Part shown: one piece after another, positions 1 to 64,000 of the stretch | Layout: each line of letters starts with the position of its first letter | How positions within the stretch are numbered: position 1 is the stretch's first letter | Notes under the pieces: generated by a model | The model's database searches: none | The model's input: only the letters and a program-made list of their open reading frames with translations | What the model was told of the DNA's origin: nothing | Program-made: the position numbers and the translations under genes | NCBI RefSeq assembly: GCF_002933955.1 | Contig: NZ_BEWW01000243.1 | Span: 1-64,000, forward strand | DNA from: Prevotella sp. MGM2 | Lineage (GTDB): Bacteria > Bacteroidota > Bacteroidia > Bacteroidales > Bacteroidaceae | Direction: 5' to 3' | Length of the DNA stretch: 64,000 nt

Positions 1-52
1 AACCGATCAATAAGGGCGTATCGAACGTTCGATACGCCCTTATTGATCGGTT
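1..52. repeat. 52 bp perfect palindrome
   Basis: Positions 1-26 are the exact reverse complement of positions 27-52, with no spacer (centre GAAC|GTTC). As RNA or extruded DNA it would form a stem of more than 20 bp. No T-tract follows on the forward strand; what lies to the left is outside the window, so the palindrome may be longer. It could be a terminator for a gene to the left, or the hairpin of another dispersed element, but neither the promoter block nor the CCGTATTGC block of that family is visible here. Confidence 0.85.
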
Positions 53-149
53 AAAATGCATCCGCTAAGAATATGATTTTTGTTGAAGGAAATTTAAGTA
101 TAAATGTTCACAAATCTATACTTGATATTAAATATATTTCATGATTTTA

Positions 150-182
150 TTTGTATTATCTAAATAACTTTTAGTAACTTTG
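150..182 (+). promoter_or_regulatory. Bacteroidetes-type promoter of ftsK
   Basis: TTTG at 150-153 and TAACTTTG at 175-182 are 21 nt apart, matching the -33/-7 consensus of the Bacteroidetes primary sigma factor. The predicted transcript starts near 189, leaving a leader of about 60 nt before the ftsK ATG at 250. Confidence 0.7.
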
Positions 183-249
183 CTCTCTACATGTATAACA
201 GGAGGGAAAACTTTGTTGATTTCCTGAATAATAAATTCATTAAGTAACA

Positions 250-2718
250 ATGCCAGTTTCAAAAAAGAAAGAAACAACACATAAAGAAAAAGCTAAAATA
301 ACGTCTAAGAAAAAAAATAATGTAAAAAAACTTGATATTAAGAGTGTACTCTTACCAGAAGGACTTAAGACCCTTTATCAAGGTGATACTTTGCGTTTTG
401 TTTTTGGTCTTTTTGCTTTGATAATAGCGCTTTTTATGGTGTTGTCATTCATTTCTCATTTTTTTACTGGTAATGTGGAGCAGACAGCTGTAGAAGGTGG
501 ATTGACTTTTACTGCACAAAATTATGGAGGTAAATTAGGAGCTTATACTGCTCATTATTTTATGGATGAATGTTTTGGAGTTTGCTCATTTTATATTCCA
601 ATATTTTTATTGATACTCGGTATAAAACTTATGCGAGTATATAAAATCAGACTATGGAAATGGTTTCTTAATTGTTCCATTTTGATGGTATGGGGATCTG
701 TTATGTTAAGTCTTTTGGAATGCTCGTTACTTCCTAAATTTGATTTTACATTTTATCTAGGGGGGATGCATGGAGTAAATGTTTGCAATTATTTGATTTC
801 TGCAATAGGCATAATTCCTACATATATCCTCTTAATCACTATTGCTATTTGTTATCTCATCTACTTAAGTAATGAAACTATTGAAATTATTCGTAAGATG
901 ATGAAGCCACAAATATTAATAAAGGGAAATCTTGTGAAGATTAATGTCAAAAAAGAAGTGCAGAATGATGAGATTTATGGATCGGATTCTGACAATTTAA
1001 CAGAAAGGATAAACGTTGATGATAAGAACACTCAAGAAAACTATGAACAAGATTATATGGTGAGCCTTGATTTTTCCAATCAGATAAATGATGAGAAAGA
1101 TCCTGAACTGATTTTAGAAGAAACCACAAAAGCATCACTTCCAGTGGAGCAACAGGCTATTAATATTTCTGAAGAGGATTTTCCTCTGGATACAAGAAAT
1201 TTAGGTGAACCATATGATCCTTGGAAGGATTTAGAAAATTATCAATTTCCTCCCATTGAACTTTTGAAAAAATATCCAGATAATGCTCCTTCAGTTGACA
1301 TGGCTGAACAAAATGCGAATAAAGATCGTATCATTACTGTTTTGCGCAATTTTGGAGTTGAAATCATGAGTATTAAAGCAACAATAGGACCAACTATTAC
1401 ACTTTATGAGATAACTCCAGCCCCTGGAGTGCGTATTAGCAAGATACGTAATTTGGAGGATGATATAGCTTTAAGTCTTAGTGCCTTGGGGATACGCATT
1501 ATTGCCCCTATTCCTGGTAAGGGGACTATTGGTATTGAAGTTCCTAATAAGAATCCTCGTATTGTATCTATGGAAAGTATTATCAATTCCAGAAAGTTTC
1601 AGGAAAGTACTTTCGAACTTCCAATAGCTCTAGGAAAGACGATTACGAATGAAGTCTTTATGGTTGATTTGGCCAAAATGCCTCATTTATTGGTGGCAGG
1701 TGCGACAGGACAAGGAAAATCTGTAGGGTTGAATGCTATCATTACTTCATTAGTTTATAAAAAACATCCGTCTGAACTCAAAATTGTAATGGTGGATCCT
1801 AAAAAAGTGGAATTTAGTGTTTATTCTCCTATTGAAAACCATTTTTTAGCGAAAATAGCAGATGGGGACGATTCTATTATCACAGATGTTACCAAAGTTG
1901 TACAAACTTTAAAAAGCCTTTGTCAATTGATGGACCATCGTTATGATTTGCTCAAGAAAGCTAAAGTTCGAAATGTAAAAGAATATAACGCAAAATTCAA
2001 GGCACGCCAACTTAACCCGGAAAACGGCCACGAATTTATGCCTTATATTGTTGTTATTATTGATGAGTTTGGAGATCTTATTATGACAGCAGGTAAGGAA
2101 GTAGAATTACCTATTGCTCGTATTGCTCAATTGGCACGTGCTGTTGGTATGCACATGGTTATAGCCACTCAACGCCCTACAACGAATATTATCACGGGTA
2201 CCATCAAAGCCAATTTCCCTGCTCGTATGGCTTTTAAAGTTATGTCACGCATTGACAGTCAAACTATTTTAGATCGTACTGGAGCTAATCAATTGGTTGG
2301 CAAAGGAGATATGCTATTTTTGGCAGGGAATGATCCCGTTCGTGTTCAATGCGCTTTTGTCGATACTCCAGAAGTTGAGGCTATAAATAATTTTATAGCA
2401 ACTCAACAAGGATATTTGGTTCCATATGAATTACCTGAAGTTGCAACAGAAAATGATAACGATAATTCAGCCAATGTTGTAGACTTAGCTAATCTTGATC
2501 CTCTATTTGAAGAAGCCGCTCGTTTAATCGTCATCCATCAACAAGGTTCCACATCACTCATACAGCGTAAATTCTCTATTGGTTATAATCGTGCTGGTCG
2601 TTTAATGGACCAAATTGAAAAGGCAGGAATTGTAGGACCTACCCGAGGAGCCAAACCACGTGAAGTGCTATGCACGGATGAAGTTGAATTAGAAACAAAA
2701 ATATCCGCTATTAGATAA
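250..2718 (+). CDS. ftsK: DNA translocase FtsK
   Basis: Septal DNA pump that moves the chromosome terminus during division and coordinates dimer resolution and decatenation. The 822-residue protein has a lysine-rich N-terminus, four predicted membrane segments (about 50-72, 108-128, 138-160, 180-206), an acidic linker, then the FtsK/SpoIIIE motor with Walker A GATGQGKS (about 484-491) and Walker B IVVIIDEF (about 600-607). The C-terminal winged-helix gamma domain (about 755-812, with FSIGYNRAGRLMDQIE) would read polar KOPS-like sequences. The length is normal for Bacteroidales. It is followed after 11 nt by the LolA-like gene, so the two are probably cotranscribed from the promoter at 150-182. 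Confidence 0.97.
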   Translation: MPVSKKKETTHKEKAKITSKKKNNVKKLDIKSVLLPEGLKTLYQGDTLRFVFGLFALIIALFMVLSFISHFFTGNVEQTAVEGGLTFTAQNYGGKLGAYTAHYFMDECFGVCSFYIPIFLLILGIKLMRVYKIRLWKWFLNCSILMVWGSVMLSLLECSLLPKFDFTFYLGGMHGVNVCNYLISAIGIIPTYILLITIAICYLIYLSNETIEIIRKMMKPQILIKGNLVKINVKKEVQNDEIYGSDSDNLTERINVDDKNTQENYEQDYMVSLDFSNQINDEKDPELILEETTKASLPVEQQAINISEEDFPLDTRNLGEPYDPWKDLENYQFPPIELLKKYPDNAPSVDMAEQNANKDRIITVLRNFGVEIMSIKATIGPTITLYEITPAPGVRISKIRNLEDDIALSLSALGIRIIAPIPGKGTIGIEVPNKNPRIVSMESIINSRKFQESTFELPIALGKTITNEVFMVDLAKMPHLLVAGATGQGKSVGLNAIITSLVYKKHPSELKIVMVDPKKVEFSVYSPIENHFLAKIADGDDSIITDVTKVVQTLKSLCQLMDHRYDLLKKAKVRNVKEYNAKFKARQLNPENGHEFMPYIVVIIDEFGDLIMTAGKEVELPIARIAQLARAVGMHMVIATQRPTTNIITGTIKANFPARMAFKVMSRIDSQTILDRTGANQLVGKGDMLFLAGNDPVRVQCAFVDTPEVEAINNFIATQQGYLVPYELPEVATENDNDNSANVVDLANLDPLFEEAARLIVIHQQGSTSLIQRKFSIGYNRAGRLMDQIEKAGIVGPTRGAKPREVLCTDEVELETKISAIR

Positions 2719-2729
2719 ATTAAGCTTAT

Positions 2730-3377
2730 ATGAAAAAGAACGATTTTATAATTCTGTGTTTGCTCATAATATGTAGCTATTTTGTACCTTCCATTGCTAA
2801 TGCTGATACTCCTCATCAAGTATTAGATAAAACGGCTGGAATTTTAAAGAATAGTGATGGCATACAAGCAACCTTTGAAGTAACGTCTTATAAAGGAGCC
2901 TCTATTTCTGGCAATACGTCTGGAACTATTTATGTCAGAGGAAATAAGTTTAAAATAACTTCACAACAAATGACAACATGGTTTGATGGTAAAACACAAT
3001 GGGCTCTTATGGCTGGTAGTGACGAAGTGTATGCATCAACGCCTACAGCAGATGAATTACAATCCATTAACCCGTATACTTTTGTCAATCTATATAAATC
3101 TGGATATAATGCACAGATGACAATTACAAATTATAATAATAAATCTTGCTATGAAGTACGACTTTTGGCTCAACAGAAAGGAAGAAGTATTCGTGAAATG
3201 CGTATAATCATAGACAAGACTAGTTATTGGCCATTAAGTATACGTATGAAACAAAAAGACGGAAATTGGATACGTATTCGAGTTGGTAATACTTCGGCTG
3301 GAAAAAAGTGGAAAGATAGTTTTTTTCAGTTCAGCAAGAAAGATTATCCGAGTGTGGAAATTATTGATTTGAGATAA
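2730..3377 (+). CDS. LolA-like periplasmic lipoprotein carrier
   Basis: A 215-residue protein with a cleavable signal peptide (hydrophobic run at about 6-20, cleavage after the ANA near residue 25). The mature part resembles the Bacteroidetes LolA-like family: beta-rich, with a GNTSGTIYVRGNKF stretch early and a region around ISGNTSG/IYVRG typical of LolA half-barrels. LolA shuttles outer-membrane lipoproteins across the periplasm. It sits 11 nt after ftsK and 59 nt before trxB, a conserved order in this lineage as I recall it. Function is inferred from family and context; the sequence is too divergent from proteobacterial LolA to identify the substrate. Confidence 0.8.
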   Translation: MKKNDFIILCLLIICSYFVPSIANADTPHQVLDKTAGILKNSDGIQATFEVTSYKGASISGNTSGTIYVRGNKFKITSQQMTTWFDGKTQWALMAGSDEVYASTPTADELQSINPYTFVNLYKSGYNAQMTITNYNNKSCYEVRLLAQQKGRSIREMRIIIDKTSYWPLSIRMKQKDGNWIRIRVGNTSAGKKWKDSFFQFSKKDYPSVEIIDLR

Positions 3378-3436
3378 TTTCATATTGAGAAACAATTAGA
3401 CTATAATCAATAAAAATTATACAATAACATCAAATT

Positions 3437-4372
3437 ATGGAAACTATTAAATGCCTTATACTTGGTTCCGGACCAGCCGGTTATACTGCAGCCATTTATG
3501 CAGCTCGCGCAGGATTATCGCCAATAGTTTATGAAGGATTACAACCAGGTGGACAACTCACGACAACAACTGAAGTTGAAAACTTTCCGGGCTATCCTGA
3601 AGGCATTGATGCAAATGATATGATGAGTGACTTACGTAAGCAAGCCGAACGTTTCGGCACCGAAATACGCACAGCAACAGCAGTTGCAACCGATTTGGGT
3701 ATTCAACCAATGGTTATTACTTTTGATGATGAAACCCAAGTCGCCTGTCAAGCTTTAATTATTGCAACAGGTGCTTCTGCCAAATATTTAGGCTTAGATG
3801 ATGAAATAAAATATCGTGGAGCTGGTGTTAGTGCCTGTGCCACATGTGATGGTTTCTTTTATCGTAAGAAAACAGTTGCTGTTGTAGGAGGAGGGGATAC
3901 AGCTTGTGAAGAAGCTATGTACCTTTCCGGACTTGCAGCTAAGGTTTATTTAATTGTCAGAAAACCTTTTCTTCGTGCCTCAAAAACCATGCAAGAGCGT
4001 GTATTTTCCAATGATAAAATAGAAATTCTTTTTGAAACGAATACGGTAGGTCTTTTTGGAGAAAATGGAGTGGAAGGGGCTCATTTAGTGTATCGCCAAG
4101 GAACTTCTGCTGAAAAAAAATACGACATTGCAATTGACGGTTTCTTTTTAGCTATTGGCCATAACCCCAACAGTGATTTATTCAAACGCTGGATTGACAC
4201 AGACGAAAATGGCTACATCATAACTAAAGGAAAAACTGCATGTACCAATATTGCTGGGGTTTTCGCTGCCGGTGACGTAGCTGACCCACTTTACCGACAG
4301 GCCATTACAGCAGCAGGAAGTGGCTGTAAGGCTGCGATAGAAGCTGAGAGATATTTGTCTGCACTCAAATAA
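3437..4372 (+). CDS. trxB: thioredoxin reductase
   Basis: NADPH:thioredoxin oxidoreductase, a cytosolic FAD enzyme that keeps thioredoxin reduced. The 311-residue protein has the N-terminal FAD-binding GSGPAG (10-15), the redox-active pair in CATC (C134 and C137), the NADPH-binding VVGGGDTACEEA just after it, and the C-terminal FAD motif GVFAAGDVADP. The length is normal for low-Mr bacterial TrxB. The NlpC/P60 gene begins 11 nt after its stop codon, and a terminator-like hairpin lies inside that gene's first codons. Confidence 0.97.
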   Translation: METIKCLILGSGPAGYTAAIYAARAGLSPIVYEGLQPGGQLTTTTEVENFPGYPEGIDANDMMSDLRKQAERFGTEIRTATAVATDLGIQPMVITFDDETQVACQALIIATGASAKYLGLDDEIKYRGAGVSACATCDGFFYRKKTVAVVGGGDTACEEAMYLSGLAAKVYLIVRKPFLRASKTMQERVFSNDKIEILFETNTVGLFGENGVEGAHLVYRQGTSAEKKYDIAIDGFFLAIGHNPNSDLFKRWIDTDENGYIITKGKTACTNIAGVFAAGDVADPLYRQAITAAGSGCKAAIEAERYLSALK

Positions 4373-4383
4373 AAGAGTAACCA

Positions 4384-4938
4384 ATGGTTTTGCCTGACTA
4401 CACAAACTACACCAAACAACCACTATTGCCAATAGTGGTTGTTTTCTTCTCATTGGCTATTGTCTCTTGTTCCTCTTCAAGGCAGTTAAAACACGTGGAT
4501 TTTCACTCTTTAGCCCGTGCTGGAATAATTTTAGGTTTTGATATAGAAAAACATGACGATCATGTTCTTTATATTGAAGCGGCAAGTTGGGTTGGTGTTC
4601 CTTACGGGTATGGTGGCATAACAAGAAAAGGCGTAGACTGTTCCGGTTTAACCTATAACATATATAAGAATGTTTATGGTACAAAGATTGCCCGTAATTG
4701 CAAAGAGCAATTTGAGGGAAATAACCATAAATATAAGCGATTGAAATCATTGCAACCAGGTGATTTGGTTTTTTTCTCTTCTTCCCATTTGGAAAAAGAT
4801 ATTACTCATGTTGGGATTTATTTGAAAAATGGACGATTCATTCATGCCCGTTCATCACGTGGTGTAACTATCGATGATTTAGCATCTGATTATTGGAAAA
4901 AACGTTGGATAGCAAGTGGATGTGTAAAAGAAAAATAG
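4384..4938 (+). CDS. NlpC/P60 family lipoprotein (cell-wall peptidase)
   Basis: A 184-residue lipoprotein: hydrophobic signal followed by lipobox SLAIVSC (cysteine at residue 29), then an NlpC/P60 papain-like domain. Catalytic residues are visible: Cys86 in VDCSGL, His142 in THVGIYL and a third polar residue His154 in FIHARS. Members cleave stem-peptide bonds (typically gamma-D-Glu to meso-DAP) in peptidoglycan, and the lipid anchor places it in the envelope. The first 20 codons contain a perfect 15 bp inverted repeat (4414-4444). Internal TTG/GTG codons at 4426, 4435 and 4453 are alternative starts that would still leave a short signal peptide, so the start is uncertain. Confidence 0.85.
   Translation: MVLPDYTNYTKQPLLPIVVVFFSLAIVSCSSSRQLKHVDFHSLARAGIILGFDIEKHDDHVLYIEAASWVGVPYGYGGITRKGVDCSGLTYNIYKNVYGTKIARNCKEQFEGNNHKYKRLKSLQPGDLVFFSSSHLEKDITHVGIYLKNGRFIHARSSRGVTIDDLASDYWKKRWIASGCVKEK
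4414..4444 (+). terminator. terminator-like inverted repeat inside the NlpC/P60 signal peptide
   Basis: Arms AAACAACCACTATTG and CAATAGTGGTTGTTT are perfectly complementary around a single C, and the right arm ends in TTTTC. In RNA this is a stem of about 13 bp with a minimal loop. It lies 42 nt after the trxB stop and within codons 11-21 of the downstream gene, so it may attenuate read-through from trxB or occlude translation. Confidence 0.6.
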
Positions 4939-5013
4939 TATATTTAATCTCAAAATATACTACAGTGAAAAAATTATCCTCACGGTTCAGCCTGATATTT
5001 TCAGTTTTAAGTT

Positions 5014-5063
5014 ATCAAAAAAATCCTTGAAAGATTTATTCGATCTTTCAAGGATTTTTTGAT
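5014..5063. terminator. bidirectional intrinsic terminator
   Basis: AATCCTTGAAAGAT and ATCTTTCAAGGATT form a perfect 14 bp stem with a 7 nt loop, extended by an A-tract on the left and a T-tract on the right. It lies between the convergent NlpC/P60 and GH84 genes and can serve both strands. Confidence 0.88.
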
Positions 5064-5097
5064 TTTAAATTAATCTGCGTTATCTTAATTACAATAT

Positions 5098-8000
5098 TTA
5101 TTTCATATAAATCTTATAAGAGTTTTTACTCCCGTCACACAGAGTAACATTCAAAAGAAGAAGATTGCTCTTATAGGGGATTGGCAGTGAAATATGATTC
5201 GTTCCCTTATTCTTATAAGTAATTAAATTCTTTCCTTCAATAGTGCATATTTGTACATTCTGTATCCCTTTTGCTGATGTTATAGAAACGTTTTTATCGA
5301 CAATAACAACATGAATATTATTACCTTCATTTGAGGTTATTTCTTCGATTCTTGTTGCCACTTGCGGTTTTTTATTTTCATCAACCACTTCTATAATTTC
5401 ATAAATCGTAGGGGCAATATCCCCCTCCCATGATATTCTTAAAGCTGAGTAGTCATTAAAATCACTCAAATCCACTTCTTGAGAATAGTTTTTCAAAAGA
5501 CCTATTTCTTTCCACTCGCCAGCATTACATATAGATAATGTGGCGCCAACAGACGAGGACGCATCTTGATAAATAATAATTTTTGAAAGAGGGTGAACAC
5601 GGAATAAGTGGTACGTAAGTGAAGAGACTGGAGATATAGTGGCTGTATAGGGTAATTCGTCAACAACCTCAGTTATTGCTTTATTATCAGCATCAACGCA
5701 AATAGGACGGTATTTATCAGCATCTGTTTGACGATTCACTTCTATTTCGTATAAACGTAACCATTTATTGGTATTAGCAGAGTGTAAGCGCAAACGAACA
5801 TATTGCACAGTCTCATTGGTTCCATTAAAATCACAATAGGACATTTCATCTGAATATTTGATGACTTGTGGTAAATTCATTCTGAAATCAATAGAGGTTG
5901 AACCTTTAACTTTTAACGGTTTCCAAGTTTTACCATCAGCAGATGTTTCTACGCGACCAATTTGCATATAGTCACCATTTACTGTTCCCATACAAATACG
6001 TACATCTCCGACAACCGTAGGAGATGAAAGTTTTACAGTATAAGCATCATTTTGTTGCTGATTTCTATTCAAACAGGCAAAAGTAGTGTAATCGCCATCG
6101 GTTATATAGCTCTTGTTATGACCACTCCAAATATCTCCATTCGGAATTGTTGTCAAATTAGTATTAATCTTAGTCTCTTCTGGCAGAGTAATGGAAAAAT
6201 TTCCTTGCACCAAACGTAGACTACGAGGTTTTTCACTATTATTTTTGATGCAAATATAATTAACATGATTGCTCAGGAATATTTCCTTATTGTTATAACT
6301 ATTCCAATTTTTACCATCTCCAGAATAAACGACCTCAAAATTAGGCCATAACAGAGTATCAGCAACCGTTACATTAGCCAATTGGGTCGGCTGAGGTAAT
6401 TCCATTCCGATATATTGCCCTGATTCCAGTGTGACGGTAGCTCTAATATAACATTTGTATCCGACATTATAAATATTACCGTTCACATTTGCATTCGTAA
6501 ACATTGCAGTCTTAGCTTGATGACTACCTTTAAAAATATCAGACAGAACATTTTCTTTCATATAATTGATAAATGGTAAAAAATATTTCTGCGAAGGCTG
6601 TGACGGCCTTACAGAAACACTAACACCTGACCCCATTCCTTCTAAAGCATAGGCTTTAAATTGCTCATCCTTGTCAAGAGAACTAACCGTCTGTATAGAA
6701 GCTACATAATTTTTCCACACTTCCTCTGTTATTTCTTTTTCCATAGCTGAAGTTAAAAGGCCTTTTGTTGCTACAACCATTGCTTTTAACTTCAACAACC
6801 AAGGTGCTAAATCATTATAGAGTAATCTATCGCTCTCTGTTTCTGAATTTTTCAATGCTATAAGAATATCGCATTTCTCACTAATGACATTAAACAGTTC
6901 TAACAATTGTTCCGGTTGCGGTTTATTGGTGGTGAAGGAACTTTTATAAGCTGTGATTAAAGAATTCAAGACTTCAGGATCATTATAGCGCAAATATTGT
7001 GAAAGATAACGATAAGCGCTAGCTGCATTTTCGTCTTTTAAAATAGCGTTGAAAGAAGCTTCCCAACTATTTTTATTGTCAAAAGCATCGGTATTCCAAG
7101 CATAATTGGCAACACTAAACAATGGTGTTTTTGAAATTTCCCCTTGCTGCATAGGATTGCTGACAATACCTAAGCCATTTTCAAGGCTATTTGGCAAAGT
7201 GGCGTTATTGTTGACTGCCGGCATGTCATAGAAATTAGAATAAGTGTCAGAAGGATAAATTTGGCCGTCGGCATTGTCATTGCAAGGATAATTCCACCAC
7301 CACCCGACGTTACGCCCCAAGTCGTTCTTGACAGTAGCCAAATCATTGCTGTTAGGTACACTCCACACTCCTGCTCCTGTAGTGTAAATTGTGATATAAG
7401 AGGGTGTGGAAGACAATGCCCTGAAGAACTTCTGTCTCACTTCTACAGAAGGTGCGAAAGAGGAGCAATAGATCTGTGGAACAAAATGAAGCGGTCGGAC
7501 CGTGTCTGAAGCCAAAGCACCTATTTGGTTGTATTTGTTCTCCAAAGCCTTTTGTAAAGCTGTTAAACGCTGAGCATTAGTATTGAGGTCAGCATCAGAA
7601 CTTGGAACACTGACATCATCTACAAAAACGGCAAATTGACGTACACCATGACGATACATCTTGTCAAACTTACCCATTATATCATTTATAACAGTAGTGC
7701 TGTATAAAAAATCATTGCCCGGATGGATTGCCCAAATAAAATTAACTTTTGTATCATGTGATACTTGAGTAACATCCGATACCATTTCCTGTGAAAGCCA
7801 TCCATTTTTTTTCTGTTCTTCTGTTATTGAAGCCGGATAGTCTTCTTTCCATTTTTCAGAATGATAAGGATCACTTTTTGCACCATAAAGATAGGTGTTC
7901 ATTTTATAACGCATCATAAAACGCATCAGATCTTTCTTTACAGACACAGAATAAGGATACCCATAATAGCCTTCAACAATACCACGACTTTTCTGATCTG

Positions 8001-8520
8001 CATAATCATAAATGCTTACTGCCGGCATTGCTGTTTTGTCCACTTCCAGCATTTGCTCAAGTGAGGCTAAGCCAAAAAATGCGGCATCTGTGTTTTCACC
8101 CAAAACAAGAACGTTAGCAACTCCGTTTTCAACTTTAAGCATAAGACTGTGTCTGTCATACTTACCTTCCGCCACGAATACTTCGCGTTGAAGTCCCCAC
8201 TTGGCTGCTATTTTGTCTGCTACATCTTCTGAGCCGTTTATTCCCAAATAGATGTTCGTAAGGTTTTCAGCAGCTTGATTGCCAAGTGTCACAGTAAGCC
8301 CGTTTGCCTTAAGAATATCTTTGAGACGATTGATCGTGGCTTCATCAATGCCATTCTCTACAATCACGTTTACTTCTTGTGTAAATGCACCGGTACCAGT
8401 TCCTGCATGTTGTTCTTGAGGAATCGGATAAATGGTGTATACATTATCAGCGGTTGCCGTTAAGGAATTTCCCAATAGGGCAACCGACAATATCCCTGTC
8501 AGTAAGTTTTTTTTATTCAT
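5098..8520 (-). CDS. secreted GH84 beta-N-acetylhexosaminidase with C-terminal sorting-like domain
   Basis: Hydrolyses terminal beta-linked N-acetylglucosamine by substrate-assisted catalysis; family members act on O-GlcNAc proteins, mucin or hyaluronan-type substrates. The 1140-residue protein has a signal peptide (1-24), an N-terminal alpha/beta domain (about 25-150), the GH84 barrel starting at SRGIVEGYYGYPYS with the tandem catalytic aspartates D301-D302 in FAVFVDDVS, a helical region, then F5/8-type beta-sandwich modules (about 680-960). The last 80 residues (VQICTIEGKNL to the final IYMK) resemble a type-A Por/T9SS C-terminal domain. No SusC/SusD neighbours are present. A promoter was not clearly seen in the 150 nt upstream. 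Confidence 0.92.
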   Translation of the reverse strand: MNKKNLLTGILSVALLGNSLTATADNVYTIYPIPQEQHAGTGTGAFTQEVNVIVENGIDEATINRLKDILKANGLTVTLGNQAAENLTNIYLGINGSEDVADKIAAKWGLQREVFVAEGKYDRHSLMLKVENGVANVLVLGENTDAAFFGLASLEQMLEVDKTAMPAVSIYDYADQKSRGIVEGYYGYPYSVSVKKDLMRFMMRYKMNTYLYGAKSDPYHSEKWKEDYPASITEEQKKNGWLSQEMVSDVTQVSHDTKVNFIWAIHPGNDFLYSTTVINDIMGKFDKMYRHGVRQFAVFVDDVSVPSSDADLNTNAQRLTALQKALENKYNQIGALASDTVRPLHFVPQIYCSSFAPSVEVRQKFFRALSSTPSYITIYTTGAGVWSVPNSNDLATVKNDLGRNVGWWWNYPCNDNADGQIYPSDTYSNFYDMPAVNNNATLPNSLENGLGIVSNPMQQGEISKTPLFSVANYAWNTDAFDNKNSWEASFNAILKDENAASAYRYLSQYLRYNDPEVLNSLITAYKSSFTTNKPQPEQLLELFNVISEKCDILIALKNSETESDRLLYNDLAPWLLKLKAMVVATKGLLTSAMEKEITEEVWKNYVASIQTVSSLDKDEQFKAYALEGMGSGVSVSVRPSQPSQKYFLPFINYMKENVLSDIFKGSHQAKTAMFTNANVNGNIYNVGYKCYIRATVTLESGQYIGMELPQPTQLANVTVADTLLWPNFEVVYSGDGKNWNSYNNKEIFLSNHVNYICIKNNSEKPRSLRLVQGNFSITLPEETKINTNLTTIPNGDIWSGHNKSYITDGDYTTFACLNRNQQQNDAYTVKLSSPTVVGDVRICMGTVNGDYMQIGRVETSADGKTWKPLKVKGSTSIDFRMNLPQVIKYSDEMSYCDFNGTNETVQYVRLRLHSANTNKWLRLYEIEVNRQTDADKYRPICVDADNKAITEVVDELPYTATISPVSSLTYHLFRVHPLSKIIIYQDASSSVGATLSICNAGEWKEIGLLKNYSQEVDLSDFNDYSALRISWEGDIAPTIYEIIEVVDENKKPQVATRIEEITSNEGNNIHVVIVDKNVSITSAKGIQNVQICTIEGKNLITYKNKGTNHISLPIPYKSNLLLLNVTLCDGSKNSYKIYMK

Positions 8521-8654
8521 GGTATACGATATTTAGGTAATAAAAGTTTTTTTATTCATTCAAAAAGAATTCTCTGCCCAAGATATTGACTATTGTCTTT
8601 TTACTATAGTATGAAGAATTATGAGGTTATATCAACTTTATTATTGAAACAAAA

Positions 8655-8690
8655 GAAACTTTGAAGATGTTAATACATCTTCAAAGTTTC
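8655..8690 (-). terminator. valS terminator with stop codon in its loop
   Basis: GAAACTTTGAAGATG and its exact complement form a 15 bp stem around a 6 nt loop. The valS stop codon (reverse strand, 8670-8672) lies in the loop, so the last five valS codons form one arm. On the reverse strand the stem is followed by a T-rich tail. Confidence 0.85.
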
Positions 8691-11345
8691 TTCCAAAACA
8701 GCGATTTTGGTCATTGCGTCATTTTGCTTCTTGTGCTCCATTTCAACAACTGCTGCAGGAGCATTATTTATAAAACGTTCGTTCGAAAGTTTCTTCTCTA
8801 TTCCAGATAAGAATTTACGAAGATGTTCCAATTCCGCCAATGCTTTTGCCTTTTCAGCTTCTATGTCAATCAAATTGCCTAATGGTATTGCATACTCTGT
8901 TGTTTCCACCATAAAAGTGGCAGAGCCATGTGCCTTTTCTGCTATCAGTTCCACACTTTTCACATTTGCCATTTTAATGATGAGAGATGTGTATTCCTTG
9001 TCAGGATTATCGCTGATAACTTGCAGTTCCAAAGTTTCTCTTGGCGATATGTTTTTAGAATTTCTTATCGCACGCACGTTGGACACAATACTCTTCACAC
9101 GAGTCATTTGTACAATCAAACCAGTATCACCCTCAATTGGCATAGCAATATTCTGTGGACTGACCATCAGACTTTCGCCATTCTCGCGTTCACCAAGATG
9201 TTGCCACAATTCTTCGGTGATGAAAGGCATGAACGGATGAAGCAGGTGAAGCAAATCATTAAAGCATGCAAGTACTTCATTGTAGGTTTGACGATCAATA
9301 GGTTGGCCGTATGCAGGTTTAACCATTTCAAGCAACCAACTCGAAAATTCATCCCAAAAGAGACGATAAACCTCCATGAGCGCTTCCGACAGACGATATT
9401 TGGAAAAGAGATCACTTATTTCATCTGCGCTACGGCGCAGTTCTGCCTTGAACCAATCAAGGGCCTGCCGTGATGTTTCCGGCATTTCTCCATCGGCTAT
9501 CGTCCATCCCTGCACGAGACGAAACGCATTCCAAATTTTGTTGCAGAAGTTACGGCCTTGTTCACAAAGCGACTCATCAAAAAGAATATCATTACCGGCG
9601 GGAGCTGAAAGCATCATTCCCATACGTACACCGTCAGCACCGAATTTATCAATAAGTTCAAGGGGATCCGGTGAGTTGCCTAAGGATTTAGACATTTTAC
9701 GTCCCAATTTGTCACGAACGATACCTGTAAAATAAACATTCTTGAAAGGCATTTTTCCAGTATACTCATAACCGGCCATAATCATTCGCGCCACCCAAAA
9801 GAAAATGATGTCAGGACCTGTCACCAAATCGCTGGTAGGGTAGTAGTATTTAAATTCTTCATTATCAGGATTATTAATACCTTTGAATAGCGAAATGGGC
9901 CAAAGCCATGAAGAGAACCAAGTGTCGAGTGCATCTTCATCCTGGCGTAGATCGGCAATGTTCAACGATGGATCTTTACTTTTCTCACGGGCTAAAGCTA
10001 AGGCTTCTTCTGGAGTTTCTGCGACAACGAATCCGCCAGTAGGCAGGTAATATGCCGGAATGCGGTGTCCCCACCACAGCTGACGGGAAATGCACCAGTC
10101 TTTTATATTTTCCAGCCAATGGCGGTAAGTATTTTTATATTTTGCCGGATAGAATTTAATGTCATCGTTCATGACTGGCGACAAAGCCAAATCGGCAAAA
10201 TGCTGCATTTTCAGGAACCATTGCATGGAGAGTTTCGGTTCGATAGGTACTCCTGTACGTTCCGAACAACCGATTTTATTGTCATAATCTTCTATTTTCT
10301 CCATGAGACCTGCATTCTGCAGATCCAAAGCTATTCGTTTCCGAACGTCAAAGCGGTCTTGTCCTACATAAAGCCCTGCGGCCTCAGATAGTGTCGCATC
10401 ATCATTGAAAATATCAATTGCTTCAAGATTATATTTTTCGCCCAGCATATAGTCATTCACATCGTGAGCTGGAGTCACCTTGAGACAACCTGTACCGAAT
10501 TCAATATCTACATAGTCATCCTCAATAACAGGAATGACACGGCCAACCAAAGGCACAATCACACTTTTGCCGGACAGCCATCGGTTTTTAGGGTCATTAG
10601 GATTGATACACATGGCAACATCGCCCATAATTGTTTCGGGGCGTGTGGTCGCAACCACAGCATATCTGCCTTTTTCATCGCAATGAATAATTTCTCCTTC
10701 CTCTCCGGTAGCACCGTTACCATCGTCTTCTGCCACATAATATTTCATGTAGTAAAGTTTCGTGTGCTCTTCCTTGTATACGACCTCTTCGTCCGACAGT
10801 GCCGTTTGAGCCTTAGGATCCCAATTGACCATGCGTACGCCGCGATAAATCAAACCTTTATTATATAGGTCAACAAAGACCTTGATAACACTGGAAGAAC
10901 GTTCTTCGTCCATCGTAAAACCTGTACGGTCCCAGTCACACGAAGCACCAATACGACGCAGTTGCTTCAGAATAATACCGCCATGTTCATCGGTCCATTC
11001 CCAGGCATGCTTCAGAAACTCATCACGTGACAAGTCACTTTTCTTGATACCTTGTTTTGCTAAACGATTCACTACCTTAGCTTCTGTAGCTATGGAAGCA
11101 TGGTCGGTGCCCGGTACCCAGCAGGCATTTTTACCTTCCATACGGGCACGGCGAACAAGAATATCCTGTATAGTTTCATTGAGCATGTGTCCCATGTGCA
11201 ACACACCCGTAACATTGGGAGGAGGAATCACCACGGTGTAAGGTTCACGCCCGTCAGGCTTTGAACTGAAAAGGCGATTGTCCAGCCAATACTGGTACCA
11301 TTTGCTTTCTACTTCTTCCGGATTGTATTTGTTTGCTATTTCCAT
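8670..11345 (-). CDS. valS: valyl-tRNA synthetase
   Basis: Class I synthetase that charges tRNA-Val in the cytosol. The 891-residue protein has the HIGH-type motif HMGH (50-53, in [12 protein letters not shown]), a CP1 editing insert (with [12 protein letters not shown]), the KMSKS motif at 550-554, the anticodon-binding domain and a C-terminal coiled coil (about 825-891) typical of ValRS. Length is normal. It is monocistronic by position, facing a 650 bp gap, with a possible -7 element at 11460-11467 and a strong terminator overlapping its 3' end. Confidence 0.98.
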
Positions 11346-11459
11346 TATGTATAAAAGTGATTTTTACTTTTGAGAATAATGATTTATGAATTGATCAGTT
11401 CAAATCCCCCTTTGAAGTTTACGACATCAAAATGAATAGGAACAAGAATACAGACTTTG

Positions 11460-11467
11460 CAAAGTTA
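11460..11467 (-). promoter_or_regulatory. putative -7 element of valS
   Basis: TAACTTTG on the reverse strand matches the Bacteroidetes -7 consensus and lies about 115 nt upstream of the valS start. No convincing -33 TTTG at the right distance was seen, so this is a weak call. Confidence 0.4.
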
Positions 11468-11550
11468 ACGATTTATTGTTTAAAAATATTATTTTATTCA
11501 ACTTATTAATTGCAAAGATGTCCAGACAGGGCGTTTTATGGTCAATTGAC

Positions 11551-11820
11551 ATTTTAACACTATTTGCTTTTAGCCGAAAAAAATCGTATATTTGCAATGG
11601 CGAAGCGGACTGTTAACAAAAACTGTTCGCTTTTGTTGTCTTTAACGGCAATACAGAGATATTTTCCATAGAAAAAGTCCGTATTATAATTTAAATTCGC
11701 CGTATTGCTGTTAAAATTCCAAGTAATCTTTTTCTTTCCGAACTTCTTCCAACTCTTTTTATATGGTTTATGAATATGTAAATGCTCATTGGAAATGTAA
11801 CAGAAAGTTAAATATGTTAA
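11551..11820 (+). repeat. dispersed promoter-hairpin element, copy A
   Basis: First of seven copies. It begins TTTTAACACTATTTGC, with TTTG at 11563-11566, a 20 nt spacer and TATATTTG at 11587-11594. An imperfect hairpin follows at 11603-11632 and ends in CGCTTTTG. Then come two tandem CCGTATT-type units (about 11680-11725) ending in CCAAGTA, and the terminal block GAAATGTAACAGAAAGTTAA to 11820. It fills much of the 650 bp gap between divergent valS and pgk; the rest of that gap holds the promoters of those genes. Confidence 0.85.
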
Positions 11821-11928
11821 ACTTCAACACCCCATCGTAATTATTTATATTCTCTACATTCTATTGAACAACATCGGTCCATTGATTTTTTCTGTTTTCA
11901 TGACATCTCATGTGAACAAGTTTTTTCG

Positions 11929-11936
11929 TATATTTG
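11929..11936 (+). promoter_or_regulatory. -7 promoter element of pgk
   Basis: TATATTTG is a perfect TAnnTTTG match, preceded by a T-rich stretch and about 60 nt upstream of the pgk ATG. It lies outside repeat copy A, so pgk has its own promoter. Confidence 0.6.
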
Positions 11937-11996
11937 CGGTGCCATAATGGCACTGGTAATAAACTCACTTAAAAACAATAAAATAACAACGCGATT

Positions 11997-13244
11997 ATGA
12001 CTATCGACACTTGCAACTTCGAAGGTAAGAAAGTAATTGTCCGTGTGGACTTTAATGTTCCTCTTGACGAGAACGGAAAAATCACTGATGACACCCGTAT
12101 TCGAGGTGCTCTGCCCACTTTGAAAAAAATACTCGCTGACGGCGGATCACTCATCATCATGAGCCACATGGGTAAACCCAAAGGTAAGGTTAATCCTAAA
12201 TTCTCTCTCGGTCAGATTACCGAAGCTGTTGGAGAGCATTTGGGTGTGACCGTTCAGTTTGCTCCCGATTGCGCAAAAGCCGCCGAAGCTGCCGCTGCTC
12301 TCAAACCGGGCGAAGTCCTTCTGCTTGAAAATCTTCGCTTCTATCCGGAAGAAGAAGGCAAGCCTGTGGGCATAGATAAGGCTGATCCCGCTTACGAAGA
12401 GGCAAAGAATGCCATGAAAGCCAGCCAAAAAGAATTTGCCAAGACTTTGGCTTCTTATGCAGACATCTACGTTAATGATGCCTTTGGTACGGCTCACCGC
12501 AAACATGCTTCAACTGCTGTTATTGCAGACTCTTTTGATGCCGACCACAAAATGCTTGGTTATCTCATGGAGAAAGAGGTGCAGGCCGTTGATAATATCC
12601 TGAGCAACATTAAACGCCCATTTACTGCCATCATGGGTGGTTCAAAGGTTTCCACTAAAATTGGCATCATTGAAAACCTGATGGACAAGGTTGATAATCT
12701 TATCCTTTGCGGCGGTATGACTTATACATTTGCAAAAGCACAGGGCGGTCATGTCGGTCTTTCGATCTGTGAAGACGACAAACTTGACCTGGCACTTGAC
12801 ATTATAGCCAAAGCTAAGGCCAAAGGCGTTAAATTGGTGCTCGGAGTTGACTGCATTGCAGCCGATTCGTTCTCAAATGAGGCCAATACTCAGGTTGTGC
12901 CTTCCGGTGAAATTCCTGAAGGCTGGGAAGGTTTGGACGCTGGCCCTGAAACCCGCAAACTTTTTGCTGATGCCATTGAGGGCGCCAAAACCATACTTTG
13001 GAATGGTCCTGCCGGTGTTTTTGAATTCGACAACTTTACAGGTGGTTCCCGTGCAATTGCCGATGCCATAGCCAAAGCTACGGCAGAAGGAGCCTTCTCA
13101 CTCATCGGAGGTGGTGATTCAGTTGCATGTATCAACAAATTCGGTATGGCTGATCAAGTTTCCTATATTTCGACTGGTGGCGGTGCTCTGCTAGAAGCTA
13201 TCGAAGGTAAGATTCTTCCTGGTATAGCAGCCATTAAAGGCTAA
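11997..13244 (+). CDS. pgk: phosphoglycerate kinase
   Basis: Transfers the acyl phosphate of 1,3-bisphosphoglycerate to ADP in glycolysis (cytosol). The 415-residue protein has the N-domain signature [12 protein letters not shown] (about 11-22), the substrate-binding arginine regions, [12 protein letters not shown] in the hinge region, and the C-terminal nucleotide-binding GGGDSVACI. Length is within the family range of about 395-420. GC content and codon use are higher than in the flanking lipoprotein gene, as expected for a highly expressed gene. A hairpin terminator follows. Confidence 0.98.
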
Positions 13245-13272
13245 TTAAGCCCCTGTATAATTGACATTAATA

Positions 13273-13333
13273 AAATGTGGAATGTGGAAAAGCCATCCTG
13301 TCAATGACAATTGGCTTCCTGCATTTCACATTT
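13273..13333 (+). terminator. pgk terminator
   Basis: A long imperfect stem: AAATGTGGAATGTGG..AGCCA pairs with TGGCTTCCTGCATTTCACAT, using G-U wobbles. It is followed by a T-rich stretch (TTTATGATTTTTCC). Confidence 0.6.
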
Positions 13334-13358
13334 ATGATTTTTCCTTATTTATGCATCC

Positions 13359-14246
13359 ATGAAATCAGTTCTCTTGCTTGTTACTATTTGGAGCGGACTG
13401 CTTGTTGCCTGTTCGCCTGAAAGAAAAGCCGAACCAATGCCTGCCCGAACAAAAACTACAGTTGTAACCGACAGCCAGACACTAGTTTTAGCCGTTCAGC
13501 CTACGATTGACTGCCTGCCACTTTATTATGCTGCAGAAAAAGGACTTTTCAAAAAGGTTGGGGCGAGAGTCTTCCTAAAAAGCTACAATTCACAGGCCGA
13601 CTGCGATACTGCTTATATAAACAAGTCCACAGATGGTGGCGTAACTGATTTAGTTCGTTTGTGTTATCATAGAAATCGTGGAGAAAAACTAGAAGTCATA
13701 TCTGGTACTGACAACGAATGGGCTGTTGTGGTAAGTGGAAAATTGCGCATACGTAATCTGACAGCTCTAAAAAAACACAGTATTGCTATTTCTCGTTTTT
13801 CAGCAGCACATTACTTATTGACAGATTTATTGAAAGATGAGAAAATAACCCCAACAGATATCTTACCTGTGCAAATCAATGATTACAAACTACGTACAGA
13901 AATGCTAGATGAAAATCAGATTGATGCAGCTATATTATCTGAACCTTATGTGGCTTTAGCCAAAAGTAAAGGACATCATATATTAATAAACAAGTTTTAT
14001 TCTCTTAATTTAGGATGTATAGTTTTACGTAAGGAATCAGTAAGCAATAAATTAAAAAACAAGCAAATACCTCTATTTATAAAAGCTTATAACATGGCAG
14101 CGGATAGCATTAATAAATTAGGAAAAAATAAAATATCCGACATACTTTCTATTCGCTACCAATTGCCCGAAAAAGCTATTGACAGCCTGAAGTTACCACA
14201 CTATCGTCATGCCTCAATTCCGGAAAGAATAGATTATTGTTTGTAA
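13359..14246 (+). CDS. NMT1/THI5-like substrate-binding lipoprotein
   Basis: A 295-residue lipoprotein (lipobox LLVAC, cysteine 18) with a type-2 periplasmic-binding-protein fold like the NMT1/THI5, nitrate and sulfonate-binding families: AVQPTIDCLPLYYAAEKGLF near the start, a domain crossover around ISRFSAAHYLLTDLL, and AAILSEPYVALAKSKG. Such proteins deliver a small ligand to an ABC importer, but no permease or ATPase gene adjoins it, so the ligand and partner are unknown. It sits between pgk and a TPR gene (63 nt downstream) and may be cotranscribed with the latter. Confidence 0.7.
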   Translation: MKSVLLLVTIWSGLLVACSPERKAEPMPARTKTTVVTDSQTLVLAVQPTIDCLPLYYAAEKGLFKKVGARVFLKSYNSQADCDTAYINKSTDGGVTDLVRLCYHRNRGEKLEVISGTDNEWAVVVSGKLRIRNLTALKKHSIAISRFSAAHYLLTDLLKDEKITPTDILPVQINDYKLRTEMLDENQIDAAILSEPYVALAKSKGHHILINKFYSLNLGCIVLRKESVSNKLKNKQIPLFIKAYNMAADSINKLGKNKISDILSIRYQLPEKAIDSLKLPHYRHASIPERIDYCL

Positions 14247-14309
14247 TTTGTATAAACAGGTATTCAATAGATTTTTCAACATAAATATTAAACAAAAATC
14301 CTATACTGT

Positions 14310-16421
14310 ATGCTCTCGAATTTCGAAATACTTCATGAACAATTGAAGGAACATCTGAAACAGTATCATTTACTAAGTGCGTTGTCTACACTTAAAACGA
14401 TGAGCCAAGGATTGACAATAGCCACTGTCCAAGATGACATAGAAAAATTAGCTGGCGATTACAGAATGATGCTCAATTATATGGGCAAAGGATTTGATGA
14501 TCCGGAACGCCATCACTTATTTGAGGTCTTCATAAGACGCGCTGATGAATTGGCAGATGCTATTTCACGTGAAAATGAATTGGCTGTCGGCACGTCATTA
14601 TATGCACGAACATGGAATACATTACAATTGATGAATGAGCCGCATGACATTTCTTCAATAAATATTTCAGACTGTTCATACAGACAAATCTATGAAGTGT
14701 TTTGGACGTCTAAATTATGGACACAATCTGAAATAGACATTACAAAAAAATGGGTGCAATCTGCAGAAGTTGAACATTTGAAAAAATGCGTTTTGATTAG
14801 TGCGGTAATGATGGCCGTATTACGGCATTTTGATATAAATAAAACACGTTTTCTCTTAGACATTTATTCGAGTGAAGATCTTACTTTACGTGCAAGAGCT
14901 TTGGTTGGGGTTGTCCTTGTGTGTATTATGTGGCCCAAGCGTCTTTTAATGTATGAAGATATTATCGCAAGAATTAGTTTACTAGCAGATGAAGAAAAAT
15001 TTCGCAATCATCTTCAAATAATTCAGACGCAACTGTTTTTAAGTTCAGTAACTCAAAATCTAGAAAAGCAATTACATAATGAAATTCTGCCGGAAATGAT
15101 GAGACAAGCCCAAAATCTGAAGCAGAATGGTAATTTATCTTTTAAAGACGCCGAAGATCTTTCAAAATTACTGGATATCAATCCCCATTGGGAGCAACCA
15201 GGAAATGATGACAATTTTATGCAGAAAATGAAGTCATTAGTAGAGATGCAGCAGCAAGGCGCTGACATCTTTATAGGTACTTTCAAAATGATTAAATCCA
15301 AATATCCTTTTTTCAATGTAGCAGCAAACTGGTTCTGCCCGTTTAGCAAAAAAAATCCGGAAGTTGCCCGATTCTTAGAAAAGAATAAATTGTTTAGCAA
15401 ATTATTGAATAATGAACAGTTATGTAATTCAGACAAATATGCCCTGGCATTTATGTTTGGCGACATGCCTGTTTTTCTTGACAGTATTCAAAATGAAGAA
15501 TTAAACAATGCCCTTGAAAAAGAATTTTCCGGAATAAATCATTTGTCAATGCCGCTGATGGATGATGAAAGAACCCTTCGGATTTATTTACAAGATCTTT
15601 ATCGTTATTTCAAACTTTTTCGTTATAGTGAGAATTCAGAGAACCCTTTTAAGCAAAACCTGCTTCTAACAGAAAACGCGTTGTTAAGTGCAGTTTTGGA
15701 TGATGAAAACACTTTAGGGCAACTTGCTAATTTTGCATTCTCTCAAAAGTCTTACCATTTGTCACGACAACTTTATCTGCGGATGCAGCCATCGGCTATT
15801 ATTCTACAGAAAATAGGCTATAGCTATCAAATTGAGAATCGCTATGAAGAAGCTATATCAGCCTACGAGAAAGCACGAATATTTCATGAAAATGATGAGT
15901 GGACATTAAAGCAGTTGGGAAACTGTTATGGATTTACAAACAACGTACACGCTGCACTTGAGTGTTACCTTCAGCTAGAACTAATTAATCAGGAAGATAC
16001 TGACGTTTTATTACATTTAGCTGAATGTTTTTTGCAACTGAATGATCCAAAATCTGCTTTTCAAAAACTATATAAAGCAGATTATTTATCAGAAAATAAC
16101 GATGATGTTCTTCGCGGTTTAGCCTGGTGTTCCTTACTTGATGGAATGCCTGAACAAGCTATGGCGTATTACCAACGTTTACTGGCTAAATCTCCATTAC
16201 CAACAGATTATCTCAATGCAGGTCATGCAGCATGGATATCCGGAGATTTACCATCTGCTATCAACCGGTATGCCACCTATCTGAGACAACATGAGAAAAC
16301 AGAAGATCTTTCTATGATTCTAGCTAAAGACAACACTCTCTTTTACAAATACAATCTCGTTAAAATAGATTTTTGCCTGATGCAGGATTTAGTGAATTAT
16401 GAACTTGGAATAGCTGAATAA
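14310..16421 (+). CDS. TPR-repeat protein of unknown function
   Basis: A 703-residue protein with no signal peptide and no clear membrane segment, probably cytosolic. The N-terminal two thirds are alpha-helical without a recognised enzyme motif. The C-terminal part (about 495-690) holds about five tetratricopeptide units, for example IGYSYQIENRYEEAISAYEK, LGNCYGFTNNVHAALECYLQ and LAECFLQLNDPKSAFQKLYK. TPRs form protein-protein scaffolds. It lies downstream of the orphan binding lipoprotein; the two may form a transcription unit. No specific role can be assigned. Confidence 0.75.
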   Translation: MLSNFEILHEQLKEHLKQYHLLSALSTLKTMSQGLTIATVQDDIEKLAGDYRMMLNYMGKGFDDPERHHLFEVFIRRADELADAISRENELAVGTSLYARTWNTLQLMNEPHDISSINISDCSYRQIYEVFWTSKLWTQSEIDITKKWVQSAEVEHLKKCVLISAVMMAVLRHFDINKTRFLLDIYSSEDLTLRARALVGVVLVCIMWPKRLLMYEDIIARISLLADEEKFRNHLQIIQTQLFLSSVTQNLEKQLHNEILPEMMRQAQNLKQNGNLSFKDAEDLSKLLDINPHWEQPGNDDNFMQKMKSLVEMQQQGADIFIGTFKMIKSKYPFFNVAANWFCPFSKKNPEVARFLEKNKLFSKLLNNEQLCNSDKYALAFMFGDMPVFLDSIQNEELNNALEKEFSGINHLSMPLMDDERTLRIYLQDLYRYFKLFRYSENSENPFKQNLLLTENALLSAVLDDENTLGQLANFAFSQKSYHLSRQLYLRMQPSAIILQKIGYSYQIENRYEEAISAYEKARIFHENDEWTLKQLGNCYGFTNNVHAALECYLQLELINQEDTDVLLHLAECFLQLNDPKSAFQKLYKADYLSENNDDVLRGLAWCSLLDGMPEQAMAYYQRLLAKSPLPTDYLNAGHAAWISGDLPSAINRYATYLRQHEKTEDLSMILAKDNTLFYKYNLVKIDFCLMQDLVNYELGIAE

Positions 16422-16554
16422 CAAAAGAATAACACATCTCCTTATCAGTTACAAATTTAAGTTAGTCCGAACTCTATTGATTATATTGATGAACATAATT
16501 ATTTATGTAATCTTATAAAATCAAGGTTTTTCGGTTTGTATGGAAAAGTTTTTG

Positions 16555-16562
16555 TAATTTTG
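16555..16562 (+). promoter_or_regulatory. -7 promoter element of pfp
   Basis: TAATTTTG fits TAnnTTTG and lies 45 nt upstream of the pfp ATG. The nearest TTTG (16535-16538) is only 16 nt away, shorter than usual, so the -33 assignment is doubtful. Confidence 0.5.
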
Positions 16563-16606
16563 CGCAAAGGATTTATCATTTATTACAACAATATTAGAAT
16601 TTCTTT

Positions 16607-18247
16607 ATGGAAAAAAGCGCATTACAGATTGCCCGTTCTGCCTATCAGCCCAAATTACCGTTGGGATTGCGTGGCAATGTAAGTATCAAAGAAGGCGAAC
16701 CCACACAAAGCGTAGGTAATCAGGAAGAAATCAAAACTCTCTTCCCCAACACTTACGGTATGCCTCTCGTTGAGTTTGTACCTTCAGAAGAGAAACGTAC
16801 ATATGAGCCAATGAATATCGGTATTATTCTTTCTGGCGGTCAGGCTCCTGGTGGTCATAATGTTATCTGCGGTCTTTTTGACGAATTGAAAAAGCAGTGT
16901 CCTGAAAACAAACTTTACGGTTTCCTCATGGGACCTGGCGGTTTGGTTGACCATAAATATATTGAAATCACAGCTGAGATCATAGATGAATATCGTAATA
17001 CTGGCGGTTTTGATATGATTGGTTCCGGCCGTACGAAATTGGAAAAGGAAGAACAATTTGAGAGTGGCTTAAAAGTTATTCGTGAATTGGATATAAAAGC
17101 TATCGTCATTATTGGCGGTGACGACTCCAACACTAATGCTTGTGTACTTGCAGAATATTACGCTGCCAAACAATATGGCGTTCAGGTTATCGGATGTCCC
17201 AAAACGATTGACGGTGACTTGAAGAATGAACAAATCGAAACAAGTTTTGGTTTCGATACAGCCTGTAAGACCTATGCAGAAGTAATAGGCAATATCCAGC
17301 GTGATGCTAATTCTGCCCGTAAATATTGGCACTTTATAAAATTGATGGGACGTTCCGCAAGCCATATCGCTTTGGAATGTGCATTGCAATGTCAGCCCAA
17401 TATATGCATCATAAGTGAAGAGGTTGAAGAAAAGAATATGACTCTCGACGATATTGTAACATATATCGCTGAGGTCGTAGCCAAACGTGCCGCATCAGGT
17501 AATAACTTTGGTACCGTACTTATTCCGGAAGGTCTTATAGAATTTATTCCGGCTATGAAAAAGTTGATTGCCGAACTTAACGACTTACTTGCAACTTCTG
17601 AAGCAGCCAGTGTGGAAGCAGACAACCAACGCAATTGGATCATGGGCAAACTCTCTGCAGAGAATGCTGCTATCTATGCAAGCCTGCCGGAAGGTGTAGC
17701 CAAACAACTTACAATGGAACGTGATCCGCACGGTAATGTACAAGTTTCGCTCATCGAAACAGAAAAACTGCTATCAGAAATGGTGGCAAAGAAATTACAG
17801 GAATGGAAAGTGAATGGCAATTTTGACGGTAAATTCGCTGCGCAGCATCATTTCTTCGGTTATGAAGGCCGTTGCGCTGCTCCGTCTAACTATGATGCTG
17901 ACTATTGCTATGCTCTTGGTACGAGTGCCGCACAACTTGTAGCTAATGGAAAGACTGGTTATATGGCCATCGTTAAAAACACGACTGCTCCTGCGGAACA
18001 ATGGATTGCCGGTGGTGTGCCTATCACGATGATGATGAATATGGAACGTCGTCATGGCGAAATGAAACCCGTTATTAAGAAAGCATTGGTACGTCTTGAC
18101 GATGCACCTTTCCAGACTTTTGTGGCAAATCGTGAGGAATGGGCGGAAAAAACTTGTTTTGTATATCCTGGTCCTATCCAATACTTTGGCCCGACTGAGG
18201 TTTGCGACCAATGTACCATAACGCTTAAACTTGAGCAAAATAAGTAA
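16607..18247 (+). CDS. pfp: diphosphate-dependent 6-phosphofructokinase
   Basis: Phosphorylates fructose 6-phosphate with pyrophosphate instead of ATP, reversibly, in the cytosol. The 546-residue long form has the N-terminal nucleotide/PPi loop LSGGQAPGGHN, GGDDSN at 170-175 (Asp in the position that is Gly in ATP enzymes, the PPi-type hallmark), the catalytic PKTIDGD at 198-204, and MGRSASHIALEC for sugar-phosphate binding. Its promoter element is at 16555-16562, and it ends in a strong hairpin (18272-18338) that overlaps the approach to the GH25 gene. Confidence 0.95.
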   Translation: MEKSALQIARSAYQPKLPLGLRGNVSIKEGEPTQSVGNQEEIKTLFPNTYGMPLVEFVPSEEKRTYEPMNIGIILSGGQAPGGHNVICGLFDELKKQCPENKLYGFLMGPGGLVDHKYIEITAEIIDEYRNTGGFDMIGSGRTKLEKEEQFESGLKVIRELDIKAIVIIGGDDSNTNACVLAEYYAAKQYGVQVIGCPKTIDGDLKNEQIETSFGFDTACKTYAEVIGNIQRDANSARKYWHFIKLMGRSASHIALECALQCQPNICIISEEVEEKNMTLDDIVTYIAEVVAKRAASGNNFGTVLIPEGLIEFIPAMKKLIAELNDLLATSEAASVEADNQRNWIMGKLSAENAAIYASLPEGVAKQLTMERDPHGNVQVSLIETEKLLSEMVAKKLQEWKVNGNFDGKFAAQHHFFGYEGRCAAPSNYDADYCYALGTSAAQLVANGKTGYMAIVKNTTAPAEQWIAGGVPITMMMNMERRHGEMKPVIKKALVRLDDAPFQTFVANREEWAEKTCFVYPGPIQYFGPTEVCDQCTITLKLEQNK

Positions 18248-18271
18248 TATTTACTTAAAGGTATAATAGAC

Positions 18272-18338
18272 ACATTGACAATTAGCAGTTATTTGTTACC
18301 AACACAACATCTAACGAATAATAGCTAATTGTCAATGT
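18272..18338 (+). terminator. pfp terminator
   Basis: ACATTGACAATTAGC (18272-18286) pairs perfectly with GCTAATTGTCAATGT (18324-18338), leaving a loop of about 37 nt. It is followed by TATTGTTTATTT. The GH25 start codon lies 10 nt beyond it. Confidence 0.75.
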
Positions 18339-18348
18339 TATTGTTTAT

Positions 18349-19188
18349 TTGATAATTTTTCTTTTGGCTGCACATAGACAATATAGACGGCGTAAACGGA
18401 GCGGAACATCTTCTGCTATATGGAATTTCCTGACCAAACGAACAACAAAACAAATTCGTTTGACTGGAGGTGCTATTCTTTTGTCAGTGTATGCTTACTT
18501 TTTTTACGTGTACATAGTAGCCCCTTTTACTCAAAGTTGGCGTGGCATTTATGGAGAAACCCACTTACCTGAAGGATACTCCATTCGTGGCATAGATGTG
18601 AGTCACCATCAGGGAGATATAGACTGGAACAAAGTCCGTCGTTCTGAAATAGGCAATACTCCTATAAGTTTTGTTTTTATTAAGGCAACAGAAGGAGAAA
18701 GCTTGGTCGACCCTAAGTTCAAGGAAAATATTTTAAAGGCCCGAGAGGTTGGACTGGCATGCGGAGCCTATCATTATTTTTTACCGGGAGTTGCTGCAGA
18801 AGATCAAGCCCGTAATTTTATCCGTAATGTAAAGCTGCAAGCCGGTGACCTTCCACCAGTATTAGATGTTGAAGTCTTAGGAGATTTAACTAAAGAACAA
18901 CTCAGGGCAGAAACATTGAAGTGGTTGAAAATTATAGAGTTACATTATAAAACCCGCCCAATTCTTTATACTTATTATAAATTCAGAAAGCAATATCTTA
19001 ACTCTATTGTTTTTGACCATTACCCTTATTGGATTGCTCATTATTATGTAGACACCTTACATTACGATGGTGCCTGGAAATTTTGGCAGCATACAGATCG
19101 AGGACGTGTTAAGGGTATCAGAGGTAATGTCGACATCAACACATACAATGGTTCCTTATATGATCTTCAACAACTTATGATTAAGTAA
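18349..19188 (+). CDS. GH25 lysozyme-like muramidase, membrane anchored
   Basis: N-acetylmuramidase family that cleaves the MurNAc-GlcNAc bond of peptidoglycan. The 279-residue protein has a basic N-terminus, one membrane segment (about 42-60) and a GH25 barrel: D83 in GIDVSHHQGDIDW, FVFIKATEG, and the catalytic D173/E175 in LDVEV. The start shown is TTG; no in-frame ATG or GTG exists between the upstream stop (18322-18324) and the transmembrane segment, so a non-ATG start is required. It would be a periplasm- or surface-facing anchored enzyme. The pfp terminator sits directly upstream and the start lies just beyond its T-rich tail; its promoter was not identified. Confidence 0.87.
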   Translation: MIIFLLAAHRQYRRRKRSGTSSAIWNFLTKRTTKQIRLTGGAILLSVYAYFFYVYIVAPFTQSWRGIYGETHLPEGYSIRGIDVSHHQGDIDWNKVRRSEIGNTPISFVFIKATEGESLVDPKFKENILKAREVGLACGAYHYFLPGVAAEDQARNFIRNVKLQAGDLPPVLDVEVLGDLTKEQLRAETLKWLKIIELHYKTRPILYTYYKFRKQYLNSIVFDHYPYWIAHYYVDTLHYDGAWKFWQHTDRGRVKGIRGNVDINTYNGSLYDLQQLMIK

Positions 19189-19243
19189 ATACAACAAGAG
19201 GATATTACCCTAAGAGTGCGTTAAACGGCTGGTATTGCTCAGT

Positions 19244-19735
19244 TTACTCGAAAAAAATATCAGGATAACGAACAACTCCAGATATGTTATCCGCAGCATT
19301 AGGGCGTAACTCAATGATCATACAGCAATCAGATGGGACATCAAAAGGAAACTCTATACCAAAATCAATAGCTCTGCGATAACCGAATCGTGGATAATAA
19401 TCCTTATGCCCAAGCAAGACTGCAGTATCATATCCAAGCAAAACTGCTTTTTTATGTGCTTCCTTAAGCAGTCTTCCACCGATTCCAAGTTTTTGAAATT
19501 CAGGGAGAACCGACAGCGGAGCAACCCCTAATGAAGATACAATGATGTTTTTCGATACAATTTCAACCTCTGTGAGCAGGATATATCCAACAATTTTCTG
19601 ATTGTCTGTTTCTGCAACCAATGACAGTTCCGGAATAAATGTATTTGACTGATGAAGCCGTTCAACCAAAAAGTGTTCTTGATGATCACTTTCCTCTACA
19701 TCAGCAAACGCAGCCATGATTAAATCATAAATCAT
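19244..19735 (-). CDS. GNAT N-acetyltransferase (YhbS-like), 5' end probably damaged
   Basis: Acetyl-CoA dependent N-acetyltransferase of unknown substrate. Visible are LSLVAETDNQKIVGYIL, the acetyl-CoA loop FQKLGIGGRLL and the C-terminal GHKDYYPRFGYRRA typical of the YhbS-like group. From the ATG used here the protein is 163 residues and lacks the usual first strand. The codons directly upstream (19736-19771) read in frame as VIIRQEQNSDSP, which fits that missing strand but has no start codon. An ATG at 19771-19773 is out of frame by one base and opens a 13-codon ORF ending in ATGA over the start used here. Confidence 0.75.
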   Translation of the reverse strand: MIYDLIMAAFADVEESDHQEHFLVERLHQSNTFIPELSLVAETDNQKIVGYILLTEVEIVSKNIIVSSLGVAPLSVLPEFQKLGIGGRLLKEAHKKAVLLGYDTAVLLGHKDYYPRFGYRRAIDFGIEFPFDVPSDCCMIIELRPNAADNISGVVRYPDIFFE

Positions 19736-19781
19736 AGGGCTATCGCTATTTTGTTCTTGACGGATAATGACATTCGCAATG

Positions 19782-19789
19782 CAAATGTA
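19782..19789 (-). promoter_or_regulatory. -7 element of the GNAT gene
   Basis: TACATTTG on the reverse strand, with a TTG about 22 nt further upstream. The predicted transcription start (about 19775) falls at or within a few bases of the ATG at 19771-19773, so the transcript would be nearly leaderless. Confidence 0.5.
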
Positions 19790-19898
19790 AAAAATAAGAG
19801 CAACAAACTTACAACATTTATTTTAGTATTCAAACTTCATGTCTCATTATTTCCGTAGAAATTATCTTTACCTAATCCCCAAAAACAGGATTCCAACT

Positions 19899-20162
19899 TT
19901 AACATATTTAACCTTTGGTTACATTTTGAAGTGTTAATACATACATTCTAAATGCTGATTAGGAAAAAGTCCGTATCGAAATTTTAACACGAGTACTTGA
20001 ATTTTTAATTCCAATACGGATAATTCATCACAAAAATACATAGGAAAACTACTTGATTATACTTGAAAAACAGGCAAAAAGCGAGACATCCAATAAGAAT
20101 GTCCCGCTTCGCTATTACAAATATACAACTTTTTTCCGTCGAAACCAAATAGTGTTAAAATT
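19899..20162 (-). repeat. dispersed promoter-hairpin element, copy B
   Basis: Reverse-strand copy. Its -33 box complement CAAA is at 20146-20149 and its -7 box complement CAAATATA at 20118-20125, 20 nt apart. The hairpin at 20079-20109 (GCGGGACATTC pairing with GGATGTCTCGC, using wobbles) is followed by TTTTTGCC on that strand. A CCGTATTGGAATTAAAAATT block lies at about 19995-20019, and the distal end TTAACATATTTAACC is at 19899-19913. It occupies the gap between divergent GNAT and the small secreted protein gene; nothing else was recognised in that gap apart from the two promoters. Confidence 0.85.
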
Positions 20163-20316
20163 CTACGTTGCTTTATCTTTCACAGAATGTTTCGGCAAAC
20201 ACAGCAGTTAGAAATCGTCAAATTTTCAGATTATCAATCTTTTCATTAAGATGCCCGGCTATTTTTAGTACGAATCAGAAAGTATTATGCAATATCATGT
20301 AAAAACTCCCGTTTCA

Positions 20317-20348
20317 TTTGTTTGTTCTATAAAACTTTAATATATTTG
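20317..20348 (+). promoter_or_regulatory. promoter of the small secreted protein gene
   Basis: TTTG at 20317-20320 and TATATTTG at 20341-20348 with a 20 nt spacer, a full match to the Bacteroidetes consensus. The predicted start is about 16-20 nt before the ATG at 20372, giving a short leader. Confidence 0.75.
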
Positions 20349-20371
20349 TAGACGTAAAAATTAGAACAAGC

Positions 20372-20686
20372 ATGAAGATAAAATATATCATTACGTTATT
20401 ATTGTCTTTTTTCCTTTTGACTCCTCAAATTGTAAGGGCAACGAATGAACAACCGGATGTTACATTCTCCTTGGAACAAAGGGAAGAAATCAGCCTAAGT
20501 GTCAAAGGATCAAGCGTAAGAATACATAACGCTTCAGGACTGAAACTGGAAGTTTTTAGCCTGACAGGCGCCAAGGTTGCAGAATACAAAATAGACACCG
20601 CTGACAAAACCGTCTCATTGAATGTCAGTAGGGGACTTTTTGTGCTGAAAGTCGGTAAAATAACACGTAAGATATCCATTCTATAA
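20372..20686 (+). CDS. small secreted protein resembling a stand-alone T9SS-type C-terminal domain
   Basis: A 104-residue protein: signal peptide (about 1-23, ending near VRA), then roughly 80 residues with the pattern of a type-A Por secretion C-terminal domain: VRIHNASGLKLEVFSLTGAK, a short charged segment, VSLNVSRGLFVLKVGKITRK and an end in SIL. In normal cargo this domain follows a large passenger; here there is none. It has its own full promoter and is followed by a terminator, so it is expressed alone. Function unknown; it could be a secreted beta-sandwich effector or a remnant of a larger protein. Confidence 0.7.
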   Translation: MKIKYIITLLLSFFLLTPQIVRATNEQPDVTFSLEQREEISLSVKGSSVRIHNASGLKLEVFSLTGAKVAEYKIDTADKTVSLNVSRGLFVLKVGKITRKISIL

Positions 20687-20706
20687 CATAAAGAGCCTGA
20701 AATTGC

Positions 20707-20743
20707 AAATGCACCTTATTACCATAATATGAAAGGTGCATTT
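20707..20743 (+). terminator. terminator of the small secreted protein gene
   Basis: AAATGCACCTT and AAGGTGCATTT form a perfect 11 bp stem around a loop of about 15 nt, 20 nt after the stop codon. The right arm ends in TTTC. Confidence 0.7.
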
Positions 20744-20808
20744 CTGATATTTACGTGACAGAAACCAGTGAAGTTCAGTTTTTTTAAAAAGACATTAACA
20801 ACGTTCTT

Positions 20809-21474
20809 TCAAATAGAAGTATCCAATAAGTACAAAAGTTCTTTTGGAGAATGAATATAATGTATATTGTGATATTGGCTCCTTAAAAAACACTCATCAC
20901 GGAATCCCCAAAGGACGACAATGCAATCAATACCTGCATTTTTAGCCGTTTCAATATCTATTTCAGAATCTCCCACATAAATAGTTTCGTCCTTTCGGCT
21001 TCCCAAAGCGTTCATCGCGGCAATGACAGCATCCGGATTAGGTTTCCGACGCACCGTTGCACTTTCTCCAACAGCAGAAGAGATATGTTTCTTGAAAAAA
21101 TGATTGTTGAGCTGTTCTACTGCAGGTTGTAGTTTGTTTGAAACAATTGCCATCTTTATTTTTCGCTTTTTCAGTTCCTCCAATAATGGAAGGATACCGT
21201 CAAATGGCCGTGTCGTATCTTGGCAATGCTCCATATAATATGTCCTAAAGCAGTTGAAAACCTTTTCAAAAATTTCATCACTATCATTCTTACCTAAAGA
21301 ACACTTGACCAAAGATTTTACCCCGTTACCTAAAAAAGTCCGAATCTCATTAGTGGTACGTTGGGGATAACCATTTGTTTTTAAGGCATAGTTGACACTT
21401 GCAGCCAAATCCTCAAGAGTATTGAGCAATGTGCCGTCCAAATCAAATATGACAGTAGTAATCTGCTTGAGCAT
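20809..21474 (-). CDS. HAD-family phosphatase (phosphoglycolate phosphatase-like)
   Basis: A 221-residue cytosolic haloacid dehalogenase-type phosphatase of the Gph/PGMB subfamily with an alpha-helical cap. Motif I DLDGTLLNT (11-19) carries the nucleophile D11 and acid D13; motif II is at VSNKL, the conserved lysine at RRKPNPDA and motif III at YVGDSEIDIETAKNAG. Substrate cannot be told from sequence; phosphoglycolate is the usual annotation. It is divergently arranged with the GH125 gene, about 100 nt apart. Confidence 0.85.
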   Translation of the reverse strand: MLKQITTVIFDLDGTLLNTLEDLAASVNYALKTNGYPQRTTNEIRTFLGNGVKSLVKCSLGKNDSDEIFEKVFNCFRTYYMEHCQDTTRPFDGILPLLEELKKRKIKMAIVSNKLQPAVEQLNNHFFKKHISSAVGESATVRRKPNPDAVIAAMNALGSRKDETIYVGDSEIDIETAKNAGIDCIVVLWGFRDECFLRSQYHNIHYIHSPKELLYLLDTSI

Positions 21475-21554
21475 AACGTTTCTATTTTAGAGTGTAAAGT
21501 TACTATTTTATTGTATAATATTCCTCTGCAATAAAGTACTTTAATACTTTTCAG

Positions 21555-21562
21555 TATCTTTG
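21555..21562 (+). promoter_or_regulatory. -7 element of the GH125 gene
   Basis: TATCTTTG, 15 nt upstream of the GH125 ATG at 21578. The predicted transcription start is only about 8 nt before the ATG, so the leader would be very short. Confidence 0.55.
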
Positions 21563-21577
21563 CAAAAAAGATAATTT

Positions 21578-23059
21578 ATGCTTAGAATACTCCTTATTTC
21601 TATTTTTTTGGTGCTGCCTTTAGTCAGTATCAACTGCTCTCCTTTATTTATCTTAAAGGAAACCTCTTTTTTCACATTACAAAAAGATAGTTCTATTTAC
21701 AGGAAATACAGTACAGCCCGCCCATCTAACCGCGCTTTCACCTCATCAGCTATAGAACATTGCATTGACAGCGTGACACATTTGCTTACCAACGAAAAAT
21801 TAGTGTGGATGTTTTCCAACTGTTTTCCCAATACGCTTGACACAACAGTGAAATACCGTTGTCTTCAAAATGGTGATGATGATACTTTTATCATTACCGG
21901 AGATATTCCCGCCATGTGGTTGCGCGACTCAGGTGCACAAGTTTGGCCCTATCTTCGTTTTGTCAAGAAAGATTTAGCTCTGCGCCATCTTGTTCGGGGA
22001 GTCATTCGTCGGCAGTTACGCTGCATTTTAATAGATCCTTATGCCAACGCTTTTACAGAATGTCCTGACAGTATCAGTCCCAAGTGGAGTAATGATTACA
22101 CAGAAATGCGCCCCGGTGTGTTTGAGCGGAAATATGAATTGGACTCCCAATGTTACCCCATCCGTTTAGCCCATGCTTATTGGAAAGAGACACAGGATTC
22201 TTCCGTTTTTGACAGCCTTTGGATAAACGCGATCGAAACCATCCTGAAAACAATGAGAAAACAGCAGTGTAAAGAGGGCGACAATGAGTATAAATTTCAG
22301 CGAACCACTCACGCTATGCACGATACACAGTCTAATTACGGTTTAGGACATCCGGCCCGTCCCTGTGGCATGATAGCTCAGGCTTTCCGTCCTTCCGATG
22401 ACTGTACTATATTTCCTTACAATATCCCGGGGAATATTATGGCCGGTCATTCTCTTGCCCATGCTGCTGAGATTCTGGAAAAGGTAAACGTCAATTATAA
22501 GCTGGCAAGGGAATGCAGACAACTTTCTGAGGAGATTAAGAAAGGGGTTGAGACTTTTGGAATTGTCAGCCACCCTCACTATGGAAATATTTATGCTTAT
22601 GAAGTTGACGGTTATGGTGGTGTACTTTTAATGGATGACGCAAATATCCCTTCATTACTTTCTCTGCCATATATCAGTGATGTTGCTATTTCGGATTCCA
22701 TTTATCAAAACACCCGGCGTTTTGTATGGAGTACAGATAATCCTTACTTCTTCTCAGGCAGGGCAGGTGAGGGGATAGGGGGACCACATGTGGGAATGCA
22801 CTATATTTGGCCAATGAGTCTCATTATGCGTGCTTTGACTTCTACGGATGACAAAGAACTGATAATCTGTCTGCAATCTTTGCTCCATACGGATGGAGAT
22901 ACTGGCTTTATTCATGAAGCATTTCACAAGGATGATTCCAGACGCTTTACACGTTCTTGGTTCGCTTGGGGCAACACTCTTTTCGGAGAACTAATTCTTA
23001 AACTTATCGACGAAGGAAAACTTAATTTGCTGAACAGTTCTATAGTAGAAACAAAGTAG
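21578..23059 (+). CDS. secreted GH125 exo-alpha-1,6-mannosidase
   Basis: Removes terminal alpha-1,6-linked mannose, as in N-glycan or yeast-mannan trimming, by an inverting mechanism. The 493-residue protein has a signal peptide (about 1-20) and the GH125 (alpha/alpha)6 barrel, with DIPAMWLRDSGAQVWPYL (Asp about 117 lies next to the -1 subsite), GHPARPCGMIAQAFRPSDD and GEGIGGPHVGMHYIWPMSL near the C-terminal catalytic region. It stands alone, without mannan-PUL neighbours, and converges with the Crp-like gene. Confidence 0.92.
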   Translation: MLRILLISIFLVLPLVSINCSPLFILKETSFFTLQKDSSIYRKYSTARPSNRAFTSSAIEHCIDSVTHLLTNEKLVWMFSNCFPNTLDTTVKYRCLQNGDDDTFIITGDIPAMWLRDSGAQVWPYLRFVKKDLALRHLVRGVIRRQLRCILIDPYANAFTECPDSISPKWSNDYTEMRPGVFERKYELDSQCYPIRLAHAYWKETQDSSVFDSLWINAIETILKTMRKQQCKEGDNEYKFQRTTHAMHDTQSNYGLGHPARPCGMIAQAFRPSDDCTIFPYNIPGNIMAGHSLAHAAEILEKVNVNYKLARECRQLSEEIKKGVETFGIVSHPHYGNIYAYEVDGYGGVLLMDDANIPSLLSLPYISDVAISDSIYQNTRRFVWSTDNPYFFSGRAGEGIGGPHVGMHYIWPMSLIMRALTSTDDKELIICLQSLLHTDGDTGFIHEAFHKDDSRRFTRSWFAWGNTLFGELILKLIDEGKLNLLNSSIVETK

Positions 23060-23132
23060 AGAATATTCTATTAGTCCCAATCAAAATTAAATCAAGGATG
23101 AATAGTAAAAATCACTGATCATGCAAACCTTC

Positions 23133-23816
23133 TTAGCCATAATTCTGAATAAGAGCTTCAAAAGAAGGGATAACGATATTTCCACGGCGCATTTCCACTA
23201 GTTTTTTATCTTGCAAATCATGTAACATACGTGAAACATTCAAGCGTGTCTCATTCAACTCCCAGGCTAATTGTTCCATCTTTATTTTAAGCACTTTATG
23301 TCCGGCCGGCCTGAGGCTGCGGTTAATGAGAAAACGAACAAAACGATTGTTAAGATGATTAGGGGTCGCACGCCAAAGAAGTAACGAAGCTTGTTGCATT
23401 TGCGTACTGACCATATTCAAATAATTTATACGGAAAGTAGGATAATAAAAAAGGATGTCACGTACTGCTGCTTTTTCAACTTTCAGTAATTCTGTAGATG
23501 AAGTCGTAGAAAATGTACGGGTATAGCGTGTGCGCAAACCAAAAAGAGCTTCAGGCTGTATGACCATCGGCTGATCAAAATACTCATACAAAATATAGGT
23601 ATGTTCATTACTCGTTTGATGAACACAAATATTACCGCTTAAAATAAAATGGAGTACGTCACAAGGAGTGTCTTGTTCGACGATAAGCGCTTCACGTGAA
23701 AGCTTTTGAAAACCTATGCGGATTCGTTCTGCTATTTCCCAAAATTCCGTTTTACCAATACCTTGAAACAAAGGTAATAGCAGTAAACGTTCAAAGAAAA
23801 CACTTTTAGGTTGCAT
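23133..23816 (-). CDS. Crp/Fnr-family transcription regulator
   Basis: A 227-residue DNA-binding regulator: a cyclic-nucleotide-type beta-barrel sensor (about 15-120; HFILSGNICVHQ), a dimer helix and a C-terminal Crp-type winged helix (LAWELNETRLNVSRMLHDLQ, about 180-200). The classic cAMP-contacting residues are not obvious and no cysteine cluster for an Fe-S centre is visible, so the signal is unknown. It is the last gene of a reverse-strand run, 38 nt after apbE, and may respond to redox or flavin status, but that is inference from position only. Confidence 0.85.
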   Translation of the reverse strand: MQPKSVFFERLLLLPLFQGIGKTEFWEIAERIRIGFQKLSREALIVEQDTPCDVLHFILSGNICVHQTSNEHTYILYEYFDQPMVIQPEALFGLRTRYTRTFSTTSSTELLKVEKAAVRDILFYYPTFRINYLNMVSTQMQQASLLLWRATPNHLNNRFVRFLINRSLRPAGHKVLKIKMEQLAWELNETRLNVSRMLHDLQDKKLVEMRRGNIVIPSFEALIQNYG

Positions 23817-23854
23817 GTTGAATCAATGAATAGGAAATTTTTCTTATTCTTGTT

Positions 23855-24865
23855 TTAATCTTTTTCGTCTTGAAAGTTCTGTGAAGCCCAAGTCGCATAG
23901 TCTCCATTTTCCACCGTATAAATAAGAAAAGCAGCTATTTCCGAATGCTTGGATAGAACTTCCTGAGTTCTTTTTTTCCCAAGCACCATAAACGCCGTAG
24001 CATAAGCGTCAGCCGTGGCACAATCCGGAGCTATAACTGTTGCAGAAAGTACATCATGCTGTATGGGCTTACCTGTATGAGGATTAATAGTGTGGGCATA
24101 CCTCTTACCGTTTTTAACATAGAAACGCCGATAGTTGCCACTGGTTGCGAGAGCTTTATCTTTTACACGTAAAACTTTTTGAATATGATTTCCGTTATTA
24201 GCAGGTTGAGCTATACCTATTTCCCATGGACGACCGTCAGGATGCTGTCCGCGTGCTACTACTTCTCCACCAATTTCAACCATAAAATCATTGACAGAAT
24301 GTTTGGTTAGTAAACGTGCTATACGGTCTACAGCATACCCTTTGGCCACAGAACTGAAATCTAGCATAATACGTTCGTCATTCTTCACAATACGTTCTTC
24401 AACCAGTCGGATTTTATCCATTCCCACAAAAGCAAGTAAACTGTCAACTTGCCTGTCCGTCAAATCTGTTTTATTTTTATATCCAAATCCCCATGCATTT
24501 ACAAGGGGAGCCACAGTTACGTCAAATGCGCCTTGAGTTTGTTGCGATATCTTTTTTGACAGTGTGAATACTTCGCACAACATTTCATCCGTTTGTGAGC
24601 TTTTATTTGTATTGATACGCGAAACTGTGCTATTAGGATTAAACATGGATAATGACAGATCTACACAATGTAATTCTGCTAAAATCTGACTTTCCAAAGA
24701 GTCTTTACCTACATATTTTATATTATAGACTGTACCAAATATGGATCCAGAATAGTGATGAAGAACTGTCGGCTTATGACGCTTTAAAATGAATACAGTT
24801 CCTACAATCAGAAAAAGAAGAAAAGAAAATTGAGCAATTCTTTTTAGTTTTAAATTAAATGCCAT
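23855..24865 (-). CDS. apbE: FAD:protein FMN transferase (ApbE-like)
   Basis: Transfers FMN from FAD onto Thr/Ser of extracytoplasmic flavoproteins such as RnfG or NqrC. The 336-residue protein has an N-terminal membrane anchor (about 10-26, no lipobox cysteine), then GSIFGTVYNIKY, DFSSVAKGYAVDRIARLL (FAD binding), VEIGGEVVARGQHPDGRPW, the conserved INPHTGKP, and the Mg-binding ADAYATAFMVLG. Length is typical. It is 11 nt downstream of mntP and 38 nt upstream of the Crp-like gene, so likely one operon. Confidence 0.93.
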   Translation of the reverse strand: MAFNLKLKRIAQFSFLLFLIVGTVFILKRHKPTVLHHYSGSIFGTVYNIKYVGKDSLESQILAELHCVDLSLSMFNPNSTVSRINTNKSSQTDEMLCEVFTLSKKISQQTQGAFDVTVAPLVNAWGFGYKNKTDLTDRQVDSLLAFVGMDKIRLVEERIVKNDERIMLDFSSVAKGYAVDRIARLLTKHSVNDFMVEIGGEVVARGQHPDGRPWEIGIAQPANNGNHIQKVLRVKDKALATSGNYRRFYVKNGKRYAHTINPHTGKPIQHDVLSATVIAPDCATADAYATAFMVLGKKRTQEVLSKHSEIAAFLIYTVENGDYATWASQNFQDEKD

Positions 24866-24876
24866 GACAAATGATT

Positions 24877-25437
24877 TTAAACAGATAAATGTAAGTAAAG
24901 CACTTTTGCACCTATCGCTAGAAAAATTAAACCACCAATAAGTTCTGCCGGACAGTTAAACCTACGGCCTATTTTCACACCTATATATTTACCATTCAAT
25001 GTCAATATAAAAGAAAAAAGGCCTATTATGAGGATTGGAAATCCGATATTCTCAAATCCGTCAACTCCCATTCCTGTAAAAGAAAACCCTACAGCTAAAG
25101 CATCAATACTGGTTGCCAATGCTAAAATCAATATAGTTGAAAACCGTGACGGATTAAAATGTGGGACTTCGCTTTCTCCATTAAAATACTCCCGTATCAT
25201 TTTCCCACCTAACAAAGCCAGAAGAAAAAAAGCAATCCAATGATCATATGCCTCTACATCATATTTTAAAAAATAAGCCCCTAACCAACCTATGAAAGGC
25301 ATAATGGCTTGAAACAGCCCGAAAAAGAAAGCCATCACCCATACCTGTCCCCCCATTTTCCTTTGAATAATACCGCAACTGATGCTTACAGTAAAGCAAT
25401 CTATACCTAATGCAATGGCCAGTAATATTATTTCCAT
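24877..25437 (-). CDS. mntP: manganese efflux pump MntP
   Basis: Inner-membrane Mn(II) exporter of the MntP (former DUF204) family. 186 residues with six hydrophobic segments and the paired acidic motifs ALGIDCFTVSISCG (about 9-22) and ALATSIDALAVGFSF, which contain the conserved aspartates needed for transport in this family. No yybP-ykoY-type Mn riboswitch was recognised in the 80 nt upstream. It lies immediately upstream of apbE on the reverse strand. Confidence 0.92.
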   Translation of the reverse strand: MEIILLAIALGIDCFTVSISCGIIQRKMGGQVWVMAFFFGLFQAIMPFIGWLGAYFLKYDVEAYDHWIAFFLLALLGGKMIREYFNGESEVPHFNPSRFSTILILALATSIDALAVGFSFTGMGVDGFENIGFPILIIGLFSFILTLNGKYIGVKIGRRFNCPAELIGGLIFLAIGAKVLYLHLSV

Positions 25438-25518
25438 CGTTTACGTCTATATTTTATTTAAAACAATTTGGTGATATATAAAAGAGATAAATGGAACGTT
25501 TCAGAGATGGAGTCATTT

Positions 25519-26271
25519 TTAAATGTCAAAAATCAAGTTGAATGTGCCAGATAGTGCACTTGCTGAATTACGCCCGAATCCAGGAACATACCAAGCCTGT
25601 CCTACTTCAGCATGTTTATTTGACAGTCTGAACCGATATCGTACAGACCATCCTAAATGAAGAACTCCCCAAACCTTTGCCTCCATACCAAAAACAAATT
25701 CAGCCCAATGCACATTACTATTCAGATTACTAAAATGAAAAGGCGTATGTGTGCCCCAAATGGAATCTTCGATATCAGGACCATCCAAATCATATTTGAA
25801 AGAAGAAAAGCCATAGCGCATCCCTCCCAGAATACGGCCAAGTCCATGAATATCTTTAGCAAAATTATAGTCGCACCCCACACGAAAATAAGGAGCCTTA
25901 GTCTTAAAGTGCAGGCTAGTTGTCTCATTGGTGTGGTTGCTGATTCCACATCCTACTTCAATTGTAGGGAAGAAACGGCCTTTCAAGTTAACCCGCGCAG
26001 CGGCTTCAATTTGGCCAAAAGGGGAGAATGCGGCCATAACAGCACCTGCCATATCTCCGGATACAGAAAAGCCATTCAAAAGCGGTACCTTTTTGTTCCT
26101 AAGAGAATCTATGGCATTTTCAAACTGAATGCCTCTGACTCTGACAGCCGTGGTATCTCCTTCTACTTTTGAAGCGCTGCCTGTGCCCCATGCTGCAGCA
26201 ACCGAGGGCTTAATGGCTAACAGTAGAACGAAGATATAGCTTAATATTTTCAATATTCTCATAATCAACAA
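25519..26271 (-). CDS. predicted outer-membrane beta-barrel protein (DUF6048-like)
   Basis: A 250-residue protein with a signal peptide (about 1-27) and an alternating hydrophobic beta pattern: FSVSGDMAGAVMAAFSPFGQ, APYFRVGCDYNF, GLGRILGGMRYGFSSFKYDL, HLGWSVRYRFRL and a final aromatic FNLIFDI typical of outer-membrane barrels. I recall this pair of genes as the DUF6048/DUF6452 families of Bacteroidales; function is unknown. It overlaps the upstream lipoprotein gene by 62 nt. The ATG three codons inside (26262) is an equally good start, which would still overlap. Confidence 0.7.
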   Translation of the reverse strand: MLIMRILKILSYIFVLLLAIKPSVAAAWGTGSASKVEGDTTAVRVRGIQFENAIDSLRNKKVPLLNGFSVSGDMAGAVMAAFSPFGQIEAAARVNLKGRFFPTIEVGCGISNHTNETTSLHFKTKAPYFRVGCDYNFAKDIHGLGRILGGMRYGFSSFKYDLDGPDIEDSIWGTHTPFHFSNLNSNVHWAEFVFGMEAKVWGVLHLGWSVRYRFRLSNKHAEVGQAWYVPGFGRNSASALSGTFNLIFDI

Positions 26272-26719
26272 CCTTTCTGACTATTGCAGCACTATCAACT
26301 GTAAGTGGAAATTCTTTCAAAGCATGTGAAGTCCATCTGACAGATGTCAATTGATGAAAAATTGAGGCCGGACAGTCTAAAGACTCAAAATGTGGAACAT
26401 TATTATGCGAAATGAACAGTGTATCGGTAGCGGAACGAGTTGCGTCTGAAAAATTCAAAAGCAATGTATCCATTTCACTTCCTTGCCTGAGAGGTAATAA
26501 GAAAGCATCAATATTTTGTGCCTGATTAAGCAGAATGCTATCTTTACTTCCTCCGGTAGACACAGTCAGTACATGAGTAAGAGTTAACGACGCACCATCC
26601 TCTGCACGGTATAAGCCACAAGTCATTTCAACAACATTGTCCAAAGGGCAGTCAATATTGGTACATGCGACCGACAACGGCAGCAGGACCATGGCCATTA
26701 TTTTTCTTATAAAAAGCAT
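26210..26719 (-). CDS. lipoprotein of unknown function (DUF6452-like)
   Basis: A 169-residue protein with a lipoprotein signal: basic start, hydrophobic run and lipobox LPLSVAC (cysteine about 19). The mature part is rich in short beta segments (LTHVLTVSTGG, MDTLLLNFSDAT, TDTLFISHNN). It is paired with the barrel protein downstream by a 62 nt overlap, suggesting coupled translation and a joint envelope role. No enzymatic motif is visible. Confidence 0.7.
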   Translation of the reverse strand: MLFIRKIMAMVLLPLSVACTNIDCPLDNVVEMTCGLYRAEDGASLTLTHVLTVSTGGSKDSILLNQAQNIDAFLLPLRQGSEMDTLLLNFSDATRSATDTLFISHNNVPHFESLDCPASIFHQLTSVRWTSHALKEFPLTVDSAAIVRKVVDYENIENIKLYLRSTVSH

Positions 26720-26746
26720 GATATCAATTCCTTTTTAAGGAAACGG

Positions 26747-27718
26747 TTAGATTTCCGCCTCAATTTGATAGTTATTTCTGCCTGGAGCATTACGACTTAT
26801 AAGCTCACCTAAGAAACCGGCCACAAAAAGTTGCGTGCCAAGAATCATTGTTGTCAAAGCAATGTAAAAGTAAGGTGAATCAGCGATTAATGGAGCAGGA
26901 ACATCTTGGCAAATAGCCACCAGCTTAATAGAACCAACAATAATTACGGCTATGAAACCGAAAAAAAACATAATGGACCCTAAGAAGCCGAACACATGCA
27001 TCGGTTTCAGGCCGAAACTTCCCATAAACCATAATGAAAGCAAATCCAAGTAACCATTGACAAAGCGGTTAAGCCCTCCGAATTTTGTTTTACCAAACTT
27101 ACGCGCCTGATGCTGTACCACTTTTTCACCAATTTTCCCGAAACCGGCATTTTTTGCCAAATAGGGAATATAACGGTGCATTTCACCATACACCTCTATG
27201 TTTTTCACAACATCATGACGATAAGCTTTCAAACCGCAATTAAAATCATGTAAATTTTTAATGCCGCTTACTTTACGCGCCGTAGCATTAAAAAGTTTGG
27301 TGGGAATGGTTTTTGATATGGGGTCATAACGTTTTTGTTTATATCCGGATACAAGATCATATCCATCATGTGTTATCATACGATAGAGTTCCGGAATTTC
27401 ATCAGGAGAATCCTGAAGGTCTGCATCCATAGTGATAACCACTTCGCCACATGCTGCACGGAATCCACAAAACAGAGCAGGTGATTTGCCATAGTTGCGA
27501 CGGAATTTTATGCCATGGACATTTTCATCGCCAGCCGCCAACTGGTTTATGACTTCCCATGAGGTATCGGTGCTTCCATCATTCACAAAAATAATTTCAT
27601 ACGAGAAGTTATTTTCATTCATAACCCGCTTAATCCATGCGTAAAGTTCGGGTAAACTTTCCGCTTCATTATAAAGCGGTACAACTACAGAGATATTTTT
27701 CTTGTATTTCATTGACAT
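26747..27718 (-). CDS. GT2 glycosyltransferase with two C-terminal membrane helices
   Basis: Inverting family-2 glycosyltransferase of the DPM1/GtrB/ArnC type, which usually moves a sugar onto polyprenyl phosphate at the inner membrane. Motifs: ISVVVPLYNEAESL at the start, IIFVNDGSTDTSWE, the DxD-type MDADLQDSPDEIPE, and two membrane segments (about 215-250 and 265-300). The start used is ATG at 27718 (MSMKYKK); the frame is open to an ATG at 27784, but that would overlap the DUF4199 gene and add a tail the family lacks. It lies 29 nt downstream of DUF4199. Confidence 0.9.
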   Translation of the reverse strand: MSMKYKKNISVVVPLYNEAESLPELYAWIKRVMNENNFSYEIIFVNDGSTDTSWEVINQLAAGDENVHGIKFRRNYGKSPALFCGFRAACGEVVITMDADLQDSPDEIPELYRMITHDGYDLVSGYKQKRYDPISKTIPTKLFNATARKVSGIKNLHDFNCGLKAYRHDVVKNIEVYGEMHRYIPYLAKNAGFGKIGEKVVQHQARKFGKTKFGGLNRFVNGYLDLLSLWFMGSFGLKPMHVFGFLGSIMFFFGFIAVIIVGSIKLVAICQDVPAPLIADSPYFYIALTTMILGTQLFVAGFLGELISRNAPGRNNYQIEAEI

Positions 27719-27747
27719 TTGGCTGAAACTATATTTGATTGATTTGA

Positions 27748-28329
27748 TTATCTTTCTATTTTTAAAGGACTTGTCCTGCGGCATATCAGGCCGATGACAA
27801 GCGAAAATACCGGAGCAGACAGCACAGTGATATAAATGATCAGTCCGGCATAATTGGCTGCAGAAATACCACGCATTCCTGCAACAAGTTCTTCAGGGGT
27901 AAGAACACTGCCATCGGGCATGGTGAGAGGAAAACCGTTACGGCTAAGTTCTTCAACCACTTGTGGCTGTTTGAGCATTTGTTCGTAAACATCAAACACA
28001 TATCCGTGGTCGAAATAGGATAAATACACAAAGACTCCGGCTGCAATCCACAATGCGGCATAAATCCCCATCATCAATGAGAAAACAAAACCTCTTCCTA
28101 ACGTAAAAACTTCACTCTTCAAGGTCACATTACGTCTGAAACGCAGCGCCAGCAAAGTTGCCACTACAGGACTTCCTATAAACATCAGTGTATTAACAAC
28201 CGATAGAAACGTTTGTGAAAACGAAAGAATCATTATGAACAAATTCAACAATCCCCATCCACCGAGCAACAGACCATACTGCATGGCAAAGGCATTAGTC
28301 TGCCTGAAATTATTAACGGTTCTTTCCAT
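27748..28329 (-). CDS. DUF4199 membrane protein
   Basis: A 193-residue integral membrane protein with four predicted helices (about 17-35, 43-62, 76-98, 150-180). The hydrophobic layout and its position directly upstream of a GT2 glycosyltransferase match DUF4199 proteins of Bacteroidetes. Function is unknown; the conserved pairing suggests help in membrane glycosylation. It is the first gene of a reverse-strand run that may extend to the Crp-like gene. Confidence 0.8.
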   Translation of the reverse strand: MERTVNNFRQTNAFAMQYGLLLGGWGLLNLFIMILSFSQTFLSVVNTLMFIGSPVVATLLALRFRRNVTLKSEVFTLGRGFVFSLMMGIYAALWIAAGVFVYLSYFDHGYVFDVYEQMLKQPQVVEELSRNGFPLTMPDGSVLTPEELVAGMRGISAANYAGLIIYITVLSAPVFSLVIGLICRRTSPLKIER

Positions 28330-28510
28330 TTAATTGTTTTATTGTATTCAAATGCAAAGATAGTGCAAATGAGTGAAGAGGAAAAATAAACCCTTTTGTT
28401 TTTCCTCTACATTATGGCAACAAACCTTGATTTCTTTTCCATAACAACAAGTATTGCCTATTGATTCACACTCTAATTTAGATTTTATAAACAAAAAAAC
28501 ATAACTTCCG

Positions 28511-28770
28511 TACTTTAACACTTCTTGCTTTTACCAAAAAAATGTCGTATACTTGTATAGTATTGTAGGGAGGTTCATCGAACTTCCCTTTTTAATATAA
28601 TGAAACGTGCAATTAAGGGGAGGAAAGTCTGTATTGCCGTAAAAAATCCAAGTATTCTAATTTTTACAAGCCGTATTCTTGTTTTTTTGCTCCCTAATAT
28701 CTGAATAAGAAGATATATCTATACCGTTTTTTACAAGTTTGTTTTACCAACAAAGGTTAAAAGTGTTAAA
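28511..28770 (+). repeat. dispersed promoter-hairpin element, copy C
   Basis: Forward copy, antisense to both flanking genes. TTG at 28525-28527 and TATACTTG at 28548-28555 are 20 nt apart. The hairpin at 28567-28589 (AGGGAGGTTC / GAACTTCCCT with one wobble) is followed directly by TTTTT, a textbook terminator. GTATTGCCGTAAAAAATCCA lies at 28631-28650 and the distal AAAGGTTAAAAGTGTTAA ends at about 28770. This is the least conserved full-length promoter block. It accounts for most of the 494 bp gap between DUF4199 and the sugar kinase. Confidence 0.8.
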
Positions 28771-28823
28771 TATTAAACGGTTTTCTATCCCTAAAAAATA
28801 CTAATATGTCTTAAATTCGGTAT

Positions 28824-29651
28824 TTAAATATTTCTCCATCTTTCCAGAGGTTCCCGTATTATTCGTCCGATATTCACATTATTGTGACAAGCGGCCTCTT
28901 GCAAAGAGTTCTGAAAAAAATAGGCGATACTTCCCACAAAATGAACAGGAAGTTCCGGATGATGATAAGCTAAAATATTACGCTTGAAAAAACTATCAAA
29001 GGCACTGAAAAGCAATTGTTGTATTTCCGGATGAGACTCGTGTTTTTTTAGAAATGGGGTAAAACTGGCTAAATAGCGGTTAGGCAGTGGCTCACGATAT
29101 ACCCGCTGCAAGACCTCATCTACAGTCAGACTATAAACCGCTCTAAAATCTTCTGCCAATTCCTCAGAAAGCAAATGCTTGTAAATATTAGCCAAAAGAA
29201 CTTTTCCTAAAAAAGCGCCACTTCCTTCATCTCCCAAAATATATCCTAAAGGAGAGATATTGTTCACGATTTCGGTTCCGTCAAATAAACAACTATTGGC
29301 ACCGGTGCCAAGAATACAGGCTATAGCTGCTTCATGCCCACAAAGAGCGCGGGCAGCACACAACATGTCGGAAGCCACTTCTATATTTGCTCCGGAAAAA
29401 TGACGGGACAGGATGGCATGTACCATCTGTCCTTGTTTGGAACGGCAACCGGCACCATAAAAACGTATGTCGGACAGAAAACCATTGAGGGGAATTTGCG
29501 GAAGAAGCTCGTCCCTTATGACTGATTCTATAAATTCTTCCGATTGTATGAAAGGATTGATACCTTGCGTACGGCAAGAAGCTACAACAAAATCCTTATC
29601 GGTCAGAAGCCAATCAGTTTTTGTACTGCCACTGTCAGATATAAGTTTCAT
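28824..29651 (-). CDS. BadF/BadG-type sugar kinase (N-acetylglucosamine kinase-like)
   Basis: ASKHA-fold kinase; the 275-residue form matches the bacterial N-acetylglucosamine kinase-like group. Phosphate-1 loop DSGSTKTDWLL (about 6-16), FYGAGCRS, the phosphate-2 region ILGTGANSCLFDG and GYILGDEGSGAFLGK are all present. It would phosphorylate GlcNAc or a related sugar in the cytosol. It overlaps the 5-formyl-THF cyclo-ligase gene by 17 nt and is the last gene of a four-gene reverse operon. Substrate is inferred; an anhydro-sugar is a possible alternative. Confidence 0.83.
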   Translation of the reverse strand: MKLISDSGSTKTDWLLTDKDFVVASCRTQGINPFIQSEEFIESVIRDELLPQIPLNGFLSDIRFYGAGCRSKQGQMVHAILSRHFSGANIEVASDMLCAARALCGHEAAIACILGTGANSCLFDGTEIVNNISPLGYILGDEGSGAFLGKVLLANIYKHLLSEELAEDFRAVYSLTVDEVLQRVYREPLPNRYLASFTPFLKKHESHPEIQQLLFSAFDSFFKRNILAYHHPELPVHFVGSIAYFFQNSLQEAACHNNVNIGRIIREPLERWRNI

Positions 29652-30207
29652 TTTGAACAGAAAAAAAGTTTACTTGAAAAATTTCATCCATTAGGATGTC
29701 GTGTGTCGAGTGGGGGATAGTTTCAAAAAGCTGATAAGGAAAGGCTAATCCTATTTTATACACACACGCAAATGCAGGATGGGCAAGCAGACGGTCATAA
29801 AAACCTTTTCCTCGCCCCAGACGATGTTTGTCAACATCAAAGGCCATACCGGGAATGATGGCCAAATCAATATCATCGTATGCAACTAGATCCTGTCCTT
29901 GCGGCTCCATAATCCGAAAGGCACCTTCTTTCAAATATTCAGGTCCTTTGTAAAGCCTTAATCGGAGATTCTTTCCTTCACAAACGGGTAAATATATATT
30001 TTTCTTATCACACCATTTATCAATGAAGCGATGGGTTGAAGGCTCATCCGGCAACGAATGAAACAGCAACACGATTTTAGCGGCCTGAAAGCGCGGGTGT
30101 TTTTCCAAATGCGCCATCATTTTTTCAGAATAAGCTTGTCGTTCCAAGGGGGAATATTGCAGATGACGTTCTTTTATGTATCGGCGCATTATCGCTTTGG
30201 AGAACAT
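29635..30207 (-). CDS. 5-formyltetrahydrofolate cyclo-ligase
   Basis: ATP-dependent conversion of 5-formyl-THF to 5,10-methenyl-THF in one-carbon metabolism. 190 residues with the N-terminal basic helix (RRYIKERHLQYS), a substrate region around EPSTHRF, and the ATP-binding signature RLGRGKGFYDRLL. Length is typical. It overlaps the S41 protease gene by 19 nt upstream and the sugar kinase by 17 nt downstream, indicating translational coupling. Confidence 0.92.
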   Translation of the reverse strand: MFSKAIMRRYIKERHLQYSPLERQAYSEKMMAHLEKHPRFQAAKIVLLFHSLPDEPSTHRFIDKWCDKKNIYLPVCEGKNLRLRLYKGPEYLKEGAFRIMEPQGQDLVAYDDIDLAIIPGMAFDVDKHRLGRGKGFYDRLLAHPAFACVYKIGLAFPYQLFETIPHSTHDILMDEIFQVNFFSVQNETYI

Positions 30208-31925
30208 ATAGCCAAGTTTGATGAATGAGGAATAAAATCGTTCATTCTGATATTCTTATCGTTTGGGGGACATTTCATCATAAGGAAAGCGACTTTCTTT
30301 TCCTTTACAGGGGCTATCGGAAAGGACTGATTATTTCTGAAAAGTTCCAAAGCCTTTATAACAGCCGGATCAGTGTCATTGGCGTAATGAGTGGCAGCGG
30401 CTACTCCCATAACATCATTGATGATACCGGTTAACAAATGTTCGACAAAAAGATGATGCGCCTCCTTTATCATACGGTTTCGACGTTTCAAACCATTTTG
30501 AGAAGCAAAAAGTACAAAGGATTCCACGACATTTTGCTTTTCTATATATTTGACCAAATCCGACAATGATTCGCATTCATTAAGTTTCTCACGATGCTTG
30601 TCAGTGAAAATGTAAGCATATTCATTAATCATACCCGATAAATAAGCCTCTCTAAAGTAGGAGTTCATACCGGTTGTATCACGTGCGATGAATACATCGG
30701 GAATGATGCCGCCTCCACCATAAACAACACGCCCGATACGGGTATGATATTTGGTACCTGAAGGCTTGATACTGTCGCTCGAGAAGTACTCGCCGTGCTC
30801 GGCACGGGTTATAAGATCTTGCTGATAATCCTCTTCATCTCCAGGAGTATAGGGCTTTTGCAAACAACGTCCTGAAGGGGTATAATAGCGAGCCTTTGTT
30901 AGACGGAGCATTGAACCGTCATTAAATTCGATTGGTATCTGTACCAGTCCTTTGCCAAAAGTGCGACGCCCTATAACCATACCACGGTCATTGTCCTGTA
31001 TCGCTCCTGCTAAAATTTCACTGGCTGATGCTGAAACTTCATCCACCAATATGGCTAACGGCATTGTCTGATAGGCTCCATTACCGTCGCTGGTAAATTC
31101 TTCCCGCGGCGATTTGCGCCCTTTAGTATAAACTATCAGTCTTTTTTTAGGCAAAAATTCATTGGCAATCTGCACTGCAGGAGTCATATAGCCTCCTAAA
31201 TTCCCGCGCAAGTCTATAATGAGATTTTTTAATCCCTCACTGTTCAACGTTGCCAAAGCCGCTAAAAATTCAGCATAAGTGGTATCACCAAAACTATTGA
31301 TTCGAACATATCCGGTAGTCTTATCTATCATATATACAGCATCAATACTTTTTACGGGAACATCACCGCGTATAATGCTGATATTCTTGATATCCCGTTG
31401 ACCGGCACGGGTAATTCCAAGACGAACCGTTGTACCGCTTTTCCCTTTAAGACGTTTCATGGTCTCATCATTATTGACTTTCTTACCAACATAGGTGGTA
31501 CCATCAATAGAGACAATTCGATCTCCGGCTTGTACACCTGCACTTTCAGAGGGGCCGCCTTCAATTACACGTATAACACGTACAGTATCACGATAAATCA
31601 TGAATTGTATACCAATACCAGAAAAACTTCCTCTAAGATCTTGCATGGACGTTTCCACTTCTTTTGCTGGAATATAAACGGAATGAGGATCTAATTTCTT
31701 TAATATTTCCGGTAATGACTCTTCTATAAGTTTATTGAGATCTACCTTATCAACATATTGGTCATCAACAATATGAAGCAGACTATTAAGTTTATCGCTC
31801 GAATTGATAATATTAAGTCGATTACCTGAAAAATGATTAGCATAAAAAGTTCCGACAGCAATACCAGCCACAATACCGAGAGCTACAAGAAGTGGCATGA
31901 AACGGGAGGTTCTATTATTATTCAT
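30189..31925 (-). CDS. S41 carboxy-terminal processing protease
   Basis: Periplasmic serine protease with Ser-Lys dyad. The 578-residue protein has an N-terminal membrane anchor (about 9-30), a helical region, a PDZ domain (about 85-175; GSFSGIGIQFMIY and AGVQAGDRIVSIDG), and the S41 core: LRGNLGGYMTPAV, the nucleophile in SASASEILAGA (Ser about 299) and the lysine in GRRTFGKGLVQ. The C-terminus runs 19 nt into the next gene. It lies 42 nt downstream of the M3-deaminase fusion gene. Confidence 0.95.
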   Translation of the reverse strand: MNNNRTSRFMPLLVALGIVAGIAVGTFYANHFSGNRLNIINSSDKLNSLLHIVDDQYVDKVDLNKLIEESLPEILKKLDPHSVYIPAKEVETSMQDLRGSFSGIGIQFMIYRDTVRVIRVIEGGPSESAGVQAGDRIVSIDGTTYVGKKVNNDETMKRLKGKSGTTVRLGITRAGQRDIKNISIIRGDVPVKSIDAVYMIDKTTGYVRINSFGDTTYAEFLAALATLNSEGLKNLIIDLRGNLGGYMTPAVQIANEFLPKKRLIVYTKGRKSPREEFTSDGNGAYQTMPLAILVDEVSASASEILAGAIQDNDRGMVIGRRTFGKGLVQIPIEFNDGSMLRLTKARYYTPSGRCLQKPYTPGDEEDYQQDLITRAEHGEYFSSDSIKPSGTKYHTRIGRVVYGGGGIIPDVFIARDTTGMNSYFREAYLSGMINEYAYIFTDKHREKLNECESLSDLVKYIEKQNVVESFVLFASQNGLKRRNRMIKEAHHLFVEHLLTGIINDVMGVAAATHYANDTDPAVIKALELFRNNQSFPIAPVKEKKVAFLMMKCPPNDKNIRMNDFIPHSSNLAICSPKR

Positions 31926-31967
31926 TATTTTAGCCTCAATATTTTTTCTGTTTTTTAAGCTATAAAA

Positions 31968-34454
31968 TTATTTCGATTCAACGGAATAAGGCAGAAAAAG
32001 AACCTCGATACTTGCACGCTTAAGGAGGTCTATACCATCAGAAAGCCGATAAGGGCGAGCGTAAACCACACGTTTTATTCCCGACTGAATGATAAGTTTA
32101 CTACATTCTATGCAAGGTGCATCTGTGACATAAAGGGTTGCGCCGTCCGCATTATTATTAGAACGAGCAATTTTTGTAATGGCATTAGCCTCAGCATGAA
32201 GTACATAAGATTTTGTAAGGCCAGATGTATCCTCACAAATATTTTCAAATCCGGCAGGAGTTCCGTTGTAGCCGTCACTGATTATCATTTTATCTTTAAC
32301 AATCAGTGCCCCCACCTGACGCCGTTGACAATATGAATTCTCTGCCCATATATGAGCCATACGTAAATATCGGCAATCAAGTTCGTGATTTTTACGAAAT
32401 GCCGCGATTTCTTCAGGATCAACAGGAATACCGCTACGGCGAAGCAAAGCCTCTATACCTGGAAGTTGTCCTCGAAAAGCTTTATAAAGTTCCATAGGCG
32501 GGCGCGTTCCACCTTGTGACAAAATATTCTTACGAAAAGAATGTGCTGTCTCTTGATTTAGAATACCTTTCTCTTTGAAAAGACTAAAGGCATCAGCTTC
32601 AAGAACTTCAGCCCATTTATAACTGTAATATCCAGCAGAATAACCGCCAGACATTATATGACTAAATTGAACAGTCATACAAGTTTCTGGAGGTGCAGGC
32701 AACATAACAACCTCTTTCCAAGCATGGTGCTCAAAATCTTTAACACTGGCCGTCATTGGCTTTTGCAGCCTATAAAGTGCCAGATCCAACAAACCAAAAG
32801 AAACTTGTCGCAGACATGCATATCCGGAATCTGCGTTGCGACTTTCCACAACACGTTCTATCAGTTCATCAGGAATAATTTCACCTGTCTTATAATGACA
32901 AGCAAAAGTGCGCAAAAATTCTTTCTCAACAGCAAAGTTCTCCATGATTTGTGAAGGTAACTCCACAAAATCCCACATAACATTCGTCCCACTCAATGAA
33001 CGATAACGTGTCATGGCAAATAATCCGTGAAGAGCATGTCCAAACTCATGAAGCAATGTCTCAACTTCCCCCATCGACAACAATGAAGGAATGTCGCCTG
33101 CCGGTTTGGTAAGATTGGCTGCAACGACGATATGCGGTCTATCAGAGTAATCCCATTCTTCTTTGAAATTGGTCATCCAAGCTCCACCTTGTTTATTTGA
33201 ACGAGGATAAAGGTCCATATAAAGAACTCCCAAAAACGTTCCGTCAAGATCATTGACGTCATAAACTTTTACATCGGAATGGTAAACGGGAATTTCCTCG
33301 TTCAATTTAAATGTGATGTTATAGAGATGACTAGCTAACGAGAAAACTCCCTCTATAACTTTTTCTAATTGAAAATAAGGACGTAATATCTCTGAGTCTA
33401 ATCCATGGCGTTCTTTATTCAGCAAATGTGCGTAATAAGCATAATCCCATGGTTGAATTTGAAAATCCTTCCCATCCAATTGACGAGCCAAAGCCTTAAT
33501 CTCGTCCAATTCCACCTCTGCCTTAGGTTTGAAATAGTTCAACAGATCATGCAGCAAACCATCTACAGTCTCTACATTTTCAGCCATCCGACGCTTCAGC
33601 ACAAAATCGGCATAGGTTTCATAGCCCAACAACTGAGCCTTTTTCCGCCTCAAGTCAACTATTTCACGTACTACCTCATTATTGTCGTATTCATTGCTAT
33701 GATTACATTTTGTATTCTGTGCCAAATACAATTTACAACGCAAATCGCGATGTTTGGAATAAGTCATGAAAGGCCCGTAACTTGGAGCGTGCAGCGTTAT
33801 AACCCATCCGGAAAGGCCACGTTCTTCTGCCGCCTCTCCCGCTTGCAATATTACTCTCTCCGGCAATCCTTCAAGTTGTTTTTCATCAGTCAGATGAAGT
33901 ATAAAATCATTCGTTTCTTTAAGTACATTCTGTGAAAACTTGAGAGTTAAAGCAGAAAGTTGTTCGGATATTTTTGAGAACCGATCTGCTTTCTCCTTAC
34001 TTAATGTTGCACCTGAACTTTCGAATTTTTCATATGTTTTAGACAGCAGCATACGCTCTTCCGCATTTCGCTCCTGTGAAAAATCCTCATACACGGCTTT
34101 CACGCGCTTAAACAGAACAGCATTATGCATAATACGCATTTCGTGAGCAGACAAATGCGGTGCCATCTCTTGTGCCAATGCTTCAAGTTCATCATCTGTA
34201 TTGAGACCAAGCATTGTATAGAGATACGTTGTAGCACGATCCAGCAAGGCTCCAGCTGCTTCAAATTGCACTATAGTATTTTCAAAAGTCGGAGTTTCAG
34301 CCTGAGTAATTATAGCGTTAATTTCCTCATCCTCAAGACGCATTCCTTCTATTATCCCTTCTCGTATGGCATCAGGGGAAATCTTCTGGTTAAAAGGGAA
34401 AGTATGGTGTGGCGTATCATATTGCCCGGAAAAAAGTTCTATTGCATTCATCAT
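31968..34454 (-). CDS. M3 metallopeptidase (Dcp-like) fused to dCMP deaminase
   Basis: One uninterrupted frame encodes two unrelated enzymes. Residues 1 to about 680 are a full peptidyl-dipeptidase/oligopeptidase of family M3 with zinc motif HEFGH (469-473) and the conserved GTNVMWDFVELPSQ and HIMSGGYSAGYYSYKW. Residues 690-828 are a complete deoxycytidylate deaminase: RYLRMAHIWAENSYCQRR, zinc ligands H753 in HAEANAI and C781/C784 in PCIEC. The join (RRSGIPVDPEEIAAFRKNHE) has almost no linker. An ATG at 34493 is unlikely, as it overlaps the -7 element; ATGATG at 34454/34451 is used. It is the first gene of the operon with S41, cyclo-ligase and sugar kinase. Confidence 0.9.
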   Translation of the reverse strand: MMNAIELFSGQYDTPHHTFPFNQKISPDAIREGIIEGMRLEDEEINAIITQAETPTFENTIVQFEAAGALLDRATTYLYTMLGLNTDDELEALAQEMAPHLSAHEMRIMHNAVLFKRVKAVYEDFSQERNAEERMLLSKTYEKFESSGATLSKEKADRFSKISEQLSALTLKFSQNVLKETNDFILHLTDEKQLEGLPERVILQAGEAAEERGLSGWVITLHAPSYGPFMTYSKHRDLRCKLYLAQNTKCNHSNEYDNNEVVREIVDLRRKKAQLLGYETYADFVLKRRMAENVETVDGLLHDLLNYFKPKAEVELDEIKALARQLDGKDFQIQPWDYAYYAHLLNKERHGLDSEILRPYFQLEKVIEGVFSLASHLYNITFKLNEEIPVYHSDVKVYDVNDLDGTFLGVLYMDLYPRSNKQGGAWMTNFKEEWDYSDRPHIVVAANLTKPAGDIPSLLSMGEVETLLHEFGHALHGLFAMTRYRSLSGTNVMWDFVELPSQIMENFAVEKEFLRTFACHYKTGEIIPDELIERVVESRNADSGYACLRQVSFGLLDLALYRLQKPMTASVKDFEHHAWKEVVMLPAPPETCMTVQFSHIMSGGYSAGYYSYKWAEVLEADAFSLFKEKGILNQETAHSFRKNILSQGGTRPPMELYKAFRGQLPGIEALLRRSGIPVDPEEIAAFRKNHELDCRYLRMAHIWAENSYCQRRQVGALIVKDKMIISDGYNGTPAGFENICEDTSGLTKSYVLHAEANAITKIARSNNNADGATLYVTDAPCIECSKLIIQSGIKRVVYARPYRLSDGIDLLKRASIEVLFLPYSVESK

Positions 34455-34482
34455 AATAGATTTCACTAGTTTTAAAAGTTCA

Positions 34483-34490
34483 CAAAGATA
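34483..34490 (-). promoter_or_regulatory. -7 element deciding the start of the M3-deaminase gene
   Basis: TATCTTTG on the reverse strand. The predicted transcription start is about 34476, downstream of the ATG at 34493, so translation should begin at 34454 or 34451. The -33 region is weak. Confidence 0.6.
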
Positions 34491-34587
34491 CACATTTAAT
34501 ATCAGTTTAAACCTAAAAACACCGCCAACAGTCGTATTAAATAATCAAAAAAAACTGCTCTTTCAAGATGATTTAAGAAAAGCAAAA

Positions 34588-34619
34588 TGGCCCCCGATAT
34601 CTTTGACTAGTGGGGACCA
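34588..34619 (-). terminator. mlaF-like gene terminator
   Basis: On the reverse strand TGGTCCCC pairs with GGGGGCCA (one G-U) around a 16 nt loop and is followed by TTTTGCTTTTCTT. It lies 28 nt after the ATPase stop codon and upstream of the M3-deaminase promoter. Confidence 0.6.
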
Positions 34620-34646
34620 TCCTGTTAACACTGCTCCTTTTCATAT

Positions 34647-35423
34647 TTAAGAACCATTGGAATGACTATGCTGCTCAGCGGCACGTACTTTCCGGAAAAG
34701 ATCTGAAGCAAAAATGAAATTATTCAGTTTTTCATTATTTGAATCAAAAACCTCTTCTTTACTCCCTTCCCACTCATTACGGCCATCATATATATATAAG
34801 ATATGTTCACCAATGCCCATTACCGAATTCATATCATGAGTATTGATGACTGTTGTCATACCATACTCTTTAGTAATGTCATGAATCAGTTCATCTATAA
34901 CAAGCGAGGTCTTAGGGTCGAGTCCGGAATTAGGCTCATCACAAAACAAATATTTCGGATTGAGAACAATGGCCCGCGCAATGGCAACACGTTTCTGCAT
35001 ACCACCTGATATTTCCCCTGGAAATTTATTTTCGGCTTCAAGCAAATTGACACGGTCGAGGCAAAGACGGGCACGTCGCAACCGCTCCTTAGCGCTAAGG
35101 CTGGAAAACATATCTAAAGGAAAAAGCACATTATCAAGTACGCTCATAGAGTCAAACAATGCCGCACTCTGAAATATCATTCCCATTTCACGTCGGATTG
35201 ATGTGCGTTCTTGTTTGCTCATCCCCACGAAACTCCGTCCATCATAGAGGATATCTCCACTTGTAGGTTCGAAAAGCCCCACTATACATTTCATAAGGAC
35301 AGTTTTGCCCGAGCCGCTTTGGCCGATAATCAAATTGGTAACACCGGCATTAAAAGTAGTGCTGATATCGCGCAACACACTTTTTGTCCCAAAGTCCTTG
35401 TTAAGATGATTTATCTGTATCAT
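34647..35423 (-). CDS. MlaF-type ABC transporter ATPase
   Basis: ATPase subunit of a phospholipid-trafficking (Mla/Mce) ABC system at the inner membrane. 258 residues: Walker A GQSGSGKT (about 34-41), Q-loop, signature SGGMQKRVAIARAI, Walker B YLFCDEPNSGLDP and H-loop NTHDMNSV. The signature GGMQKR and the C-terminal EGSKEEVFDSNN are typical of the MlaF branch. It overlaps the permease gene by 4 nt (ATGA type), so the two are coupled. No MCE-domain gene follows. Confidence 0.88.
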   Translation of the reverse strand: MIQINHLNKDFGTKSVLRDISTTFNAGVTNLIIGQSGSGKTVLMKCIVGLFEPTSGDILYDGRSFVGMSKQERTSIRREMGMIFQSAALFDSMSVLDNVLFPLDMFSSLSAKERLRRARLCLDRVNLLEAENKFPGEISGGMQKRVAIARAIVLNPKYLFCDEPNSGLDPKTSLVIDELIHDITKEYGMTTVINTHDMNSVMGIGEHILYIYDGRNEWEGSKEEVFDSNNEKLNNFIFASDLFRKVRAAEQHSHSNGS

Positions 35424-36166
35424 GAGAGAAGTTGCGTAAGAAACATATCAGAAAAAAGAATAAGCATACTGCTTGAAACTACCGCATTCGTGCTAGCCTT
35501 GCCAACCTCAGTAGCACCGCCCTCCACAGTATATCCCCAAAAAGAGGAAACACTTGCTATGATAAAGGCGAAGAAAACAGACTTGATGGTCCCCATCCAG
35601 AAAAACCATTGATTAAAATCGTGCTGCATACCCGATGTAAGGTCCGTTGCGGTAATAATATGTCCGACATAGGCAGTGGCATAAGCGCCTATAATACCGC
35701 TCACCGTGCTGAAAATGACAAGAAAAGGGATCATTGTAACAAGCCCTAAAATCTTGGGCAGAATAAGGAAACTGGCAGAATTAACCCCCATGATTTCAAG
35801 AGCGTCAATTTGTTGCGTAGTTCGCATAGTTCCCAGTTCGGAAGCAATGTTCGACCCGACTTTACCGGCTAAAATCAGACACATGATGGAAGATGAAAAT
35901 TCCAAAAGCATAATTTCACGTGTCACATAGCCCGAAACCCATGTAGGCATCCAGGCACTTTGAATGTTGAGCTTTATCTGAATACAGATGACGGCTCCAA
36001 TAAAAAAGGAGATGAGAAGAACAATGCCAATTGACCCTGTTCCAAGGGTAGCCATTTCTTTAAAATATTGTTTAAAAAACATTCTCATGCGTTCAGGGCG
36101 GGAAAACGTACGCCCCATAAGTCTGAGATAATGTCCGAAAGTATTCAAACCGGAAAGTAAAATCAT
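35420..36166 (-). CDS. MlaE-type ABC transporter permease
   Basis: Integral membrane subunit of the lipid transporter. 248 residues with about five or six hydrophobic segments and MlaE-family landmarks: TLGTGSIGIVLLISFFIGAV, ASELGTMRTTQQIDALEIMG (the conserved EQxDAL-like loop) and ALATPR-like ILPKILGLVTMIP. A -7 element (36276-36283) lies about 110 nt upstream. With the ATPase it forms a two-gene unit. Confidence 0.88.
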   Translation of the reverse strand: MILLSGLNTFGHYLRLMGRTFSRPERMRMFFKQYFKEMATLGTGSIGIVLLISFFIGAVICIQIKLNIQSAWMPTWVSGYVTREIMLLEFSSSIMCLILAGKVGSNIASELGTMRTTQQIDALEIMGVNSASFLILPKILGLVTMIPFLVIFSTVSGIIGAYATAYVGHIITATDLTSGMQHDFNQWFFWMGTIKSVFFAFIIASVSSFWGYTVEGGATEVGKASTNAVVSSSMLILFSDMFLTQLLS

Positions 36167-36275
36167 AACACGGTTTATTATTATTGGATTACAATGAGCC
36201 GAATTATTCCGGCTGTGTCAGAAAACTCTCAAGAATGACCGAAACAAACAAAAGCTCAGCCAGACTTATTGTGTG

Positions 36276-36283
36276 CAAAGATA
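36276..36283 (-). promoter_or_regulatory. -7 element of the mlaE-like gene
   Basis: TATCTTTG on the reverse strand, about 110 nt upstream of the permease ATG; the -33 box is not clear. Confidence 0.5.
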
Positions 36284-36415
36284 GCACATTCAATCTAATC
36301 AACTATTGTTTTGGATAGAGATTTCACTTTATAGTTATCCCAAAGCCCATTTATTATTTCTTTCTATTACCAGAATTCTTACAGAATTACTCCTATCGTT
36401 TTGAGTCTCCTTTGA

Positions 36416-36697
36416 TTAACATATTTAACTTTCATACACATTAAACAGGAAAATTCTAGCACAAAACAACGAATAGATTTCACAAAAATAACTTTCAAAA
36501 GAAAAACATTACTTGAATTTTTAATTGCAATACAGGGAATTTAAATTGTAATACGGACTTTTTATCCGCATATTCCAAAGAAAAAACAAAGTTTTTACAA
36601 AGAAATAACAAAAAAAGCGGACAGTTATTTGTTAACCGTCCGCTTCGCTAATGCAAATATACAACATTTTTCAGCCAAAAGCAAATAGTGTTAAAAT
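36416..36697 (-). repeat. dispersed promoter-hairpin element, copy D
   Basis: Reverse copy, one of the best conserved. CAAA at 36682-36685 and CAAATATA at 36654-36661 (20 nt apart) are the complements of the -33 and -7 boxes. The hairpin at 36615-36645 (GCGGACGGTTA / TAACTGTCCGC) is followed on that strand by TTTTTTTG. Two direct CCGTATTAC/CTGTATTGC units lie at about 36515-36556, and the distal end TTAACATATTTAAC at 36416-36429. It lies in the 745 bp gap between divergent mlaE-like and lon. Confidence 0.88.
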
Positions 36698-36751
36698 CGC
36701 CTGAAGCCTTAAAAAGTAAAGAGCAATGGAAAATAATAAAGATAAAAAACG

Positions 36752-36759
36752 TAACTTTG
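36752..36759 (+). promoter_or_regulatory. possible sigma-70-type -7 element of lon
   Basis: TAACTTTG matches the primary-sigma consensus, about 150 nt upstream of the lon start; no good -33 TTTG was found. Confidence 0.4.
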
Positions 36760-36811
36760 TCACGAATTTGTGGAATAACAAAGTATTCTTACCGATGTCA
36801 CATGCTCAATT

Positions 36812-36827
36812 TGGTATGCTTTTTGCA
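36812..36827 (+). promoter_or_regulatory. sigma-54-like promoter upstream of lon
   Basis: TGGTATGCTTTTTGCA fits the RpoN consensus TGGYRYRN4TTGCA at every specified base, with GG and GC ten bases apart. Transcription would start near 36838, 74 nt before the lon ATG. A small palindrome (CACCATGGTG) lies just downstream of that point. Confidence 0.5.
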
Positions 36828-36911
36828 TAGCATTTCATGTTTTCTGCAATCACCATGGTGGTTACAGACGAATATCATAACATCGCTAACTTTAGTAGGC
36901 TAAATAACAAT

Positions 36912-39374
36912 ATGAATAAAGACGACATACAGCAAAATCCCTTTTCTTTAATTGCTGATTTTGACGGAGATATATCCGGTTTGTTTGCCAAGGAGGTTGG
37001 TTCCATTCTGCCCATACTTCCTCTGCGCAACATGACCCTGTTTCCCGGAGTGGTGGCTCCGGTGGCTGTTGGCAGGGAAAACTCCAAGCAACTGATTGCG
37101 CAAGCCGTTAAAAATGACGGCCAAATCGGCGTGGTTTGCCAACGCGTTCCAGAAGTAGACATGCCCGCCGGCAAGGATCTATATCCTATTGGCGTAATGG
37201 CTAAAGTTATGCGCGTCATCGAATTGCCAGATAACGCAATAACTGTCATCCTGCAAAGTTTTTCACGCTTTGAACTGGGGAAAATAACCCGTCAGACACC
37301 ATTTTTGCGTGCCAAGGTGGAAAAGCTGGACGAAGTATTGCCCGCTGATGATGACAAAGAATACGCAGCATTGACTGAAGCCTGTAAGGAAGCTACCATA
37401 CGGCTGCTGCGCACTAGCGACACTGTACGCGAAGAGGCTGTATTTGCTATCCGGAACATCAACCATCCGGTCTTTCTCATCAACTTTATCTGTACCAATC
37501 TTCCTTTTCCCATTGAGGAAAAAACAGAGCTTCTGGCGGAAGGCGACCAGAAAAAACGCGCCTACAAACTCCTTTCCATCTTAAACAGAGAGTGCCAATA
37601 TGCTGCTCTCAAACAGCATATCCAAAATCAGACACGAGAAGATTTGGATCAGCAGCAGAAAGAATACTTCTTGCATCAACAGATAAAAAACATCCAGAAT
37701 GAGTTGGGAGAATCTCAAAATGAGGATGTTGTTGAACTGCAAAACCAAGCAGCCCGACTAAACATGCCGGAAAAAATACAGGCTGTTTTCAATAAGGAGA
37801 TAAGCAAACTGGCACGTATTAATCCGCAAAGTCCAGACTATAATGTACAGTTGAATTATCTTCAGACAATGGTTGCACTACCTTGGGGAAAAGAAACTGA
37901 AGACAACCTGAACATACGCAATGCCGAACGTATTCTTAATAGCGACCATTATGGTATGGAAAAAGTCAAGGAGCGAATTTTGGAACATTTGGCCGTATTA
38001 CGCTTACGAAAAGACATGAAAGCCCCCATTATTTGTCTTTACGGACCTCCGGGAGTCGGCAAAACCTCATTAGGGCGCAGCATTGCAGCAGCCTTAGGCC
38101 GCAAATACGTAAGAGTGTCCTTAGGCGGAGTGCACGACGAATCGGAGATACGCGGACATCGGCGCACTTACATAGGAGCCATGCCCGGACGTATCATAAA
38201 AGGAATAATGAAGGCGGAAAGTTGCAATCCGGTTTTTATTTTAGACGAAATCGACAAAGTTTCTCAGGCAAATTACAATGGCGATCCACAGTCTGCTTTG
38301 CTTGAGGTATTGGATCCTGAGCAGAACAATGCGTTTCACGATAACTTCCTTGATACAGACTTCGACCTCTCAAAGGTGTTTTTTATCGCAACGGCCAACA
38401 ACCTGAACACGATTCCAACTCCGTTGCTTGACCGCATGGAATTAATAGAAGTGGAAGGCTATCTTACTGAAGAAAAAAAGGAAATAGCCCGACGACACCT
38501 CATCCCCAAAGAACAGAAGGAATTGGATTTCGGCAAATACGGTACATTGAAATTGACACCGGCAGCAACAGAATTGATCATCGAAAAATATACACGCGAA
38601 AGCGGTGTGCGCCAACTCGAAAAGCAAATTGACAAGATTTTTCGTAAAACAGCCTATTTGACAGCGGTTAACAATGAAATGCCATTTGCAAAATCCACAA
38701 TCAAGCCGCAAGATATAGAAACTCTTTTAGGCAAGCCGCCTTATAACCGGGACAAATATCAGGGCAACACATATGCCGGCGTTGTAACCGGATTGGCCTG
38801 GACCGCTGTCGGAGGAGAAATTCTTTTTATCGAAACTAGTTTAAGCAAAAGCAAGGCATCCAAACTTACCTTAACTGGAAATCTAGGGGATGTTATGAAA
38901 GAATCGGCCGTATTGGCTTTGGAATACATCAAATCACATGCCGAAAAATTGAATTTGGATTATCGGATCTTTGATAACTGGGATATTCATATCCATGTAC
39001 CGGAAGGTGCGACCCCAAAAGACGGACCGTCTGCCGGTATCACTATTGCAACATCACTGGCCTCTGCCTTGACCCAAAGAAAGGTACGGGCAAATATAGC
39101 CATGACCGGCGAAATCACTTTACGCGGAAAAGTTCTGCCGGTAGGAGGCATCAAGGAGAAAATTTTGGCAGCCAAACGTGCCGGAATTACTGACATCGTC
39201 ATGAGCGAAGAAAACCGCAAAGATATAGAAGAAATAAAAGCGACATATATCGATGGACTGAAATTTCATTTTGTCGATAATGTGGAAGAAATTTTTGAAA
39301 TAGCCTTGCTCGATGAGATAGTGGAATCTCCTATAGATCTGACAATAAAAGAAACACCAACAAGTTCGAATTGA
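36912..39374 (+). CDS. lon: ATP-dependent protease Lon
   Basis: Cytosolic AAA+ serine protease for damaged and regulatory proteins. From ATG at 36912 ([12 protein letters not shown]) it has 820 residues: substrate-binding N-domain ([15 protein letters not shown]), coiled coil, Walker A GPPGVGKT (378-385), Walker B FILDEIDK, and the protease domain with Ser about 707 in KDGPSAGI and Lys about 748 in VGGIKEK. The frame extends upstream to an ATG at 36837, but that coincides with the predicted sigma-54 start and encodes a non-conserved tail. Two candidate promoters precede it. Confidence 0.96.
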
Positions 39375-39404
39375 ACATTCTAACTTTTATGACCTTGGAG
39401 ACTC

Positions 39405-40535
39405 ATGACATTTAACTTACAACATACAGATAAAGGAAGTGCTGCACGTGCGGCACTTCTCACTACAGATCACGGGCAAATCGAAACTCCGATATTCATG
39501 CCAGTCGGCACACTGGGAACTGTTAAAGGAGTACATTTACACGAACTAAAAGATGACATAAAAGCACAAATCATTTTAGGGAATACCTATCATCTTTATC
39601 TACGGCCCGGATTGGAAATTATAGAACGTGCAGGAGGGCTACACAAATTTAATGGATTTGACCGCCCAATGCTCACTGATAGTGGTGGATTTCAAGTGTT
39701 CTCACTGACCGGTATCCGCAAATTAAGTAATGAAGGCTGTGAGTTTCGTTCGCATATAGATGGCAGTAAACATTTCTTTACCCCTGAAAAAGTGATGGAT
39801 ATAGAACGTGCCATAGGCGCTGACATCATGATGGCTTTCGATGAATGTCCGCCAGGCACAGCCGATTTCGCTTATGCCAGAAAAAGCCTTGACCTGACAC
39901 ACAGATGGATGAAGCGCTGTTGGAAACGTTTCCATGAAACTGATCCTAAATACGGCTACCACCAATCATTATTCCCAATTGTACAAGGTTGTGTATATCC
40001 TGATTTACGTCGTGAAAGTGCTAAATTCATGGCTGATTTTGGAGCTGAAGGTTATGCCATCGGTGGATTGGCAGTAGGCGAACCCGCAGAAGTCATGTAT
40101 GAAATGATAGAAGTGGTCAATGATATTCTTCCCAAAGACCGTCCACGTTATTTGATGGGAGTAGGTACCCCCATCAATATCCTGGAAGCCATCGAACGTG
40201 GAGTAGACATGTTTGATTGTGTAATGCCTACACGAAACGGCCGCAATGCAATGTTATTTACCGCTGAAGGTATTTTGAATATGCGTAATGCAAAATGGGC
40301 AGATGATTTTTCTCCTGTAGACCCTATGGGGCACTGTTTGGCCGACACGCAATATTCACGCGCTTATCTGCATCACCTTTTCAAGGCCAAAGAACTTCTG
40401 GCCATGCAAATAGCCAGCATACATAATCTGGCATTTTATCTGTGGCTGGTAAAAGAGGCACGCACACATATTTTAGCTGATGACTTTTCCGAATGGAAAG
40501 TTGAAATGGTGGAAAAATTATCCAGAAGACTTTGA
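39405..40535 (+). CDS. tgt: tRNA-guanine(34) transglycosylase
   Basis: Exchanges G34 of GUN-anticodon tRNAs for a queuine precursor. 376 residues with the catalytic-core motifs TDSGGFQVFSL, MAFDECPPG, GGLAVGEP and DCVMPTRNGRNAMLFT (the nucleophilic Asp region). The C-terminal zinc site of the usual enzyme (CxCxxC then His) is not intact: the equivalent stretch reads DPMGHCLADTQYSRAYLHHL with a single cysteine. Length is normal and the fold should be kept. It is 30 nt after lon and overlaps or abuts the LptF/G gene. Confidence 0.94.
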   Translation: MTFNLQHTDKGSAARAALLTTDHGQIETPIFMPVGTLGTVKGVHLHELKDDIKAQIILGNTYHLYLRPGLEIIERAGGLHKFNGFDRPMLTDSGGFQVFSLTGIRKLSNEGCEFRSHIDGSKHFFTPEKVMDIERAIGADIMMAFDECPPGTADFAYARKSLDLTHRWMKRCWKRFHETDPKYGYHQSLFPIVQGCVYPDLRRESAKFMADFGAEGYAIGGLAVGEPAEVMYEMIEVVNDILPKDRPRYLMGVGTPINILEAIERGVDMFDCVMPTRNGRNAMLFTAEGILNMRNAKWADDFSPVDPMGHCLADTQYSRAYLHHLFKAKELLAMQIASIHNLAFYLWLVKEARTHILADDFSEWKVEMVEKLSRRL

Positions 40536-40546
40536 TAAAGGCTTTT

Positions 40547-41713
40547 ATGAAAAGAATATGGTTGCATATAAAGGACTGGTATCAATCTATCAGACGACTT
40601 TTAATTAAAGGTAAGGAATTGCTTACCCTTAAACGCATTGACAGGTATATCATTAAGAAATTTCTGTCTACTTACATCTTTCTGATTGCGATTGTTATCT
40701 TAATAGCCATTATCTTTGACTATAATGAGAAAATAGATAAATTTACACAGAGTCATGTCTCTTTTGAGAGGATTATATTCGATTATTATCTAAATTTCAT
40801 TCCCTATTTCTCAAACTTATTCAGTCCGTTATTTGTTTTTATTGCGGTTATTTTCTTTACGTCAAAATTGGCTGGAAATTCTGAAATAATAGCAATGAAA
40901 TCCACAGGAATGAGTTTCCGGCGCTTATTGCGCCCTTACATGATAGCTGCAGGCCTTATCGCTATTACAACATTCCTTTTAGGAGCTTATGTCATACCTC
41001 GCGGGAACGTGCAACGAGTGGAATTTGATAATACTTATATAAAGAAGAAAAAATCCACTATTGCAGAAAATGTACAAATGCAAGTTGATACGGGAGTAGT
41101 AGCATATATCACCCATTTTGACAATGAATCCAAAAGCGGTTATGGCTTTTCTTTAGATAAATTTATAGATAAGAAACTGATATCGCATCTGACAGCACAA
41201 AACATACAATACGACACGTTGTCGGACCGCCGTTATAGTTGGACGCTCCATATGTATCGTATTCGCACTCTCAAAGGCATGCGTGAAACTATTACAAGTG
41301 GAGAGAAATTAGATACAATTGTCATGATGGAACCCTCAGACTTCTTTTATGTAAAAAATCAGCAAGAAACAATGACGCTGCCACAATTGAATGAATTTAT
41401 TCATAAACAAAAACTCAGAGGAGCTCCTAACATCAGCACCTTTGAAGTTGAGTATCATAAGCGTTTTGCTATGCCGTTTGCTGCGTTTATCCTAACAATT
41501 ATCGGTGTATCACTTTCAAGCCAAAAACGTAAAGGCGGCATGGGATTCTCACTGGGCATCGGTTTAGCTCTAAGTTTTGGATATATTCTATTTCAAACCA
41601 TTTCTGCAACATTTGCCACTAATGCAGGATTTCCGGCTATGCTTGCAGTTTGGATTCCCAATATTGTATTTGCCATTATTGCTTATATTCTTTATCAACG
41701 AACACCGGAATAA
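40547..41713 (+). CDS. LptF/LptG (YjgP/YjgQ) family permease
   Basis: Inner-membrane subunit of the lipopolysaccharide export ABC transporter LptBFG. Around 388 residues: basic N-terminus, helix 1 at LSTYIFLIAIVILIAIIF, helices 2-3, a large periplasmic beta-domain (about 125-290) and three C-terminal helices, the layout of this family. The frame also allows TTG at 40532 overlapping the tgt stop by 4 nt; ATG at 40547 is preferred but not proven. Whether it plays the F or G role cannot be told from sequence. Confidence 0.87.
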   Translation: MKRIWLHIKDWYQSIRRLLIKGKELLTLKRIDRYIIKKFLSTYIFLIAIVILIAIIFDYNEKIDKFTQSHVSFERIIFDYYLNFIPYFSNLFSPLFVFIAVIFFTSKLAGNSEIIAMKSTGMSFRRLLRPYMIAAGLIAITTFLLGAYVIPRGNVQRVEFDNTYIKKKKSTIAENVQMQVDTGVVAYITHFDNESKSGYGFSLDKFIDKKLISHLTAQNIQYDTLSDRRYSWTLHMYRIRTLKGMRETITSGEKLDTIVMMEPSDFFYVKNQQETMTLPQLNEFIHKQKLRGAPNISTFEVEYHKRFAMPFAAFILTIIGVSLSSQKRKGGMGFSLGIGLALSFGYILFQTISATFATNAGFPAMLAVWIPNIVFAIIAYILYQRTPE

Positions 41714-41777
41714 TATTAAAAAAATCCGGAAAAAGTTTTTTTGAAAAGAGCCTTTAATATATAATTCCCCAATTAAT

Positions 41778-43085
41778 ATGCTTTTCACTGATTTAGACCT
41801 CAACGAAGATTTGTTAGACGCTTTGTACGACATGCGTTTCGATGAGTGTACCCCCATACAGGAACAATGTATCCCCCATATTCTTGAAAACCGTGACCTC
41901 ATTGGCATAGCACAGACCGGTACAGGAAAAACCGCCGCCTATTTACTTCCATTGTTAACACTTTTATGCCGTGAACCGCATCCTAAAGATTCTGTAAACT
42001 GTTTAGTTATGGCTCCAACACGAGAACTGGCACGCCAAATAGACCAGGCCTTACAAGGATTTGGGTATTATATGGACATTAACGGTGTTGCTGTTTATGG
42101 CGGAAATGACGGCGCACGTTACGAACAGGAAAGGCGCAGTCTGAGCGCTGGTGCAGACATTGTCATTGCCACTCCTGGACGTTTAATCACACATCTGCAA
42201 TTAGGAACATTAGACTTAAGCCGTACAACCCACTTAGTTCTGGATGAGGCAGACCGAATGCTGGATATGGGGTTTAGCGAGGACATTATGAAAATAGTAG
42301 AAAACTTACCCCAAAAGCGACAAACTATATTGTTCTCAGCTACGATGCCACCCAAAATTGCAGAATTGGCACGTCAGATTATGCATGATCCAGTAGAAGT
42401 TAGTATTGCTGTATCAAAACCAGCAGAAAAGATAGATCAAAGTGTTTATATCTGTAAAGAAGGGGATAAGACAGCCATCATCAAACATTTATTTAAAGAA
42501 AAAGCTCCAGAAAGAGTAATTCTTTTTGCTTCTTCAAAACAGAAAGTAAAAGATTTGAATATCTCCCTACAACGTGCCGGTTATAATGTAGCTGCTATGC
42601 ATTCCGATTTAGAACAGAAGCAACGGGATGAAGTAATGCTTGATTTTAAAGCCCGCCGCATTGACATTTTGGTGGCAACCGATATCGTGGCACGTGGCAT
42701 TGACATTGATGACATCACTTTGGTCATAAATTATGATGCACCACACGACGCAGAAGATTATGTACACAGAATAGGCCGCACAGCCCGTGCCGGTCGCGAA
42801 GGCCGTGCCATAACTCTTGTTGGTGAACGTGACCGGACGGCTCTCGCTTCTATCGAAAATCTGTTGAATGAAAAGATAGCAAGAGCTGCATTACCTGAAG
42901 GCATGTCCGCACCTGTTCCCGACAATATGACAAGAGGAAAGAAAAATGGAACACGAAAACATTCGCATACGAATAAACATTATAACAATCATCGTAACGG
43001 CCACAATCATACCACTTCGAAATCGACAAAAACAAACTCGCGTGGTAAAAAGGGACATCCTCAACAAGGAAAAGATACGCCCTAA
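41778..43085 (+). CDS. DEAD-box ATP-dependent RNA helicase
   Basis: RNA-unwinding ATPase of the RhlE/CsdA-like group, acting in ribosome assembly or RNA decay. 435 residues: Q-motif CTPIQEQCIP, motif I AQTGTGKT (45-52), PTRELA, DEAD (156-159), SAT, and motif VI HRIGRTARAGREG. The last 55 residues are a low-complexity basic tail rich in His, Asn, Lys and Thr (from TRGKKNGTRKHSH), suited to RNA binding. It is 64 nt after the LptF/G gene and ends before a terminator. Confidence 0.94.
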   Translation: MLFTDLDLNEDLLDALYDMRFDECTPIQEQCIPHILENRDLIGIAQTGTGKTAAYLLPLLTLLCREPHPKDSVNCLVMAPTRELARQIDQALQGFGYYMDINGVAVYGGNDGARYEQERRSLSAGADIVIATPGRLITHLQLGTLDLSRTTHLVLDEADRMLDMGFSEDIMKIVENLPQKRQTILFSATMPPKIAELARQIMHDPVEVSIAVSKPAEKIDQSVYICKEGDKTAIIKHLFKEKAPERVILFASSKQKVKDLNISLQRAGYNVAAMHSDLEQKQRDEVMLDFKARRIDILVATDIVARGIDIDDITLVINYDAPHDAEDYVHRIGRTARAGREGRAITLVGERDRTALASIENLLNEKIARAALPEGMSAPVPDNMTRGKKNGTRKHSHTNKHYNNHRNGHNHTTSKSTKTNSRGKKGHPQQGKDTP

Positions 43086-43121
43086 ACAATTTCCTCTAAT
43101 GACAATATTAAAATTCCTCAA

Positions 43122-43149
43122 ACGTGATACTGTTCTCAGCATCACGTTT
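43122..43149 (+). terminator. DEAD-box helicase terminator
   Basis: AACGTGATACTG and CAGCATCACGTT pair at 11 of 12 positions around a 4 nt loop and are followed by TTTT, 36 nt after the stop codon. Confidence 0.75.
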
Positions 43150-43241
43150 TTTAATAAGGTGTAATCAAACTTTTAATCACTTTGCGGTACCAATGATGAA
43201 TTCATTTCCACAAATAAATCCGCCTCTTCCAATATAAAAAA

Positions 43242-43277
43242 ACAGGTTGCTCCGACTTTTAAACTGGAGCAACCTGT
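43242..43277 (-). terminator. GH20 gene terminator
   Basis: ACAGGTTGCTCC and GGAGCAACCTGT form a perfect 12 bp stem with a 12 nt loop; on the reverse strand a run of seven T follows. It lies 60 nt after the GH20 stop codon. Confidence 0.85.
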
Positions 43278-43335
43278 CTGTAACTTTCTATCCTTTCTTA
43301 CTTTCTACTTTGAAAGCTAAGGGGATTTCTTATAT

Positions 43336-45360
43336 TCATTCTATTCCCATCGAAACTTTCAGATTTGTAATCTTACTCTTGAAATTTCCGGCCTTACAAA
43401 GAGGGAACACCAATGTGCGCTGATAATTCATCTTAGCGCTAGGCACATAGGTTTCAGTTTTCCAAGTTTCTCCCTCTTCAAACTGATAGTTTGTACGATC
43501 TGTAGGTTTCACAACATGAATGGTTTGAGGACCAAGTTCCTCTTTCTTATTACCATTTATCAAAAGACGGGTCATTTTATTATTACCCTGAATGGTAATA
43601 GTAACTTCCTCTCCAACAGGAATGCGATAGTTAAACGTGTTAAGATAACCATCGCGTGAAAAGCCTAGTTTACCGTTGCGTGGGTCAGACAGATAGAATA
43701 CAGCATTTTTAGAACGGAAAAGTTCAGTGCCCTTAGCTTCAGTTTCTCCCTTGACAGTAAATGAAACTGTGTAGTCATAACCAACTTCTTCTACAGGAAG
43801 TGTGACTCCAGCCTTTACTTCAGCCATTTCAAACGGAGTTTTAAGTTTACCAGCCTCATTTACAGCAGGAGCTTCACTTAAAAGGTGACGTTGTTGATTG
43901 AACTCGTCATAAGGCAACTGAGTTTTTTTGCCAGTCCAACATTTCACGGCCAATGTCTGTAAAGCCGGATAAACCCTATCGTGAATATCCTTTACAGAAA
44001 TACCGTTGCCGGCATGGTCGTTCCACACTGCAAACATTCCGCCAAGTATGGCCGGATCGTTTTCTTCAAATTTCTGATTGCCAATGGTAGCTGGCGTCCA
44101 GTTATTATAAAGATGCTGGCAGTTCAAATAATCATAATAATAGCCGGCCGCAGGGACTATATAAACCAATCCGTCAGGAATACTTACAAGCTGATAGCCT
44201 TGTTCTTTCATATCTTTAGGATTGGCAAAACCGTTATACCAGCAACTCATAATCACATCTTTCGACTTAACTGGAGTTTCTCCTTTGGCATGTGTCAAAG
44301 CTCCCCACACCATGGCTTGTTTACCATATTTTTCAACAAACTTGATATAGTGATCGGTAAATGCGCGAAATTTCTCAACAACGTCTTTCTTCGCATTAGA
44401 ATATTCATCGGTGCCGATATGGACACGCTTGCCGCGGAACACAGGTTCTTTGCCTTCGAGATATTCTTTAAAAAGACCGTCTACAAATTCATAAGTCTCA
44501 GGCTTAAACAGGTCGAGATGGTCCATTCCATAATCTTTTGAGGCTATTTCCGGCTTATAGTGAGTAAATGCCAAAGAATGTGCCGGAACATCTATCTCTG
44601 GAATGATTTCCACACTGTTCTCTTCTGCCAATTTCTGTAATTCTATAAATTCTTTTTTAGAATACGAACCATCCTTAGCAGTCAACCCCGGATAAGTGTC
44701 ACTCTCCAATCTGAAGGCTGCTTGGGTCTTATTCCAATCATTACCAAAGAACTGCCGGAAGCCGTTGTCATTGAGATGTACCTGTAGAGTATTCATCTTA
44801 TAGTACCCCATCATCTTGACCAGACTGCGCAGATAGTCCATAGGAATAAATTTACGTCCGCAATCAATCATAAAACCACGCATCGCATATTGTGGTATGT
44901 CGGTAGATGAACCACAAGGAATGACATGAGTGGCTGATTGTTCGGACAACTGTAGTAAAGTACGGGTCCCCCAATAAAGGCCTTGAACTGTGGCTGCTGA
45001 AATCTGTGCCGTTTCACCGATATTCATGATATAGCCCTCTTGTCCCAGTTCCTTATTTTTTTTCAAAGTCAGCACGAAGTCACCTTTTTGAGCCTTTCCT
45101 TTACCCACTATAAGTTTCTTACCCGTTAAAGCTTCATAATCGGCCACAAAAATATCTGCTGTTTTCAGCAAATCCTTGGAGGAACCGGAAAGAATTACAC
45201 GTCCGGATGGCATGAACTTTCCTTCAGCTCCGACCCAATTAGTCAGTTCCGGAACAACAAAAGGCTTGGGGTTAATCTCTGCAAACGCACTACACACCAT
45301 AACCATGCCGCAAAACATAGTTGCCGCAACGCGTTTAAACGAAAAAGAAATTTTCTTCAT
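43336..45360 (-). CDS. secreted GH20 beta-N-acetylhexosaminidase
   Basis: Releases terminal beta-GlcNAc or beta-GalNAc by substrate-assisted catalysis in the periplasm or at the cell surface. The 674-residue protein has a signal peptide (about 1-27, ending AFA), a GH20b domain (about 30-145), the catalytic barrel from QYAMRGFMIDCGRKFIPMDY with the acid pair D318-E319 in HIGTDEYSN (the usual motif is HxGGDE, here Thr replaces Gly), and a C-terminal beta-sandwich (about 530-674). A -7 element at 45399-45406 lies upstream and a strong terminator downstream, so it is monocistronic. Confidence 0.93.
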   Translation of the reverse strand: MKKISFSFKRVAATMFCGMVMVCSAFAEINPKPFVVPELTNWVGAEGKFMPSGRVILSGSSKDLLKTADIFVADYEALTGKKLIVGKGKAQKGDFVLTLKKNKELGQEGYIMNIGETAQISAATVQGLYWGTRTLLQLSEQSATHVIPCGSSTDIPQYAMRGFMIDCGRKFIPMDYLRSLVKMMGYYKMNTLQVHLNDNGFRQFFGNDWNKTQAAFRLESDTYPGLTAKDGSYSKKEFIELQKLAEENSVEIIPEIDVPAHSLAFTHYKPEIASKDYGMDHLDLFKPETYEFVDGLFKEYLEGKEPVFRGKRVHIGTDEYSNAKKDVVEKFRAFTDHYIKFVEKYGKQAMVWGALTHAKGETPVKSKDVIMSCWYNGFANPKDMKEQGYQLVSIPDGLVYIVPAAGYYYDYLNCQHLYNNWTPATIGNQKFEENDPAILGGMFAVWNDHAGNGISVKDIHDRVYPALQTLAVKCWTGKKTQLPYDEFNQQRHLLSEAPAVNEAGKLKTPFEMAEVKAGVTLPVEEVGYDYTVSFTVKGETEAKGTELFRSKNAVFYLSDPRNGKLGFSRDGYLNTFNYRIPVGEEVTITIQGNNKMTRLLINGNKKEELGPQTIHVVKPTDRTNYQFEEGETWKTETYVPSAKMNYQRTLVFPLCKAGNFKSKITNLKVSMGIE

Positions 45361-45398
45361 GATAATTGATTATATTTATTTGATCGAGGTTGATAGTG

Positions 45399-45406
45399 CA
45401 AAGATA
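45399..45406 (-). promoter_or_regulatory. -7 element of the GH20 gene
   Basis: TATCTTTG on the reverse strand, about 39 nt before the GH20 ATG; the -33 box is not obvious. Confidence 0.5.
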
Positions 45407-45568
45407 GGTATTTTATTTTTATCCCTTACAACAATTGATGGTAAACCCACCACCAACAGCCAAACAAAGACACATTGAATAAAACATCTGTATTGCAACC
45501 CAACAACCGGCTCTACAGAAGCAAACTGTTATATTCAAGAATTTCTTCTCTCTATTCATTCAAAAAAT

Positions 45569-45735
45569 ACTTGGATTTTAAATTGCAATACGGGGATTTA
45601 TTATGAAAACATGCAGAAAAAAACTGTTCTTATTGCTGATAAACACGCAAAAAGCGAAGCATTTCTAAAGAATGCTCCGCTCCGCTGTTACAAAGATAAT
45701 GAATTATTCCATCAAATGCAAGAAATGTTAAAAAG
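45569..45735 (-). repeat. dispersed promoter-hairpin element, copy E (degenerate)
   Basis: Reverse copy with a weaker promoter: CAA at 45719-45721 and CAAAGATA at 45691-45698, still about 20 nt apart when aligned to the other copies. The hairpin at 45653-45681 (GCGGAGCATTC / GAAATGCTTCGC) is followed on that strand by TTTTTGCG. The CCGTATTGCAATTTAAAATC block is at 45572-45591. The TTAACATATTTAAC end was not found, so the element looks truncated or eroded. It lies in the 610 bp gap between divergent GH20 and VOC genes, whose remainder holds the two promoters. Confidence 0.7.
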
Positions 45736-45825
45736 TGAACTGTAATTAAATCCACAAAAGTTTATCTGAATATTTATTCACTATTAAATAAATGTCGCAT
45801 AATTCATTTTTTCAGATTTAATCGC

Positions 45826-45833
45826 TATCTTTG
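45826..45833 (+). promoter_or_regulatory. -7 element of the VOC gene
   Basis: TATCTTTG about 140 nt upstream of the ATG. The leader contains a small hairpin (CATTACA TGT TGTAATG). Confidence 0.5.
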
Positions 45834-45971
45834 TAATCGCAAAGCAAATTGCAGACAAGAGCAAAACGACAATCCCCTTAAATGAATTAGGTACAATAGG
45901 AATCATTCGCTGTACATTCTTTTCATTACATGTTGTAATGCTCTTGAAAACTTTTAAACTCAAATGATTTT

Positions 45972-46352
45972 ATGACAGATATCAAGGCTAAATTTGACCA
46001 CTTCAACATCAATGTTACAGACTTGCAAAAAAGCATCACGTTCTATAGAGAAGCGTTAGGATTAATCCCTTGTGGTGAAATAAATGGCCCTGAAGGAGCC
46101 TTTAAAATAGTATATCTGGCCAATGAAAGCTCTGCTTTTAAATTGGAACTGACATGGTTACGCGACCATCCTCAAAAATACGATTTGGGAGAATGCGAAT
46201 TTCACCTTTGCCTGCGTGTACCGGGTGACTATGCTGCCACACGTGCCTTTCACAAAGCAATGGGATGTGTTTGTTATGAAAACAATGACATGGGACTTTA
46301 TTTTATTTCCGACCCTGATGGATATTGGATTGAAATTCTACCTATGGAATAA
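45972..46352 (+). CDS. VOC-family metalloenzyme, glyoxalase I-like
   Basis: A 126-residue single-domain vicinal-oxygen-chelate protein. All four glyoxalase I-type metal ligands are placed as expected: His10 (FDHFNI), Glu59 (KLELTW), His78 (EFHLCL) and Glu121 (YWIEIL). The size and order match lactoylglutathione lyase, though Bacteroidales lack classical glutathione, so the thiol co-substrate is uncertain. It may be cotranscribed with the phosphohexomutase 75 nt downstream. Confidence 0.82.
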   Translation: MTDIKAKFDHFNINVTDLQKSITFYREALGLIPCGEINGPEGAFKIVYLANESSAFKLELTWLRDHPQKYDLGECEFHLCLRVPGDYAATRAFHKAMGCVCYENNDMGLYFISDPDGYWIEILPME

Positions 46353-46427
46353 ATCTTCAGACTTTTTAAAACGGTATTTGCCGGAGATATAATATTTTAT
46401 AATAAACGACAAAAGCAAGATATAATC

Positions 46428-48173
46428 ATGAACAACGAAGAACTCATTAAACAATGCGAGGCGGTGGCCGGGGAATGGATGACCAGCCCGCTCTACGATG
46501 AAGCAACTAAAACAGCAGTCAAGGCAATGGTGGAAAGTGCAGACAAAACACCGCTCATAGATGCTTTTTACCGCACACTCGAATTTGGAACAGGCGGTTT
46601 ACGGGGTATCATGGGGCCTGGCACAAACCGCATGAATATCTACACCGTAGGTGCTGCCACACAAGGTTTGGCCAATTATCTGAATAAATGTTTTGCAGGA
46701 CGCGATGAAATTTCAGTAGTCGTAGGTCACGATTGCCGTAATAACTCACGCCTTTTCGCAGAAACTTCTGCGGCTATTTTCTCTGCCAACGGTATCAAAG
46801 TATATCTTTTCAATGATATGCGTCCGACACCGGAAATGTCCTTTGCCATCCGGCATTTAGGTTGCCAAAGCGGTATTAATATCACTGCCAGCCATAATCC
46901 CAAAGAGTACAACGGCTACAAGGCTTATTGGGACGACGGTGCACAGGTTTTGGCTCCTCATGACAAAGGCATTATTGACGAAGTCAACAAGGTAAAGGTA
47001 GAGGACATCAAATTCAAAGGCAATGACGCGCTTATTGAAATAGTAGGTGAGGACATTGATAAAATCTACTTGGAAAAAGTTCATGAACTTTCCATTGATC
47101 CTGCTTGTATCGCACGGCAAAAAGATTTGAAAATTGTGTACACACCGCTTCATGGTACCGGAATGACACTTATTCCCGCCTCATTAAAATTATGGGGGTT
47201 CGAAAATGTGCACACCGTGCCTGAACAAATGGTTAAGAGCGGCGATTTCCCCACAGTAATCAGCCCTAATCCGGAAAACGGTGAGGCTTTGACAATGGCC
47301 CTGAACTTGGCGAAAAAAATAGATGCAGATATTGTAATGGCAAGTGACCCTGATGCTGACCGCGTAGGCATGGCATGCAAGAACAACAAGGGTGAATGGG
47401 TATTAGTAGACGGCAATCAAACTTGCATGATTTTCCTCTATTACATCATTAAGAACCGTCAGGCACAAGGCCAGATGAAAGGAGATGAGTTCATTGTAAA
47501 AACCATTGTAACCACAGAACTTATCCGGGAAATTGCCAAGAAATACAATGTTGAAATGATGGACTGCTACACAGGCTTTAAGTGGATTGCCCGCGAAATA
47601 CGCCTTAACGAAGGCCATAAGCAGTACATTGGCGGTGGAGAGGAAAGCTATGGATTTATGGCTGAAGATTTTGTCCGCGACAAGGATGCAGTATCTGCCT
47701 GTTCTTTATTGGCAGAAATCTGTGCATGGGCGAAAGATCAGGGTAAGACGCTCTTTGACGTATTGATGGATATTTACGTTGAATTCGGCTTCTCGCTCAA
47801 TAAAACTATCAATGTGGTGAAACCAGGTAAAACCGGTGCCGATGAAATAAAGGCCATGATGACAGGTTTCCGCGAAAACCGTCCGACCCAAATAGCTGGT
47901 TCTCCTGTAATCTGTACAAAAGATTACGCCACTCTCAAGCAATATAATGCAGAAGGAATGGCTACAGAACTTGATATGCCCGAAACTAGCAATGTATTAC
48001 AATGGTATACAACAGATGGAACCAAAGTCAGCGTGCGTCCCTCCGGCACAGAACCGAAAATCAAATTTTACATTGAAGTTATGGGCGAGATGGGATGTCC
48101 GAAATGTTATGATGCCGCTCGTGAAGAAGCAGAGAAAAAGATAGAGGCAGTAATAAAGACTCTAGGTCTCTGA
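46428..48173 (+). CDS. phosphoglucomutase/phosphomannomutase
   Basis: Interconverts hexose 1- and 6-phosphates in the cytosol. The 581-residue protein is an alpha-D-phosphohexomutase of the long (PGM2/PgcA-like) type: active-site Ser155 in TASHNPKEYNGYK, Mg-binding DPDADRVG, sugar-specificity loop GGGEESYGF and phosphate-binding RPSGTEPKIKFY near the C-terminus. Specificity for glucose or mannose cannot be fixed. A terminator follows at 48197-48243. Confidence 0.94.
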   Translation: MNNEELIKQCEAVAGEWMTSPLYDEATKTAVKAMVESADKTPLIDAFYRTLEFGTGGLRGIMGPGTNRMNIYTVGAATQGLANYLNKCFAGRDEISVVVGHDCRNNSRLFAETSAAIFSANGIKVYLFNDMRPTPEMSFAIRHLGCQSGINITASHNPKEYNGYKAYWDDGAQVLAPHDKGIIDEVNKVKVEDIKFKGNDALIEIVGEDIDKIYLEKVHELSIDPACIARQKDLKIVYTPLHGTGMTLIPASLKLWGFENVHTVPEQMVKSGDFPTVISPNPENGEALTMALNLAKKIDADIVMASDPDADRVGMACKNNKGEWVLVDGNQTCMIFLYYIIKNRQAQGQMKGDEFIVKTIVTTELIREIAKKYNVEMMDCYTGFKWIAREIRLNEGHKQYIGGGEESYGFMAEDFVRDKDAVSACSLLAEICAWAKDQGKTLFDVLMDIYVEFGFSLNKTINVVKPGKTGADEIKAMMTGFRENRPTQIAGSPVICTKDYATLKQYNAEGMATELDMPETSNVLQWYTTDGTKVSVRPSGTEPKIKFYIEVMGEMGCPKCYDAAREEAEKKIEAVIKTLGL

Positions 48174-48196
48174 CAAATCATTAGAATAGACAATAG

Positions 48197-48243
48197 AACG
48201 GGGCGCATTCCTTTTAAATTACTTAATTGTATGTTGCCCCGTT
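48197..48243 (+). terminator. phosphohexomutase terminator
   Basis: AACGGGGC pairs with GCCCCGTT (extended by CAT/ATG with a bulge) around an A/T-rich loop and is followed by TTT, 23 nt after the stop codon. Confidence 0.75.
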
Positions 48244-48307
48244 TTTATTATTCCAAACAAATAATGTAGATTTCAACGTATCTCGGAACATCGTATAACA
48301 TAAGAAT

Positions 48308-49072
48308 ATGGCTGCTTATTGGTTCTTGTTTCATCAAGGAAATATACTTCTGACAGATAAAGGGACAATACCTTTGTCAAAGGAAATACCATTTCCAAAC
48401 ATAGAAGAGAGTAATATTTTTCATTTGCCAGATGTTGAAGAACGGTCTTGTTATGCGGCAACACTTGAGACACCAATAACGGAATCTTGTTATAAAATGA
48501 TACCGCTCAGAGCATCTTTTGAGATGCTTCCCTCAATCTTATATAGAATGGCTGCTAAGTCCTATGAGCTTCTTTATTGGAATGCTAACACAAATTATTG
48601 TGGCGCATGTGGAGCTTTAATGAAACGGCATACAGAAATCTCAAAAATTTGTTCTTGTTGCGGTAAAGAAATATGGCCATCAGCGAGTGCTGCAATTATC
48701 GTGGCTATCACCCGAGGACATGAAATATTACTGGTACAAAGTAAAAAATTCAGAGGAAATTATTTTGGACTGGTTGCTGGTTTTGTAGAAACAGGAGAAA
48801 CACTAGAAGAGTGCGTTCACCGTGAAGTTATGGAAGAAACTGGCATCACAATAAAAAAACTGAAATATTTTTCGAGTCAGGCTTGGCCTTATCCTTTTAA
48901 TATCATGATAGGCTTCACTGCTGAGTATGCACATGGAGACCTACAACTCCAACGGTCCGAACTCAATGCAGGAGGTTGGTATAAACTTAACAACTTACCG
49001 GAAATCCCAGAAAAAGTCAGTTTGGCCCGCCAATTAATTGATGCAGTTAAGAATGATATTTGTCACCAATAA
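48308..49072 (+). CDS. nudC: NADH pyrophosphatase / NAD-RNA decapping hydrolase
   Basis: Nudix hydrolase that cleaves NADH and NAD caps on RNA. 254 residues: divergent N-domain, zinc ribbon with C98/C101 and C115/C118 (CGAC..CSCC), Nudix box GFVETGETLEECVHREVMEETG, and the NudC-specific SQAWPYPFN (family SQPWPFP). Length matches E. coli NudC. It is 12 nt upstream of the relA-like gene, linking nucleotide turnover and stringent-response genes in one unit. Confidence 0.93.
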   Translation: MAAYWFLFHQGNILLTDKGTIPLSKEIPFPNIEESNIFHLPDVEERSCYAATLETPITESCYKMIPLRASFEMLPSILYRMAAKSYELLYWNANTNYCGACGALMKRHTEISKICSCCGKEIWPSASAAIIVAITRGHEILLVQSKKFRGNYFGLVAGFVETGETLEECVHREVMEETGITIKKLKYFSSQAWPYPFNIMIGFTAEYAHGDLQLQRSELNAGGWYKLNNLPEIPEKVSLARQLIDAVKNDICHQ

Positions 49073-49084
49073 AACATCCATCCT

Positions 49085-51286
49085 ATGAATAGTTTCACGC
49101 CTGCCGAGCGGCTTGAAACGCTCGCTATTTTATTAAAAATCTATCGTGACGAAAGTTTAAAACCGGTTGTTGCCGACGCACATTTGGTTCGGGACCTTTT
49201 GAAAAAACTTTTGCAAAACGGCGCTGTGCTGAGAAATGATTTTGGACTGAATAAAATAGTCATAGCTTTAGAATCTGTTTATCTAGCCACTCAGGAAATA
49301 GGACTCAGAGGCTTTGCCTTTTACCCTTATATCATCTATTCTCTCATACAGAACAAACAACATCTTAATTGTATTTACGAGGATTGCAGCGTAGAAATCC
49401 GCAAAACTCTTGAAGTTCTTTTGCGGGTCTCACAATTAGAAGCAAAGGAGGAAGCGATGCGTACAGACAACTTCCGCAATCTATTTGTATCGCAAGCAGG
49501 AGATATGCGCATAGTTCTACTATTGATTGCGCAATCAGTAGTTCTGATGCGCCGAATAAAAGACACTCCCAATATTGAAGCACAACGAAGACTTTCTGTT
49601 AAAGCCGCCAGCCTATACGCCCCATTGGCTCATAAACTGGGCTTGTATAAGTTAAAAAGCGAGCTGGAAGATTTATCCCTCAAATATCTAGAACACGATG
49701 CTTATTATCATATTAAAGCAGAATTAAATGCCACCAAAAGAGTACGTGATGCCTATATCGAACGTTTTATCACACCTATTCGGAAAATGCTCGACAATGA
49801 AGGCTTACGGTATCAAATGAAAGGACGTACCAAAAGCATTCACTCTATTTGGCAGAAAATGCAAAAGCAGCAATGCACGTTCAAAGGAGTTTATGATTTA
49901 TTTGCCATCCGCATTATTCTTGATACACCGATCAATAAAGAAAAAGAACAATGCTGGAAAGTATTCTCTTTAATAACCAATCAATACGACTCTAATTTAA
50001 AGCGTCTGCGCGACTGGCTTACTGTTCCCAAAAGTAATGGTTACGAAAGTCTTCATGTCACAGTTAAGGGTCCTGAAGAGAAATGGGTGGAAGTACAGAT
50101 TCGTACTAAACGTATGGACGAAGTGGCCGAACATGGTTTGGCAGCCCATTGGCGTTACAAAGGATTAAAAAGCAGTACTGGTGGAATTGACGCATGGCTA
50201 TCGGATATCCGCAGTGCTTTAGAAACAGGCAACGACAACTTGCTCACTGAAAGTTTATCTGAGAAGACCGAAAAAAAAGAAGTATACGTGTTTACTCCTA
50301 AAGGAGATCTCTATCGACTACCTCACAAAGCTACAATTCTTGATTTTGCTTATTACATTCATTCAGGTATTGGAAATAAATGTGTAGGTGGCCGAATTAA
50401 CGGCCGCAATGTTCCTATCAGACATCAATTGGAAAGTGGAGAAACGGTAGAAATCATCACTTCCGGAACACAAACGCCCAAAATGGAATGGGTAAACATT
50501 GTTGTTTCCAACCACGCAAAATCCAAAATACGAACGGCGGTACGCGATTTGCAAGCCCGTGAAGGAGCTTTGGCACGTGAACTGCTTGAGCGTAAACTAA
50601 GAAACAGGAAAATAGAATGGGACGAAAGTGTTATCAATCAGTTGATAAAAAAAACAGGATTCAAAGAATCTTTTGAATTTTACAAAGTCTTATCTGAGGG
50701 TAAATTAGACATAAATTCACTCATTGAACGCTATCAAGAACTAAGTAAACGAGAAGCAGGACAAATAGAACGTGCTGTAACTCGAAGTGCCGATGAATTT
50801 ATCATGCCCCCAGAGCAAGATCTGCATCGGCAGGGTGGGGAAGATGTTTTAGTTATTGATCATAATTTGAAAGGCTTGGATTTTCAAATGGCTCATTGCT
50901 GTAATCCTGTTTATGGTGATGAAGTTTTTGGATTCATAACTGTTGGAGGAGGCATAAAAATACATCGCACAAATTGTCCCAATGCCCCTGCTCTCCGTAA
51001 TCGTTTCGGATACCGCATAGTCCCCGCACGTTGGGCTGGAAAAGGAAGTGGCAAATATCCAATTACCCTACATGTTATCGGCGTTGATGACTTAGGAGTT
51101 GTCAATAATATAACTTCCATTATAGCTAAAGAAGAAAATATTATGTTGCGCAGCATCAACATAGATTCAAATGATGGGCTTTTTTCCGGAATACTGACAG
51201 TTTTGCTGGATGATGTGCAAATGCTGAAAAATCTGCTGAGAAAAATCAGAGGTATACGCGGAGTGAAGGCTGTTTCCCGAACATAA
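49085..51286 (+). CDS. RelA/SpoT-family (p)ppGpp synthetase with degenerate hydrolase domain
   Basis: Stringent-response alarmone enzyme. The 733-residue protein has the full long-RSH layout: N-terminal HD-type domain (1-190), synthetase (about 230-370; GRTKSIHSIWQKM, YDLFAIRII, NGYESLHV and EVQIRTKRMDEVAEHG), TGS (about 400-460; VFTPKGDLYRLP), helical region and ACT/RRM C-terminus. The HD metal pair and the adjacent ED motif of hydrolase-competent members are not found in the first domain, so it is predicted to be synthetase-only like RelA. A separate bifunctional RSH would be expected elsewhere in the genome. Confidence 0.92.
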   Translation: MNSFTPAERLETLAILLKIYRDESLKPVVADAHLVRDLLKKLLQNGAVLRNDFGLNKIVIALESVYLATQEIGLRGFAFYPYIIYSLIQNKQHLNCIYEDCSVEIRKTLEVLLRVSQLEAKEEAMRTDNFRNLFVSQAGDMRIVLLLIAQSVVLMRRIKDTPNIEAQRRLSVKAASLYAPLAHKLGLYKLKSELEDLSLKYLEHDAYYHIKAELNATKRVRDAYIERFITPIRKMLDNEGLRYQMKGRTKSIHSIWQKMQKQQCTFKGVYDLFAIRIILDTPINKEKEQCWKVFSLITNQYDSNLKRLRDWLTVPKSNGYESLHVTVKGPEEKWVEVQIRTKRMDEVAEHGLAAHWRYKGLKSSTGGIDAWLSDIRSALETGNDNLLTESLSEKTEKKEVYVFTPKGDLYRLPHKATILDFAYYIHSGIGNKCVGGRINGRNVPIRHQLESGETVEIITSGTQTPKMEWVNIVVSNHAKSKIRTAVRDLQAREGALARELLERKLRNRKIEWDESVINQLIKKTGFKESFEFYKVLSEGKLDINSLIERYQELSKREAGQIERAVTRSADEFIMPPEQDLHRQGGEDVLVIDHNLKGLDFQMAHCCNPVYGDEVFGFITVGGGIKIHRTNCPNAPALRNRFGYRIVPARWAGKGSGKYPITLHVIGVDDLGVVNNITSIIAKEENIMLRSINIDSNDGLFSGILTVLLDDVQMLKNLLRKIRGIRGVKAVSRT

Positions 51287-51339
51287 ATCTGATTTCCGTT
51301 CTAAATACATATAAATTTACATACCATATATTTATAACT

Positions 51340-53034
51340 ATGGCAACAATTGACGACAAGAAAATTATTTTTTCCATGGTTGGCCTTTCCAAAACAATAC
51401 GCCAAACCAACAAACAAGTATTGAAAGACATCTATTTATCCTTTTTTTATGGTGCCAAAATAGGCATTATAGGACTTAACGGATCTGGTAAATCCACTTT
51501 AATGAAAATCATAGCCGGATTAGACAGCGACTATCAGGGAGAGGTTGTTTTCTCCCCAGGATATACTGTTGGCTATTTACCACAAGACCCACCATTGGAT
51601 GATGAGAAAAAAGTGATAGATATCGTCCGCGAAGGCGTACAGACACTAGTCGATGCTTTAACAGAATACGAAGAAATCAATCAGAAATTCGGATTACCTG
51701 AGTATTATGAAAACGAGGATAAAATGAATCAGCTTTTTGTCCGACAGGGAGAATTACAAGATCTGCTTGACGCTTCAGACGCATGGAACCTTGACAGCCG
51801 GCTGGAACGTGCGATGGCAGCTTTACGCTTACCGCCTGCCGATGCCTTGGCCAAACATCTTTCTGGTGGTGAGCGCCGCCGTGTGGCACTATGCCGTTTA
51901 CTGTTACAGAAGCCCGATGTCTTGTTATTGGATGAACCGACAAACCACCTTGACGCAGAAAGCATTGACTGGCTGGAACAGCACCTCAATCAATATGAAG
52001 GAACTGTTATTGCTGTAACACATGACCGCTATTTTCTGGACGATGTTGCCGGCTGGATTTTGGAGCTTGACCGTGGGGAAGGTATTCCATGGAAAGGCAA
52101 TTATTCCTCATGGCTGGAGCAGAAAACCAAGCGCATGGAGATGGAAGAAAAAGTGGCCAGCAAACGCCGTCGCACACTCGAGCGCGAATTGGAATGGGTG
52201 CGTATGGCCCCAAAAGCGCGGCAAGCAAAAGGAAAAGCACGTCTTAATTCATACGAGCGCATGCTTGGAGAAGACCAAAAGGAAATGGAGCAGAAACTCG
52301 AAATCATTATACCCAATGGTCCGCGTCTAGGACATAAAGTTATAGAAGCACAGCACGTAAGCAAGTCCTATGGAGATAAGCTTTTATTTTCGGATTTGAA
52401 CTTTATGCTACCTCAAGGCGGTATTATCGGCGTCATTGGGCCTAACGGTGCCGGAAAAACAACGTTATTCCGGTTAATCATGGGATTGGAAACTCCTGAT
52501 GGAGGAACCTTTGAAGTTGGTGAAACCGTTAAACTGGCTTATGTGGACCAACAGCATCAGGATATTATTCCAGAAAAATCGGTCTATGAAGTTGTCAGTG
52601 GCGGCAACGAATTGCTACGCATGGGAGGCCGCGATGTAAACGCACGCGCTTATTTGAGTAAATTTAATTTTTCCGGAGCTGATCAGGAGAAAAAATGCGG
52701 TGTACTTTCAGGAGGTGAGCGGAATCGCCTCCATCTGGCTCTAGCTTTAAAAGAAGAAGGTAATGTCCTTTTACTGGACGAACCTACCAATGACATTGAT
52801 GTCAATACGCTGCGTGCTCTTGAGGAAGGTCTGGAATCCTTTGCCGGTTGTGCCGTTGTTATCAGCCATGACCGTTGGTTCCTTGATCGTATCTGTACGC
52901 ATATTCTGGCTTTTGAAGGCGATGGTAACGTTTTCTTCTTCGAAGGCTCCTACAGCGAATATGAGAGCAATAAGGCCAAACGTCTTGGTATTGAAGAGCC
53001 TAAACGTTTGCGCTACAGAAAATTGGATGATTAA
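51340..53034 (+). CDS. ettA: ABC-F translation factor, EttA-like
   Basis: Soluble ribosome-binding ATPase that gates translation elongation by energy state. 564 residues with two ABC cassettes: Walker A GLNGSGKST (about 46-54) and GPNGAGKTT, signatures LSGGERRRVAL and LSGGERNRLHL, the EttA-type arm after cassette 1 and a linker rich in basic residues (SKRRRTLERELEWVR). No membrane segment. It is 53 nt after the relA-like gene. Confidence 0.92.
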   Translation: MATIDDKKIIFSMVGLSKTIRQTNKQVLKDIYLSFFYGAKIGIIGLNGSGKSTLMKIIAGLDSDYQGEVVFSPGYTVGYLPQDPPLDDEKKVIDIVREGVQTLVDALTEYEEINQKFGLPEYYENEDKMNQLFVRQGELQDLLDASDAWNLDSRLERAMAALRLPPADALAKHLSGGERRRVALCRLLLQKPDVLLLDEPTNHLDAESIDWLEQHLNQYEGTVIAVTHDRYFLDDVAGWILELDRGEGIPWKGNYSSWLEQKTKRMEMEEKVASKRRRTLERELEWVRMAPKARQAKGKARLNSYERMLGEDQKEMEQKLEIIIPNGPRLGHKVIEAQHVSKSYGDKLLFSDLNFMLPQGGIIGVIGPNGAGKTTLFRLIMGLETPDGGTFEVGETVKLAYVDQQHQDIIPEKSVYEVVSGGNELLRMGGRDVNARAYLSKFNFSGADQEKKCGVLSGGERNRLHLALALKEEGNVLLLDEPTNDIDVNTLRALEEGLESFAGCAVVISHDRWFLDRICTHILAFEGDGNVFFFEGSYSEYESNKAKRLGIEEPKRLRYRKLDD

Positions 53035-53049
53035 AATCCCATCTGCCGC

Positions 53050-53664
53050 ATGCTAGATACGTACCAAACCATCGCCTCTTCGGGAGAAGCTTGCCACACC
53101 GAAAAGCGCAGTCGTTTTTTAGCCTTTGCCCATCATGTGACAACCGTGGATGAGGCAAAGGCCATTATTGCGTCTTATCGGAAAAAGTATTTCGATGCCC
53201 GACACGTCTGTTACGCTTATACTCTCGGATATGATAGCTCCATCACACGCCAAAATGATGATGGCGAGCCATCAGGCAGTGCAGGCAAACCTATTGGCGG
53301 ACAATTACGCTCAGCCAACGTTACCAATGCCATCGTATTGGTAGTCCGTTATTTCGGAGGAGTAAAACTAGGAACAGGAGGTTTGGCAGTAGCTTACAAA
53401 ACGGCAGCAGCCGAAGCATTGGCTTCAGCTATTATCGAAGAGAGAATTATCATGAAACACTTCATAATAAGCGCTCCCTATGCTGAGGCCGATATTGCCA
53501 TGCGCTATGTACGAGACACTGGGGCACAAATTTCAAGACGTGAATACACCGCCACTGATGTCATACTTAACATTTCGGTACGGCTGAGTGACGAAAACAT
53601 TCTACGCAGTCGATTGACCAACATATTATCCCTTCGTTTTATAGATAAAGATTCACCGGCATAA
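53050..53664 (+). CDS. YigZ/IMPACT family protein
   Basis: A 204-residue protein of the IMPACT/YigZ family. The N-terminal UPF0029 domain holds DARHVCYAYTLG, NDDGEPSGSAGKPI and VVRYFGGVKLGTGGL; the C-terminal ferredoxin-like domain follows. Biochemical role is unsettled (linked to translation control in eukaryotes). It is 15 nt after ettA-like and 1 nt before the GNAT gene, so the three are cotranscribed. Confidence 0.9.
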   Translation: MLDTYQTIASSGEACHTEKRSRFLAFAHHVTTVDEAKAIIASYRKKYFDARHVCYAYTLGYDSSITRQNDDGEPSGSAGKPIGGQLRSANVTNAIVLVVRYFGGVKLGTGGLAVAYKTAAAEALASAIIEERIIMKHFIISAPYAEADIAMRYVRDTGAQISRREYTATDVILNISVRLSDENILRSRLTNILSLRFIDKDSPA

Positions 53665-53665
53665 C

Positions 53666-54196
53666 ATGAATTTTAGTATTATAACTCCTCAATCAAGCTG
53701 CTGGCATGAAGTAGTCCAACTTTACACCTCCTCCTTTCCCTATGAGGAACGTCGCGAAGTTGAAAACTGGCAAACCTTAGCCAACACTATTTCAGACTTT
53801 CACATTCTGGCACTGTTGAATAATGATGATTTATTAGGATTTATCAGTTATTGGGATTTAGAAGGTTTCGTGTATGTAGAGCATTTTGCCATCAGTACCA
53901 CTCATCGCAACCAAGGCTTAGGTACTGAGATTTTTAAGCAATTGCAGGAAAAAGTATGCTATCGTCCTATTGTGCTTGAAGTAGAACCGCCTGAAACTTC
54001 GACTGCACGCCGTCGAATCGCTTTTTATGAACGTTTGGGATTGTCATTATCAACATTTCCTTACTTACAACCCCCATACCGCAAAGGTGACAACTGGTTT
54101 CCTTTATGTCTCATGACAACTGATGCCAACCATCTTAAATCCCAAATAAAAGCAATAGAGAGAAGTATTCATAAACGAGTTTACGGAGTCAACTAA
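53666..54196 (+). CDS. GNAT-family N-acetyltransferase
   Basis: A 176-residue acetyltransferase of unknown substrate. Typical elements are LGFISYWDLEGFVYVEHFAI (beta 4), the acetyl-CoA loop THRNQGLGTEIFKQLQ, and the C-terminal RRIAFYERLGLSLS. It starts 1 nt after the YigZ/IMPACT stop codon, indicating translational coupling in the ettA-like operon. The C-terminal tail after LCLMTTDA is charged and not conserved. Confidence 0.87.
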   Translation: MNFSIITPQSSCWHEVVQLYTSSFPYEERREVENWQTLANTISDFHILALLNNDDLLGFISYWDLEGFVYVEHFAISTTHRNQGLGTEIFKQLQEKVCYRPIVLEVEPPETSTARRRIAFYERLGLSLSTFPYLQPPYRKGDNWFPLCLMTTDANHLKSQIKAIERSIHKRVYGVN

Positions 54197-54206
54197 AGGA
54201 CTTTGA

Positions 54207-54467
54207 TTTTTAACACTATTTGCTTTTGGCAGAAAAATGTCGTATATTTGCAGAGCTAAAGCAGGCAGTTCATGAAGAACTGCCTGCTTTAGCTATATAT
54301 TCAGGTATTTTCCGGACAAAAAGAACCTGAATTAAAGTATAAAAAAGCCGTATTGCTGTAAAAAATCCAAGTAACCTTTTTCAAATTATCTTTATTTCCG
54401 AATGATAGAGCGCTATTTTATGGCATAAAAACCATCCCGAAATGTAACTGAACGTTAAATATGTTAA
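54207..54467 (+). repeat. dispersed promoter-hairpin element, copy F
   Basis: Forward copy with a consensus promoter block: TTTG at 54219-54222, 20 nt, TATATTTG at 54243-54250. The hairpin at 54254-54294 has perfect 18 bp arms (AGCTAAAGCAGGCAGTTC) and a 5 nt loop. CCGTATTGCTGTAAAAAATC lies at 54348-54367 and AATGTAACTGAACGTTAA to 54467 closes it. It begins 10 nt after the GNAT stop codon, between two codirectional genes; after it the clpC promoter follows. Confidence 0.88.
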
Positions 54468-54538
54468 TTTTCAAAACGTAAAAATATTCATCTCCAGCTA
54501 TTTTTTTCAGCAAGCCTCTTACTATCTGAGGATTTTCG

Positions 54539-54546
54539 TATCTTTG
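54539..54546 (+). promoter_or_regulatory. -7 element of clpC
   Basis: TATCTTTG about 143 nt upstream of the preferred clpC ATG. The leader contains a hairpin ATGCCATT / AAATGGCAT (about 54571-54590). No heat-shock operator was recognised. Confidence 0.55.
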
Positions 54547-54688
54547 CATTTAAAAATCCCATTTGGAAACAATGCCATTCAAAATGGCATAAACCATCCT
54601 CCTTATGCGGAAAATCCGCAAACAGACCATATCTCGTCCACATGTCATCCACTGTGACGATTCACTAAACTTACAGAAACAACTTATC

Positions 54689-57193
54689 ATGAATAATAAA
54701 TCATTAACACCTGAATTGCTTGAAATTATTGAGGCAAGCCGCAGGGAAGCACACCGTTTGGGGCGTGCAGAAGTCCGTTCCGGATGTCTACTGCTCGGAT
54801 TACTCTCAAAAGACAATCGCGCCTGTGACATTCTGAATAAGTTGGGAGTATCACACCCTGAAGCGTCAACACGTATCGCAGAATATACAACTGATGAGAA
54901 TCTGGCAGCAGCCGGTTACGACAGTGCCATGACTGCTGATGAGCCAGGCCTGTCCAAAGAATGCCAGCGTCTATTGCGCATTGCCGCACTCGAAGCCCGG
55001 CGTCTAGGTGCAGAGGTTGCCTCTTCTGAACATTTACTACTTGGCATGTTACACGACAACGAAAATAAAGCCGGCCGTTTTCTTCACGACAATGGCGTCA
55101 CATACCGCCATATACTGGAAGCGCTCAATATCCGCCCCAGTGTACGGTCGGGATTCGGCTTAGCCGATGAAGAGCCTCTTCCGCCAGGTAGTGGAAAAAG
55201 CATGTCCGGCCCTTCCAGTTCAATCGGTTCGAAACACAATGAACGTGAAAGCAATACTCCTGTCATTGACAACTTTGGCGTAGACTTGACACGTAAAGCA
55301 GAAGAAGGCATACTTGACCCTGTTGTTGGACGTGAAACAGAAACTTTGCGTATGGCGCAAATTATGTGCCGCCGTAAAAAAAACAATCCCATACTGATAG
55401 GACAGCCAGGAGTAGGGAAAAGCGCTGTGGTGGAAGGATTGGCCCAAATGATTGTCAGCAGGAAAGCCCCACATGCACTTTTAGGCAAACGGATTGTAGC
55501 ACTTGATATGGCGACAGTTGTAGCCGGCACACAATTCCGGGGACAGTTTGAAGAGCGCCTGAGAAAACTCATTGAAGAACTCAAAGTGCATCCGGAAATA
55601 GTCCTTTTCATCGATGAAATACACACAATCATTGGTGCTGGTTCTGCGGCAGGAACATTGGATGCAGCCAATATACTGAAACCGGCATTGGCACGCGGAG
55701 AAGTGCAATGTATCGGTGCCACCACTATTGATGAATACCGTAAGACTATCGAAAAAGACGGAGCCTTAGAACGGCGTTTCCAAAAAGTTATGCTTGAGCC
55801 GTCAAGCATGGAGGAAACACGTTGTATTTTAGAAAACTTGAAAAGCCGATACGAAGAGCACCATTCCGTTAAATACACAAAAGAAGCGCTTGACGCATGT
55901 GTGGCTCTCACCACACGCTATGTGACAGACCGCTGTTTGCCAGACAAAGCAATCGATGCAATGGATGAAGCTGGCAGCCGCGTACATTTGTCTTCTGTAT
56001 CCGTTCCCAAAAGCATTACTGAAAAGGAAAAGGAAATCAGCGCCCTCAAAGTCCATAAGACAGAAGCAGCTCAACAACAAAACTATGAGTTGGCTGCCAA
56101 ACTGCGCGACATCATTGCAGAAAAGCAAACAGAACTTGAAGAAATGAACAAGGCATGGCTGGCTTCTCTCAACGTTGATTGTGGAACCGTTGATACCGAT
56201 CAGGTTGCAGAAGTTGTTGCCATGATGAGCGGTGTACCTGCTGGTCGCATAGCCCAAAATGAAAATGACCGTTTACGCGGCATGAAGGATGCATTGAAAT
56301 CCCGCGTTATCGCGCAAGACGAAGCTATAGACAAACTAGTACGTGCCATAACAATGAGCCGTTTGGGAATGAAAGGCGATGACCGTCCCATCGGTACATT
56401 TATGTTTGTCGGCTCCACCGGTGTGGGTAAGACACATCTGGTAAAATGTTTGGCAGAACACATGTTTGGTCGCAAAGATGCATTAATACGCATTGACATG
56501 AGTGAATATGGAGAGAAATACAATACGAGTCGTCTCGTTGGCGCCCCACCGGGATATGTTGGTTATGAAGAGGGCGGACAACTTACGGAACGTGTACGAC
56601 GCCACCCTTATTCTGTCATTCTGCTTGATGAAATTGAAAAAGCCCATCAAGATGTATTCAATACATTGCTACAAGTGATGGACGAAGGTCGCATGACTGA
56701 TGGAAACGGTACAACGGTAGATTTTCGTAATACTGTTATTATCATGACATCCAACAGCGGTACACGTCAATTAGATGAATTTGGAAGCGGTATTGGATTT
56801 ACAGCCAGCGATTTATCATCAAATAAAGCCGATGGAATTATATCTAAAGCTCTGAAACGCCAATTTGCTCCAGAATTTTTAAACCGTTTGGACGACATAA
56901 TAATGTTTCATTCTTTGACAAAAAATGATGCCTCCCAAATTGCAAAGATAGAATTGGACAGCCTTGTTCTGAGAATGGAAAAGATAGGCTATACATTACA
57001 TTTGACACCTGAAATCATTCAATTTATAGTAGATCACGGTTTCGACCCACAATACGGTGCCCGGTCGCTGAAACGTGCAATCAAGAATCATATTGAAGAC
57101 ATCATCTGCGAAGCAATAATGGATGGTAAAATAAAGAATAACAGAATAATATTTGAACAAACTAAAGAAAAACTTCAAATAATTCAAGAATAA
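54689..57193 (+). CDS. clpC: ATP-dependent Clp protease ATPase subunit ClpC
   Basis: AAA+ unfoldase that feeds substrates to ClpP or acts as a disaggregase. From ATG at 54689 (MNNKSLTPELLEI) it has 834 residues: double Clp-N repeat (1-145), AAA1 with GQPGVGKS (238-245), a short UVR-like coiled insert (about 420-465, typical of ClpC rather than ClpB), and AAA2 with GSTGVGKT (575-582) and LLDEIEKAH. The frame extends 28 codons further up (54605), but that extension is not conserved and lies in the leader. The next gene, rfbC, is 93 nt downstream. Confidence 0.93.
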   Translation: MNNKSLTPELLEIIEASRREAHRLGRAEVRSGCLLLGLLSKDNRACDILNKLGVSHPEASTRIAEYTTDENLAAAGYDSAMTADEPGLSKECQRLLRIAALEARRLGAEVASSEHLLLGMLHDNENKAGRFLHDNGVTYRHILEALNIRPSVRSGFGLADEEPLPPGSGKSMSGPSSSIGSKHNERESNTPVIDNFGVDLTRKAEEGILDPVVGRETETLRMAQIMCRRKKNNPILIGQPGVGKSAVVEGLAQMIVSRKAPHALLGKRIVALDMATVVAGTQFRGQFEERLRKLIEELKVHPEIVLFIDEIHTIIGAGSAAGTLDAANILKPALARGEVQCIGATTIDEYRKTIEKDGALERRFQKVMLEPSSMEETRCILENLKSRYEEHHSVKYTKEALDACVALTTRYVTDRCLPDKAIDAMDEAGSRVHLSSVSVPKSITEKEKEISALKVHKTEAAQQQNYELAAKLRDIIAEKQTELEEMNKAWLASLNVDCGTVDTDQVAEVVAMMSGVPAGRIAQNENDRLRGMKDALKSRVIAQDEAIDKLVRAITMSRLGMKGDDRPIGTFMFVGSTGVGKTHLVKCLAEHMFGRKDALIRIDMSEYGEKYNTSRLVGAPPGYVGYEEGGQLTERVRRHPYSVILLDEIEKAHQDVFNTLLQVMDEGRMTDGNGTTVDFRNTVIIMTSNSGTRQLDEFGSGIGFTASDLSSNKADGIISKALKRQFAPEFLNRLDDIIMFHSLTKNDASQIAKIELDSLVLRMEKIGYTLHLTPEIIQFIVDHGFDPQYGARSLKRAIKNHIEDIICEAIMDGKIKNNRIIFEQTKEKLQIIQE

Positions 57194-57286
57194 TAAGTAC
57201 CAACTAACTTTTCATTGATTTGCGTTAATATCATTACTTTAAAATGATATTCAGCAGAATAAAAGACGATCAATAAAGAATAAAAT

Positions 57287-57841
57287 ATGAAATACATAAA
57301 AACCGACATATCAGATGTTTGGATAATAGAACCTGAAGTTTTTGAAGACAAACGAGGCTATTTTATGGAAACATGGCGTGAAGAAGATTTCAACAAGCAT
57401 ATAGGGCATAATGTGCATTTCGTACAGGATAACCAATCCATGTCTTCACGCGGTGTATTGCGTGGCTTACACTATCAGAAAGGAGAAGCTTCACAAGCTA
57501 AATTAGTAAGAGTTTTAGAAGGAACTGTTGTCGATGTGGCAGTCGACCTTCGTAAAAAATCTCCAACGTTTGGTCAACATGTAATGGTGGAACTAAGCGC
57601 TGATAATAAACGCCAATTGTTTATTCCTCGCGGCTTTGCCCACGGTTTTCAAGTAATCAGTGAAACAGCTGTCTTTACATATAAAGTAGACAATCGCTAT
57701 GCTCCTGAAAAGGAATGCTCCATTCGCTATGATGATCCGTCCCTTGCAATAACATGGCCCATCGAAAATCTTGATGAAATCAAACTGTCCGAAAAAGATT
57801 TGCAAAAAGCCCTCTCTTTTGAAGTTGCTGAAAAATTTTAA
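57287..57841 (+). CDS. rfbC: dTDP-4-dehydrorhamnose 3,5-epimerase
   Basis: Third step of dTDP-L-rhamnose synthesis for surface polysaccharide. 184-residue cupin: DVWIIEPEVFEDKRGYFMET, the catalytic His region GVLRGLHYQKGEASQAKLVR, and FIPRGFAHGFQVIS. Length is typical. rfbA, rfbB and rfbD are not adjacent, so it is separated from the rest of the pathway here. It is followed after 57 nt by lepA. Confidence 0.95.
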   Translation: MKYIKTDISDVWIIEPEVFEDKRGYFMETWREEDFNKHIGHNVHFVQDNQSMSSRGVLRGLHYQKGEASQAKLVRVLEGTVVDVAVDLRKKSPTFGQHVMVELSADNKRQLFIPRGFAHGFQVISETAVFTYKVDNRYAPEKECSIRYDDPSLAITWPIENLDEIKLSEKDLQKALSFEVAEKF

Positions 57842-57898
57842 TTATCACACATCCTTCAGCGCTTCTCCAAACATTATTAATGATAAAAATATAAGATT

Positions 57899-59680
57899 TT
57901 GAAGCACATACGTAACTTTTGTATTATCGCACACATCGATCATGGAAAAAGCACTTTGGCCGATCGTCTGTTAGAACGAACCCAAACGATTCAGGTGACC
58001 AATGGCCAAATGCTCGATGATATGGATCTCGAACGTGAGCGCGGCATCACAATCAAAAGCCATGCCATACAAATGGAATACCAATGCGATGGAGAAACTT
58101 TTGTTCTTAACTTAATTGATACGCCGGGACATGTGGATTTTGCTTATGAAGTATCACGAAGTATCGCTGCTTGTGAAGGATGTATTCTGGTCGTAGACTC
58201 TACACAAGGCGTACAAGCACAAACTATTTCAAATTTGTACATGGCCATTGAACACGATTTGGAAATCATTCCTGTGCTCAACAAATGTGATATGGTCAAC
58301 TCCATGCCGGAAGAAGTCGAAGACGAAATAATAGAATTGTTAGGATGCAAACGCGAAGAAATTATCCGCGCTTCAGGCCGGACGGGACAGGGCGTAGATG
58401 ATATTTTAAGAGCGGTCGTGAATCGCATTCCCGCACCTGTAGGAGATGAAAACGCCCCTTTGCAAGCTCTGATTTTTGATTCTGTCTTCAACCCGTTCCG
58501 TGGCATTATCGCTTATTATAAAATAGTCAATGGAAATATAAGCCAAGGAGATGATGTTCTCTTCGTTAACACTCAGAAAAAATATGAGGCAGACGAAGTT
58601 GGAGTGCTTAAAATGGAACTTTCCCCACGAAAAACACTTCACTGTGGTGATGTTGGCTATATCGTTAGTGGTATTAAAACTGCAACAGAAGTAAAGGTCG
58701 GGGACACCATTACTAAATTATCCCAACCTTGTGAAAAAGCGATTGAAGGTTTTGAAGAAGTAAAACCTATGGTCTTTGCCGGTGTGTATCCTATAGAAAC
58801 AGAAGATTTTGAACAACTCCGAGCCAGTTTGGAAAAATTACAGCTAAACGATGCCTCACTGAGTTTCCAACCAGAATCTTCCGTTGCTTTGGGATTTGGC
58901 TTCCGTTGCGGTTTTTTAGGATTATTGCATATGGAAATTGTTCAGGAACGTCTCGACCGTGAATTTAATATGAATGTGATAACAACTGTTCCAAACGTAA
59001 ATTATCACATTTATGACAAGCATGGCGAAATGAAAGAGGTACACAATCCGGCTGGTATGCCTGACGCAACGGAGATAGAACGTATTGAAGAACCTTATAT
59101 CCGTGCTTCAATCATCACAAAAACCGATTATATCGGCAATATTATGACTCTGTGCTTAGGAAAGCGAGGTGAATTAATCAAACAAGAATATGTATCAGGA
59201 GATCGTGTGGAATTATATTATGACATGCCATTGGCCGAAATCGTCATTGATTTCTATGACAAACTAAAATCTATATCAAAAGGTTATGCTTCATTTGACT
59301 ATCATCCGATAGAATTCCGCCCCTCAAAACTTGTAAAACTCGACATTCTTCTTAATGGCGAACCTGTTGATGCGTTATCAACTCTAACTCACGTTGACAA
59401 TTCCGTTTATTTTGGCCGCAGAATGTGTGAAAAGCTAAAAGAACTTTTACCAAGGCAACAATTCGATATTGCCATACAAGCTGCAATCGGCGCCAAAATC
59501 ATAGCCCGTGAAACTGTTAAGCAAGTACGTAAAGATGTAACCGCTAAATGTTATGGTGGAGATATCAGCCGAAAACGTAAATTGCTAGAAAAACAAAAAC
59601 GAGGTAAGAAACGTATGAAAGAAATAGGTAATGTACAAGTTCCTCAAAAAGCTTTTCTTGCTGTATTAAAATTAGATTAG
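57899..59680 (+). CDS. lepA: elongation factor 4 (LepA)
   Basis: Ribosome-associated GTPase that affects elongation and initiation under stress. 593 residues: GTP-binding AHIDHGKST (10-18), [13 protein letters not shown], domains II-III and V, and the LepA-specific C-terminal domain ending in FLAVLKLD. The start is TTG at 57899 ([12 protein letters not shown]); this is where conserved homology begins, and the only nearby upstream ATG is followed by a stop, so the rare start is well supported. Confidence 0.97.
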
Positions 59681-59756
59681 CTTATTAAATTCAGCACGGA
59701 ACCAATTCATATCGTCATCAGACTATTAAAAACAAACTTGAACTATATATAAACCT

Positions 59757-60455
59757 ATGTTGATAGAACTCAATCACGTAAATGTCAGTATTGCAGACAA
59801 ACATTTGCTAAATGACGTATGTTTTCACGTGGACGAAGGTGAGTTCGTCTACCTTACCGGCCATGTTGGATCTGGAAAAAGTTCGCTACTCAAAACTCTC
59901 TATGGAGAATTACCGGTAGGCGCCAGTGGTGAAGCGCATATTTTAGGATACGATTTGCATCAACTGAAGCGAAAACATATTCCAGCCTTACGTAAGCATT
60001 TAGGGATTGTATTCCAAGACTTCCAACTGCTTTCAGATCGTACTATATCAGCTAATCTGGACTTTGTGCTCCGCGCTACTGGATGGCGTAAAAAACAAAT
60101 TCGCCAACAACGCATCAATGAAGTTCTTGAAGAAGTTGGATTAACAGATAAAATGGAAAGTTATCCTCACCAACTTTCTGGCGGCGAGCAACAACGCATA
60201 GCAATTGCAAGAGCTTTACTTAATACTCCAAAGATCATTCTTGCCGATGAACCAACAGGAAATTTAGACCGTGACACCAGCTCAAAAATCATAGAATTGC
60301 TGAAACGAGTGTGCGAAAGAGGAACTGCGGTTGTCATGATCACACATAATCTCAATTTATTACAACAATACCCTGGCATCGTTTATCGCTGTGAAAATGG
60401 CTGTATTGCAGAGATTACCAAGGAATATAACACTCCTATAACTTTAGACCAATAA
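59757..60455 (+). CDS. ftsE: FtsE-like ABC ATPase
   Basis: ATPase that with FtsX regulates peptidoglycan hydrolases at the septum. 232 residues: Walker [10 protein letters not shown] (35-43), Q-loop FQDFQLL, signature [16 protein letters not shown], Walker [13 protein letters not shown] and H-loop ITHN. FtsE-like features include the phrase [12 protein letters not shown]. No ftsX gene is adjacent; the next gene, 40 nt on, is aspartokinase. A LolD-type ATPase is an alternative reading. Confidence 0.82.
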
Positions 60456-60495
60456 ATCTACTCCCAATATAAACGATAACAATTACATTCAAAAT

Positions 60496-61809
60496 ATGAA
60501 AATTCTTAAATTCGGAGGAACTTCTGTCGGAACGCCCCAACGCATGAAAGATGTTTCGGAACTTATCTCTGACGGACAACAGAAAATAGTTGTACTTTCA
60601 GCGATGTCAGGAACGACAAACACATTAGTTGAAATTGCCGATTATTATAAAAAAGGCAATGTTGAAGCTGCAGGTAATGTCATCAACAAACTGCGTATGA
60701 TCTATATGGAGCATGCCAGAGAACTTTATTCTACCGAGGACATGGTATTAAAAACCATTGATTTTCTGAAAGATGAGTTTATGTACCTACACAGCTTTGC
60801 CAGCGTTGAATTTTCAGAAGTTGTAGAGAGAACCATATTGGCTCAAGGCGAAATCATCAGTACCAACATGGTAACCAATTACCTTAAAGAGCAAGGCAAA
60901 AAAGTTTCTCTTATTCCAGCTTTGGACTATATGCGTCTGGCCGATAACGGAGAGCCGGATTTAGGTTACATCAATTCTCACTTACGCGACATCCTCAATA
61001 GTCAGGAGTCATGTGACATTTATATCACACAAGGCTTTATCTGCCGCAATCATCTGGGCGACATAGATAATTTACAACGAGGAGGAAGTGACTACACTGC
61101 TTGTCTTATTGGAGCTGCCCTGCATGCCAGTGAAATACAAATATGGACAGACATTGATGGCATGCACAATAATGATCCGCGCATTGTTGACAATACATTA
61201 CCTGTAAGACAACTAAATTTTGAGGAAGCGGCAGAATTAGCTTATTTCGGTGCCAAAATCCTACATCCGACCTGCATACAGCCGGCACGTTACGCCAGCG
61301 TGCCTGTGCGTTTGCTCAATACCATGGATCCAACGGCACCCGGCACAATTATCAACAATGAAATGGTGCCGGGTCACATTAAGGCCGTTGCTGCAAAGGA
61401 CAATATATCCGTTATCAAGATCGTATCTTCACGCATGCTATTGGCCACAGGATTCCTACGAAAAGTATTTGAAATTTTCGAAACTTATAATACTTGCATC
61501 GACATGGTTACAACTTCTGAGGTAGGTATTTCATTGAGTATCGACAATACGAGTCGCATAGTCCCCATTCTTGAAGAATTAAAAAAATATGGAGTGGTTG
61601 AAATTGAAAACAACATGTGTATCATCTGCGTTGTCGGTGATCTAAGATTTGACAATGTTGGTTTGGAAACACTGGCCACTGAAGCATTGGCCCAAATTCC
61701 TGTGCGCATGATTTCATATGGAGGCAGTAACCATAACATATCCTTCCTTGTTAGAGAAGCTGATAAAAAAGCCGCCTTACAAGCACTTAGCGCAAAACTT
61801 TTCAATTAA
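60496..61809 (+). CDS. lysC: aspartate kinase
   Basis: First step of the aspartate pathway (Lys, Thr, Met, DAP). 437-residue monofunctional enzyme: KFGGTSVG (4-11), the conserved GGSDYTAC and WTDIDGMHNNDPR, then two ACT domains (about 300-437) for feedback control by an amino acid. No homoserine dehydrogenase fusion. A tight terminator (61822-61853) lies directly after its stop codon, so its expression can be separated from that of lysA just downstream. Confidence 0.94.
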   Translation: MKILKFGGTSVGTPQRMKDVSELISDGQQKIVVLSAMSGTTNTLVEIADYYKKGNVEAAGNVINKLRMIYMEHARELYSTEDMVLKTIDFLKDEFMYLHSFASVEFSEVVERTILAQGEIISTNMVTNYLKEQGKKVSLIPALDYMRLADNGEPDLGYINSHLRDILNSQESCDIYITQGFICRNHLGDIDNLQRGGSDYTACLIGAALHASEIQIWTDIDGMHNNDPRIVDNTLPVRQLNFEEAAELAYFGAKILHPTCIQPARYASVPVRLLNTMDPTAPGTIINNEMVPGHIKAVAAKDNISVIKIVSSRMLLATGFLRKVFEIFETYNTCIDMVTTSEVGISLSIDNTSRIVPILEELKKYGVVEIENNMCIICVVGDLRFDNVGLETLATEALAQIPVRMISYGGSNHNISFLVREADKKAALQALSAKLFN

Positions 61810-61821
61810 CCAATGAATTGT

Positions 61822-61853
61822 AAATGCGGAACAGATTAACATGTTCCGCATTT
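61822..61853 (+). terminator. terminator between aspartokinase and lysA
   Basis: AAATGCGGAACA and TGTTCCGCATTT form a perfect 12 bp stem with an 8 nt loop, then TT; it starts 13 nt after the aspartokinase stop codon and ends 25 nt before the preferred lysA ATG. Confidence 0.85.
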
Positions 61854-61877
61854 TTATCTTCTCCAATTAATGTCAAA

Positions 61878-63098
61878 ATGCCAGAAACAAAAAAAACATC
61901 CACTGTGAAATTTCCCCTGGAAAAATTTGAAAAAATAAGAACACCTTTCTATTATTATGATCTTTCACTGTTGTCTGACACTTTATCCTCTATCAAGGAA
62001 GCAACAGCTGATTTACCCAACTATCATGTACATTATGCTATTAAAGCCAATGCCAACCCTCGGTTGTTACGCCAAATTGCCTCAGCCGGATTCGGTGCCG
62101 ATTGTGTTAGCGGAGGTGAGATAGAAACAGCCTTGTCTTCAGGTTTTGATGCTTCAAAAATAGTTTTTGCCGGAGTAGGGAAGAGCGATTGGGAGATCAA
62201 TCTCGGACTGGATAATAATATTGCTTGCTTCAATGTAGAGAGTATTCCCGAGCTTGAAGTCATTAACCAACTGGCCGCTAAGAAAGAAAAAACAGCCAAC
62301 GTCGCCTTCCGTGTCAATCCAAACATAGACGCTCATACTCACGAGAAAATAACAACGGGACTCAATGAAAACAAATTCGGCATAGCGATGGAAGATTTGC
62401 ATGAAGCTATAGGTCTGGCATGCAAAATGAAAAATATCAATTATGTCGGATTACATTTTCATATAGGCAGCCAGATACTGGATTTAGATGCTTATCATGC
62501 ACTCTGCCAACGTGTGAATGATCTTCAGAAGCAACTGGAAAGCGCTGGCATAAAAACACAAACAATCAATGTCGGAGGAGGATTAGGTATTGACTATGAA
62601 CAACCGGATGCAAATCCCATACCGGACTTCCAAAGCTATTTCGGCATTTTCAGGAAACATTTGAATTTACGTTCTCACCAGCAACTGCATTTTGAGTTGG
62701 GGCGTTCTGTCGTGGCCCAATGTGGAAGTCTTATCGCCCGCACATTATATATTAAAAAAGGGCATACCAAACAATTCCTCATTGTAGATGCCGGTTTAAC
62801 GGAACTTATTCGCCCTGCAATGTATGGTGCGGTACATGCCACACTAAACATTTCGGCTCCTAAAGAAACACCAACAGAAGTTTATGATGTCGTCGGTCCC
62901 ATTTGTGAGAGCAGTGATGTTTTTGCTAAAGCCATGCCTCTGCCTCAATCCCGACGTGGCGATTTCATTGCATTCCGGTCTGCCGGTGCTTATGGTGAAA
63001 CAATGGCTTCCTGTTATAATTGCCGTCAACTTCCACAAAGTTATTTCAACATGTCAAACGAAAATCTGTCTCCCAATGATATGGATTGTTCCATGTAA
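61878..63098 (+). CDS. lysA: diaminopimelate decarboxylase
   Basis: Last step of lysine synthesis: PLP-dependent decarboxylation of meso-DAP. From ATG at 61878 (MPETKKT) it has 406 residues with the PLP-binding lysine K56 in HYAIKANAN, FGADCVSGGEIE, HFHIGSQILD, GGGLGIDYEQ, ELGRSVVAQCG and the C-terminal GPICESSDVFAK. The frame is open to an ATG at 61824, but that codon lies in the aspartokinase terminator stem, so 61878 is chosen. No separate promoter was recognised in the short gap. Confidence 0.94.
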   Translation: MPETKKTSTVKFPLEKFEKIRTPFYYYDLSLLSDTLSSIKEATADLPNYHVHYAIKANANPRLLRQIASAGFGADCVSGGEIETALSSGFDASKIVFAGVGKSDWEINLGLDNNIACFNVESIPELEVINQLAAKKEKTANVAFRVNPNIDAHTHEKITTGLNENKFGIAMEDLHEAIGLACKMKNINYVGLHFHIGSQILDLDAYHALCQRVNDLQKQLESAGIKTQTINVGGGLGIDYEQPDANPIPDFQSYFGIFRKHLNLRSHQQLHFELGRSVVAQCGSLIARTLYIKKGHTKQFLIVDAGLTELIRPAMYGAVHATLNISAPKETPTEVYDVVGPICESSDVFAKAMPLPQSRRGDFIAFRSAGAYGETMASCYNCRQLPQSYFNMSNENLSPNDMDCSM

Positions 63099-63131
63099 CC
63101 TCGTTAGGGAAGACTTTTCTACTATTGAGAA

Positions 63132-63397
63132 TTAACATTTTTAACCTTTGATTACATTTTAATGGCGTTGTATTGTCTCTGTTCTGGAATGTGACACGAC
63201 ACGAATAAGGATAATTCGAAAAAGGTTACTTGGAATTTTTACGGCAATACTGACTTTTCATCAGCCAAATTCAGGCTTTTTTCGCTTGAAAAACATTTGA
63301 ATATGTATAAAATTAGGCAGTTCTGAAAGAACTGCCTAATTTGTGTCTGCAAATATACAACATTTTCCGGCAAAAAGCAAATTGTGTTAAAATTCAG
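63132..63397 (-). repeat. dispersed promoter-hairpin element, copy G
   Basis: Reverse copy. CAAA at 63378-63381 and CAAATATA at 63350-63357 (20 nt apart) are the complements of the -33 and -7 boxes. The hairpin at 63311-63341 is perfect (AATTAGGCAGTTCT arms, 3 nt loop) and on that strand ends in AATTTTATAC. GTATTGCCGTAAAAATTCC lies at about 63231-63249, and the distal TTAACATTTTTAACC at 63132-63146. It fills half of the 573 bp gap between lysA and the RND adaptor gene; the rest shows only the adaptor promoter. Confidence 0.88.
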
Positions 63398-63599
63398 ATA
63401 TTATGTTACAACCTCAAATCATCAGAAAATGATTAACCCTAAAAAGGGAGGATGAATTTAAATGAAAACCAATATGCAACTAAAACTTCATTAATATCAA
63501 GTGATTGCAAAAATCATGTCACACAGCTCTGTTTAGTTAATAAAACTCAACACTCAAAAAACAATTGAAAACTTTTTCTTCCGTATGAGTTTTTTGCTG

Positions 63600-63607
63600 T
63601 AATTTTG
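63600..63607 (+). promoter_or_regulatory. -7 element of the RND adaptor gene
   Basis: TAATTTTG about 65-70 nt upstream of the ATG; the -33 box is unclear. Confidence 0.45.
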
Positions 63608-63677
63608 CATCAATTATAATTATAGCATATAATATTATTACCAATAAAGACAAAATTTATTTATAAACCAAATGTAT

Positions 63678-64000
63678 ATGAAGAAAATTGCTTATTTCTC
63701 GCTCGCTTTGGCTTTGACAGCATGCGGCGGCAAAACGCAAATGCCCGAACAGAGCAATGATTTTACTGTGGAGACCGTACGCACCGCAGAAGCGGATGTA
63801 AACACCTCTTATCCTGCTACTATCAGAGGTATTCAGGATATCGAAATCCGTCCGAAAATAGCCGGCCATATCACTAAAGTTCTTGTTGACGAAGGTGACT
63901 TTGTTCGCGCAGGACAACCAATGTTCCTCATCGACCGTGTGCAATATGAAGCCGCTGTCAAATCAGCCGAGGCCAATATCAAAGTAATGCAGTCAAATAT
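63678..64000 (+). CDS. RND efflux pump periplasmic adaptor (partial)
   Basis: N-terminal part of an AcrA/MexA-type membrane-fusion protein; the frame is open to the window edge. After a lipoprotein signal with lipobox LALTACG, the visible 107 residues include a beta-barrel strand (YPATIRGIQDIEIRPKIAGH), the lipoyl half-motif VLVDEGDFVRAGQPMFLID and the start of the coiled hairpin (YEAAVKSAEANIK). Such adaptors link an inner-membrane RND pump to a TolC-type channel; those genes would be expected to the right. An ATG two codons earlier (63672) is an alternative start. Confidence 0.88.
   Translation, partial: MKKIAYFSLALALTACGGKTQMPEQSNDFTVETVRTAEADVNTSYPATIRGIQDIEIRPKIAGHITKVLVDEGDFVRAGQPMFLIDRVQYEAAVKSAEANIKVMQSN

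Follow-up and report, generated by a model that had tools for sequence, protein, structure and literature searches.

The promoter-into-hairpin feature analysed here is real, and it is larger and more widespread than the sequence-only reading had seen. That reading, which described a promoter transcribing straight into a hairpin, was borne out in this respect, but it missed the larger unit: judged from aligned copies, the site is the left ~90 bp of a high-copy dispersed repeat of ~262 bp, with 21-nt units and a defined right end. Our best explanation, to which we give somewhat better than an even chance, is that the site forms the left end of a dispersed and apparently non-autonomous repeat, MITE-like or BrickBuilt-like in kind, whose promoter would be muffled by its own terminator to give predicted RNAs of ~40 nt.

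The window, that is, the whole stretch analysed, comprises 64,000 nt of contig NZ_BEWW01000243.1, and its host genome (coded G000; 2.88 Mb) belongs to the same genus as Prevotellamassilia timonensis. When the whole window was scanned with the first 45 nt of copy F as query and up to 18 mismatches allowed, the sole matches were the seven copies (A-G, on both strands) that the sequence-only reading had listed, at the same places (Table 1). The copies in the window lie 8.2-9.2 kb apart, which is strikingly even, and the next one (G000:C243:70775) follows 7.4 kb on; this is perhaps chance. Regular spacing across the genome was rejected because 36 intervals measured on the other G000 contigs fetched vary between 3.4 and 27.9 kb and because the first 106.8 kb of contig C291 has no match to the left-end profile at an E-value of 0.001.

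Table 1. Copies of the repeat in the window and component parts of copy F.
Feature	Coordinates	Strand	Remarks
Copy A	11552..11820	+	269 bp; hairpin ~11597-11639
Copy B	19899..20160	-	262 bp; hairpin ~20069-20116
Copy C	28513..28769	+	257 bp, divergent (CTTG / TATACTTG); hairpin ~28560-28598
Copy D	36416..36696	-	281 bp; hairpin ~36606-36650
Copy E	45562..45733	-	right end lost or degenerate; hairpin ~45642-45689
Copy F, whole element	54208..54467	+	260 bp; ends from aligned copies, the common sequence stopping at TTTTAACA (left) and GTTAAATATGTTAA (right)
Copy G	63132..63392	-	261 bp; hairpin ~63310-63342
Copy F left end TTTTAACA	54208..54215	+	near-invariant across 52 G000 copies
Copy F -33 box TTTG	54219..54222	+	TTG invariant in 56 aligned copies from four species
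Copy F -7 box TATATTTG	54243..54250	+	20 nt past the -33 box
Copy F terminator-like hairpin	54254..54294	+	18-bp stem, 5-nt loop, at the predicted +1; poor T-tract; fold -33.2 kcal/mol; covariation across copies
Copy F 21-nt units ('bricks'), around CCGTATTGCTGTAAAAAATCCAAGTA	54339..54396	+	shared block; lag-21 periodicity over 52 G000 copies
Copy F right end GTTAAATATGTTAA	54454..54467	+	from right-end alignment; one base off the longer form AARGTTAAAWATGTTAAW

All seven copies follow one plan, in which TTG/TTTG is followed after 20 nt by a TANNTTTG-type box and directly afterwards by the hairpin. The -33 box reads TTTG in five of them and CTTG in C and E, and the spacer, which had been described as invariant, is indeed 20 nt in 7/7, taking the TTG of the -33 box and the TA of the -7 box as its limits. 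For the strict pattern TTTG-N20-TANNTTTG the window yields seven matches, five of them being these copies, as against 0.62 expected, and none of 100 shuffles reaches seven. Beyond the window, leaving out two copies in each genome that are cut by contig ends, a 20-nt spacer occurs in 60 of the 63 G000 copies that were scored (the 60 include the doubtful match C284:6777; one other has 19 nt and two lack clean boxes) and in 23/23 copies of the congeneric genome G031. The accessible part of PMC7366714 describes sigma-ABfr promoters as having boxes centred at -7 and -33 with a spacer of variable length. The geometry of the repeat is of this type, and a length of 20 nt is therefore unremarkable; what characterises the repeat family is that this length stays constant. 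Elsewhere in the G000 sequence that was fetched, TTTG-N18..21-TANNTTTG occurs at 36 sites, none of which has a hairpin and Ts within the next 60 nt; 58 of 61 elements do, the profile used to pick them covering the beginning of the hairpin.

In G000 copies the hairpin, read by eye, is most often GCGGGACTTTCC...GGAAAGTCCCGC followed by Ts, and it folds at -12 kcal/mol or below in 59/61 copies, as it does in 21/21 copies from G031. Its reported position at about the predicted +1 agrees with the folded stems, which start 2-8 nt past the -7 box in the window copies, and the predicted RNA is therefore ~40-45 nt long. The division of the T-tracts into good (A-E) and poor (F and G) likewise stands: the 18-bp stem of copy F swallows its own Ts and is followed by ATATATTC, and copy G carries AATTTTAT in place of a good T-tract. 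These weak tracts in F and G, together with the promoters that other small dispersed elements are said to carry in the consulted part of PMC10969869, would suit a mobile promoter from which, on failed termination, transcription reads through to activate neighbouring genes. TTTT nevertheless follows the hairpin region in 58/61 folded G000 copies, orientation with respect to the upstream gene is unbiased in that genome (same in 30, opposite in 32, unknown in 3), and no TANNTTTG was found at a fixed distance beyond either the left or the right end, as an outward promoter would have it; we regard this alternative as very improbable.

The pairing of the stem is one argument for the self-terminating arrangement. 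In alignment A2, whose G000 rows were found via sequence profiles (one of which includes the first part of the stem) and not via pairing, and from which a doubtful row lacking a clear hairpin had been removed, 80.5% of cells pair, all 13 pairs change on both sides, and none of 500 shuffles reaches any of the five measures observed; when the partner is slid by one column, pairing falls to 52-60%. The 17 copies of G215, a genome of another genus, have 187/187 cells paired, a percentage favoured by their having been found through covariance model R1 (see below). Seven of their 11 pairs are compensated, which 0/500 shuffles match, and the number of further pair types is not above that in shuffles (334/500). 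A search of Rfam release 15 gave two window matches at E-values up to 1, neither of them at a copy; Rfam has no matching model for the repeat. As far as these alignments go, the stem covaries, and promoter and terminator are kept while the sequence is replaced between species, which is why a self-terminating transcription unit appears to be the most economical reading. Pairing of the hairpin with the 21-nt units was considered and rejected, since common words are about equally long with the units of other species. A slower rate of evolution in this module was likewise considered: in four locus pairs, promoter and hairpin show nine substitutions over 328 aligned sites and the upstream flank 37 over 765, figures that are too few to use, with one pair adding nothing to the flank.

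The layout of the complete element comes from the alignment of 52 G000 copies with both ends, and it runs from TTTTAACA through the promoter, the terminator-like hairpin and the 21-nt tandem units to the right end GTTAAANATGTTAA. A repeat search located the further conserved blocks 3' of the copies, where the hairpin is followed by a spacer, a few 21-nt units (e.g. CCCCGTATTGCAATTTAAATT and CCAAGTATTCGTGTTAAAATT) and the right end AARGTTAAAWATGTTAA. A 20-base pattern with three mismatches allowed finds 140 left ends in G000 (60+80; reversed control, 1), and a second, different exact pattern also gives 140. The right-end form AARGTTAAAWATGTTAAW has 118 exact matches in the genome (reversed control, 0), and the left-end profile has 65 matches at an E-value of 0.001 in the 716 kb of G000 that were fetched; the doubtful one mentioned above, which lacks a clear terminator hairpin, was excluded from later alignments. 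Among 51 copies (one more having been dropped for a misplaced right end), 38 measure 260-262 bp, seven 280-283 bp, one 241 bp and five others 235-269 bp, the longer (280-283 bp) and shorter (241 bp) copies differing by about one 21-nt unit. Length is held despite a median pairwise identity of only 72.5%. The closest pair, with 95.4% identity, lies 5 kb apart on one contig and may therefore be a local copy. At least 22 left ends, among the 100 matches listed of 140, fall within 300 nt of the start of a contig. Probably the repeat interrupts the assembly and accounts for part of the fragmentation of this genome, which is in 329 contigs.

The region after the hairpin, which lies outside R1, has a 21- or 22-nt period in 13/13 genomes examined, with unrelated sequences and weakly in some of them (52 sequences from G000, 21 from G031, 17 from G215, 12 from G017 and 1-3 from the others, one of the two from G070 being a gene leader). 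The top self-match lag is 21 in 11 genomes, 22 in G215 and 42 in G066, which is represented by one sequence and where 21 ranks third. At lags 21-22, 0/200 shuffles reach the observed value in 12 of the 13 genomes and 2/200 do so in G079; over all lags the signal is weaker in G029 (18/200 shuffles), G079 (16) and G076 (2). No 21-nt period peak appears in the 36 control promoters. Arrays and ends also occur by themselves: the G000 right-end match C259:26137 has neither promoter nor hairpin, and stand-alone 21-nt arrays were read by eye at 8/9 loci of G015 and 3/4 of G076. Palindromic 21-nt arrays without the promoter part are seen at intergenic sites in L150-L162 (G015) and L163-L169 (G076).

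A period of two helical turns in the 13 genomes, in combination with ends rich in GTTAA/TTAAC, is what might be expected if a recombinase or nucleoid protein recognised hairpin and array at the DNA level and the boxes that resemble a promoter were instead binding motifs. This is a decidedly unlikely account in our view: the boxes fit the sigma-ABfr consensus (PMC7366714, in the part consulted), the T-tract follows the stem on one side, and similar sequences lie upstream of ORFs in phage contigs. By raw counts, phage contigs match the promoter pattern of the left end at 11 places; at eight of these an ORF of at least 40 aa starts within 75 nt, three of the eight having one common sequence, and at a ninth one starts at 147 nt. 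The pattern before these ORFs may be an extended strong promoter type. Phage contigs L108, L110, L111, L113-L116 and L118 carry TTTTAACA....TTG...TAT.TTTG.A upstream of ORFs.

Strict patterns match only G000 and G031 among 58 genomes of the genus, and the latter has its own subfamily (26 exact pattern matches; mostly 255-256 bp; median identity 88.4%). Of 399 family genomes, 21 have any right end and only these two have more than two. Three of the rare-match loci (one in G015, two in G076) are elements and others are a different block. When the sequence fetched for G015 and G076, along with some control loci, was searched with a right-end profile, five distinct places emerged, and all five elements found in this way carry promoter boxes and hairpin in otherwise unrelated sequence, one of them with a 19-nt spacer and a weak T-tract. 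The layout itself hence seems to matter, with the same plan and different sequences in related species. Covariance model R1 was built from 56 sequences: 45 from G000 (the first 46 of 60 available, with the doubtful one dropped) plus two divergent ones, 4 of 20 from G031, three from G015 and two from G076. It has at least eight matches (E-value 0.01) in 13/58 genus genomes, with counts of at least 75 in G000 and in G017, 51 in G079, 41 in G069, 40 in G070, 29 in G031, 25 in G029, 23 in G001, 19 in G003 and in G066, 14 in G036, 9 in G027 and 8 in G013. At least one match occurs in 52/58, many of the weak ones being possibly chance or other hairpins. At an E-value of 0.0001, 40 of 249 family genomes contain a match, and G215 has at least 17. 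Copies outside G000, G031, G015 and G076 were found by R1 and hence chosen partly for promoter and hairpin; in those that were read, the hairpin and the downstream units are characteristic of the species concerned, with the close relatives G069 and G079 alike. R1 also matches the gene leaders L203:10613 and L184:1501, in which boxes and hairpin precede by ~90 nt a frame of 154-155 aa, alike in two genomes.

Two kinds of sequence were noticed alongside these searches. Loci L211, L212 and L238, from two genomes of another genus, have a promoter-into-hairpin unit (GGGGTTCTCTTACGAAGAGA...), L212 and L238 being the same place, and in L211 and L212 a second hairpin copy lies nearby. Another conserved block, present in several genera (L131, L135, L137, L138, L139, L141, L142, L145, L147 and L148), begins with AAAGTTAAAAATGTTAA, contains TTTCTACCGTTTAA in most, and in 7/10 loci runs into a frame with LTSITIPNSVTSIG-type repeats.

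Under the muffled-promoter explanation, RNA polymerase with the main Bacteroidota sigma factor would start at or just before the hairpin, and the resulting RNA of ~40-45 nt, nearly all of it terminator stem, would end at the T-tract. Transcription would seldom read into the 21-nt units or a neighbouring gene, and copies with poor T-tracts, such as F and G, may leak. The element probably needs its promoter, by way of open DNA or of the tiny RNA, to propagate or maintain itself, and owing to the terminator the host would tolerate each copy. The 21-nt units look like sites for proteins, set in phase at two helical turns. This seems the simplest account of promoter and terminator both being kept adjacent as sequences drift. 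Our confidence in it is slightly lower because R1 also matches gene leaders and because G031 copies overlap crude ORFs. More tentatively, and with doubt clearly outweighing belief, the repeat could represent a widespread class of Bacteroidales chromosomal element selected for layout and not for sequence, in which a promoter firing into its own terminator and a two-helical-turn array, in up to ~140 or more copies per genome, would have aborted transcription or a swarm of ~40-nt hairpin RNAs as their function. If true, the repeat would constitute a dispersed transcription unit of a new kind, which might for instance mark supercoiling or the nucleoid locally, or titrate an RNA-binding protein. 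That about a dozen species retain one plan of promoter, terminator and 21-nt units, with the sequence replaced, amounts to a natural experiment on what selection acts on in small bacterial elements. Should the repeat be transcribed, ~140 tiny RNA units would lie in one gut-bacterial genome.

We found no description of this element in the open-access literature, the search not having covered subscription papers. On present comparisons it is closest in kind to the BrickBuilt MITE of Porphyromonas gingivalis, which in the available portion of PMC4596501 likewise consists of a leader, a short tandem array and a tail, lies between genes and exists in many non-identical copies, with 3 of 19 arrays lacking leader and tail much as the G015 and G076 arrays do here. 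Leader, array and tail located between genes are all found in G000, a likeness of layout, and size (within 50-1000 bp) and copy number are those of a MITE. The two differ in unit length (23 nt in BrickBuilt, 21 or 22 nt here), in their ends (TIR GAGACCTTTGCA / TGCAAAGGTCTC in Table 2 of PMC4596501, TTTTAACA / GTTAAANATGTTAA in G000) and in number and size (19 copies of 84-991 nt against ~140 of nearly fixed length). BrickBuilt promoter activity has been measured in E. coli reporters and terminators are predicted around 10 of 19 copies, but a terminator right at the promoter start site, as seen here, is not described for it in that portion of the source. The pneumococcal SPRITE, BOX and RUP are also dispersed intergenic repeats, likened here by description, and SPRITE is named for its Rho-independent-terminator-like form; they belong to another phylum, and the excerpted text of PMC10969869 does not mention a promoter feeding a terminator. 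From the same text, the Correia elements of Neisseria are similarly small and dispersed with built-in promoters, but these are reported to act on neighbouring genes, whereas here the promoter runs straight into the hairpin. The intergenic sRNA genes of Bacteroides thetaiotaomicron pair a sigma-ABfr promoter with a Rho-independent terminator (PMC7366714, part consulted), a combination recognised in our repeat on motifs and folds only; their transcripts have been measured, whereas a dispersed repeat with a very short RNA is predicted here from sequence alone.

With regard to placement and mobility, 49/65 G000 copies overlap no ORF of at least 80 aa and 16/25 G031 copies do overlap one, ORF calls being crude in both cases. 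The flanks of G000 copies have nothing in common beyond weak preferences adjoining the ends; in G031 shared sequence extends further outward on both sides, and one pair has a common left flank (0.96). The ends mirror each other over ~7 nt (TTTAACA / TGTTAAA), imperfectly beyond, and are thereby candidate terminal inverted repeats. Over 21,609 offset-length combinations, target-site duplications show no consistent excess over mismatched flank pairs, and no autonomous partner or longer version was found among six unpaired right and three unpaired left ends in the 716 kb of G000. A REP/RAYT identity was rejected because the Y1 transposase (PF01797) has no match in G000, which is 94% complete; it is present in 8 of 17 genomes searched, including G031. 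Carriage by phages or plasmids was rejected on the absence of copy F matches in 50,697 phage and 72,556 plasmid records. Of 15 G079 loci, four have a counterpart, at 94-98% identity, in fetched G069 sequence, and the element is present in both relatives at 4/4; hence, no insertion was caught. Mobility is favoured by the number of G000 copies in unrelated surroundings and by the patchy distribution, while the lack of consistent target duplication, the lack of a transposase partner in the sequence searched and the four shared loci point against it; spread within a species followed by stable inheritance would be our preferred course. The shared loci, together with high copy number and selection on structure without sequence, would also agree with a host-serving family of multicopy small-RNA genes, whose ~40-nt hairpin RNAs would act in trans (e.g. 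by occupying an RNA-binding protein, an RNase or RNA polymerase) and in which structure and amount would matter and sequence would not. Counts from 0 to at least 75 among species of one genus are nonetheless hard to square with a needed host function, and we deem this possibility unlikely. A small MITE-like insert with ends resembling GAGGGTGTGTCAAA was also observed at L253:1166-1354, and it is absent from the same place in L267.
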